This document shows positions 1 to 34,235 of a DNA stretch of 34,235 nt, piece after piece; position 1 is the stretch's first letter, and each line of letters starts with the position of its first letter. The stretch covers positions 1-34,235 of the IMG/VR virus record IMGVR_UViG_3300037200_000028; one strand, 5' to 3'. The notes beneath the pieces were generated by a model. The model made no database searches. It had not been told where the DNA came from and saw only the letters and a program-made list of their open reading frames with translations. Origin of the DNA: a virus. The translations under genes were made by a program, and so were the position numbers.

Positions 1-782
1 TCTAATGGTAAGGAATAAGAAGCACCAACCGTTATATTTCCATTATCAAATGGAATTAAAAGGTTTTCATAATAAGGTGTGTTCATAAAATTACTGTTAT
101 AAGTATAACCAGCCTCTAATAGTATCTCATCAACTACAACTTTCAGGTAGGTTGCTGGGAACATATCGTCAACCGAAATATAATTCTCGTTTAATAGGTT
201 TGGTCCATTTACCAAAGTGGAATATTGGGCGCCCTGTATGTCATTTAACGTCCAGTCATAACCATAATCCACTAATGGGTAATAGTAACCAGAGTTCCAG
301 TCATTAGCCCAAGACTGGGTAATACTATCTATATTATATTCGTGTCCGTATCGTTGCAGGTTTAATTGTGATATGTATAACTCACCAACTGCCTGGTATA
401 AAGTAACCACACCATTAACAATAACACAATCAAAGGTTGTATCACCGTTCATATCCATTCCCACGCCCTGTATAAATAGGTTCCCTTGGAATACTATCTG
501 TCTATTCACCATTATATAGGCAACAATAGGCTCCAAGACATTAAAATTGGCTGGCTGGCTATTTAAATTGTTTATAAATCCAAACGCCGCCATGTTCTTT
601 TTAGAACCTGGTAGGGTAATAGTTTTAGAACTGCTGCCACTGGATGACGTTATATCATTTATGTCTTGTATAGCCAAATCTATTTCAATAGAATCATTTC
701 CATACGTATCCAAATAGGTGCGCTGTGGAACAGAGGCTGTTGGATTTATCACGACAAGCAATTCGTATCGATACTGACTCAT
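1..782 (-). CDS. Large tail (baseplate/tail-tip type) protein, N-terminal part, cut by window edge
   Basis: ATG at 782 begins an open frame of 260 codons that reaches base 1 without a stop, so the gene is partial here. The start lies one base beyond the stop of the upstream 490-aa gene (784), as expected for translationally coupled genes. The N-terminus has a short beta-rich stretch followed by a Ser-rich segment and SKTITLPGSKKN (about residues 51-62). This resembles what I recall from the N-termini of large tail proteins of Bacteroidetes phages, from memory rather than a search. The segment near residues 215-245 (Lys-Val-Val-Val-Asp-Glu, then Ala-Gly-Tyr-Thr-Tyr) fits the same type. I infer that the 736-aa open frame at the right edge (32025-34235) is the C-terminal part of this protein. 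The exact role (tail tip, baseplate or adhesin carrier) is not shown by the sequence. Confidence 0.7.
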   Translation of the reverse strand, partial: MSQYRYELLVVINPTASVPQRTYLDTYGNDSIEIDLAIQDINDITSSSGSSSKTITLPGSKKNMAAFGFINNLNSQPANFNVLEPIVAYIMVNRQIVFQGNLFIQGVGMDMNGDTTFDCVIVNGVVTLYQAVGELYISQLNLQRYGHEYNIDSITQSWANDWNSGYYYPLVDYGYDWTLNDIQGAQYSTLVNGPNLLNENYISVDDMFPATYLKVVVDEILLEAGYTYNSNFMNTPYYENLLIPFDNGNITVGASYSLPL

Positions 783-783
783 G

Positions 784-2256
784 TTAGTTAAATTGAATAT
801 TTATTGGGAAGCTATCGGTGTAGGTGAAGTCAACTTCTATTAACTTCTCATTCAAATAAGTTTTGTAAGTAAATGTTGGGTCGCTTAACTGGATAGGATA
901 GGAATAAGTTCCTACAATCTTATAAACTTCTAATGCTCTATGTAAATTAGCCAGTACCGCAGCATCCGTCTCGGTTATAAACCCGGTTGAAATAGAACCT
1001 GATTTAGTTCCATCAATTGATAAGTTATCTGTTCCCCTATCACCTACATTATAGTTCCAAGGTAGGATATTACCAATGGTTGTTCTGGTAATATTTTGTG
1101 TATAGACGTTTTTATAGTTGAAGTTATAGTAATCCCAATCACCAAAAGTATTTAACCAAGCTAATTGGACGTTGGTATAGGGTGATGGATTACATTGGAC
1201 TATCTTTCTAAGGATACCGGAGAGTTCAAAACCAATCAATCCAAAGTTAATTAATGGTAGAACTACATAATAATAAACCCCAGTGAATGGAATACCTGCG
1301 TCAGCCAAGTTCTGTGTTCCAACACCAAACTCATACTTCTCGTATCCAACCGAACTGGTTAAACCAACAATAGAATAGGTTGCTATTTGCGTAAATGTTT
1401 GGTCATAGGTTACTATTTCTAACCCAGTCACTTTCAGGACAGATGTTGGATCCATAAATAGTGCTGAGGTTTCATATTGGTTAAGGAAAATTGGCTTATA
1501 AACCCAAGTATCATTTAGCCCACTAATAGTTGTACTAAAATCCGTCAACCATTGTGTAGCTACACCACCTATTTGTAATTGTGTAAAGTCAGTATTGATT
1601 TGATCATATTGTCTGGTGCCATTATAGGCCCAAAAGTCAGATGTGGTTCCACATATCCTACTAATGCCCGTAATTAAACCAGGTTGTGGAATGGATGATG
1701 TAGTTCCAAAGGCAGTATTAGTTATAATGTAAGTGGATCCTGATCCCGTCACACTGGACGTACCGTTATATTGTGGGTTGAATAGTGTGTTGGTCATTTC
1801 AATAGTGATAATATCATTTGGTGCTATTATAAAATTACCTCCACCCACAGAGGTATTAGCAGTTAAAGTTAAGGCGCCGGTTGAATTGGTTACATCTGTA
1901 AATGGTAGTTGTGGGTTGAAAGAAAGCCCATAGGTTAAGTTATAACGAACGACTGAGCCCGTATCAACTAACATCTCCTCTATCAGAGGGTTTAGTATGT
2001 TACTAACTTGTGTGTTTAGGTATTCATTTACCGTAGTTAAACCGTTTAAGTTTGGTTCGGGCGGAAAACTTTGTAATGGGAAAGCCGTTTGTACTATTTG
2101 TGAGGCAGTCCCTTGTACCAATGTGTTTAATTGAACCCAATAGTTAAAGTTTGAAAAGGTTGCCCCTGCACAAGTCCATTGAAACCATATCTCTGCTGCC
2201 GTAGGGTTCAAATTTGTTGGTTGTGTTATAAGTGTTGATACTGGATATGTTGCCAT
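784..2256 (-). CDS. Putative tail structural protein (490 aa)
   Basis: A 490-aa protein, rich in Asn, Thr, Tyr and Gly and mostly predicted beta by composition, with no signal peptide or membrane segment. Its ATG overlaps the stop of the 155-aa gene (TAATG), and the next gene starts two bases after its stop, so it belongs to the late tail operon. It has no catalytic motif that I can recognise. The C-terminal 60 residues (helical LHRALEVYKIVG, then beta) look like a separate small domain. Placement between a gp10-like completion protein and the large tail protein suggests a virion component of the tail or tail tip. This function is inferred from position only. Confidence 0.55.
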   Translation of the reverse strand: MATYPVSTLITQPTNLNPTAAEIWFQWTCAGATFSNFNYWVQLNTLVQGTASQIVQTAFPLQSFPPEPNLNGLTTVNEYLNTQVSNILNPLIEEMLVDTGSVVRYNLTYGLSFNPQLPFTDVTNSTGALTLTANTSVGGGNFIIAPNDIITIEMTNTLFNPQYNGTSSVTGSGSTYIITNTAFGTTSSIPQPGLITGISRICGTTSDFWAYNGTRQYDQINTDFTQLQIGGVATQWLTDFSTTISGLNDTWVYKPIFLNQYETSALFMDPTSVLKVTGLEIVTYDQTFTQIATYSIVGLTSSVGYEKYEFGVGTQNLADAGIPFTGVYYYVVLPLINFGLIGFELSGILRKIVQCNPSPYTNVQLAWLNTFGDWDYYNFNYKNVYTQNITRTTIGNILPWNYNVGDRGTDNLSIDGTKSGSISTGFITETDAAVLANLHRALEVYKIVGTYSYPIQLSDPTFTYKTYLNEKLIEVDFTYTDSFPINIQFN

Positions 2257-2723
2257 TATATGTTATTATTTTGTATTACCGAATCTCTAATCATGTCGAT
2301 GTAGTCTGAAAAGTCCTGTGCTACTGCGTCACTAAAATAGTTCGACACTCCATCCCAGGCAACATTCAAAGCTGTTTCTATAACATCAGTTGGTTCAATT
2401 CCGTGCTGGGCTATTGCCCTACCAATCACATAAGCTGTTTGGTCCAATGTTCCTATTCTAATTCCTTTTGCCTCGGCCCAATCCCTAATCTGGTCAACTG
2501 GGGGGAACTTTCCTCCCGGGCGTCTACCCTCATCTACATTAAGTAAATAGGACTCCGAGGTTATCTCTAAATAGAAACCATTTCCGTCTTGCCTTAAATT
2601 GTATCCAATAGAGTCCTCTAATGGCCCGCCGCCTTTACCTAAACTATTAAGCTGGCTTTTCAATTCGTCAACAAACAATTGTCCGAACATATTCATGGCT
2701 GCCTCCGTGTTAATTAGTTCCAT
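2256..2723 (-). CDS. Head-tail/tail completion protein, HK97 gp10-like
   Basis: A 155-aa protein with an N-terminal helix and a central segment, LLNVDEGRRPGGKFPPVDQI (about residues 61-80), leading into a DWAEAKGI-type helix and AYVIGRAIAQHGI. That order (EGRRPG, PPVDxIRxW, then a K-G-I helix and an AYxIxRxIxxxGI helix) is typical of gp10-like neck/tail completion proteins of siphoviruses. These sit at the head-tail joint and help connect the tail tube to the connector. It lies between the ATP-grasp gene and the 490-aa tail gene, which is consistent with a morphogenesis role. It may equally be called a minor tail protein, because the family is diverse. Confidence 0.7.
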   Translation of the reverse strand: MELINTEAAMNMFGQLFVDELKSQLNSLGKGGGPLEDSIGYNLRQDGNGFYLEITSESYLLNVDEGRRPGGKFPPVDQIRDWAEAKGIRIGTLDQTAYVIGRAIAQHGIEPTDVIETALNVAWDGVSNYFSDAVAQDFSDYIDMIRDSVIQNNNI

Positions 2724-2729
2724 TTACTT

Positions 2730-4220
2730 TTAATTTTTTTTAAACCCTCTACCCTGCCCCATAGCAAAGTTTTGCGACTCCTCGATACAATAATCACAAG
2801 GGCCTGTTTCACTCTCACCAAATGTCCATTCACCATTTTCCACAAAACACTGACAGTTTGGATGGCAATCTGGATAATAGTTTAATTCATCATCAAACCT
2901 TTGTAATGTCATTCCTTTAAACTTAATCTGTTTAAACTGTTCCCCCTCCATTAACTTTTCTAATGCTAAATCTATATTCTTTGTGTTAATCTCTACGTGG
3001 TGGCCCGATATTCCTTCTATTCTTTTAAGTAAAGTATCCATCATCTGTTTTGGATCTGATGAAATAGAAACAACTGAACCATAACTATCTATAACCCCGT
3101 TTGGAATAGACCACTCACATCCTTTCTTATCCATAAATGAATTCATTCTGTTTATAAACGGTTTTAGGGAAGCATCATAGGTTAAATTACCGAAGTTTTT
3201 CTTAATAAATTCACTATTGATTGTAATCTCAGCTCCGTATTTGGCCTTCCATAGAGGTCTAATCGTTCCATTACCACGGGCACCCTCATAAATGATCTCA
3301 CTAAAGTTCTCTATCATATTCATCATACAATAGGTGGCTGGATTTGGGTTGCGGCAGCAAGGATCCATGAAATAGAACTTACCTTGCTTGTCTACTCGAA
3401 GCTCCGCAGAGAAACACCCAGTATATTTATACTTTTGAAAGACGATCCTCATCTTATCAAACACCTCCAATATTTCTTTAGGCATATCTTTGAAAGGTAA
3501 AACTTTACAGACATAACCAAGATCCTTTATTTCAAAACCATACATAATAGTTTCAGGGAATTCTCCATTCACCATCCAAGTATCGAACCCATACTCCAGT
3601 TCACCTTCAATGGGGTCTTGGACTATATAACTACAATCTGTAATTGGTCCTAAATCATATCTTAACTTATCTATTAATGGTCTGGTTGTATTCCAATCCT
3701 TATGAAAGAAGGTTTCATTATCTCCACGGGATTCACCATCAAACTTAACAAACTTATTTGTAACAATTTGTAAATGTGTAGCCAGGTTTTCTATTCCTTC
3801 TATCAGAATACTTGGTGGTGTGTTAAGTCCTAAACTTTTTAATAGTTGTAGAAACTCCCATCGTTTAACTTCTATGTCTTCTCCTCTACCGGAACCCCAA
3901 ACGGACTTTCCCATTGATCTTAATCTCTCCTGTAGGTCACCATCCAATATATCTGGGAATACAAACAGGTCTACCTCATCAACCACATCCCAAAAGTTAT
4001 AACACTTAACGATGTCTGGATATCCATCACCAATCGACATGTCTTTTGAAGTAGCAAAGAAATTCTTCCAGGGCGTAAAGTAATATACCTTACCAAAATC
4101 CTCTGCAAGTTTATGTGCAATACTTAAAAATAATCCGTAATCATAGCAAAGCGCCACTTTATTTTGGTATTTTTTAGGAGGAGTCTTATTATCCTGTAAG
4201 TTTTCGAATACTAATTTCAT
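2730..4220 (-). CDS. ATP-grasp enzyme with cysteine-rich C-terminal tail, in the virion gene cluster
   Basis: A 496-aa protein. Residues about 110-315 have the ATP-grasp pattern: an early helix after GSGRGED (110-115), a lysine strand NKFVKFDGESRGDN (155-168), an acceptor strand VQDPIEGELEYGFDTW (200-215), and the metal-binding strands ELRVDKQGKFYFMDPCCRNPNP (from 273, with Glu273, Asp286 and Asn291). This is the same order as in PurD-like carbon-nitrogen ligases, which join a carboxylate to an amine using ATP. Residues 452-478 carry CHPNCQC and a CDYC pair, possibly a metal knuckle; HPNC also recalls the C-terminal motif of phage Mu gpF-type head proteins. Its start overlaps the tail terminator stop (ATGA). 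Substrate unknown. A peptide- or protein-modifying amidoligase acting on virion parts is the likeliest inference, and host metabolite synthesis is the alternative. Confidence 0.75.
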   Translation of the reverse strand: MKLVFENLQDNKTPPKKYQNKVALCYDYGLFLSIAHKLAEDFGKVYYFTPWKNFFATSKDMSIGDGYPDIVKCYNFWDVVDEVDLFVFPDILDGDLQERLRSMGKSVWGSGRGEDIEVKRWEFLQLLKSLGLNTPPSILIEGIENLATHLQIVTNKFVKFDGESRGDNETFFHKDWNTTRPLIDKLRYDLGPITDCSYIVQDPIEGELEYGFDTWMVNGEFPETIMYGFEIKDLGYVCKVLPFKDMPKEILEVFDKMRIVFQKYKYTGCFSAELRVDKQGKFYFMDPCCRNPNPATYCMMNMIENFSEIIYEGARGNGTIRPLWKAKYGAEITINSEFIKKNFGNLTYDASLKPFINRMNSFMDKKGCEWSIPNGVIDSYGSVVSISSDPKQMMDTLLKRIEGISGHHVEINTKNIDLALEKLMEGEQFKQIKFKGMTLQRFDDELNYYPDCHPNCQCFVENGEWTFGESETGPCDYCIEESQNFAMGQGRGFKKN

Positions 4221-4744
4221 ATTGTTTGTATATTATTATTAATTATATTTGGTGCTGGCGCTTGTGGGTTATTACACGGTGTTGATGCCTGTATAACCTC
4301 AAATGTAATTGTTGTTCTAACTCCATTAGCATTGTCAATTGTTCCCTCCCAAACATAAGTTGCTTTAATGGATTTGATAACCATATAAATGTTATTATAC
4401 AAAATTGCGTTGGTTATTTCACCTATCACGGTATCGGAAATATATTCACATAATGAAATTGTATCAATGTAGTTTGGGTCGGACTTGTTTATCTTATCCA
4501 TTATTATCATATCGAATTCCATCTCTTTAGAGTTCCAAGCCGAGGGGTTATTTACTTTACCACCATTATACTTGGCTACTTTATTAGGCAGGATTGCCAT
4601 ATAGGGATAGACGGGACTGGAGGTTGCCCCAATGTTAAACTCCGTTCCAAAGTAATAAGAATTTATCATTGGATGACGGTCAGCTATGTCCTCAAAGATC
4701 TGATTGAAGGTTGCCAGGGTAATATATGGTAGTGTTAAACTCAT
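4217..4744 (-). CDS. Probable tail terminator protein
   Basis: A 175-aa protein with an N-terminal helix, then HPMINSYYFG (about 24-33), a YPYMAILPN strand, and a long region ending in beta strands and a Pro/Asn-rich tail. Small proteins in which H-P-x-I-x-S-x-x-F-G is followed by a Y-P segment are found as tail terminators in Bacteroidetes phages as I remember them. These proteins cap the tail tube and fix its length. The ATG overlaps the stop of the frameshifted chaperone frame (ATGA at 4744-4741), which places it directly downstream of G/GT. The assignment rests on pattern and context, so a different neck protein remains possible. Confidence 0.55.
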   Translation of the reverse strand: MSLTLPYITLATFNQIFEDIADRHPMINSYYFGTEFNIGATSSPVYPYMAILPNKVAKYNGGKVNNPSAWNSKEMEFDMIIMDKINKSDPNYIDTISLCEYISDTVIGEITNAILYNNIYMVIKSIKATYVWEGTIDNANGVRTTITFEVIQASTPCNNPQAPAPNIINNNIQTI

Positions 4745-5588
4745 TTTACGTATCTCTTTTTATATGTTTGGTCCCTTTGTTTCCAAAAAGCCAACCTATT
4801 TAATACCTCAATGTATCCTAACTCATACACCTTCTCATCTTTTGTTATGTCGCCACCAGTTAGTGCATCCACCATACTAATCCATTTCATATTCGTTGCA
4901 ATCTTGTACCCCATTATATTCGTATCCTGTTCCATTTGTTCTGTACGCGTGAATAAGTCCTCATATGCTATTGATATTGTTCTTTCAAACTCAAAAAAAA
5001 ATCTAACACTGGGTATATGTCCTTAGCCAACGCCTTTGTTTTAAACAAATGTGCCCTGTGGTTTAAATTATCAATGTCTCTTCTTTGAAACGGGTCAATC
5101 ACCCACCTCTTACCAACCTCTGGGTCAATAATTGGTCTACCCGGTCTAACCAAAACAGCTAATTGTTTTGAAATAGATTCTTTGTAATCCATTTTCAGAT
5201 CTTTTAATGTCTGAATAGAAGTATATTCACCCAAGTCCATCTTCTTTAATTGTTCCACATCCCTAACCACATAATCAACCCCCTCTAATTTAAAGTGATC
5301 GGCCCGTTTAGCAAAGTTTGGCTGCCCATTACAGCTTTTAATTAGTTCGTCCACCGATTTATTCAGCTTCAAGTATTCGTCTATTGAAATAGAATCCAAT
5401 TCCTCCTCGGTAATGCCACATAGTATCTCAATTAGCCGCATATTAGATAGCTGGGCCCTTGGTGAGGTTAAATCCAATCCCTTTTCAAAGCCAACGGCTA
5501 AGACCAGATAGTCCAAGTATTGTGACAGGGTTAGTTCGTCAAACGACTTGGGTACGGTAATTGTAATTGAAGCGAATTTGTGTTCCAT
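4741..5588 (-). CDS. Tail assembly chaperone, frameshifted long form (GT-like, about 282 aa)
   Basis: If ribosomes slip back one base in the T9 run (4993-5001), translation leaves the 206-aa frame near Phe198 and continues for 84 codons to the stop at 4743-4741. I read the -1 frame base by base. It runs FEFERTISIAYEDLFTRTEQ and enters the Met at 4935 with no stop. The downstream 64-residue ORF (4741-4935) therefore need not be an independent gene. The slip site reads GAT TTT TTT TTG in the 0 frame, so T-TTT-TTT and T-TTT-TTG heptamers both satisfy the -1 slippage rule. The T part begins with acidic helices and ends basic (YKKRYVK). Independent initiation at 4935 is the alternative. Confidence 0.7.
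4968..5588 (-). CDS. Tail assembly chaperone, short form (G-like)
   Basis: A 206-aa, mostly helical soluble protein. It starts with a beta segment (KFASITITVPKSFDELTLSQ) and ends FFLSLKEQYQ. It lies directly downstream of the large terminase and upstream of a small ORF in the -1 frame. A run of nine T on the coding strand (4993-5001) occurs eight codons before the stop. That arrangement is the classic G/GT tail assembly chaperone: a short protein and a -1 frameshifted longer one that bind the tape measure protein and recruit tail tube subunits. I do not recognise the sequence with certainty as gpG, so the call depends on the frameshift architecture. Confidence 0.65.
   Translation of the reverse strand: MEHKFASITITVPKSFDELTLSQYLDYLVLAVGFEKGLDLTSPRAQLSNMRLIEILCGITEEELDSISIDEYLKLNKSVDELIKSCNGQPNFAKRADHFKLEGVDYVVRDVEQLKKMDLGEYTSIQTLKDLKMDYKESISKQLAVLVRPGRPIIDPEVGKRWVIDPFQRRDIDNLNHRAHLFKTKALAKDIYPVLDFFLSLKEQYQ
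4992..5003 (-). promoter_or_regulatory. Candidate -1 ribosomal frameshift site (T9 run)
   Basis: The coding strand reads GATTTTTTTTTG across 5003-4992. In the 0 frame this is GAT TTT TTT TTG, and in the -1 frame the codons TTT TTT GAG join it to the downstream ORF. No clear stimulatory stem-loop was identified immediately 3'. Confidence 0.65.
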
Positions 5589-5630
5589 TTGTTATAATGT
5601 ATATTTTGTTTTATTATTTATAGTGTGCTA

Positions 5631-7703
5631 TTAGTCCTCCTTGTTCCACCAGTCGTTGCTGCGGCCCACCTGGTTAGTAAAACCATTGTATATTTTGGGC
5701 ATTCCCTGTGGTTTGAATGTGTGTATGCCTGGTTTCTCAACATTAGTTTTCTTTTTATGTGTGTGTATTGCATATCTACAATTATGAACTAATATACCAT
5801 TAGCAAAGTATTCAGGCTGATCCTCCACGCTTATATCGTAAACTATCTGGTACTCCAAACTTTTGTTTTCTATCTCTTCTACCTGATTTAGCTTTACAAT
5901 TATTATGGCAGAATCTTGATCTTCCTGAGCATCTTGTTTTATATTCTTTACCACACTCTTCACAAACTTTTGAGATATATTCTCTATCTTTCCAACTTTC
6001 GATTCCGTGTGTGGAGTGCCATTTAATTCCTTCTTCTGTGGAGTGCCACTGTTTAGCTGATTCAACACCAGCTTCCCAAAATATTCTAAACTGCTCTGGA
6101 TCTTTCTCAATCCTTTTCTTACTATGTTGTGATAAATGTTTAGATTTTTCAATACATTCAAGATTTTCTGGTCTATTATTCCAAGGATTCTCATCTTTAT
6201 GATGTATATCATATCCCTTTGGGATCTGTCCATTATAGAATTCCCATACTTTTCTATGCATTGCCCATCTATGTTGTGTGAAGTATCTCCTTCCGGGATA
6301 TAATTTATAGACTCTTCTATTGAATGTTTGTTTAGGGTTAAAGTCATCCCCGATTGTAATTGTGAAATCTGTATCCATTTTTCATTACTTTTAATTTTAT
6401 GTTCTTCTGTTGAACTAATATATATATTAAAAGTATCTCCCTTCATCCGGTATTTTTTAACTCTTTTCAATCCGTTATTATGAGTTTTATAAACTCTTTT
6501 ATACCCTTTCGTTGTTAAAACCAGATCACCAACTTTAATTTCATCTATTCTAACCTTTCCATTAATCGTATCTATTAATGTCTCTCCGATAAAACAAGCA
6601 TCCATAGCATCATCATTTAGTTTAACTGGTTCATCCAGTATGTGGTTCCCATTTGTCTTCCAACTGTATTGCCTATATTCTTTCCAAGCATTGACGGCCT
6701 TCTCATCCATATATATTTGGGAGGATTTAACCGTGTCAATCCCAACCTTAACATTCTTATCAGATCCTCGGGCGTTCAATCCACTACGTCTTAACTCTTC
6801 TATGATTTCTGGTCGGGCCGAGTCACAATAAATAGTTTTATCATCACAACTTTCTCTTATCAAAGTAATTAGTTCGGATATAATCAGGTTGGATTTATAG
6901 AATTCTTCCTTAATGTATATACCGCCGGTTTCATTATAGGAAATCTTCATTAGGACGGATGGATGGTTAAAGCCGAAGTCTAACCCATAGCAGTGATCGA
7001 TCATCGTTCCTGGGTCACCTGTGTAACTTTTAAAGTGTGAATAGATCCTGGTGGTTCCCGTCGGGGCAATTCCCAGTGCATAAATCCTATAATAGTTCTC
7101 ATCCACATTTATCATGTTAGCAATGTAGTCTATCTGATCCTGTCCCAGGAATGTATTATCAAGGTAGGTGGATCTAATCAATATGGCCTTAGTATCTGTG
7201 TTAGCCAAGTCATAAATCCAGTGGTCAGATTCAGATGGGTTAAAGTCAATGAATACTTTCCCAGAAGTTCTCATCACAAGCTGCATATATTCCTCAAAGC
7301 TTATCTCATTAGCCTCATTACAAAATAGATGCGTGCGTTTCTTTCCACGAAGTTTTTGTTCATCTATCGTTGCAAAGAATTCAATGGTGGAACCATTCGG
7401 GAAGTCATAACGGTGCGCCGTCATATTGTGTAAGTTCTCGTGGTACAGGTTTAAGTCTTTCATTATATCCACAAAGTCCCTGTAAATGGATGTTCTTAAG
7501 GATGGGAAGTACTTTCTTACAACCGATATGGATGTGTTTGGAGTGGTTAGGGCAACATATATTAATAGTTGGAGTATAGAATATGATTTGGAGGACCTGG
7601 ATCCTCCTTGGTTAATTATAAATCTTATATTAGGATCTTGGAACGCTTCAAGGTTCTTTGTAAATATGGGGGTATGTTCAATCTGTAGTTCACCTTGGGC
7701 CAT
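5631..7703 (-). CDS. terL: Terminase large subunit (ATPase-nuclease), interrupted by an intein
   Basis: A 690-aa precursor. The host protein is 418 residues once residues 370-641 are removed, the usual size for TerL. It packages DNA through the portal and cuts the concatemer. Visible motifs: Walker A-like GGSRSSKS (33-40), acidic LFCNEAN with catalytic Glu130, an IRSTYLDN coupling segment (176-183), and RuvC-type nuclease acidic residues Asp242 (GLDFGFNHP), Asp294 (YCDSARPE) and Asp365/Asp368 (NDDAMDA). The third nuclease motif is split: DDAMDA is followed by the intein, and RYAIHTH resumes after it at Cys642. Unspliced protein would lack an intact nuclease site. The ATG at 7703 follows the 61-aa gene after a short gap. 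Confidence 0.95.
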   Translation of the reverse strand: MAQGELQIEHTPIFTKNLEAFQDPNIRFIINQGGSRSSKSYSILQLLIYVALTTPNTSISVVRKYFPSLRTSIYRDFVDIMKDLNLYHENLHNMTAHRYDFPNGSTIEFFATIDEQKLRGKKRTHLFCNEANEISFEEYMQLVMRTSGKVFIDFNPSESDHWIYDLANTDTKAILIRSTYLDNTFLGQDQIDYIANMINVDENYYRIYALGIAPTGTTRIYSHFKSYTGDPGTMIDHCYGLDFGFNHPSVLMKISYNETGGIYIKEEFYKSNLIISELITLIRESCDDKTIYCDSARPEIIEELRRSGLNARGSDKNVKVGIDTVKSSQIYMDEKAVNAWKEYRQYSWKTNGNHILDEPVKLNDDAMDACFIGETLIDTINGKVRIDEIKVGDLVLTTKGYKRVYKTHNNGLKRVKKYRMKGDTFNIYISSTEEHKIKSNEKWIQISQLQSGMTLTLNKHSIEESINYIPEGDTSHNIDGQCIEKYGNSIMDRSQRDMIYIIKMRILGIIDQKILNVLKNLNIYHNIVRKGLRKIQSSLEYFGKLVLNQLNSGTPQKKELNGTPHTESKVGKIENISQKFVKSVVKNIKQDAQEDQDSAIIIVKLNQVEEIENKSLEYQIVYDISVEDQPEYFANGILVHNCRYAIHTHKKKTNVEKPGIHTFKPQGMPKIYNGFTNQVGRSNDWWNKED
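5781..6596 (-). mobile_element. Intein (272 aa) in the terminase nuclease motif III
   Basis: The intein begins at Cys370 of the precursor (CFIGETLIDT, block A; codon 6596-6594) and has VGDLVLTTKG after it. Block B is TEEHKIKSNEKW with Thr432 and His435. The C-terminal half has VYDISVEDQPEYFANG (block F) and ILVHN followed by Cys642 (block G; terminal His-Asn and +1 Cys, Asn codon 5783-5781). All residues needed for class 1 splicing are present. The roughly 190-residue linker between the halves (about 440-630) shows no LAGLIDADG or HNH motif in this frame. A complete HNH gene occupies it in another frame. Confidence 0.95.
5812..6378 (-). CDS. HNH homing endonuclease nested out of frame inside the intein
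   Basis: A 188-aa ORF wholly inside the terL/intein coding sequence on the same strand but in the -1 frame. It shows a strong HNH_3-like core: HRWAMHRKVWEFYNG (36-50), GYDIHHKDENPWNNRPENLE (55-74; His59/His60, Asn68, Asn72), then SKHLSQHSKK. A second zinc-ribbon-like module has C139-x2-C142 and C157-x3-C161 followed by basic residues. The family makes a site-specific DNA break and is the usual partner of homing elements. A stop codon lies two codons upstream (TGA AAA ATG), so translation should start at this ATG in an A-rich leader. It ends inside the region for intein block F. Conserved motifs make a chance ORF very unlikely. Confidence 0.92.
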   Translation of the reverse strand: MDTDFTITIGDDFNPKQTFNRRVYKLYPGRRYFTQHRWAMHRKVWEFYNGQIPKGYDIHHKDENPWNNRPENLECIEKSKHLSQHSKKRIEKDPEQFRIFWEAGVESAKQWHSTEEGIKWHSTHGIESWKDREYISKVCEECGKEYKTRCSGRSRFCHNNCKAKSGRRDRKQKFGVPDSLRYKRGGSA

Positions 7704-7745
7704 TTAGGATTTGATCTATTTTTTGATTTCTATATTCAACAATCT

Positions 7746-7931
7746 TCATTTTTCGTACTTTCCTAACCTCCATTTAAGCGTTCTTGGTCTGCAGTTTGTT
7801 GCTGTGTCTAATATTTTCTCCTTCATTTCAGCACTATATACAAACACTTCAAAGTATTTCTTGAATTCTACTTCCACTTCTTTACGGTAAAATTCATATT
7901 CTTCCGGTTTACACCAAAGTCCGTCATCCAT
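7746..7931 (-). CDS. Small acidic/basic hypothetical protein (61 aa)
   Basis: A 61-aa ORF starting MDDGLWCKPEEYEFYRKEVE and ending RPRTLKWRLGKYEK. It overlaps the end of the probable small terminase by 8 bases and sits 42 bases before terL, so it belongs to the packaging operon. Charged and helical with no membrane segment. No family recognised. A terminase accessory or a short C-terminal partner of the small terminase would fit its position, but that is conjecture. Confidence 0.55.
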   Translation of the reverse strand: MDDGLWCKPEEYEFYRKEVEVEFKKYFEVFVYSAEMKEKILDTATNCRPRTLKWRLGKYEK

Positions 7932-8313
7932 TGCTTGCAGACATTCCTTTTTCTTTGAGTATTATAGTCTTAATAGTCTCTATTGTTCCAGTTATGTTTA
8001 GTTTAGATTGTTCCAATCCCATAATCTTATCTCGTTGCTTTCTATATAGGTAAGCTAATTGTCTATCACCACAAAGTTCCATTCTTAAAGCCATAGCTTT
8101 ATATTCTGTTAGGATATAATCTTTATCCTCTTTGGTAAGTTCATTGCGTAGGAATATATCCACCCATTGTAGATATCTTTCAGCCATTCTCTTTTTAACC
8201 CCCCACTCCTTCATACACAATTGAACGATTTGTAATGGGAATAAGCCCAAAGACCTTTGTTCTACAATATATTTTAGTCGGGCATCTCTATCAGACTTTC
8301 TTAAACGAGCCAT
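7924..8313 (-). CDS. terS: Probable terminase small subunit
   Basis: A 129-aa, highly helical, charged protein located just upstream of terL. Residues about 1-50 (a basic start, then IVEQRSLGLFPLQIVQLCMK and EWGVKKRMAERYLQWV) look like a helix-turn-helix DNA-binding domain. Residues 55-105 form further helices suited to oligomerisation. Small terminases recognise viral DNA and load it onto TerL; typical sizes are 120-180 aa. The sequence is not diagnostic by itself, so the call rests on the HTH-like segment, the size and the gene order. Confidence 0.65.
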   Translation of the reverse strand: MARLRKSDRDARLKYIVEQRSLGLFPLQIVQLCMKEWGVKKRMAERYLQWVDIFLRNELTKEDKDYILTEYKAMALRMELCGDRQLAYLYRKQRDKIMGLEQSKLNITGTIETIKTIILKEKGMSASNG

Positions 8314-8346
8314 TTTGTATTCTAATGTATTTGTTATATTGTATAT

Positions 8347-8622
8347 TTACTTCTTGGTTTTATAACTGTTTATAGGTTTAAACACCGGTTCAATTGGGTT
8401 CACAAACTTGTGAACGTTCTGGGAACGGAATGTTCTAAGCCAACTAAAATAGTCTTGAACGGAGTGACCACAATTGCAATTACCCATAATAGGGTATCGG
8501 GCACCCGGCATATTATATTCCTTGTATAATTCCCAGATCATATTAATCTGTTGGTTGTTGGGATTTACAAAGTGAACCATTTGGTTCAGGAAATCTAAAT
8601 CCGTTTTAAGGAATCTATTCAT
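8347..8622 (-). CDS. Hypothetical protein (91 aa)
   Basis: A 91-aa ORF whose ATG overlaps the stop of the upstream 66-aa gene (ATGA at 8622-8619), which supports co-translation. It contains IMGNCNCGHSVQDYFSWLR near residues 45-63; Cys49, Cys51 and His53 could bind metal, but no second pair is evident. No recognised family. It sits upstream of the terminase genes in the late operon. Confidence 0.55.
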   Translation of the reverse strand: MNRFLKTDLDFLNQMVHFVNPNNQQINMIWELYKEYNMPGARYPIMGNCNCGHSVQDYFSWLRTFRSQNVHKFVNPIEPVFKPINSYKTKK

Positions 8623-8819
8623 AATATATTTTTGTTTTGTTTAACTGGTTTTAGCTTTTCTTCGTAATCACTCTCTAACATGACTTCAATAGAGCTTTCT
8701 TTTACTATTGCTACGAGTTTTCCATCTATCTTATCTTTGAAGGCACCTGTTAGAATATTAACAAGTATAGACATATTCTTTTGTAGTTCGGTTGGTTGTT
8801 GCTGGGTTTTTGGTTCCAT
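8619..8819 (-). CDS. Hypothetical protein (66 aa), first gene of the packaging operon
   Basis: A 66-aa ORF with a Gln-rich start (MEPKTQQQPTELQKN), a hydrophobic helix and an acidic middle. Its leader (AAAACATAAATAAACT then ATGG) is A-rich without a Shine-Dalgarno sequence, as expected in Bacteroidetes. It is the first gene after the tRNA-like/hairpin region, so the packaging transcript probably enters here. I could not find a promoter of the type used by the plus-strand genes. Function unknown. Confidence 0.5.
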   Translation of the reverse strand: MEPKTQQQPTELQKNMSILVNILTGAFKDKIDGKLVAIVKESSIEVMLESDYEEKLKPVKQNKNIL

Positions 8820-8838
8820 AGTTTATTTATGTTTTTAG

Positions 8839-8917
8839 TGGAGAAGACGGATCTGAACCCGTGTCACGGTCACACTACGGAGACAAAGCCGTTTTTACCG
8901 TTCATCATTACTTCCCC
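8839..8917 (-). tRNA. tRNA-like element, degenerate
   Basis: On the minus strand a 7-bp acceptor-like stem pairs GGGGAAG (8917-8911) with CTTCTCC (8846-8840), followed by A at 8839. A T-arm-like segment ACGG-GTTCAGAT-CCGT abuts the 3' acceptor strand, and a second hairpin ACGG-CTTTGTCT-CCGT sits where an anticodon arm would be. However, the T-loop lacks the conserved A58, the anticodon loop is eight bases, and I cannot build a D-arm. It is either a decayed tRNA or a tRNA mimic. The encoded 3' end is not CCA. Confidence 0.35.
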
Positions 8918-8952
8918 TCGTTAGATATATATATTAAACATTAAAAGTTGTA

Positions 8953-9006
8953 AAAGGCGCGTCCTGTCTCGGACAAATCAGAACCCAAAACAGGACGTTG
9001 GCCTTT
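8953..9006. terminator. Strong stem-loop immediately after the 125-aa gene
   Basis: AAAGGC plus CGTCCTGT (8953-8967) pairs with ACAGGACG plus GCCTTT (8990-9006), a 14-bp stem with one small internal loop and a 22-nt loop. It begins at the stop codon of the minus-strand 125-aa gene. It could end that transcript before the packaging operon, although no clean T run follows on either strand. A structured RNA is the alternative. Confidence 0.5.
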
Positions 9007-9382
9007 ACCATGTGAAACCCAGAGGGTCTGTTACTTCTAATTGTATTTGTTTTGCCATCTGCCTCATACCACGGGCAGCATTCATTATACTTGCACATCT
9101 ACTTTCTAAACTTTCAGCTTCTTTAATGATTTCATCAGGATCATTTGAGTTCCAATATCCATCCGAGTTAGCACATATCGGAGCCAATTCACTTTCTCTT
9201 ATATGATTTATAAGTGCCCTTAATCTTTGTAAGTTCAATGACTTTTTAAACCCCAATTGATCCTGTTTCATATTAAAGAAGTCACAGATTCTCTGCCCTA
9301 CAATGATTTGTCCGTTTTTAGATTTCAATGCTTTTACTAACATTGGTAGTACAATGTTTTGTTCGTCTTTAGTTAATTTCAT
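9005..9382 (-). CDS. Hypothetical winged-helix-like protein (125 aa)
   Basis: A 125-aa helical protein. Residues 40-80 run from DQLGFKKSLNLQRLRALI through NHIRESELAPICANSDGYW, a helix pair followed by a short beta turn with S-x-G-Y-W. As I recall, Bacteroidetes phages carry small proteins with this HIR...P-I-x-A-x-S-x-G-Y-x pattern, which resembles a winged-helix DNA-binding fold. The C-terminal half is a helix rich in Glu, Arg and Met. It is transcribed leftward, away from the plus-strand genes, right after the 77-aa gene. A role in replication or regulation is possible but not shown. Confidence 0.6.
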   Translation of the reverse strand: MKLTKDEQNIVLPMLVKALKSKNGQIIVGQRICDFFNMKQDQLGFKKSLNLQRLRALINHIRESELAPICANSDGYWNSNDPDEIIKEAESLESRCASIMNAARGMRQMAKQIQLEVTDPLGFTW

Positions 9383-9394
9383 AGTTTATCATTT

Positions 9395-9628
9395 TTATGT
9401 GTAACCATCTATAATTATATTCCAATCTACATTTAGATCGAGAAATTTAGGATATTCTTTGAATACATTACCTGATACTATATCTTGTATGTTAACTGAG
9501 TGACCACCTTCATCGTTGTACCACTCAACATATTCAATCCCATCGACTATAAATAGTCCCATACCAATTCCTTGGTAGTTCTTTTTAACAAACTCTAAAA
9601 CTTTTAATGCTTCTTCTGTGAATTCCAT
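9395..9628 (-). CDS. Hypothetical acidic protein (77 aa)
   Basis: I place the start at the ATG at 9628 (MEFTEEALKVLEFVKKNYQG). A longer frame is open back to 9832, but that extension is a mix of hydrophobic and odd residues over the regulatory region and is probably untranslated. The protein is acidic, with helix-strand-strand composition (IGMGLFIVDGIEYVEWYNDE). It is the first gene of the leftward unit and divergent from the early operon. No family recognised. Confidence 0.55.
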   Translation of the reverse strand: MEFTEEALKVLEFVKKNYQGIGMGLFIVDGIEYVEWYNDEGGHSVNIQDIVSGNVFKEYPKFLDLNVDWNIIIDGYT

Positions 9629-9812
9629 AATATATATATTATATATTAAAAATGGAATTTGTTTAAAGCTCGTGAAGTTTATCGGGGTGGAAAACGATTC
9701 TATTACCTTACAGAAGAAAAACATGTAACATAGATGATATAGTAACAATAATATAATAAATGAAAAAGGACCCACCACATTCTTAATGTTTTGGGCCCAA
9801 ATTTTAAATGAA

Positions 9813-9833
9813 GATGACCCGCCAGGGGTCATC
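9813..9833. promoter_or_regulatory. Operator-like inverted repeat overlapping the first early promoter
   Basis: GATGACCC and GGGTCATC form perfect 8-bp arms around a 5-base spacer. The repeat covers the place where the -33 box would be, 24 bp upstream of the -7-like element at 9838. A protein bound here would sit on the promoter, so it may repress it or replace the missing -33 contact. A simple hairpin or terminator is the alternative. Confidence 0.5.
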
Positions 9834-9837
9834 GTTC

Positions 9838-9846
9838 TAAATTTAC
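9838..9846 (+). promoter_or_regulatory. Probable -7 element of the first rightward promoter
   Basis: TAAATTTAC closely matches the TATATTTAC element seen before four other plus-strand genes. No TTTGG/TTAGG box lies 19 bp upstream; that position is filled by the inverted repeat at 9813-9833. The inferred start is about 40 bases before the ATG at 9896. Confidence 0.5.
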
Positions 9847-9895
9847 TATAAAATACTTAAACAAAACCACATTTCCAAATATAATATATACAAGT

Positions 9896-10201
9896 ATGGC
9901 AGGCAAGAAAAGAAAATATAATAAAGAATACCAAGATAACTATCGGAAAGTTAATAAAGAGAAGTTAAAGCTTAAAGCTAAGATCAAGTATCAACTTGAT
10001 AAAGAAAAGATTAAGGCGAGAAACCGTAAGTACCAAAAGAAGTATCCAGAGAAGGTTAAAAGTGCCGTGAAGACCTACCGAATAACCCACCGAGAGGAAA
10101 TTAATGCTTATTATAGGGAATACACTAAGAAGTATCCAGAACGTATTAAGGAAAGAAATAGGAAAGCATACTTAAAAAATAAGAAACCTAAGAATGGATA
10201 A
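9896..10201 (+). CDS. Lysine-rich repeat protein (101 aa)
   Basis: A 101-aa strongly basic protein built of degenerate helical repeats of the type Y-x-K-K-Y-P-E-K/R-I/V-K (for example RKYQKKYPEKVKSAVKTY and REYTKKYPERIKERNRKAY). No catalytic motif. Such basic helices could bind nucleic acid or form coiled coils. First gene of the early operon, so probably expressed soon after infection. It overlaps the next, also basic, gene by eight bases. Similar repeats are sometimes found in phage proteins of unknown role near HNH genes; no HNH domain is present here. Confidence 0.65.
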   Translation: MAGKKRKYNKEYQDNYRKVNKEKLKLKAKIKYQLDKEKIKARNRKYQKKYPEKVKSAVKTYRITHREEINAYYREYTKKYPERIKERNRKAYLKNKKPKNG

Positions 10202-10529
10202 GAAAGAATGGAACCGGAACTATAATAAGACTGAAAAAGGAAAGGCTGCAATTAAAAGGGCCCAACTGAAATATAGGGCCACCAAAAAAGGGAAGAAGGC
10301 TTTACTTAAAGCTACCAAGAAATATAATAGCAGTCCTGAGGGAAAGGCCGTCATTAGGATGCGCGAACAGAGAGATAAGGAGAAACTGGCCGCAAGAAGG
10401 AAAGTTTGGTATAATGAGAATAAAGAAAGGATTAAACTGGTTAGGGCAGCGTATTACCAGAAGAACCGAGAGAAGTTATTAGCCTACCAAAACTCAAGGT
10501 ATATTTCTAAAAAGAAGAAGAAGAGATGA
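10194..10529 (+). CDS. Lysine-rich repeat protein (111 aa)
   Basis: A 111-aa basic protein with internal repeats: YNKTEKGKAAIKRAQLKY, then YRATKKGKKALLKATKKY, then YNSSPEGKAVIRMREQR. This is a roughly 18-20-residue unit with a conserved K/E-G-K-A core. The C-terminus ends in a run of lysines. It overlaps both neighbours (8 bases upstream, ATGA downstream), so it is one translational unit with them. Different in repeat type from the 101-aa neighbour but similar in charge. Nucleic-acid binding is a guess from charge only. Confidence 0.6.
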   Translation: MDKKEWNRNYNKTEKGKAAIKRAQLKYRATKKGKKALLKATKKYNSSPEGKAVIRMREQRDKEKLAARRKVWYNENKERIKLVRAAYYQKNREKLLAYQNSRYISKKKKKR

Positions 10530-10714
10530 TGAAGAGACAGATTGAACACATAACCAGCTGGGATGATTTGGAAACCTTTAAGACCTGTAAGCAGTGTAAG
10601 AAGCTAAAGGATGGAACTAATTACTATGACGATTACGTTAAGCTTTGTAAAGCTTGCGTAAGTGAGAACGTCCAAGCTAATAAGAAAAAAAGAGATAATG
10701 GCACACGATTGTAA
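10526..10714 (+). CDS. Small zinc-ribbon protein (62 aa)
   Basis: A 62-aa protein with two CxxC pairs (CKQCKK near residue 21 and CKAC near 42) separated by about 17 residues, typical of a small zinc ribbon. The start ATG overlaps the previous stop (ATGA). It continues with a basic tail (ANKKKRDN). Probably DNA- or RNA-binding. Confidence 0.6.
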   Translation: MMKRQIEHITSWDDLETFKTCKQCKKLKDGTNYYDDYVKLCKACVSENVQANKKKRDNGTRL

Positions 10715-11063
10715 GATATGTGGTAATCAAGTGACGCGGGCTAATGGTGGACCAATGAGAGGTAAGATCTGTTATAGATGTCTCTATCGTCGCGCCAGAC
10801 AACGTGCCCTACAAAAGGGCAGTGTTGTACCGATTGCCTATACTGATGATTATTTACCTATTGAGGAGTGTTTAAATTGGATTAACGAGATTGAAACCAA
10901 AGGAGGTTGGGTCGATTGGCACGGGTTAAATAAACTAATCCAGGTTCACCAAACCACTTGTTCCCGTTGTTATGGGGGACCCGCTGATATACAATTTGTA
11001 AAGATGTGGGAAGATTTAAAGGACTGGTATAAAAAGAAGATGGTAGAGAAATGCATGCGTTAG
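10698..11063 (+). CDS. Zinc-finger protein (121 aa)
   Basis: I choose ATG 10698 (MAHDCKICGNQVTRANGG) over the in-frame ATG at 10662 because it sits at a normal overlap with the previous gene and starts just before the first motif. Two CxxC pairs (CKIC and CYRC) form a zinc ribbon, and a CSRC pair is found near residue 88. The middle (LPIEECLNWINEIETKGGWVDWHGLNKLI) is helical. No enzyme motif. Likely a nucleic-acid-binding early protein. Confidence 0.6.
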   Translation: MAHDCKICGNQVTRANGGPMRGKICYRCLYRRARQRALQKGSVVPIAYTDDYLPIEECLNWINEIETKGGWVDWHGLNKLIQVHQTTCSRCYGGPADIQFVKMWEDLKDWYKKKMVEKCMR

Positions 11064-11212
11064 TTGAATTGAAATCCTGTTCCGTTAGTTATTACCGAAA
11101 TATGACGGTGGAACAAGCCCGTAAAATCTATGATGAGGAGTTATTTAAGATATGGAGAAAAATAGAACGAATGTATAAATTAAAAACAATATATAGTTAC
11201 CATGAGAAATGA
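11051..11212 (+). CDS. Small hypothetical protein (53 aa)
   Basis: ATG CAT GCG starts within the end of the previous gene and runs 53 codons to TGA at 11210-11212, where the next gene begins. Basic and helical (EQARKIYDEELFKIWRKIER). Near its start it carries an 18-bp stretch, encoding LVELKS, that recurs in the next gene. Function unknown. Confidence 0.45.
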   Translation: MHALVELKSCSVSYYRNMTVEQARKIYDEELFKIWRKIERMYKLKTIYSYHEK

Positions 11213-11345
11213 GACCCTCGTATCATTAGTTGAATTGAAATCCTTATTGAAACAGGAGATGCAATCTGCTGTACCAAACTTGCGTAAAGTATTATCACTT
11301 AGGATTAGGATTAGAAGGTTAGAAGGGAAACATAAAGATGATTGA
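11202..11345 (+). CDS. Small basic protein (47 aa)
   Basis: A 47-codon ORF starting MRNETLVSLVELKSLLKQEM and ending with an Arg-rich helix (RIRIRRLEGKHK). It overlaps the previous gene by 11 bases and shares the LVELKS coding segment with it. Function unknown. Confidence 0.4.
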   Translation: MRNETLVSLVELKSLLKQEMQSAVPNLRKVLSLRIRIRRLEGKHKDD

Positions 11346-11499
11346 CGCAATTATTCTGCTCACCACTCCAATTGGAGCAACAGGAACACCGAGTAAAATA
11401 GTGTTTAAATCTACAATTAGAAGACACAAAATAAAAAACATATTTAAAAATGACGCACGATACCGAGAAAGAGAACAAACAATTTATGGAAATACATGA
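11338..11499 (+). CDS. Small basic ORF (53 aa), tentative
   Basis: ATG at 11338 (MIDAIILLTTPIGATGTPSK) overlaps the previous stop and runs to TGA at 11497-11499, overlapping the next gene by 50 bases. The C-terminal half is basic. It contains a 12-bp palindrome CTCCAATTGGAG (11366-11377). The long overlap makes it uncertain, but without it the 104 bases before 11450 would hold no gene. Confidence 0.35.
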   Translation: MIDAIILLTTPIGATGTPSKIVFKSTIRRHKIKNIFKNDARYREREQTIYGNT

Positions 11500-11662
11500 T
11501 AGGCCAATACCAATCCTGGAGTACGCTGAAGTACATGACCCAATGATGGACGCCTTTAAGGAACAGATTAAGGATGCACCCAGTAACATACTGGAGGAGG
11601 AGATAGATAAACTTACGCAGGTTATTGCTGCTATAAGAAAAGAATTAGCTTCGCGTGGTTAA
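11450..11662 (+). CDS. Hypothetical acidic helical protein (70 aa)
   Basis: A 70-aa protein starting MTHDTEKENKQFMEIHDRPI, with a C-terminal helix (NILEEEIDKLTQVIAAIRKEL) fit for a coiled coil. The end overlaps the GTG start of the sigma-like gene by eight bases, so translation may be coupled. No family recognised. Confidence 0.5.
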   Translation: MTHDTEKENKQFMEIHDRPIPILEYAEVHDPMMDAFKEQIKDAPSNILEEEIDKLTQVIAAIRKELASRG

Positions 11663-12197
11663 ACTGGATACTAATCTTAGAAATAGTATCCTAAACTCAA
11701 TAGTGGTAGATTATTGTATTAACAAGTATATCAACGTTAATGTTAAACATACCATCATTGATGACTTCAAACAACACCTATACCTTATTATTTTAGATAA
11801 ACCAGGCGATTGGATACTAACCAGAAATAGTTTAACCGCATCGGTAATCGCCATCGTTAGAAACCAAAACCGAGTATCAAGTCCTTATCGTCAAATGTAT
11901 AAACCAGTCCCGGAGGTACAAGACATAGTTCAGGATGAGATCGTTCAACCTGACGAAGATAGAAAGGTCCTGGACACAATTGGGAACTTCATCGATGATT
12001 ACTTTTACCGGAACATTAAACCAGATGCCTGGATCCTTTTTAAACTTCATTACTACGAGAACCTAAAACTAAAAGATGTCGCTAAGAAAGTTGGAATAAA
12101 CTATCAAGTAACAAGATTAAAGATTAAAGGTGTTATGAGTGAATTAAAAAAACAACTACCAGATTTAAATGAAGGTGAAAAAAGAATTAATTATTAA
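11655..12197 (+). CDS. Sigma-70-like phage transcription regulator (180 aa)
   Basis: The protein starts with GTG at 11655. Residues about 10-60 resemble a shortened sigma region 2 (a helical stretch with DYCINKY and DDFKQHLYLIILDKP). Residues about 121-168 resemble region 4: DAWILFKLHYYENLKLKDVAKKVGI is an HTH of the type used against -35/-33 boxes, followed by TRLKIKGVMSELKKQL. As I recall, proteins of this type are common in Bacteroidetes phages. A plausible job is switching transcription to the late, leftward genes, for which I found no host-type promoter. A plain HTH regulator is the alternative. Confidence 0.65.
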   Translation: MVKLDTNLRNSILNSIVVDYCINKYINVNVKHTIIDDFKQHLYLIILDKPGDWILTRNSLTASVIAIVRNQNRVSSPYRQMYKPVPEVQDIVQDEIVQPDEDRKVLDTIGNFIDDYFYRNIKPDAWILFKLHYYENLKLKDVAKKVGINYQVTRLKIKGVMSELKKQLPDLNEGEKRINY

Positions 12198-12330
12198 AGA
12201 TATTTGTGAAAATGGATTACAAGATTGGCATAAAGAGGTGTTAAAGGAGATGTTGGGGACACCCTCAGCAATCCCACCACAAAAAATAACCGGAACCCAT
12301 TCTGGACCATCAAATGTATGGATATTATAA
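12169..12330 (+). CDS. Small hypothetical protein (53 aa)
   Basis: A 53-codon ORF starting MKVKKELIIKDICENGLQDW within the end of the sigma-like gene and ending at TAA 12328-12330, overlapping the next gene start by 13 bases. It has an N-terminal helix and a Pro/Ser-rich tail. The tight overlaps fit the operon pattern. No function recognised. Confidence 0.45.
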   Translation: MKVKKELIIKDICENGLQDWHKEVLKEMLGTPSAIPPQKITGTHSGPSNVWIL

Positions 12331-12596
12331 TAGCAATACTTAAATCACTTTTAATAAGCAAAGTAGTAGTAATGTTTTCCCCACTACAATTGGTGCTTTC
12401 TATTTTTGAGGATAGTAAATATAAATTGGTTAAAATAATTTGTATGTTAATAACAGAATTGATTACTTGTTTTAGTTGCGCCTCGTTTTGGATATCATTA
12501 CTAATGTGGCATGACCTTTATATAAGCTGTGTGTGTTACTTATTAGCTTTTATTTATAATCGCTTCCTACAAAAATATGAAAATAAATTAGAATGA
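12318..12596 (+). CDS. Small membrane protein (92 aa)
   Basis: A 92-aa protein with about three hydrophobic segments: IIIAILKSLLISKVVVMF (about 3-20), LVKIICMLITELITCFSC (about 37-54), and a third centred on ISCVCYLLAFIYNRFL (about 69-84). Short charged tail. Its stop overlaps the ATG of the glycosyltransferase (ATGA), so the two are probably made together. It could be a membrane partner for the glycosyltransferase, a superinfection-exclusion protein or a holin; the sequence does not decide. Confidence 0.6.
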   Translation: MDIIIAILKSLLISKVVVMFSPLQLVLSIFEDSKYKLVKIICMLITELITCFSCASFWISLLMWHDLYISCVCYLLAFIYNRFLQKYENKLE

Positions 12597-13444
12597 AAAC
12601 ATTAAGAAAAGAACTTTATAGTCCAAAGTTAAAGGACTGGAAGCAATCATTAGATATTGCCGAAACGGTATTTGTTAATACACTTAATGATGAACCATTA
12701 ACCTTCAACCTACTTTGGTTAGGACCCAGAGACTTTGGACGCAAACAATTAGCCATCATTAAAAGTATATTAGCTAACCATAAGGATCCTGTGATACATC
12801 TTTGGACCAACCTGGATCTATTCTATAACGAATACTTCCAACAGGTCGCGCCCTATATTCATTTAAGACAGGTCGAACCATTGGATGGTGATGACTATAA
12901 ACATTATATGAGTTCGGATTATTATAGACTACGAATGTTAAAAGAACACGGTGGGTTTTGGATCGACTTTGACGTGTTGGTGCTTAGGGATATGAGTCCG
13001 TTAAATATGATAAACTTTGCCTATCAGCTTGGCACAAGTGGATTTAACGTAAATGAACCTGAGATGATGATGAATAATGCTGTTATGAGGCTTGATAAGG
13101 ATGGTGAAATAGTAAATGAATTGTTAGATTTATTAGGAAAAACAAGAGGAATCCCCTCTACTTATTGCTGGGGATCTGACCTATTTAAAAGACTAACTGG
13201 AGATAGGATAACGTGCTTGCCTGGAATTTGGTTTGAAAGTGCTGGGTGGGGCCACGAGGGATTATCCAAACATGAAAATATATTTACCGATAATGGAACT
13301 ATTGAAATGTTACCAGGAGCCTTTACGGCCCATTGGCACAATAAATGGGACCATGATATACATCCAAATAGTAAATTCCAATACATAGAACAAAATCATA
13401 ATTTAAGAATACAAAACAAAGTCAGAATTAAATTACCAATATAA
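12593..13444 (+). CDS. GT32-like glycosyltransferase with DXD motif
   Basis: A 283-aa protein. The segment YYRLRMLKEHGGFWIDFDVL (about 110-129) is the hallmark of the sugar-binding DXD family (Gly_transf_sug), with metal-binding Asp125 and Asp127. AHWHNKW (246-252) gives the usual C-terminal catalytic/metal histidines, and the WLGP-type opening strand (42-45) fits a GT-A fold. These enzymes transfer a sugar from a nucleotide-sugar. Targets in a phage could be host surface glycan, a virion protein or modified DNA bases. The last eight codons (VRIKLPI and the stop) lie in the 82-bp direct repeat, so the C-terminus may be a product of recombination. Confidence 0.85.
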   Translation: MKTLRKELYSPKLKDWKQSLDIAETVFVNTLNDEPLTFNLLWLGPRDFGRKQLAIIKSILANHKDPVIHLWTNLDLFYNEYFQQVAPYIHLRQVEPLDGDDYKHYMSSDYYRLRMLKEHGGFWIDFDVLVLRDMSPLNMINFAYQLGTSGFNVNEPEMMMNNAVMRLDKDGEIVNELLDLLGKTRGIPSTYCWGSDLFKRLTGDRITCLPGIWFESAGWGHEGLSKHENIFTDNGTIEMLPGAFTAHWHNKWDHDIHPNSKFQYIEQNHNLRIQNKVRIKLPI

Positions 13445-13500
13445 TTTAATATTGAGTAGAAGAATTAAACGAGCCAAGGCTAAGATGAATAGACTTAAAA
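13419..13500 (+). repeat. 82-bp direct repeat, left copy
   Basis: Identical, base for base, to 15524-15605. The left copy encodes the last residues and stop of the glycosyltransferase and the start of the 142-aa ORF. With the right copy it bounds a 2,105-bp unit carrying three ORFs including the methyltransferase. Confidence 0.95.
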
Positions 13501-13880
13501 GACGTAGGAGGTTACCGACCGGTATAATAATTTATTCAAAACGAATTAAGATGAAATTAAGAAATCTATTTAAAAGTAAAGAATTCCGGAACGAAGTGAC
13601 AATATCTGAAATTAAACATAAGATTCTTATTGGTATAATTAAAGAATATGATGAGATTATAGAAAAAAGAATTAAAAGTGATGATTATAGAAATCAGATA
13701 ATTTTGGTTGATAGAGTGGAATACCTATCTATTATATATGCTTTTAAGTATCTGTCTATCTATTTTACTATTCCTGGTGAAAGTGATAATACATTTTTTT
13801 ACCCTGGATCTCCAATAATTATTAAAATTGATCCAGCAATAGAAAGAAATAAAAAATTAGATCAAATACTAAATGGATGA
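13452..13880 (+). CDS. Basic hypothetical protein (142 aa), fused to repeat-encoded N-terminus
   Basis: The frame opens with TTG at 13452 inside the 82-bp repeat (SRRIKRAKAKMNRLK), continues through an Arg cluster and then a helical/beta domain (YRNQIILVDRVEYLSIIYAF). Internal ATGs at 13485 and 13551 are alternative starts. The first 16 codons are identical to residues 23-38 of the 51-aa protein at 15491, which has its own promoter and ATG. The N-terminus here may therefore be a captured fragment, and the ancestral protein may start at 13551 (MKLRNLFKSKEF). The C-terminal helix (KLDQILNG) resembles that of the next gene. Function unknown. Confidence 0.5.
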   Translation: MSRRIKRAKAKMNRLKRRRRLPTGIIIYSKRIKMKLRNLFKSKEFRNEVTISEIKHKILIGIIKEYDEIIEKRIKSDDYRNQIILVDRVEYLSIIYAFKYLSIYFTIPGESDNTFFYPGSPIIIKIDPAIERNKKLDQILNG

Positions 13881-14160
13881 TTTCCTTTTCACTGTCCCCT
13901 TGCGTTTCAAACCAATCTGGTATATTTGTATTCTACCTGAAGAACCTATTTTTAAAATATATCAATCATCCAATGATGGTGCTGCCTATGTCATCTCATT
14001 TAAAAATGGTGGAAAATATTATGGATGGTTTAGTGATAGAGGATTTTTAGTTGAAACATCTCCCAAACAATTTAACCGAATCAGTATAGATAATAAATAT
14101 TTTATACCCTTAGATGAATATAGAATTGAAAAAATAAACCAAATACTAAATGAAAAATAA
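13873..14160 (+). CDS. Hypothetical protein (95 aa)
   Basis: A 95-aa protein starting MDDFLFTVPLRFKPIWYICI, with a beta-rich middle (DGAAYVISFKNGGKYYGWFS) and a short C-terminal helix IEKINQILNEK like the end of the previous ORF. It overlaps both neighbours by 8-11 bases. It lies inside the repeat-bounded cassette with the methyltransferase. No family recognised. Confidence 0.5.
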   Translation: MDDFLFTVPLRFKPIWYICILPEEPIFKIYQSSNDGAAYVISFKNGGKYYGWFSDRGFLVETSPKQFNRISIDNKYFIPLDEYRIEKINQILNEK

Positions 14161-15448
14161 AACTAAATTATTAAACGGAGATAATCTCCAACTATTAAAA
14201 ACATTACCAGATAATTCTATTGATTCAATAGTCACTGATGGTCCGTATGGATTGAAGTTTATGGGTAAAAAATGGGATTATAATGTTCCATCGGTTGAGT
14301 TTTGGAAGGAATGCTTAAGGGTTATAAAACCTGGTGGTTATGTATTATCATTTGGAGGAACACGCACATACCACCGACAAGTCTGTAATCTGGAAGATGG
14401 TGGGTTTGAAATTAGAGATTGTATTAGCTGGTTATATGGTTCGGGATTTCCCAAATCACATAACATAGGTAAGGCAGTTGATAAGATTAATGGGGTTGAA
14501 AGGGAAGTTATTAATAATGTAAAACAACCAAGAATGAATAATGATTATGGTAAAGGAGTATATAATGAAAGGGAATTGAAAGAAATAGATATTACCAAAG
14601 GATCCTCACCACAAGAAGGATATGGCACAGCCCTAAAGCCAGCCCAGGAATTAATTTGTATGGCAAGAAAACCTATATCCGAAAAGACGGTAGCTGAAAA
14701 TGTATTGAAGTGGGGGACTGGTGGAATAAATATAGATGGATGTCGTGTGGGTAATGAAGAGATGATACACAATGGATGTGGTAAATCTAATATAGGTAGT
14801 ATTGGTGGGTCCTTTGAAAAAGGAACAAAAGATAATAAAATATTTAAAAGTGAAGGCAGATTCCCAGCCAACATCATATTTGACGAAGAAGCTGCGAAGG
14901 AGTTGGATAGACAGAGTGGGGTAACAAAGGGAAAACCATCATATAAAACTAAAACCGGTGGATATCAAAATAGTTATGTTGGTGGTGAATTAAAAAATGG
15001 CGTTGATTATAAAGGATATCCTGAATCAGGCGGCGCCAGTAGGTTTTTTTATATCGCTAAGGTTTCAAAAAAGGAGAGGAATATGGGGTTGGATGGATTT
15101 GAGGAGGTTGAAATTACAGATGAAACATTTAATTCGTTTGATGAAAATGGAAATAGATTAAGAAAACATTCCGATGGATCAACCAGTATCATTAAACCTA
15201 TTATGCGTGCCAACCACCATCCCTGTGTCAAGCCCATCAACCTATTAACCTATCTTGTTAGACTGGTAACACCACCTAATGGTATAGTATTGGATCCTTT
15301 TATGGGTTCTGGTTCAACAGGTATAGCAGCACTATTAGAAGGCTTTAGATTTTGCGGGATGGAACTTGACAAATCATACTTTGATATTGCTACCGCAAGA
15401 ATTGAAAGTTTTGAGGAGTATCGAAAATTGATTAAAAAGAAGGATTAA
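14150..15448 (+). CDS. DNA methyltransferase, beta-class N4/N6 type
   Basis: A 432-aa enzyme. Motif IV is DGPY (30-33, a DPPY variant) within IVTDGPYGLKFMGKKWDY. The SAM-binding motif I is near the C-terminus: DPFMGSGSTG (382-391) followed by GFRFCGMELD. This order, catalytic motif before SAM motif, defines the beta class, which methylates exocyclic amino groups of adenine (N6) or cytosine (N4). The target-recognition region (about 90-330) is long. No cognate restriction enzyme gene is seen, so it is an orphan enzyme, most likely protecting phage DNA. The repeat-bounded context marks it as a gained accessory gene. Confidence 0.9.
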   Translation: MKNKTKLLNGDNLQLLKTLPDNSIDSIVTDGPYGLKFMGKKWDYNVPSVEFWKECLRVIKPGGYVLSFGGTRTYHRQVCNLEDGGFEIRDCISWLYGSGFPKSHNIGKAVDKINGVEREVINNVKQPRMNNDYGKGVYNERELKEIDITKGSSPQEGYGTALKPAQELICMARKPISEKTVAENVLKWGTGGINIDGCRVGNEEMIHNGCGKSNIGSIGGSFEKGTKDNKIFKSEGRFPANIIFDEEAAKELDRQSGVTKGKPSYKTKTGGYQNSYVGGELKNGVDYKGYPESGGASRFFYIAKVSKKERNMGLDGFEEVEITDETFNSFDENGNRLRKHSDGSTSIIKPIMRANHHPCVKPINLLTYLVRLVTPPNGIVLDPFMGSGSTGIAALLEGFRFCGMELDKSYFDIATARIESFEEYRKLIKKKD

Positions 15449-15454
15449 GAATAA

Positions 15455-15486
15455 TTTGTTAGTTTAAATAATTATCCTTATATTTG
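15455..15486 (+). promoter_or_regulatory. Bacteroidetes-type promoter before the 51-aa gene
   Basis: TTTGT (15455-15459), 19 bp, then TATATTTG (15479-15486). The -7 element matches the TAnnTTTG consensus. The expected start point is at or next to the ATG at 15491, so the transcript may be nearly leaderless. Confidence 0.65.
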
Positions 15487-15490
15487 TTGT

Positions 15491-15646
15491 ATGAATATTT
15501 TTACCAAGGCAATCCAAAACCGTAAGTCAGAATTAAATTACCAATATAATTTAATATTGAGTAGAAGAATTAAACGAGCCAAGGCTAAGATGAATAGACT
15601 TAAAAAGATACAAGGTAAGCTTGGTCGCATACGTGTTGATTACTGA
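15491..15646 (+). CDS. Small basic protein (51 aa) spanning the right 82-bp repeat
   Basis: ATG at 15491 (MNIFTKAIQNRKSELNYQYN) runs through the right repeat copy and ends KIQGKLGRIRVDY with TGA at 15644-15646. The repeat sequence that in the left copy finishes the glycosyltransferase is here read in another frame as codons 12-38. It has its own promoter, suggesting that this is the intact version of the gene whose fragment appears at 13452. Function unknown; the basic helix (RRIKRAKAKMNRLKKI) suggests nucleic-acid binding. Confidence 0.55.
   Translation: MNIFTKAIQNRKSELNYQYNLILSRRIKRAKAKMNRLKKIQGKLGRIRVDY
15524..15605 (+). repeat. 82-bp direct repeat, right copy
   Basis: Perfect match to 13419-13500. 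The sequences diverge immediately on both sides (GACG against AGAT after it). Recombination between the copies would remove the methyltransferase, 95-aa and most of the 142-aa ORFs. Confidence 0.95.
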
Positions 15647-15652
15647 AATAAA

Positions 15653-15685
15653 TTTGGTAGATTGAGAAATCTTCCGTATATTTAC
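15653..15685 (+). promoter_or_regulatory. Promoter before the 69-aa gene
   Basis: TTTGG (15653-15657), a 19-bp spacer, then TATATTTAC (15677-15685). The ATG at 15718 is about 30 bases downstream. Confidence 0.75.
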
Positions 15686-15717
15686 ATATCAGTTAATAAC
15701 TACTAACTCTCGAAAAC

Positions 15718-15927
15718 ATGGACTTATCAAATAATATTAAGGATTATTTAGTATCAATTGGGTTTGATAATTCATTTGGCTCAGGCACTTATTTAGATTT
15801 TATAAGTCAAATAATAAAGAATCAAATATCAAAAAAAGAACTATTAGAAATGTTGGTAGAAGATGAAATAAGTCATATAACTTCTATGATAAGGGATTCC
15901 AAAATAAGTGATATACTAAAACACTAA
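15718..15927 (+). CDS. Small acidic protein (69 aa)
   Basis: A 69-aa protein starting MDLSNNIKDYLVSIGFDN, mostly helical with an acidic segment (KKELLEMLVEDEISH). It has its own promoter 30-60 bp upstream and a leader ending CTCTCGAAAAC before the ATG. It is probably co-transcribed with the next gene five bases away. Function unknown; such short early proteins are often host-takeover or anti-defence factors, which is only a category guess here. Confidence 0.6.
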   Translation: MDLSNNIKDYLVSIGFDNSFGSGTYLDFISQIIKNQISKKELLEMLVEDEISHITSMIRDSKISDILKH

Positions 15928-15932
15928 ACAAA

Positions 15933-16163
15933 ATGAACTACGACGACAAAATTCCAACAGATGAAACTCCAACAGATCAGTTAAATGACTTTCTGAAACA
16001 AATTACAACTGAAGATCTTTTAGAGTGGTTAAAGGGCTGGGAAACGAAACGTTTTGGAGAAGAGGGTAAGTATTTTTACAAAAACTCTTGGATTATACCT
16101 GAATTGAAACAGGAAATTAGAAATAGAAATATAAACACTATTTTAAAATCAAACCAGAATTAA
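15933..16163 (+). CDS. Small acidic protein (76 aa)
   Basis: A 76-aa protein starting MNYDDKIPTDETPTDQLNDF, with two helices (LNDFLKQITTEDLLEWLKGW and PELKQEIRNRNINTILKS). Acidic at the start, basic at the end. It shares the promoter at 15653. No family recognised. Confidence 0.55.
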   Translation: MNYDDKIPTDETPTDQLNDFLKQITTEDLLEWLKGWETKRFGEEGKYFYKNSWIIPELKQEIRNRNINTILKSNQN

Positions 16164-16164
16164 A

Positions 16165-16197
16165 TTAGGTAGTTCGGATATTTTGTAGTATATTTAC
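16165..16197 (+). promoter_or_regulatory. Promoter before the 68-aa gene, start of a repeated promoter-leader
   Basis: TTAGG (16165-16169), 19 bp, TATATTTAC (16189-16197). The 39 bases 16188-16226, covering the -7 element and leader, are identical to 16461-16499. Confidence 0.75.
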
Positions 16198-16234
16198 ATT
16201 ATAGATTAATACTAACCACTAAAACTTAAACAAA

Positions 16235-16441
16235 ATGAGACATGAAGTTATAAATAAATTAATGAGGTTAAACAAATCTGAATTAAGAGAATTGGCATTA
16301 AAAGAAATTTCAACATCCACCAAGGCTTCAATTGAAAATGTTATTGGGGATGATGAATTTACAACGACATGGATTAATGGTTCTTCAATCCGGAAAATGT
16401 CTTTATGTATAACAATCGCCTTATTAAGGGAATTGAATTAG
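16235..16441 (+). CDS. Small hypothetical protein (68 aa)
   Basis: A 68-aa protein starting MRHEVINKLMRLNKSELREL, helical at both ends, with a short GDDEFTTTWINGSS turn in the middle. It is the only gene of a unit with its own promoter, and its leader ends TTAAACAAA before ATG. The -33 box of the next promoter overlaps its stop codon. Function unknown. Confidence 0.6.
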   Translation: MRHEVINKLMRLNKSELRELALKEISTSTKASIENVIGDDEFTTTWINGSSIRKMSLCITIALLRELN

Positions 16442-16470
16442 GAAATATCAAAACTTAACCGTATATTTAC
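16438..16470 (+). promoter_or_regulatory. Promoter before the 193-aa zinc-finger gene
   Basis: TTAGG (16438-16442), 19 bp, TATATTTAC (16462-16470). The -33 box overlaps the stop codon of the preceding gene. The leader is the second copy of the 39-bp repeat. Confidence 0.75.
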
Positions 16471-16514
16471 ATTATAGATTAATACTAACCACTAAAACTA
16501 AAACAATTAGTATA

Positions 16515-17096
16515 ATGGGAGATTATAGAATGTATTTAACTAAGAAGCAAAAGGTCTGTAAGATATGTAACGTATCTTTCCAACCGTGGGTTAATAACCA
16601 ATTGTGTTGTTCTGATGATTGTATGAAGGTTAATAATGATCAGCTCAAAGCCGCTCATAGCAAAAGGACAAGGCCAGCCAGAGAAGTCAAATTGAATAAA
16701 TTCTCTGAAGAGAACGGTATACCTGTTAGGTATGTTATAGACTATGGAATTGACTTCTTAAAAGAGAATCCAATCATAGTAGAAGCCCTACACGAGATTA
16801 CTAAGATCTCTGGTAAGTTTACCTTCCTAACAAAGGAGGAGATTGAGGTTAGAAGGGCGGCAATGGCTAAGACTCAATATGAAAAGGTTAAGAAGTATAA
16901 AAGAGAAAACAACCTATATCTCGTTCATACTTGTAAGGTTTGTAGTAAGGAGTTTACTTTAGCGGGAACTAAAACAGGTAACGGGAGAAAGACTTGTTCA
17001 GATGAATGTCGGGATGAACTACACAGGATTCAATCTAATGAGGCTGGAGCAAGACAAAGATTAAAGAGAAAGAAAAATTTGGCCAAGTCAAAATAA
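16515..17096 (+). CDS. Protein with two zinc-finger modules (193 aa)
   Basis: A 193-aa basic protein. The N-terminal module has CKIC (18-21) and a C-C-S-D-D-C group (31-36). The C-terminal module has CKVC (about 147-150) and CSDEC (about 166-170). Both follow the pattern C-x2-C, a beta stretch, F/L/T-C-S-x2-C seen in the zinc ribbon attached to phage HNH nucleases, but no HNH motif is present. The helical middle (EENGIPVRYVIDYGIDFL) separates them. It ends in a Lys/Arg tail. Probably DNA-binding and possibly derived from a homing endonuclease lineage. It has its own promoter. Confidence 0.6.
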   Translation: MGDYRMYLTKKQKVCKICNVSFQPWVNNQLCCSDDCMKVNNDQLKAAHSKRTRPAREVKLNKFSEENGIPVRYVIDYGIDFLKENPIIVEALHEITKISGKFTFLTKEEIEVRRAAMAKTQYEKVKKYKRENNLYLVHTCKVCSKEFTLAGTKTGNGRKTCSDECRDELHRIQSNEAGARQRLKRKKNLAKSK

Positions 17097-17110
17097 AGTA
17101 TTATATTTAC
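17078..17110 (+). promoter_or_regulatory. Promoter before the 82-aa gene
   Basis: TTTGG (17078-17082), inside the end of the previous gene, 19 bp, TATATTTAC (17102-17110). The ATG at 17128 leaves a leader of only about 10-13 bases. Confidence 0.75.
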
Positions 17111-17127
17111 ATAACGAAATTTAAAAC

Positions 17128-17376
17128 ATGAAAACAAACATCGCAGATTTAAGAGACAGCTTATTAGCTTCTTTTGAAGAACTAAAGAAAGGTAATCTGG
17201 ATAACTCAGATGCTAAAGAAATAACCAACATGGCTGGGAAGATTATCCTATCTGCTAAGGTTGAAATGGACTATAACAAGTTGATTGGTAACTTAAAGAA
17301 GATTCACTTCTTAGAAGTAACAACTGATATCTCTCCTATTAAGGAAGTCTTAAAAAAGGATAAGACTAAAAAGTAA
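17128..17376 (+). CDS. Hypothetical helical protein (82 aa)
   Basis: An 82-aa protein starting MKTNIADLRDSLLASFEELK, mostly helical, with a Lys-rich end (KEVLKKDKTKK). As I recall, proteins with this pattern of N-terminal helix, NSDAKEITNMAGKIILSAKVE and then a short beta/helix end are common in Bacteroidetes phages, but no function is known to me. It is the last rightward gene and ends seven bases from the stop of the convergent 57-aa gene, with no obvious terminator between them. Confidence 0.6.
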   Translation: MKTNIADLRDSLLASFEELKKGNLDNSDAKEITNMAGKIILSAKVEMDYNKLIGNLKKIHFLEVTTDISPIKEVLKKDKTKK

Positions 17377-17383
17377 GGGATTA

Positions 17384-17557
17384 TTAAGGATTGTTCCTCT
17401 TATAGTCTTTGTAAAACTTATACACCGTAAATGATAAGGCTGCTGCCACGCTAAGAAATGTTAAAAGTATATTAGCGTTTGACATAAACACCCAAAAGGC
17501 TGCTGCGTTGACGCTTAAAACTTGTCCTACGTGATAAACTGCTTTCATTGAAATCAT
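17384..17557 (-). CDS. Small membrane protein (57 aa), holin candidate
   Basis: ATG at 17557 runs 57 codons to TAA at 17386-17384. It has a hydrophobic segment from about residue 19 to 46 (AAAFWVFMSN, then ILLTFLSVAAALSFTVYKF) and a basic tail KDYKRNNP, a pattern often seen in small phage holins. Its ATG overlaps the stop of the 41-aa gene (ATGA). It is the last gene of the leftward structural block. Lysis is an inference; no endolysin partner was found in the window. Confidence 0.55.
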   Translation of the reverse strand: MISMKAVYHVGQVLSVNAAAFWVFMSNANILLTFLSVAAALSFTVYKFYKDYKRNNP

Positions 17558-17679
17558 ACCTTTATTTTATATTTTTGTCTAACCTCAATTAAAAGTTCTG
17601 GATAAAATTGTGCTATAAACTTTAACAACTTCACCACATCCTTTTCCTTGGGTTTGGATATTCTTTTTTTAGTCTTCAT
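17554..17679 (-). CDS. Small basic protein (41 aa)
   Basis: ATG at 17679 directly abuts the stop of the 198-aa connector gene (17680) and the frame runs 41 codons to TGA overlapping the next start. Basic and helical (KEKDVVKLLKFIAQFYPELL). The perfect packing between neighbours supports it as a real gene. Function unknown. Confidence 0.5.
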   Translation of the reverse strand: MKTKKRISKPKEKDVVKLLKFIAQFYPELLIEVRQKYKIKV

Positions 17680-18276
17680 TTAAAATATCAAGCCTCCACC
17701 CTCTGATTGCCATCCAGCCTTACCCCTTTTGTTATTTGTTTTAACCCCACCAATCCTATTGTTGTAAGTTTCCTTACGCGCAATACGTGGGTCTATTCCT
17801 GTATATGATGTATATTCTGGATAAGAATTCATATTATTCATTAAAAACAATTTTGTAGTTTCGTTGTAATAATTAGCTACACTTAAAATATGTTGTAGTT
17901 TAGCATTAAACTCATCATCGGTTGAGGGATGTGATATCTTTGCGTCAGTTGTTTTCTCTAAAACCCCCTTATTAGTGTCTCTGGTTCGTAGATCAAACAT
18001 TAGGTGATAGTGTGTGAAGTGAGCCAGTGCTGGTTGTACATAAGTGTTTATTAAGGTTTGATAGTTGGGCTCTGAATTGATAGCACCCGTGGCAACATCA
18101 TTCATTAACTTCCAATATAAGGTTTGACCTAATATAGACTGTATATTAGTATCCTGCGCAATAGTTATGTTTGCGTTTATCAATTGTGGGTCCACATTAT
18201 TATCCACGGTAGTCCATGTGAATAGATATTGTGGTGTGATAAGTTGGGCGAAATTTACTAAGTTAGTTAGTGCCAT
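17680..18276 (-). CDS. Head-tail connector/adaptor protein (198 aa)
   Basis: A 198-aa helical protein. The N-terminus has the pattern of a short helix, ITPQYLFTWTTVDNNVDPQL (about 13-32), then AQDTNIQSILGQTLYWKL. Proteins with I-T-x-x-x-x-x-x-x-V-D-x-x-x-I followed by Q-D-x-x-I-x-x-x-L-G act as head-completion adaptors between portal and tail in phages of this host group. The C-terminus is Gly/Arg-rich. It overlaps the portal gene by 14 bases, consistent with assembly at the portal. Confidence 0.7.
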   Translation of the reverse strand: MALTNLVNFAQLITPQYLFTWTTVDNNVDPQLINANITIAQDTNIQSILGQTLYWKLMNDVATGAINSEPNYQTLINTYVQPALAHFTHYHLMFDLRTRDTNKGVLEKTTDAKISHPSTDDEFNAKLQHILSVANYYNETTKLFLMNNMNSYPEYTSYTGIDPRIARKETYNNRIGGVKTNNKRGKAGWQSEGGGLIF

Positions 18277-19681
18277 GTTTTTGTTTATATTTTATTGCCT
18301 CAACAGCATCCTTTGCATCTTGTTTAAAAGCCTGAAACTTCTCACGTGACTGTTTAGCCACAGCTGCTGGTTTAGGTTTAACTGGTGCTGCCCCAGGTGC
18401 TGGTTCTATTCCATTACCAACCATATTCTTAGCCTCGTCCTCTGAGTAACCCGATGCAACTAACACCGCAGTTTTTTGTGATGGGGTAATTTGGGCTGAC
18501 AGTATTGCCAGTAGATCGGGTACGGTTATATTAACCTGGACATCTAATTCATATTTAGCCAGCTCAATATTATCCGTCACCCCATTTACCCGTGCCAGCC
18601 TATTTAAAACCTTCTCTATGAGGTTCTGCTGAGGGGTGACATACAAAGCTTGGAATGTTTTTAAGGATTCAACCAGCTCGTTCTTATTCGATGCCAGTCC
18701 GCCCGGTGCCACAACCCCAAATAAAGTTGGATTTGTAACCTGATGGGCTACCATGATCTTATTTACTATCTTTTCATCCAAGTTTAAAAAGTTTTCACCG
18801 TTCTGGTTGGTGTTCATAGTAGTAATTACTGGAACTTCATCCTTAGAATTTGAAAATGTATGTAAGGTATTAGAAGGGTTATCAGATCCCTGATGTTGGT
18901 TCTGTAAAGATGAGATTAGGAAATCCTTTTCCTCCTCACCAGGAATATATCCTACCCAGTTGAATACGGTTTGTAAGCTGAATCCGTTCTCGATATTATT
19001 GTAATGATAATTCGCGATAGAGTAGTCACACATTATACTTTTAACGTTGGATACGTAGTTAGGTTCACCATAATAATATTTACCTGACTGATGTTTCTTA
19101 ACATAAAGTATTTGTGATGGGTTTTTAATGTCAATTTTTGAAAATCCTGGGTAGGCAACTGAGTTTTTCTCCAAATATTTCTTCCAAGACTTATTTACAA
19201 TGTAACCTTGTATAGATTCCTCATTATCATCTGGTGCTATGATACGAATTGTCTGCGGATTCATATAATTAATCTGGGAAATCTTCTTTCTATCCTTAGT
19301 CCAGATAATGTTCAATGCGAAGGCTCCATATATTTCTAAATCCAAAGATATACGAGCAACAATTTCCTCCAAGTCATATTCATTCCATGGGTTCGAGATA
19401 AACATCAGGGCGTCATTAGATAATCCTTCTTTAACAATTCCATTTCCGCCAATTAATTGGGCCTTTGTCGATACGATCGCCCTATGAGTGCTGGACCTAC
19501 TTAATAATCCTAATAGAAAGTCTGGATATTTGTTATCATCCCCGAACTTTACAATCCCTTTTGCAGGATCTACTTTTTCGGAATAGTCTGGAACATCCCC
19601 GCTAAATTCCATCATCTTTCTATCTATGGAATTGGTTCCTCTTGAGGTGTTAAATGCTTGTGGTTTCTTTTTATTTTCCAT
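18263..19681 (-). CDS. Portal protein
   Basis: A 472-aa protein. Early residues give VKFGDDNKYPDFLLGLLSRS (about 45-64), followed by helices with STHRAIVSTKAQLIGGNGI, the usual entry of phage portal proteins. The core has a mixed alpha/beta clip region and a helical crown part. The C-terminal 50 residues are Ala/Pro/Lys-rich. The portal is the twelve-fold ring at one capsid vertex through which TerL pumps DNA. Here it lies after the capsid and tail tube genes in transcription order, far from terL in window coordinates. Confidence 0.85.
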   Translation of the reverse strand: MENKKKPQAFNTSRGTNSIDRKMMEFSGDVPDYSEKVDPAKGIVKFGDDNKYPDFLLGLLSRSSTHRAIVSTKAQLIGGNGIVKEGLSNDALMFISNPWNEYDLEEIVARISLDLEIYGAFALNIIWTKDRKKISQINYMNPQTIRIIAPDDNEESIQGYIVNKSWKKYLEKNSVAYPGFSKIDIKNPSQILYVKKHQSGKYYYGEPNYVSNVKSIMCDYSIANYHYNNIENGFSLQTVFNWVGYIPGEEEKDFLISSLQNQHQGSDNPSNTLHTFSNSKDEVPVITTMNTNQNGENFLNLDEKIVNKIMVAHQVTNPTLFGVVAPGGLASNKNELVESLKTFQALYVTPQQNLIEKVLNRLARVNGVTDNIELAKYELDVQVNITVPDLLAILSAQITPSQKTAVLVASGYSEDEAKNMVGNGIEPAPGAAPVKPKPAAVAKQSREKFQAFKQDAKDAVEAIKYKQKHGTN

Positions 19682-20040
19682 TATCGCGTTAAATTTTGGT
19701 ATGCTGAGAACGTAAATGTTCCAGCTGTATATGTTGGTGTTGCTGTTACTGCTGAAAATGTTCCAGGTATGGATAATATTCCATTTCCTGCAACCGAGAT
19801 AAAACCACCACCAGCAGTTGCAGTTTCATATATCGTGTAATTATATTGAGAGGCTGGATAAATATTCGTCACAGCAAATTCATTATAATATGGTGATGGA
19901 CTAATATCTGGAAGGTAAAACGAATAGGTTATACCAGTTGTTTTATCCTCAAGCAGCCAGGTGTAATAGCTTTGCGTCAGCGAACTTGTTAATTGTGTAA
20001 ATAAATTAGTTGATCCCGTCAGTCCCAGTATTAACATCAT
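19681..20040 (-). CDS. Small beta-rich virion-associated protein (119 aa)
   Basis: A 119-aa protein rich in Thr, Ser and Tyr with beta strands (YYTWLLEDKTTGITYSFYLP and TYTAGTFTFSAYQNL). ATG at 20040 follows the previous stop directly, and its stop overlaps the portal start. Such proteins are often found near the portal or tail fibres in Bacteroidetes phages. An Ig-like or decoration role is possible. No family recognised. Confidence 0.55.
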   Translation of the reverse strand: MMLILGLTGSTNLFTQLTSSLTQSYYTWLLEDKTTGITYSFYLPDISPSPYYNEFAVTNIYPASQYNYTIYETATAGGGFISVAGNGILSIPGTFSAVTATPTYTAGTFTFSAYQNLTR

Positions 20041-20041
20041 A

Positions 20042-20275
20042 TTATATTAGGTTTTGAGAATTCTCCGTGATGTTTGAAATTTTAGGAAAAGTCATGTATG
20101 AAGTTTTAATTTCCGGATTGGATTTAATTTCTTCCTCAAAGTATTCTGAGTAGGCGTGTGTAAAATAATAATTGTAAAGTGATTCCTCCAGGAACCTCAA
20201 AACAACGAAACCTCGCGTTAAGGGACATTTCACCGATAGATCGAGGTATTCTTGTTTAATTTTTAAAGTTTTCAT
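20042..20275 (-). CDS. Small structural/hypothetical protein (77 aa)
   Basis: I start at the ATG at 20275 (MKTLKIKQEYLDLSVKCPLT). A GTG at 20296 would add seven residues but sits closer to the hairpin region. The pattern of a short strand, KxEYLxxSV, a mid-length helix and F-E resembles small Bacteroidetes phage proteins coded beside portal and connector genes. Exact role unknown. Confidence 0.55.
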   Translation of the reverse strand: MKTLKIKQEYLDLSVKCPLTRGFVVLRFLEESLYNYYFTHAYSEYFEEEIKSNPEIKTSYMTFPKISNITENSQNLI

Positions 20276-20322
20276 CTGATATATTGTATATATCACCCGT
20301 GGAATTATATAGTTATTATTTT

Positions 20323-20386
20323 ACCGTTGTTGGTTCAGTCAATAGTTATAGGTTTCACTTCCATAACACCAACTGAACCAGTCGGT
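20323..20386. terminator. Long imperfect stem-loop after the second DUF3494 gene
   Basis: Nested arms ACCG/CGGT (20323-20326 and 20383-20386), TGGTTCAGT/ACTGAACCA (20331-20339 and 20372-20380) and GTTAT/ATAAC (20345-20349 and 20363-20367). It begins one base past the stop codon at 20388. No T run follows in the leftward direction, so processing, stabilisation or attenuation is as likely as termination. Confidence 0.5.
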
Positions 20387-20387
20387 T

Positions 20388-21356
20388 TTAATTTGGTAAT
20401 TGTAATGTATTACCTGCTCCTATACTAATTGCTGCTACTAATGTAGAGTAAAGACCTCCAGAGATTACGGTAGAGGCGCCAGTATCTGCGAAGGCGAAAT
20501 TTGTTAAGAATGAACCTGATAGGATGTTATTAGCCCCAAAAGTAAATGCCCCACCTGATGTAAAGAATATTCTACTGGCGTGTGCTCCACCCATTAGAAC
20601 CATTTCAAAATTAGCACCAGTTGTTACAGCACCAACCACATTAAATACATAATCACCATCCCCATATAGGGTAATAGTTTGGTCTGCTGTTGCGTCAAGT
20701 GCGTTACTAAAAGAATAAACCCCAGGTATAAATCTACCAGCAGTTAAACCAGAAGCTGTAATATCAGTTGATACAGATATTTGACTTGCTGTTAATGCTA
20801 CTAATTGGTTATACAATGTGTTGGCTGCGGATACCGCTGCTGTGCTTACTCCTGAATTAGTTCCAGATCCAAATACTATATTGGTAGGGTTTGTTAAAGT
20901 ACCCTCACCAGTATTTCCACTTAGAATAAATTCATTGGCACCAGCTGTAATAGTTCCCCCAGTTAGTACGGTAAATCCTGATGCGACACCAAGACTATAA
21001 AGTGATGCTGATGGTGTTACTACATTTGAATAAGGATTAACCACAAGGTTAGAATCCCAGTTATTCCCGAAAGAATTAAATGTATATGATTGTCCCACCA
21101 ATAATGATTGATAAGCGTTTAAATTACCACTCAGATAATCACCCTCATAAGGAAATACATGTAGTGTATTTAAACCTGAGTTTTTTACAGAGATAGAATA
21201 TCCCTGAGTTGCCTCAGGAAGTTTTACACTATCCCCAGAGTTTGTTACGATATTAATGGTGTTTATATCTGATACCAATCTTGTGGCATTGGTCTGTCCT
21301 CCTGTTGGGAAGGCGGACATACCAGTTGACATATTATGAATTGTTAAGTTATACAT
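20388..21356 (-). CDS. Divergent DUF3494 (ice-binding-like) protein with N-terminal beta domain (322 aa)
   Basis: Residues about 1-112 form a beta-rich domain (TINIVTNSGDSVKLPEAT and SYTFNSFGNNWDSNLVV) of the type found in phage adhesins and decoration proteins. Residues about 120-315 follow the DUF3494 plan: SLGVASGFTVLTGGTITAG, FIPGVYSFSNAL (209-220), GDYVFNVVGAVTTG (234-247), GGAHASRIFFTSGGAFTFGA (256-275) and the closing STLVAAISIGAG. The family forms a beta-solenoid, and several members bind ice. This copy is more divergent than its neighbour, with GAHASRIFF in place of GAQAANVFW. Its place downstream of the tail tube and first DUF3494 genes suggests a virion role. Confidence 0.8.
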   Translation of the reverse strand: MYNLTIHNMSTGMSAFPTGGQTNATRLVSDINTINIVTNSGDSVKLPEATQGYSISVKNSGLNTLHVFPYEGDYLSGNLNAYQSLLVGQSYTFNSFGNNWDSNLVVNPYSNVVTPSASLYSLGVASGFTVLTGGTITAGANEFILSGNTGEGTLTNPTNIVFGSGTNSGVSTAAVSAANTLYNQLVALTASQISVSTDITASGLTAGRFIPGVYSFSNALDATADQTITLYGDGDYVFNVVGAVTTGANFEMVLMGGAHASRIFFTSGGAFTFGANNILSGSFLTNFAFADTGASTVISGGLYSTLVAAISIGAGNTLQLPN

Positions 21357-21379
21357 ATTTTTATAAGTTATTTTTTAGT

Positions 21380-22336
21380 TTAAGCCTCTGATGTAATAGA
21401 TAAGCCAGTTGGTGATGCTGGAGGTGCTGGTGCCACGTTAGGGCCAGCTAATGGTAAATTAACCAAAACACTTTCAGCGAATACAATTACGTCATTCGTA
21501 TCTAATGTTATAGCTCCAATATTAGCCATCAACCTTCCATTTACACAAGCTGAGGTATTAACGGTAATAGATGTCTGTGCTAATACATTACCAGCGAATT
21601 GTGTTCCAACTCCAAGTGTTGCTGAGCTACCTACTAACCAAAAAACGTTAGCGGCTTGTGCTCCACCTACCAAGACAACTGAACTTGTTCCAGCTGCGGT
21701 TATAAGTGTTGAACCTATTTGGAAGATCCAAACAGCATTTGGGTTAGCCTGTGCGTCCAACATAAGTGTTCCTGTTATAGCTAATGAGGTTGCTACCTTA
21801 TAAACTCCAGGGGTTAATCTTTGTCCGCCAATATCGGCTGACATTGTTATACCATTTGGAAGTGCCATACCAGCAACTCGTGCTGCTAAAAAGTCTGTTT
21901 GTGCGTACATAGCCACATAGTCAGCAATGTGAAAGTCACCCTGTATTTGAACTGGTGCCTCGAATCCTGTTACGGAAGTTCCTGGATATAAACCGATATT
22001 TCCACTAATGGAACTGGTTGACCCTGGTACGTGTGTAATAGTTGTTGCTGCCAAAAGCCCGAAAGCTGCTGCTGAGGCAAGGTTAAGTGGTGCTGGTGAT
22101 GGTAAAAATGGCACCGGTGTTGATGTGATTGTTAAAGAGTCTACGCTCTCTACTCCATTTTGTATAGAGGTTACATCATATGTATATGTGTTTCCTGGGA
22201 ATACACTATAGTCAGTATAAGTTGATTGTGTAACTCCTGCGTTATTAAGCGGGAAGTTGGACCCATTTCTGTAGACGTTATATCCTGATACGGGTGAGGG
22301 CATTGAAGCCCAAGTAATGGTAATGTGGTTAGCCAT
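21380..22336 (-). CDS. Fibronectin III plus DUF3494 (ice-binding-like) protein (318 aa)
   Basis: Residues 1-75 look like a fibronectin type III domain (ITITWASMPSPVSGYNVYRN, then YTYDVTSIQNGVES). Residues about 88-290 are a clear DUF3494 domain: AAAFGLLAATTI (89-100), SGNIGLYPGTSVTGF (111-125), GQRLTPGVYK (171-180), LDAQANPNAVWIFQIGSTL (193-211), GAQAANVFW (225-233), SSATLGVGTQFAGNVLA (237-253) and CVNGRLMANIGAITLDTN (264-281). These are signature segments of the ice-binding/antifreeze-type family known from cold-adapted bacteria, algae and fungi. No signal peptide. The Fn3 domain suits attachment to a virion or surface. The gene follows the tail tube in the late operon. Confidence 0.9.
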   Translation of the reverse strand: MANHITITWASMPSPVSGYNVYRNGSNFPLNNAGVTQSTYTDYSVFPGNTYTYDVTSIQNGVESVDSLTITSTPVPFLPSPAPLNLASAAAFGLLAATTITHVPGSTSSISGNIGLYPGTSVTGFEAPVQIQGDFHIADYVAMYAQTDFLAARVAGMALPNGITMSADIGGQRLTPGVYKVATSLAITGTLMLDAQANPNAVWIFQIGSTLITAAGTSSVVLVGGAQAANVFWLVGSSATLGVGTQFAGNVLAQTSITVNTSACVNGRLMANIGAITLDTNDVIVFAESVLVNLPLAGPNVAPAPPASPTGLSITSEA

Positions 22337-22446
22337 TTTGGTATATTGTTTTTTACGTGAAACAATTTACCAAAGTCAGAATTATAATGGGAATACATGA
22401 TAGTGAAACTATATGACATACCCACAGGTCGTAAATTTGAATAGAA

Positions 22447-22464
22447 CTTACCATTCAAGGTAAG
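22447..22464. other. Small stem-loop between tail tube and DUF3494 genes
   Basis: CTTACC (22447-22452) and GGTAAG (22459-22464) form a 6-bp stem with a 6-base loop, inside the 139-bp gap 22337-22475. The rest of the gap is open in the DUF3494 frame without a credible start. Confidence 0.35.
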
Positions 22465-22475
22465 AACTATTATTG

Positions 22476-22991
22476 TTATTGTAGAACTGATGCTGCAGCT
22501 GCCGCAGTTACTTCATAATAAGGAACATAATCCTCAGAAGTAATTGTTATGTTGTGTCCATTCAAATCAGAAAGTCCGACTCCAGAACCACCAGCAATTG
22601 CTGTTACATTACATTGTGCGTTTATTCCCATCATAAAATATTTACCTTGTCTGGTTAAAAATATAACGCGGAATATACCTTGTCCTAATATCTGCAAAGT
22701 GTTTGAGGTTGCTGCTGACATAGCGTATAACATAAATGTTAAAGTCTGTGTATATCCTGTTGCGTTGTTTTGAACGTTAATAGAGGCTGGTGAAGTAAAT
22801 TCAGCAGCTGAGGGTTGCTGTTGCAATTGGTAAAATGAAACAGTCGCTCCAGTAAATGCTGTGATTAAAGATTGTGTTGAACCAACGGTAAATCCCATTG
22901 ATGTTCCGTTATAAGTTCCGACCCAAACCGTAGTTATACCACCGACAGCGGCACATCCAAGTAAAGTATCATTTGCTATTGTACATCCCAT
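22476..22991 (-). CDS. Major tail tube protein
   Basis: A 171-aa protein beginning MGCTIANDTLLGCAAVGGIT. The order is: Cys-containing start, GGI-x-x-x-W/Y, a variable beta part, a long amphipathic segment (SNTLQILGQGIFRVIFLTRQ) followed by GKYFMMGINAQCNVTA, a Gly/Leu-rich turn with SDLNGHNITITSEDYVPYYEV, and a final Ala-rich stretch. As I recall, Bacteroidetes siphovirus tail tube subunits share this L-G-C, GKY-x-x-x-G and D-L-N-G-x-x-I/L-T order. It would stack into the tail tube under the control of the tape measure and chaperones. It comes right after the capsid gene. Confidence 0.75.
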   Translation of the reverse strand: MGCTIANDTLLGCAAVGGITTVWVGTYNGTSMGFTVGSTQSLITAFTGATVSFYQLQQQPSAAEFTSPASINVQNNATGYTQTLTFMLYAMSAATSNTLQILGQGIFRVIFLTRQGKYFMMGINAQCNVTAIAGGSGVGLSDLNGHNITITSEDYVPYYEVTAAAAASVLQ

Positions 22992-23021
22992 TTTGTTTTA
23001 TTATTTTTATGTTCTAAATCG

Positions 23022-23063
23022 GGTGGGACTTTAACTCTCCGCCTTGCTTTGAGTAGTCCCACC
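23022..23063. terminator. Stem-loop between capsid and tail tube genes
   Basis: GGTGGGACT (23022-23030) and AGTCCCACC (23055-23063) form a perfect 9-bp stem with a 24-base loop. It lies 11 bases after the capsid gene stop in the leftward direction. No T run follows, so partial termination or mRNA end protection is more likely than a full stop. Confidence 0.55.
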
Positions 23064-23074
23064 TTCATTATATA

Positions 23075-24088
23075 TTATCTATCTTTTAATACTACAAACT
23101 GAGGATATACTGCAACAGCTCCTATTTTGAAAGCGTTACGATACCAAAGTGAGTTTGTGAGCTTTTCAAACCAAACTTGTGGTGATGCCCAATCCTTCTC
23201 AGAGTAACAACCCATTGCTAAGTTTTTAGCGTAAGTCAATACAATTTTACCGGTTGTTCCATTTAAACCTCTTGTTGCTTTAACAAGGATGTTTGTTCCA
23301 GGATACATAAAGTAACTATCAGCTGTGACGGTTGCTTTTTGTGTTTGTCCTATCTCAATATGGAAACCATTAAACTGTCTCCAAGCTACTAATAGAGTTT
23401 GGAAGTCAGCGTAGTTCATAAAGGCGGTTATGTCAGGTTGATTCAACACTTGTGAAACAGAACCAACAAGTAACCCGATTAGTTTATCAACACAAGCGAT
23501 AGCTGTTGAAGATACTAATGCTCCTGAATAAGAACCAGCGATAGTGAATACTGAAGCTGATGCTGAGGACAACATCAAGTTGTAAAGGAATCCGTTACAG
23601 AATGTCATATTAACATCTGTTGAGAAGGTTCCAGAACCAGAGCTGTTTCCAACCCAGATAATGTCGTCGATGAATGCTGCAATCTTTAGAAGTTTGTCAG
23701 CCAAATATGCCTCAGCGAACTGAGCAGGTCCAAGTTTCTCGTCATACGATCCACCCATTCCAGCCATACCAGTCCAGTACTGTTGTAAGTCAGCAAGACA
23801 GATATTTTCGATGAAAGCTAAGTCACACACAGCAAGAATAGTTCCAGCCAATGTAACTGAACCTGTTGCTGTAAGGATTGCTCCAGATGCAGCACAAGAG
23901 TTTAATTGTACCTGAGGGAGAGATGTAATTAAATTAATCTGTCTTTGGTATTGCACATCGGTATAAACCGTGATTGCATTTGGCTCATTTAAAGTTGTAG
24001 CCATCAGAACGGCTTCATGAAACACTTCGGTCCCAGAAACTTGGTCTGTGTATTTGGTTAAATTTTCTATAATCGTACCTACTGCCAT
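23075..24088 (-). CDS. Major capsid protein
   Basis: A 337-aa protein in the canonical place after protease and scaffold. It starts directly at MAVGTIIENLTKYTDQ with an N-terminal helix and strand (SGTEVFHEAVLMATTL), contains QYQRQINLITSLPQVQL, a helix run with FIENICLADLQQYW, and ends in beta strands (NILVKATRGLNG and AFKIGAVAVYPQFVVLKD). This agrees with an HK97-fold shell protein of the 300-400-aa class used by Bacteroidetes phages. The scaffold is a separate gene, so the delta domain is not fused. Strong intergenic stem-loops on both sides fit high expression. Confidence 0.8.
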   Translation of the reverse strand: MAVGTIIENLTKYTDQVSGTEVFHEAVLMATTLNEPNAITVYTDVQYQRQINLITSLPQVQLNSCAASGAILTATGSVTLAGTILAVCDLAFIENICLADLQQYWTGMAGMGGSYDEKLGPAQFAEAYLADKLLKIAAFIDDIIWVGNSSGSGTFSTDVNMTFCNGFLYNLMLSSASASVFTIAGSYSGALVSSTAIACVDKLIGLLVGSVSQVLNQPDITAFMNYADFQTLLVAWRQFNGFHIEIGQTQKATVTADSYFMYPGTNILVKATRGLNGTTGKIVLTYAKNLAMGCYSEKDWASPQVWFEKLTNSLWYRNAFKIGAVAVYPQFVVLKDR

Positions 24089-24110
24089 GTTGTTATTTGT
24101 TTTTTATTTT

Positions 24111-24123
24111 CCGATCTGATCGG
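24111..24123. other. Short palindrome/hairpin between scaffold and capsid genes
   Basis: CCGATC-T-GATCGG is a perfect 13-base inverted repeat in the 62-base gap before the capsid start. Confidence 0.4.
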
Positions 24124-24150
24124 TGTATTTACTTATTGTGAAATTAATCA

Positions 24151-24948
24151 TTATTTATTTCCTAATTTCTTTCCAGCTGCTGCTCTTTCTTTAGCTTTAC
24201 TAAAAGAAAATGCTACTTCTGCTGTCTCTACTTCTGTTGCTGTTTCTAATTCAGCTTTAAATTTAGAAGCGATAGTTTTTAATCCTTTTGGATTAGCATG
24301 AATTGCTTTAGTTTCAAACTTATTCTTTTGAACAGATGCCTTAGCAACTATATTCATAAGTCTTTCTTTAGCCTCACCTTTAAGTTTAGAATTAGCTTTT
24401 GCTAATTTAACTTCAACTGACTCATCTGATAAAGGAGAATCTTTAATTGCTGGTACTGCAGGTGCTGAATCTTCAAGTGCAGTTTGTGCTGACATCGCTG
24501 TCTTTTCAACGTTTGCTGCACCTTGAACTATTTCAAGTATCTGTGCTACTGCTGCCTCTAATGCATCTAATCTTGTTGAAACATCTGCCTCAGCTCCACC
24601 ACTTACTGGTGCGTCTGCTGCTTGTGCCTCATCAGCTGGTGCTACATTAGCTGGGTCTTCTGGACTGTCACCTGCTGCGTCTGCCGCTGGTGCCTCAGAA
24701 ATAGAATCTACCAAACCACCCTTAATAACAATTGTTCTTCCATCAGCCAGCTCAACTGAACCGTCTGGTGCTGGAGTAGAGTTTCCATTCTCATCAAGAA
24801 CGGTTACTGCAACTCCCGTTGCAATTTCATCTTCCTCAATTTGTATTTTAGAACCATCCTTCACATCAATGTCAGTGAATTTTGTTTCTGTAAAGTATTT
24901 CTTCATTAGATTTTTAATCTCTTTAAACTTTGTGTCATTCACTTTCAT
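24151..24948 (-). CDS. Capsid scaffolding protein
   Basis: A 265-aa, highly acidic protein. Residues about 65-83 (VELADGRTIVIKGGLVDSI) form a beta hairpin typical of scaffolds of this phage group. Then follows an Ala/Asp/Pro-rich linker (about 85-120), a coiled coil (TRLDALEAAVAQILEIVQGA, about 125-144), and a basic Lys/Ala-rich C-terminus (KAKERAAAGKKLGNK). Scaffolds guide capsid shell assembly and are then cleaved by the protease encoded just upstream. The unusual composition (Ala, Glu, Lys) and position between protease and capsid make this the best call. Confidence 0.8.
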   Translation of the reverse strand: MKVNDTKFKEIKNLMKKYFTETKFTDIDVKDGSKIQIEEDEIATGVAVTVLDENGNSTPAPDGSVELADGRTIVIKGGLVDSISEAPAADAAGDSPEDPANVAPADEAQAADAPVSGGAEADVSTRLDALEAAVAQILEIVQGAANVEKTAMSAQTALEDSAPAVPAIKDSPLSDESVEVKLAKANSKLKGEAKERLMNIVAKASVQKNKFETKAIHANPKGLKTIASKFKAELETATEVETAEVAFSFSKAKERAAAGKKLGNK

Positions 24949-24972
24949 AGTTAGAGTTAATTTTTTAATTCT

Positions 24973-24989
24973 ATCATATTGTATATGAT
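24973..24989. other. Hairpin between protease and scaffold genes
   Basis: ATCATAT-TGT-ATATGAT, perfect 7-bp arms around three bases, in the 66-bp gap. AT-rich, so its stability is modest. Confidence 0.35.
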
Positions 24990-25014
24990 CGATGATTTTG
25001 TATAATTTTAGGAT

Positions 25015-25668
25015 TTACTTATTTAGTTCATTCATTATCTCCCAAACCAATTCATCAAATTCATCTTCTTCTGTTGAGGTTGGAGATTTAACTTCAGAAT
25101 CGCCAGCTTTAATCTCAGCCATATGAAACGGCTTCTGGTCCATCAGCCCTTCAATTGAGAATCCAAATTTACCTTCTCCTTTAACTTGTTGGTTCCAGAA
25201 TTGGGAATCCTCAATCTTGACACAGCACATTGCCGAACCAACAGGTAGTTTAAATCCATATCCTGATTGGTAAGTGTCTTGAACTATCCAAATTTGAGAA
25301 ATGTATGCGTTGACCATAACTTCGGAGTGATCCACGTTAATAGAATGATTATTATCCCCTTTCATAAACTTATTTACCATCAATTCAATAGTTTCTGGTT
25401 TAAACAATACAAAGTATTTGTTACCGTCTTCATCTTTTCTTAATATTTTCATGTTCGCGATCATCATCGGTCCAACCAACATCTGCTTGGTAGCATCTGC
25501 TTTAAAGGAATAGTCCTTTAGATCTTCCTTGGAAAACATTAAACACTTTTGTTCAATAGCTGGTTCATCAACTAAACTTAATAGTCTAATCCCAGTTGGG
25601 TCGTTCATATTTTCGCTACAAACTATTTCGAAGACAGGTAATTCGGCATCTTTATATACTTTTTTCAT
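25015..25668 (-). CDS. XkdF-like prohead serine protease
   Basis: A 217-aa protein with the XkdF hallmark order: LLSLVDEPAIEQKCLMFS (29-46), VGPMMIANMKILRKDEDGN (65-83), YFVLFKPETIELMVNKF (85-101), NVDHSE with probable catalytic His114 (111-116), ISQIWIVQDTYQSGYGFKLP (123-142), and FGFSIEGL with probable nucleophile Ser171 (168-175). The family is a predicted phage maturation protease that cuts scaffold and capsid during head maturation. Its position just ahead of scaffold and capsid supports this. The C-terminal acidic tail may be a targeting extension. Confidence 0.85.
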   Translation of the reverse strand: MKKVYKDAELPVFEIVCSENMNDPTGIRLLSLVDEPAIEQKCLMFSKEDLKDYSFKADATKQMLVGPMMIANMKILRKDEDGNKYFVLFKPETIELMVNKFMKGDNNHSINVDHSEVMVNAYISQIWIVQDTYQSGYGFKLPVGSAMCCVKIEDSQFWNQQVKGEGKFGFSIEGLMDQKPFHMAEIKAGDSEVKSPTSTEEDEFDELVWEIMNELNK

Positions 25669-25687
25669 TGGTTATTTATTATTTTTT

Positions 25688-27493
25688 TTAATGTTGAGTT
25701 AAACTTATTTTTGAGTATGACTTTATATTCGCAACTTTGTTCTGAACCTTTGTTATATCACCCTCTGTAACATATACTTTTTGTGGTGGGGGTGCTGAGT
25801 TGGCATTCTGTGTTGACTGACCACCTAAACCAAAAAATGTTGGTGCTGCGAATTGGGTTGCTGAGCTTGTTGGTGGTGTTGGAACTGCACCAGCACTTGT
25901 TTCTGTACCGGTAAAGTTCTTGGACGCAATAGCTGCAATGGATAATGCACCAGTGACAGCCGCCAATATTTCTAATGGTATAACTGGGGCAGCCTTTACA
26001 ATTGCTGCGGCGGTATTTATACCAGCATTTACTAATTGTAATGCTTTATTAATTTGGAATTCTTCCTTTGCCGCCTTTAATTGTGCTGCCTTTGAGGCTG
26101 CCTTATTAGTAACCTCATTTTGTAGAATACTATCTGCCAACCCCATTATATCTGTTGTAACGGTGGTTGCGTCCTTCAACATAGATTCTACTTTGGCTTT
26201 GTTATCATCAATTTCTTTTTTGTTATTGTCTAATTGATGTTGTGTGCGTAGATCTGCTAATGCGTTCGATTGATCGGTATAGTCTTGATTGATTTGTAGT
26301 ATAGCTGCTGCCTTCTCGTCCTCTGATTTGGTGGATTGTTCAACCGCCAATGTCTCTTTATCTGTTTTAGTTTCTAATGCAGCCTCCTCTTGTGTATATT
26401 CATCATCAATAAGTTTATTCCTCTCAGCAATCAATTGCGCCTCGTCAGCAAAGGCAGCGCCCTGTAATTTCTTTTTAGCCTCTAATCTTTTTATTGTATC
26501 ATTATCTATTTTAACATTATCTGCGGCAACCTTTTCATTAGTTGCATCTTGGTCAATAGTTAATTGTTGGAATGCCTTCTCGGCTTCCATCTTTTTCTTC
26601 TCCTCTTCCATCCAAGCCTCGCCAGCAATCTCATCGCGTTTGTTTTCTGCGTCCAATGCTGCCTCCTTATCTTTGATTTCTTTCATCCAAGCCTTACCAG
26701 ATGCCTCTACTCTTTTCTTTTCAGCTTCGGCGGCCTTCTTTGCGTTATCATCAATGGTTTTATTCTCCTCATCAAATGCTTGTTTATTAATTAATTCTAT
26801 TTCCTGTTTATTATTTGTTGCCAACTCTGTTTGTTTATCAAAATAGATAATATCTAACTTGCGAATTGCTGAATTCTTCTGGTCTGCTGATGTTTTCTCA
26901 TCTGCGTTAATAGCTTTAACCTTTTCTAAATATTCAGCGTGTGCATCTGCTTGTTCTCTAAGCCCGTCTAATTCTTTTTTCCTTCTTTCACCTTCCGCTT
27001 TAGAATATTTCTTTCCTTCTACATCTAAATCTATTTGATTTTTCTTTGTCTTATCAAATATTTTAGTATTACTATCATTATATTTACTTAATTCCTCATT
27101 TACTTTGGCGAATGCTTTGGATTGCTCCTCAGCAGCCTTGTTCATGCTAATCATTACACCCACAACAACAGCAAGAACTCCTGCTAATATGAATAATGGA
27201 TTTGCTAATATAACAATAGCCAACTCTTTTAAACCACCATTCAGCAACTCAATACCAGCGAATGCTAATCGACCACCCTCTCCGATAGCTGCCATTGATT
27301 TACCGCTTTCACCCATCGATTCACCAAGGGCCTTTGTAACCTCTGTGGTTGCACGTAATTCTTTGCGCATTCCACCAACAGAGGTGGTTGCCTTATCAGC
27401 ACTATTTCCTAATCCGTCTAAGGACTTACCAGCCGCATCTACCTGTGTGGTATCAGTGGTTATTACAATAGGTATTATCTTTTCGTCAGCCAT
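25688..27493 (-). CDS. Tail tape measure protein
   Basis: A 601-aa protein. An N-terminal helix-rich part with a hydrophobic segment (LAIVILANPLFILAGVLAVV, about 91-117) is followed by a very long Lys/Glu/Ala coiled coil (about 120-470). A second hydrophobic segment (about 485-524) comes before a Gly/Pro/Ser linker, and the end KVYVTEGDITKVQNKVANIK matches C-termini I associate with Bacteroidetes phage tape measures. It spans the tail lumen, sets tail length and is released during DNA entry. With the usual rule of about 0.15 nm per residue, 601 residues would give a tail near 90 nm. It lies downstream of the fibre genes, not beside the G/GT chaperones. Confidence 0.8.
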   Translation of the reverse strand: MADEKIIPIVITTDTTQVDAAGKSLDGLGNSADKATTSVGGMRKELRATTEVTKALGESMGESGKSMAAIGEGGRLAFAGIELLNGGLKELAIVILANPLFILAGVLAVVVGVMISMNKAAEEQSKAFAKVNEELSKYNDSNTKIFDKTKKNQIDLDVEGKKYSKAEGERRKKELDGLREQADAHAEYLEKVKAINADEKTSADQKNSAIRKLDIIYFDKQTELATNNKQEIELINKQAFDEENKTIDDNAKKAAEAEKKRVEASGKAWMKEIKDKEAALDAENKRDEIAGEAWMEEEKKKMEAEKAFQQLTIDQDATNEKVAADNVKIDNDTIKRLEAKKKLQGAAFADEAQLIAERNKLIDDEYTQEEAALETKTDKETLAVEQSTKSEDEKAAAILQINQDYTDQSNALADLRTQHQLDNNKKEIDDNKAKVESMLKDATTVTTDIMGLADSILQNEVTNKAASKAAQLKAAKEEFQINKALQLVNAGINTAAAIVKAAPVIPLEILAAVTGALSIAAIASKNFTGTETSAGAVPTPPTSSATQFAAPTFFGLGGQSTQNANSAPPPQKVYVTEGDITKVQNKVANIKSYSKISLTQH

Positions 27494-27496
27494 CTA

Positions 27497-27739
27497 TCAT
27501 ATATTATTACTTTGTGTTCCAGTTACGGTTATATCAGTAAAAGTTCCATCTATATAAGACCACATCTTATTTATATCAGGAACACTAACATCATAGATGA
27601 TATGATCCAACCTATCATCATCCGCAATCGCGTGCCAAGTTCCATCCGGATTATAACAAGTTATTATTCCTGTTTCTGGATCCTGTATGATCTTGTCGGA
27701 TGTCCCAACAACTATATTATTTGTATCAATTACTATCAT
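27497..27739 (-). CDS. Small tail-associated protein (80 aa)
   Basis: An 80-aa protein starting MIVIDTNNIVVGTSDKIIQD, with beta strands and a Trp-containing end (INKMWSYIDGTFTDITVTGT). It overlaps the upstream propeller gene stop (ATGA) and ends four bases before the tape measure. Short proteins after tail fibre genes with the W-x-Y-I-D-G-x-F pattern act as fibre assembly or capping partners in some phages; that is only suggestive here. Confidence 0.45.
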   Translation of the reverse strand: MIVIDTNNIVVGTSDKIIQDPETGIITCYNPDGTWHAIADDDRLDHIIYDVSVPDINKMWSYIDGTFTDITVTGTQSNNI

Positions 27740-28860
27740 CTTATTGGTGGTATATATTGTGGGGCAAATACTATACTGGCGCCTGCCGCCGCTGATGTAT
27801 AAGATGTCCAGTTAATCCCATCCTTACTTCCCCATACTTTTGCTGAGTTACTATCAACGACCCAGAATATTTCACTATAAGGTTCCCATATAATAGAATA
27901 CCATTCATGAACAGCAGATGTCACTGCTGATCCAGTAATCCAAGTATATCCACCATCATCACTATATTGGGATGGGTGTGTTGTAGCATTGCCACTATAC
28001 CAGGCGATTACTGCCCTTCCTTTGCCTTGTGTTCCAAGATTTGGCGCCCACGCGATTCCTTTATATAAATTAATAGCACCTGATGCAGATGGGGCCATCC
28101 CGGTTGGTGTTCCTACCGTCCAGTTTATTCCATTAGATGAAGTTGCGGCATAGGCGGTGGTGGTGGTAGATCCTACGGTTATAAACATACCAGATGATGG
28201 TATGTAAAATATGCCATAAGGACCATTACCTGCGTTCCATCCATTGGTTGGTGTGGACGCGGTGGCCCAGGTTGATCCATTATTTGTGGAATATAAAAAG
28301 GCATTTGATTGTAGTGACATTGAAGATGGTTGTAATTGACATACTAATGTCCCATTTCCATATGCTACACCACCCCCGCTGGATAGTGAAGCGGATGTTG
28401 AATAAGTTGAAGTGATAAAATTTTTACCATCAGTTGAAGTTCCAATATAAGCCTGTGATGCCGTGCCTCCACTTATAAAGAATTTATTTAATTGTGGAAT
28501 CCAATTAACCCCTTGAATAAGAGGTGTAGTTGAAGCCGGTAATGAAATTGATCCAGTAGCCCAAGTCGGGGTAACACTATTTGGATTACTACAATATTGA
28601 ATAATAGAATTGGTTCCGGCATTATAATTAGCATAGGTTGTTACCCCTAATACTGGGGCGTGATCCATTCCGTAAATTAGTACTGATAGATTTGTATTAG
28701 ATGATGTAAATGTTAATGATGCTGGTAATGTTGGTCCGAATTGTGTAGCATATTGAATCCTTTGATTGGTTCCTGATGTTTTGGAAGCAAGAACAACCCC
28801 ACCTACTGGTCCCCAACCAACAAATCCCATCATAGCCCTTGCATTTTTATTTTGATTCAT
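27736..28860 (-). CDS. Asp-box (BNR-type) beta-propeller, probable receptor-binding protein
   Basis: A 374-aa protein with at least five degenerate Asp-boxes of the S-x-D/N-x-G-x-x-W/F type: STDGKNF, STNNGSTW, SSNGINW, SDDGGYTW and SKDGINW, spaced as in sialidase-like propellers. Between them run strands such as NWIPQLNKFFISGG and IAWAPNLGTQGKGRAV. Such domains bind glycans or act as glycosidases; I see no clear catalytic Asp/Tyr/Arg set, so binding is likelier. The ATG follows the fibre gene stop directly (TAAATG). A tail-tip adhesin that selects the host surface glycan is the best inference. Confidence 0.7.
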   Translation of the reverse strand: MNQNKNARAMMGFVGWGPVGGVVLASKTSGTNQRIQYATQFGPTLPASLTFTSSNTNLSVLIYGMDHAPVLGVTTYANYNAGTNSIIQYCSNPNSVTPTWATGSISLPASTTPLIQGVNWIPQLNKFFISGGTASQAYIGTSTDGKNFITSTYSTSASLSSGGGVAYGNGTLVCQLQPSSMSLQSNAFLYSTNNGSTWATASTPTNGWNAGNGPYGIFYIPSSGMFITVGSTTTTAYAATSSNGINWTVGTPTGMAPSASGAINLYKGIAWAPNLGTQGKGRAVIAWYSGNATTHPSQYSDDGGYTWITGSAVTSAVHEWYSIIWEPYSEIFWVVDSNSAKVWGSKDGINWTSYTSAAAGASIVFAPQYIPPIR

Positions 28861-31989
<3,129 letters not shown>

Positions 31990-32024
31990 TTATAATGTAT
32001 ATATTTTTGTTTTATTTATATCGT

Positions 32025-34235
32025 TTAAAATACTATGTCCATTCCTCCCTCACCCTTTGATACTAAAATAGCCGAACCAATTCTACGAACTACATCCATT
32101 CCAGCATCTATTAAATTAATTGGTGTTGTTTTTGAGTAGGGATTTAAAACCACATCCATTCCAGCATCATTAGCATTCCAGATTTGAATAAAACTATTCC
32201 CACAATTGGTTGTTGACCCGCCACCACTTTGTCTAATGCGAATATTCTGTCCTCCCAAGACAACAGCTGAGTTGTTATCTGAGTAAACATAAACACCCTC
32301 ACCGTGGACGAATGTGTTGTCCGAGTTAGCCTCAATGTTGTGATTGTTGCCTATAACATGACCAGACGATCCGGAATTATTATAGTTTCCATTTACCATG
32401 ACGTTTTTCATACTAACTATATTGTGGTCACCAGCAATAACCGTGTGTCCTGTTCCCCAAGTATTCTTGGTTGAGGTTATTAAATGCCCTGTAGTCATTG
32501 TGCCCTGTGATAGGTGTGGGTCCATATTCAGAACCCTGCCTTTTGTAACCACCAAGTTATTTGTTTTAATAAATTCAACCGTACAAGTAGATGGTGATAT
32601 TGGATTGTAACCAGTTATTTTATTAACTTGGTAATATTGTGCCCCGAATTGGTTCAGGTTTAAATAAATTACGTCATTGAAACGAAATGTTGACATGTCA
32701 ATCGGGTTCAACCACATTTGTGCTGTAACTAAATAAGAGTCTGGATCGGAAATCTGATCCATATACTGCTGCCACCAAGTTGTAAATAAATTATCATTAG
32801 TTACGGTTGTGGTTGGATAGTATTCACCATAATTCTGCCCAAAATCCAAATCATAAGTAGGGTTATATGGATTGTCAAAGTGTCCTACATAGGGATAGGA
32901 GAAAAATGTTCTTGAGGTTATAACACCAGCCTCTAATCCCCTCAATACAAAACAAGTTCCATCTATTAGCGGCACGTTGTAATTGGATACTGAGTAGGTT
33001 GGACAGCCAGCAACTGGTTGTGTGTAAAATAATAATGATGCTGCATTGGCGCCATTGTTCCTACCAACCGTTGTTTGTTTAATAGGTGACCTTGTTAGCA
33101 ATCTAATGTTAAAAGTAGTTGGACCACCATAGGTTTGTCCATTCACCTTTGATATTTTAGGAATTACAATTGGAGTTCCGCCAGAGGCAGTACCACCAAG
33201 AATAGGTAGTGCGTTTGAAAGTGGAACCTCAACCATTGGGGTTGGGCTGAACCCTATTTCAACTTTATTAACGCCCTGTAAAGCCGGTGAGTCTATATTA
33301 TAAATATACTGTCCGTAGATCTGCCCATATCGTGCCGTATAGAAGGAGTTAAAGAAGTCGGTATCGGCTTTATAACTAAATATATTCTGTTTAGATTGTT
33401 GTAGGGATAATAATTGGGAACTCAAAGGTTGATTTGCATCCACCTTCTTTGTCCAGTCTATTATATTACCACTATTATAATAGTCAACATATGGTTCAAT
33501 GTATAAGTGATATGGATTATTCTTATCTGGTTCAATATACAAGTTAAATAATTTAATTACCCACAATAAAAAGTCCTTTTGTTTAACCGTTTGGGATAAT
33601 ATCTGTGAGTAGTCTATTAACTGGTTGGTTATTAATGTGGAACTTATTTCATTATAAATGTGTGTGTTAGGAGTTAATGTAGCTATTGCCTGGTTGTGAT
33701 TAATCCATTGGTTCTGTTTAGCCCCAAAATAAACCTGGGCGTAGACTCGTTCAGTCCAACCAATTGACTCGGAGTAGGATGAGGAGTTATCTAACGTATC
33801 AAATTCACATAACACACTAAACGTACAGCCAGTTGTATCATTTGATTCAATAATAACATTCTGTGCCCAAGTTCCATTATTAATTACTAAACAACTGTCT
33901 GCGGTTCTGGTGGCATTCATTATGTTATAGGTTGGTGATGCCCCGAATTTATTATATTGTGGAAAGCTTCTATTTAATATAACCGATACACTATCAAATC
34001 CAAAATAATTAATAACTCCACCAACGGTTGGTAAGAACATTTCTAAATAAACGTTAAAGTTTTGGCTATAAATAGATGTGTCTGGTTTTATATAACTATA
34101 AGTTGGACTTTTATCCCAAAATGGAACTGGTGACCCGTTATCGAAATAATTATTATCCGTTGTATCGGTAAAAGGAACTATTGGTAAAGTATAAGCAACC
34201 CCACCAGAGTTGAATACAGTCTTATAAGGATAAAT
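32025..34235 (-). CDS. Large tail protein, C-terminal part, cut by window edge
   Basis: The frame is open without a stop from the right edge to the stop at 32025 (736 aa). The first Met (34040) is internal: 65 further codons upstream (starting IYPYKTVFNSGG) are in frame. The middle has VKQKDFLLWVIKLFNLYIEP and YYNSGNIIDWTKKVD, features I associate with large tail-tip/baseplate proteins of Bacteroidetes phages. Residues after about 540 turn into N-x-x-x-V-I-x-G-x-N type repeats (GHVIGNNHNIEANSDNTFVH), a beta-solenoid-like fibre end. Three short repeats (DAGMDVVLN, DAGMDVVRR, GGMDIVF) close the protein. I infer it continues the 260-aa fragment at 1-782. Confidence 0.75.
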   Translation of the reverse strand: MYPYKTVFNSGGVAYTLPIVPFTDTTDNNYFDNGSPVPFWDKSPTYSYIKPDTSIYSQNFNVYLEMFLPTVGGVINYFGFDSVSVILNRSFPQYNKFGASPTYNIMNATRTADSCLVINNGTWAQNVIIESNDTTGCTFSVLCEFDTLDNSSSYSESIGWTERVYAQVYFGAKQNQWINHNQAIATLTPNTHIYNEISSTLITNQLIDYSQILSQTVKQKDFLLWVIKLFNLYIEPDKNNPYHLYIEPYVDYYNSGNIIDWTKKVDANQPLSSQLLSLQQSKQNIFSYKADTDFFNSFYTARYGQIYGQYIYNIDSPALQGVNKVEIGFSPTPMVEVPLSNALPILGGTASGGTPIVIPKISKVNGQTYGGPTTFNIRLLTRSPIKQTTVGRNNGANAASLLFYTQPVAGCPTYSVSNYNVPLIDGTCFVLRGLEAGVITSRTFFSYPYVGHFDNPYNPTYDLDFGQNYGEYYPTTTVTNDNLFTTWWQQYMDQISDPDSYLVTAQMWLNPIDMSTFRFNDVIYLNLNQFGAQYYQVNKITGYNPISPSTCTVEFIKTNNLVVTKGRVLNMDPHLSQGTMTTGHLITSTKNTWGTGHTVIAGDHNIVSMKNVMVNGNYNNSGSSGHVIGNNHNIEANSDNTFVHGEGVYVYSDNNSAVVLGGQNIRIRQSGGGSTTNCGNSFIQIWNANDAGMDVVLNPYSKTTPINLIDAGMDVVRRIGSAILVSKGEGGMDIVF

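Follow-up and report, generated by a model that had tools for sequence, protein, structure and literature searches.

The window, i.e. the whole 34,235-nucleotide stretch of viral DNA analysed here (IMG/VR record IMGVR_UViG_3300037200_000028), carries on its minus strand a gene for the large terminase (TerL) that is interrupted by a putative intein, and a gene for an HNH endonuclease that is read from the intein bases in another frame. The features of this locus are as follows, with a slash marking intein borders.

5631-7703, minus: TerL precursor, a single ORF of 690 aa with a Terminase_3 match
6597-7703, minus: N-extein of TerL
5781-6596, minus: intein of 272 aa in the TerL nuclease motif NDDAMDA/CRYA
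5631-5780, minus: C-extein of TerL
6324-6596, minus: predicted N-terminal splicing (Hint) region, intein residues 1-91 (pLDDT ~88-96)
5913-6323, minus: intein-frame linker, residues 92-228, of low-to-middling confidence; alternative-frame reading of the HNH gene
5781-5912, minus: C-terminal splicing region with blocks F and G, residues 229-272 (pLDDT ~77-96)
5812-6378, minus: HNH endonuclease gene of 188 aa, ATG to TGA, in the intein frame +2
6376-6378, minus: HNH ATG, formed from the last A of an intein AAA codon and the TG of a TGG (Trp) codon
6136-6261, minus: HNH_3 core, residues 40-81; His59, His60, Asn67, Asn68 and His81 are invariant
5896-5964, minus: CxxC...CxxxC zinc-finger-like module with Cys139, 142, 157 and 161, invariant in relatives
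5812-5814, minus: HNH stop TGA, from the Pro-Glu codons (CCT GAA) of block F

The TerL intein and its nested HNH gene

The 690-aa ORF matched Terminase_3 (Pfam, 1e-24), Intein_splicing (Pfam, 9e-9, which is 0.1 bit below the gathering cut-off) and intein_Cterm (NCBIfam, 3e-6), and it contains both splicing regions, IntN and IntC, which are thus not on separate ORFs. The intein borders read DDAMDA/CFIGETL...GILVHN/CRYA; C1, Thr63, His66 and Asn272 are invariant across relatives, and the +1 Cys is present. In the intein-less relatives L001-L006 the motif NDDAMDACRYA is uninterrupted: they read EPVKANDDAMDACRYAVFTH where the window has EPVKLNDDAMDA/intein/CRYAIHTH. Excision of the intein would therefore restore the conserved TerL motif exactly. 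The TerL of these relatives is 41% identical to that of the window, which is the best value for any intein-less TerL, and no close relative with an empty site was found. By its sequence hallmarks, the element is an intein in TerL, putatively cis-splicing. A block F histidine is common in inteins but not strictly required. Block F of the window reads DQPEYF, with Pro replacing the His of the xxHEYF found in most relatives, which suggests that the window copy may splice weakly, though L082 has the same Pro.

The initial annotation had proposed that positions 5812-6378 are open in two frames and encode a complete 188-aa HNH protein that is nested out of frame in the intein. Indeed, this ORF is complete, and its product matched HNH_3 (Pfam, 8e-18) and phrog_15471 (6e-27). 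The gene covers the end of the N region (from intein residue 73) as well as block F, is not in frame with the splicing blocks, and terminates at intein residue 262, i.e. inside the block F coding region, as had been noted. The CxxC/CxxxC module was also recognised correctly, but its placement had to be corrected to residues 139-161, and a second module of this type, which most relatives carry, is missing from the window HNH. Lacking both this second module and the block F His, the window element may be a weakened copy.

In an AlphaFold model of the intein, the two Hint halves (1-91 and 229-272) were predicted confidently and the linker with low to middling confidence, including a long helix at residues 111-181 (pLDDT ~62-80). 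The splicing-domain model resembled the gp41-1 intein (Foldseek, TM 0.81 by target). The HNH model had a mean pLDDT of 90, and the HNH protein matched I-HmuI (PDB 1u3e) by profile (5.6e-5) and only weakly in Foldseek (E 0.09).

Relatives, stop avoidance and selection

We scanned HNH profiles against viral contigs and genome contigs and classified the resulting 138 loci with local HMMs for the N and C splicing regions. In seventy loci, the window included, a single ORF holds both splicing regions and the HNH lies at +2; this number increases to 77 once weaker C regions count (L137 and L138 appear identical). The other out-of-frame register is used by 5 loci, and in-frame HNHs were found in none of the 138. 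The HNH frame is free of stops in every locus classed as nested. The comparison of phage terminases that the initial annotation had called for thus revealed a shared out-of-frame HNH and neither of the two patterns that would have spoken against it, a broken HNH frame or an in-frame nuclease; the nested nuclease with a read-through intein recurs in ~80 divergent TerL loci. Among them are the terL genes of MT838676, Tetrasphaera phage TJE1, Acinetobacter phage Highwayman and Rhodobacteraceae phage LS06-2018-MD07, all with the same relative frame; the annotation of the last three lists no HNH gene inside terL. A host gene other than TerL was ruled out, as the exteins match terminase families. 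In almost all cases the insertion interrupts the RNase H-like nuclease motif, the sites being within a few codons of each other. Judged by eye, the nested-HNH inteins of L136 and L148 seem to interrupt the Walker B motif of TerL instead (e.g. HDAAW/C...N/CDELAAW). Two nested-HNH loci (L116 and L120) are on contigs binned as archaea (Thermoplasmatales and Nitrosotalea MAGs; bin assignment as given).

Other arrangements were found as well. In 13-14 loci (L017, L045, L054, L111 and L117 among them) IntN and IntC are encoded by two ORFs that flank the HNH gene, and some of the separate IntC ORFs have their own Shine-Dalgarno site (L111, L117). L125 is better taken as nested, with a frame change in its N part, than as split. 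In other phages, free-standing HNH homologues adjoin an intein-less terL or terS. A search of phages with the intein frame matched only nested-HNH loci and one short fragment, so that no mini-intein ancestor was seen. In Lactobacillus phage CL2 (L017, 506-2771), the annotated TerL ends after IntN, the HNH gene comes next, and an unannotated ORF contains IntC and the end of TerL; judged by this layout, it is a split TerL intein, unannotated as such. In Vibrio phage 1.245.O (L160, 161-3889), TerL has two N-type Hint matches and is accompanied by an HNH ORF and by a 'hedgehog/hint' ORF of its own; this is probably another split intein.

To obtain the expected number of stops, each HNH protein was recoded using locus-specific codon usage. 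Over the 70 nested HNH genes, the intein frame had 0 stops compared to 299.7 expected; this zero is partly built in, since the nested class is defined by an open ORF, and the weight therefore rests on the number of loci and on the controls. Free-standing HNHs showed no avoidance (266 stops, 238.5 expected), nor did split-associated ones (94 stops, 77.9 expected), whereas the 5 other-frame loci had 0 stops in the frame they use, with ~82 expected. For the window gene alone, 0 stops in the second frame compared to 3.9 expected (P ~0.006) is unlikely but not conclusive, and it is the conservation across the other loci that decides. The preference for +2 is explained by the fact that stops in this frame need xTA or xTG codons, which a hydrophilic HNH protein uses little: ~4 stops are expected per HNH gene in the +2 frame and ~18 in the other frame.

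The substitutions point in the same direction. For pairs at 60-80% identity, differences in the overlap by HNH codon position were.256/.228/.437, compared to.235/.214/.435 in free-standing HNHs, and the splicing and TerL segments had the usual pattern, each in its own frame. Since the changes in the overlap track HNH codon position 3, constraint at the protein level is not apparent in the linker, which is only kept open; selection in the HNH frame and mere stop avoidance in the linker were what the initial annotation had predicted. We did not accept the predicted linker helix as real, because substitutions there follow the other frame.

Expression, mobility and alternative explanations

In many nested genes, the HNH ATG is formed from an x-Trp pair of the intein near block B, and in 27/70 the HNH stop is formed from a Tyr-Asp or Tyr-Asn pair of block F; the window has TAC instead of TAT at this Tyr, and its HNH therefore runs on to the next stop. 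At the first HNH ATG of the nested genes, the mean anti-Shine-Dalgarno pairing was -4.3 kcal/mol compared to -2.4 kcal/mol in shuffles (p 1.4e-6), with -7 kcal/mol or lower at 18/66 starts and textbook sites in L081 (AAGGAGGTGTTATG), L080, L086 and L055. The HNH start of the window and those of its nearest relatives have no Shine-Dalgarno site, which is uninformative as an argument against expression in the window.

In Highwayman, the intein and the nested HNH form one 981-bp insert, and the site is empty in Acba_21 and in many phages with nearly identical TerL. The flanks of the insert are 99.4-99.6% identical to Acba_21, except that ~13 bp of the 3' flank are altered, including a Leu to Cys change at +1. 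Insertion as one unit indirectly supports the putative cutting of the empty terL allele by the HNH. The identities of Hint and HNH remain correlated once TerL is taken into account (partial r 0.49, 0/500 permutations), and in pairs such as L024 and L030 the HNHs are 70% identical but the TerLs only 29%. The arrangement changes at least 23 times on the HNH tree by parsimony, and fewer times if only strongly supported branches are counted.

Could the two frames have arisen from a normal in-frame HNH intein that was broken by sequencing or assembly frameshifts? Two compensating indels in one contig could mimic the pattern, and L125 does show a frame change in its N part. However, the same +2 relation is present in isolate phages, in prophage-like regions of isolate genomes (Rhizobium lusitanum L133, Piscinibacter L140 and Beijerinckia L148) and in dozens of contigs, with the intein frame free of stops, and the HNH search returned no in-frame relative. 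We therefore rejected a frameshift artefact, to which we assign practically no probability. It is also extremely unlikely that the HNH ORF is decaying or due to chance and that the intein alone matters: the P value of a single gene and the lost second module of the window copy would fit this, but the HNH and Cys residues are invariant, the substitution pattern follows the HNH codons, the HNH fold is predicted with high confidence, and the group-wide stop test rejects a chance ORF.

Production of the HNH as an IntN-HNH fusion by programmed frameshifting, and not from its own start, is very improbable. A +2 relation equals a -1 shift, and a run of five A directly precedes the window ATG, but upstream of it the HNH frame reads TAA AAT TAA AAG TAA TGA AAA ATG, in which TAA, TAA and TGA close the frame within 21 nt of the ATG, leaving almost no room for a frameshift from the N part of the intein into the HNH. 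Moreover, relatives have strong Shine-Dalgarno sites at the internal ATG, and the split and free HNH forms require their own start regardless. The HNH might instead be a packaging helper working with the terminase, as in HK97 or GVE2, and not a homing enzyme. HNH nucleases beside terminase genes are known and have been discussed (PMC10448857), and the free-standing relatives adjoin terL, i.e. the position known for such nucleases; but the whole insert is absent from phages that are 99.5% identical around terL, the HNH tree implies at least several switches of arrangement, and the HNH family matches I-HmuI by profile, which makes this role very unlikely.

We consider it highly probable that the window element is a homing intein with an overprinted mobility gene, in which TerL and the intein are made as one precursor and the HNH from an internal start. 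TerL and the intein would be translated together, and the Hint domain would fold from both intein ends and excise itself, restoring TerL. From the same mRNA, the internal start codon would yield the HNH homing endonuclease in the +2 frame, its bases doubling as a linker that would be stop-free only, with no further protein information. Where a co-infecting phage has a terL without the intein, the nuclease would be expected to cut that gene at the codons of the nuclease motif, and its repair would copy intein and endonuclease together. As the most likely origin, we infer that an HNH gene of the kind that stands free beside terL entered a small terL intein; where it landed out of frame and stop-free, the nested form would have resulted, and where there were stops, a split intein with the gene between its halves.

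Comparison with known homing elements and other genes of the window

In ShiLan, an HNH with zinc fingers is hidden in another frame of a phage methylase gene that reads through, and its distribution is disjunct (PMC11855218). There, too, the HNH ORF is at +2, relative to gp65, as is the window HNH relative to the intein. In contrast to the window HNH, which is flanked by intact Hint blocks, that of ShiLan has no splicing domain according to PMC11855218 and our own scan. The two HNHs match only weakly, and their modules are ordered differently. ShiLan is the closest precedent for the overprinted TerL intein. Canonical homing inteins, whose LAGLIDADG or HNH nuclease is in frame, share the splicing blocks, the conserved host motif and the position of the nuclease between N and C regions, whereas the window nuclease is a separate out-of-frame gene and the linker has no domain of its own. 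I-HmuI has a similar HNH core, as reflected in the profile match, but is intron-encoded and has other C-terminal modules. Fractured genes, reportedly described by Dassa et al. in 2009, carry a split intein whose two halves flank a homing endonuclease gene, and the gp41-1 intein is of this kind. The closest similarity of the window splicing domain is to gp41-1, and the same HNH family lies between split TerL halves in relatives; in the window, however, reading continues through the nuclease gene in another frame, which keeps the halves joined in one ORF.

A work by Gosselin, Arsenault and Gogarten on actinobacteriophage inteins of non-canonical architecture (bioRxiv 2025.01.02.630785) hints in its title at related architectures and may already describe the nested arrangement in actinophages. 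A preprint on non-canonical actinophage inteins is cited in PMC11855218. The suggestion of the initial annotation that the element could be a distinct class needs two qualifications: a splicing element with an overlapping nuclease gene does recur, but it is a variant of the known homing inteins and split-intein elements and not a category apart, and an out-of-frame HNH without splicing domains has already been published for a phage gene (PMC11855218). A bolder reading is only slightly more likely than not: overprinted inteins would be widespread and form a homing-element class of their own that has so far gone unrecognised. In this class, a two-gene parasite, consisting of a splicing domain and an autonomous nuclease, would be packed into a single stretch and would have changed to and from the split form repeatedly. 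In many members, conserved intein residues supply the start and stop codons of the nuclease (x-Trp in the vicinity of block B, and Tyr-Asp or Tyr-Asn in block F). The nested arrangement gives a concrete way, open to experiment, in which a homing endonuclease gene that stands free joins an intein, a natural link between contiguous and split inteins, and a clear, repeated example of overlapping genes in dsDNA phages with one frame kept only stop-free. Surveys and annotation that use the host frame alone miss the nuclease and label such inteins endonuclease-free or linker-only.

Elsewhere in the window, two adjacent genes (20388-21356 and 21380-22336, both minus) encode phage proteins with the Pfam domain Ice_binding (DUF3494-like; E 1.5e-13 and 4.9e-55). 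This pair is unusual for a phage structural region and perhaps represents a surface-binding tail or capsid decoration. The product of the gene at 28861-31986 (minus) has 1041 aa and contains GATGPTG repeats of collagen-like type (Pfam Collagen, 5e-12). A DNA methylase (N6_N4_Mtase, 14150-15448, plus) and a DXD glycosyltransferase (12593-13444, plus) are encoded on the strand opposite to the structural genes.

Follow-up and report, generated by a model that had tools for sequence, protein, structure and literature searches.

Why would a tailed phage encode two adjoining proteins of the ice-binding type among the genes for its own particle? The window analyzed here, which is the whole of the linear virus record IMGVR_UViG_3300037200_000028 (34,235 bases), carries two such open reading frames side by side on its minus strand, IBP1 and IBP2 (318 and 322 aa). 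The initial annotation of this DNA had described them as DUF3494 proteins located between tail tube and portal genes and probably serving as virion decorations. Our analysis leads us to propose that they are accessory particle proteins, made together with the head genes, whose DUF3494 solenoid is probably displayed at the particle surface and acts there as an adhesive module.

The DUF3494 fold is certain in both proteins. Against the Pfam family Ice_binding (PF11999), whose curated cut-off is 28.7 bits, IBP1 scores 186.9 bits (E=4.9e-55, residues 95-283) and IBP2 scores 51.3 bits (E=1.5e-13, residues 129-305), and both are therefore far above chance. Sequence comparison relates IBP1 to 25 distinct DUF3494 sequences of solved structure (best 6eio, E=1e-37), and IBP2 to the same family of structures (best 4nuh, E=8.9e-7). 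AlphaFold models, built with alignments of viral and bacterial homologues, show in each case a discontinuous beta-solenoid with a side helix. The IBP1 model (mean pLDDT 88.7) has AnpIBP as its best PDB match (7bwy; TM 0.93 by target length, rmsd 1.4). In the IBP2 model (mean pLDDT 70.5), confidence is mostly high in the solenoid and mostly below 60 in the first 112 residues; its matches include FfIBP (7ehk, the best, E=3.1e-11) and 7bwx (TM 0.84). Foldseek returned 31 PDB chains per model at E<=0.001, and all the matches listed are DUF3494 proteins. Loss of the solenoid or of its flat face, named beforehand as what would speak against the initial annotation, was looked for, and both features are kept in IBP1 and in IBP2; with both proteins above the PF11999 cut-off and both models solenoids, the two adjacent DUF3494 genes announced at 20388-22336 are confirmed. 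The NCBIfam equivalog IBP_CFB (NF045625, cut-off 400 bits) was not reached by either protein (98 and 27.3 bits for IBP1 and IBP2), neither matched the ice-binding-like adhesive family pAdhesive_15 (PF20597) at E<=0.1, and PHROGs holds no family for IBP1 or IBP2. Our two proteins share with the known ice-binding proteins of PF11999 (AnpIBP, PDB 7BWX; 6EIO, which we take to be EfcIBP; FfIBP, 4NU2) the domain family, the solenoid with its side helix, and a flat B-face of small residues, but differ in being without a signal peptide (by a heuristic), in carrying Fn3 or virion domains, and in their position in a phage head block; they are known here from sequence and models.

IBP1 and IBP2 are encoded inside the head/tail gene block of a tailed phage (Table 1). 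Read from the right on the minus strand, the order is a 671-aa protein, taken for a tail protein and without family match, then a collagen-repeat tail fibre, a 374-aa protein, a tape-measure-like protein (phrog_1538), an XkdF-type protease, a scaffold-like protein, the probable major capsid protein (MCP), the 171-aa protein, IBP1, IBP2, the 84-aa and 119-aa proteins, the portal, and a DUF6712 protein. Of the two flanking genes named initially, the portal holds by its family match and the tail tube does not, the gene in question being that of the 171-aa protein, which belongs to a family of unknown function (phrog_19091). The late-gene position, in contrast, was called correctly.

Table 1. Coordinates of IBP1, IBP2, their parts, and the genes around them in the window
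Feature	Position	Strand	Basis
IBP1, 318 aa: permuted Fn3 (inferred), DUF3494 solenoid, C-terminal strand	21380..22336	-	
IBP1 residues 1-79: Fn3 from strand B, N-terminal strand A missing	22100..22336	-	
IBP1 residues 84-286: DUF3494 solenoid with flat B-face	21479..22087	-	
IBP1 residues 309-318: conserved C-terminal strand after Pro-rich linker, proposed Fn3 strand A	21383..21412	-	
IBP2, 322 aa: N-terminal beta domain, DUF3494 solenoid	20388..21356	-	
IBP2 residues 1-112: N-terminal domain	21021..21356	-	similar to small ctIqW946 protein
IBP2 residues 117-322: DUF3494 solenoid	20391..21008	-	
171-aa protein, conserved, flanking the insertion on the left	22476..22991	-	phrog_19091; homologue gp03 of Nonlabens phage P12024S
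Probable major capsid protein (MCP)	23075..24088	-	position; weak P12024S gp02 match; sister phage 58% identical
84-aa protein, right neighbour of the insertion	20042..20296	-	homologous ORF in sister phage, by eye
119-aa protein, kept in sister phage	19681..20040	-	
Portal protein	18263..19681	-	phrog_33693, E=5.6e-28

Two relatives show this backbone without the pair. The sister contig IMGVR_UViG_3300000553_000208, whose portal is 65-68% and whose MCP is 58% identical to those of the window, has the same gene order minus IBP1 and IBP2: a 172-aa gene precedes, in order, a terminator-like hairpin (by eye), the homologue of the 84-aa gene (also by eye), that of the 119-aa gene, and the portal. 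The cultured Nonlabens phage P12024S (host Persicivirga sp. IMCC12024, from seawater) has homologues in the same order, namely the protease gp01, the MCP gp02 (weakly), the 171-aa protein gp03, the portal gp06, and the connector gp08. PF11999 searches of the sister contig record and of P12024S gave no match. Because the same site is empty in both, we regard the pair as an accessory insertion in the head block. We infer the host from these two relatives and take the window virus to be a Bacteroidota-type phage; scans of viral contigs with the portal and with an MCP alignment returned, as further backbone relative, the one sister contig only. The G+C contents of IBP1 (0.428) and IBP2 (0.381) resemble those of their neighbours (0.32-0.42), and A-rich leaders precede both genes as they precede others, so that a very recent arrival is not indicated. 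In this region, a promoter scan gave fewer sites than in shuffles, terminator-like sites numbered 7 versus 2.9 expected, none being considered reliable, and an Rfam search returned nothing.

Other genes of the window deserve mention in their own right. The gene of the 374-aa protein (27736-28860, minus strand; beta-propeller-like by eye, without family match) is absent from the sister contig, in which its flanking genes lie 13 bases apart, and is thus a second accessory gene of the late block. The large terminase (5631-7703, minus strand) contains an intein, with the C-terminal splice region TIGR01443 over its cut-off at residues 621-642 and PF14890 just under its own; a 188-aa ORF in another frame of the same strand within the intein stretch (5812-6378) is HNH endonuclease-like by eye. 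A 496-aa protein of the structural region (2730-4220, minus strand) is ATP-grasp-like by eye and matched neither Pfam nor NCBIfam. The plus strand carries, in the stretch separating the two late blocks, a glycosyltransferase with a DXD-type family match (12593-13444) and a DNA methyltransferase (14150-15448) that has a long insert.

How is IBP1 built? The Fn3 domain attributed to one of the proteins is supported in IBP1 by structure, whereas its sequence score against Pfam fn3 stays below the cut-off of 25 bits (14.5 in the whole protein and 18.4 for the N terminus alone). Joining the C-terminal tail before the N terminus brought this score to 25.5 bits (profile positions 2-76), versus 19.3 with a shuffled tail; the same operation raised a homologue, L041 (viral loci are numbered with the prefix L), from 17.4 to 23.3 bits, and neither version of L025 or L031 matched fn3, so that the effect is seen in 2/4 members. 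All 12 listed members of the IBP1 family (11 distinct viral proteins and IBP1) start at [IV]x[IVL]xW within ~40 residues, a motif that we assign from its pattern to Fn3 strand B, and all 12 share a conserved C-terminal tail with the pattern PPAPPAAPTGLxIxxE, which reads like the missing strand A. In the IBP1 model, a strand at 310-317 (block pLDDT 78-88) follows the low-confidence Pro-rich linker. The base of IBP1 would therefore be a circularly permuted Fn3 domain, whose last strand is possibly swapped between chains; a strand-swapped FN3-type structure (4m6a, by its title) is among the matches of the model. Matches of the Fn3 region to RGI_lyase and purple-phosphatase families are below cut-off and were taken as the same beta-sandwich signal. 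Separately, L041 encodes at 10335-10679 (plus strand) a small lone Fn3 protein with a strand-B start and a strand-A-like tail and without a solenoid.

IBP2 follows another design. The different beta domain proposed for it does exist as a separate N-terminal piece, albeit one whose model is poor; residues 9-93 resemble a small protein of siphovirus ctIqW946 (32% over 85 aa, E=6e-4), the gene of which adjoins a tail fibre gene. The solenoid of IBP2 is without a loop that other members have, a scan of viral contigs with full IBP2 found no relatives, and in the tree its branch (5.06) diverges too far to be positioned. The identity of IBP1 is 57-59% with domains of other phages and about 27-28% with IBP2, which excludes a recent duplication. 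Between the old duplication and the separate acquisition considered initially, these identities favour the latter, which appears to be the simpler reading, although IBP2 itself is unplaceable.

The module is not confined to this phage, and the finding is more general than the initial annotation supposed. A search of viral contigs with IBP1 alone gave 9 loci, and a profile of 10 viral domains gave 47 viral contigs, confirmed from 148 pattern matches and including those 9. Alignment A4 has 47 rows (IBP1, IBP2, and 45 viral proteins, without L028 and L052), and PF11999 matches 47/47 of them; A5 used 60 and A6 used 48 of the available rows. L037, L041, and L065 (span >230 aa) were left out of the slice list. 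The 47 contigs sort into 12 of the IBP1 design, 4 sheath fusions, L034, L043, 5 long proteins, and 5 exported forms, with the other 19 falling in no class. DUF3494 is fused to a tail sheath in L056 (phrog_279, E=1.7e-25) and in L054 (phrog_16991, E=4.6e-5; sub-threshold PF17482), while L045 and L059 count as sheath fusions only through their similarity to L054 (hhalign E=1.3e-5, probability 81%) and show no similarity to the sheath of L056. Such fusions would put a solenoid on every sheath subunit. Furthermore, the domain is joined to a baseplate-J-like region in L034 (E=7.9e-4, just under the Pfam cut-off; phrog_1608, E=8.3e-5) and occurs with a minor-tail match in L043 (phrog_9922, E=6.6e-7). 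It lies near the C terminus of similar proteins of 1476-1635 aa in L061, L066, L067, L068, and L070; the L061 protein has a weak match to the head-decoration family phrog_20658, which 3 members of A4 match. The neighbouring genes agree with particle parts: terminase and portal or head-tail genes lie downstream of the DUF3494 gene in L001 and L003, a tail gene lies upstream in L004, head-protease/major-head matches lie just before it in L008, and, by eye, an MCP-like gene lies directly before it in L028 and a collagen-like fibre follows it in L032. The genes in L001, L003, L028, and L032 are of the IBP1 type. The tested neighbours in L005 and L009 have no structural name.

In the tree, computed without L028 (identical to L027) and with L052, the nearest rows to IBP1 are proteins of other phages (L024, L037, L041, L027, and L032). 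Viral and bacterial labels need 11 changes, compared with 38.8 in shuffles, and at least 4 are forced by well-supported branches, which points to several exchanges between bacteria and phages followed by spread among phages, the bacterial rows being the top 80 among at least 557 confirmed hits. Three candidate carriers were set aside, since their matches run outside DUF3494 or were not found: the match of IBP1 to phage record LR756508 passes through the Fn3 part only, that of L037 to phage Tunturi_3 gp7 passes through an Ig-like insert only, and cyanophage S-SKS1 (HQ633071) has no PF11999 match at E<=0.001. A tblastn search of 50,697 phage records with IBP1, IBP2, and the L045 and L038 domains gave no DUF3494 match, and the notion that cultured phages carry the domain was dropped on this basis. 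Relatives of IBP1 are also encoded by 38 plasmid records (15 from Streptomyces, 9 from Curtobacterium), several annotated as ice-binding family proteins.

Are these proteins parts of the particle or secreted? Signal peptides were called by a hydrophobic-segment heuristic, not SignalP. It finds none at the N terminus of IBP1 or IBP2, as the initial annotation had stated, and is positive for 6/40 testable viral homologues (7 not testable) versus 65/78 testable bacterial ones (2 not testable; best 80 of at least 557; Fisher p=4e-13). One of the six viral positives, L049, is a probable false positive, with its segment at residue 53. Clearly secreted or lipoprotein forms are encoded by 5/47 viral contigs, and not every viral DUF3494 protein is structural. 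For most of the group, this contrast and the tail fusions make particle parts a better reading than secreted protection factors. That phages elsewhere have the domain fused to their sheath and to further tail proteins also lends support to the virion decoration proposed for the window pair, whose location in the particle we consider likely.

The flat face was then compared between the groups. Outward positions of IBP1 were mapped from the ice-binding residues given for AnpIBP (PMC7277481) through the alignment of the IBP1 and structure sequences. The 24 positions read TTTV GATD TSTN SSTG STIA TSAT in IBP1 and GTTG AASG FAAT GATG GATG NADD in IBP2, that is, T, S, A, or G at 20/24 in each at the level of sequence; a hand count from PMC7277481 gives 17/24 small residues for AnpIBP. 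On average, the face is T/S/A/G at a fraction of 0.89 in viral (46 rows) and 0.86 in bacterial proteins (80 rows), compared with 0.47 at other positions in both; this tally omits L028, identical to L027, and keeps L052, which has the same domain as L050. With strand b6 and all columns in retrieval patterns left out, the mean frequency of the top residue in 47 viral rows is 0.76 for the outward face, 0.62 for inward positions (p=0.045), and 0.60 for other strands (p=0.012). The 13-row IBP1 clade gives 0.86, 0.78 (p=0.083), and 0.71 (p=0.024), and the 80 bacterial rows give 0.78, 0.76 (p=0.34), and 0.68 (p=0.078). That outward residues change less than inward ones suggests, at the sequence level, a binding job whose ligand it does not specify; as bacterial homologues keep the face too, its retention could also reflect a constraint of the fold.

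Taken together, DUF3494 looks like a sticky surface module that recurs among phages. For the window phage, we infer presence on the particle, outward orientation, and target, and consider an adhesive role likely. In the mechanism that we propose, the Fn3 domain of IBP1 would form the base; the chain would start at strand B, run out into the solenoid, and return, and its last strand may fill the empty place of strand A in its own chain or in a neighbour's. The solenoid would point outward, and its flat Thr/Ser/Ala/Gly face would bind an ordered surface by multivalent contact, the candidates being ice, given a face of the ice-binding type, or a regular polymer on the host. Against this explanation stand the free-standing state of IBP1 and IBP2, which are not themselves fused to a structural protein; the same face in the bacterial homologues examined, with a weaker conservation contrast; the partial success of the permutation test; and the face of IBP2, with 6 Thr/Ser compared with 15 in IBP1.

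The explanation can take two specific forms. The main rival to ice as a target is a host-surface polymer: virion-borne solenoids would attach to a regular polymer of the cell surface, ice binding having been lost or being incidental, a form to which we give not quite even chances. It fits the partner domains, namely Fn3 and an Ig-like insert found also in Tunturi_3 gp7 (annotated as a tail fibre protein), which are of a kind typical for fibres of phages, and the presence of the module in phages of different G+C; the ice-type face is, however, not degraded and bears few charged residues. Many glycan-binding faces are polar or aromatic, which we also count against this form.

In the second form, which is possible from the sequences and on balance somewhat unlikely, the virion-borne proteins would bind ice, so that virions adhere to crystals or veins of ice, or gain protection from recrystallizing ice, and thereby stay near hosts in freezing soils or waters. 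The closest solved relatives are known ice binders, and the face has been retained, its conservation in phages exceeding that of other strands. Moreover, S153 and T156 of AnpIBP, whose change to Tyr abolished prism-ring binding (PMC7277481), align with identical residues in IBP1 (S237 and T240). On the other side, the bacterial homologues (best 80 of at least 557) come from many organisms without an evident tie to ice, and PF11999 has been reported from ice-free environments too (PMC12337378). Doubtful, in our judgment, is the broadest version, by which unrelated tailed phages would repeatedly have acquired a working ice-binding domain, displayed on head-associated spikes and, in many copies, along contractile tail sheaths, with virions attaching to ice and one group carrying it on a permuted Fn3 domain whose last strand may be swapped between subunits.

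Repetitive beta domains frequently serve phages as spacers, and the solenoid might be an inert spacer or stabilizer on the particle with no binding role; the greater conservation of viral face residues than of inward and other-strand residues, retrieval columns left out, makes this improbable. Least probable of all, and set against by the missing signal peptides of IBP1, IBP2, and most viral homologues (by heuristic), by the head-block position, and by the direct sheath and baseplate-type fusions, is that these are auxiliary genes protecting the host cell from freezing during infection, despite the few secreted or lipoprotein-type forms and an earlier article that interpreted three PF11999 genes of Arctic viruses as possibly cryoprotective for the host (PMC11515562).

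Those Arctic virome genes belong to the same Pfam family in viral contigs and were read as host auxiliary genes, whereas here DUF3494 sits in or beside structural proteins, and the tail-protein fusions argue against that reading for PF11999 here. The same article associates homologues of its ice-binding-like protein with viruses, mostly cyanophage S-SKS1 (PMC11515562), and an antifreeze protein domain has been described in a Pseudoalteromonas phage genome (PMC6527751). Ice adhesins of the SfIBP_1 type, cited in PMC7277481, likewise carry a DUF3494 solenoid on beta-sandwich modules as an adhesin, but are cellular, unlike the phage-encoded IBP1 and IBP2. Viral DUF3494 folds are also found in Hyperionvirus, a giant virus unlike the window phage; in BFVD at E<=0.001, the three matches (E=4.8e-16 to 3.7e-10) are all giant-virus DUF3494 proteins, with no phage protein. 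Accessory Fn3/Ig-type domains of phage heads or fibres are likewise modular and near head and fibre genes; here, it would be a solenoid of the ice-binding type that is displayed, and the Fn3 domain appears to be circularly permuted. A limited check of full-text literature found no report of DUF3494 as a phage particle domain.

Two small soluble proteins, together with the sheath-fusion phages, allow the target, ice or host surface, to be tested directly. Should virions bear an adhesive face of the ice type, phages would possess a physical means of clinging to ice or to other ordered surfaces, which would bear on virus persistence and host encounter in freezing soils, snow, and waters, and PF11999 genes of viral metagenomes would have to be read as particle parts, not as host cryoprotection.
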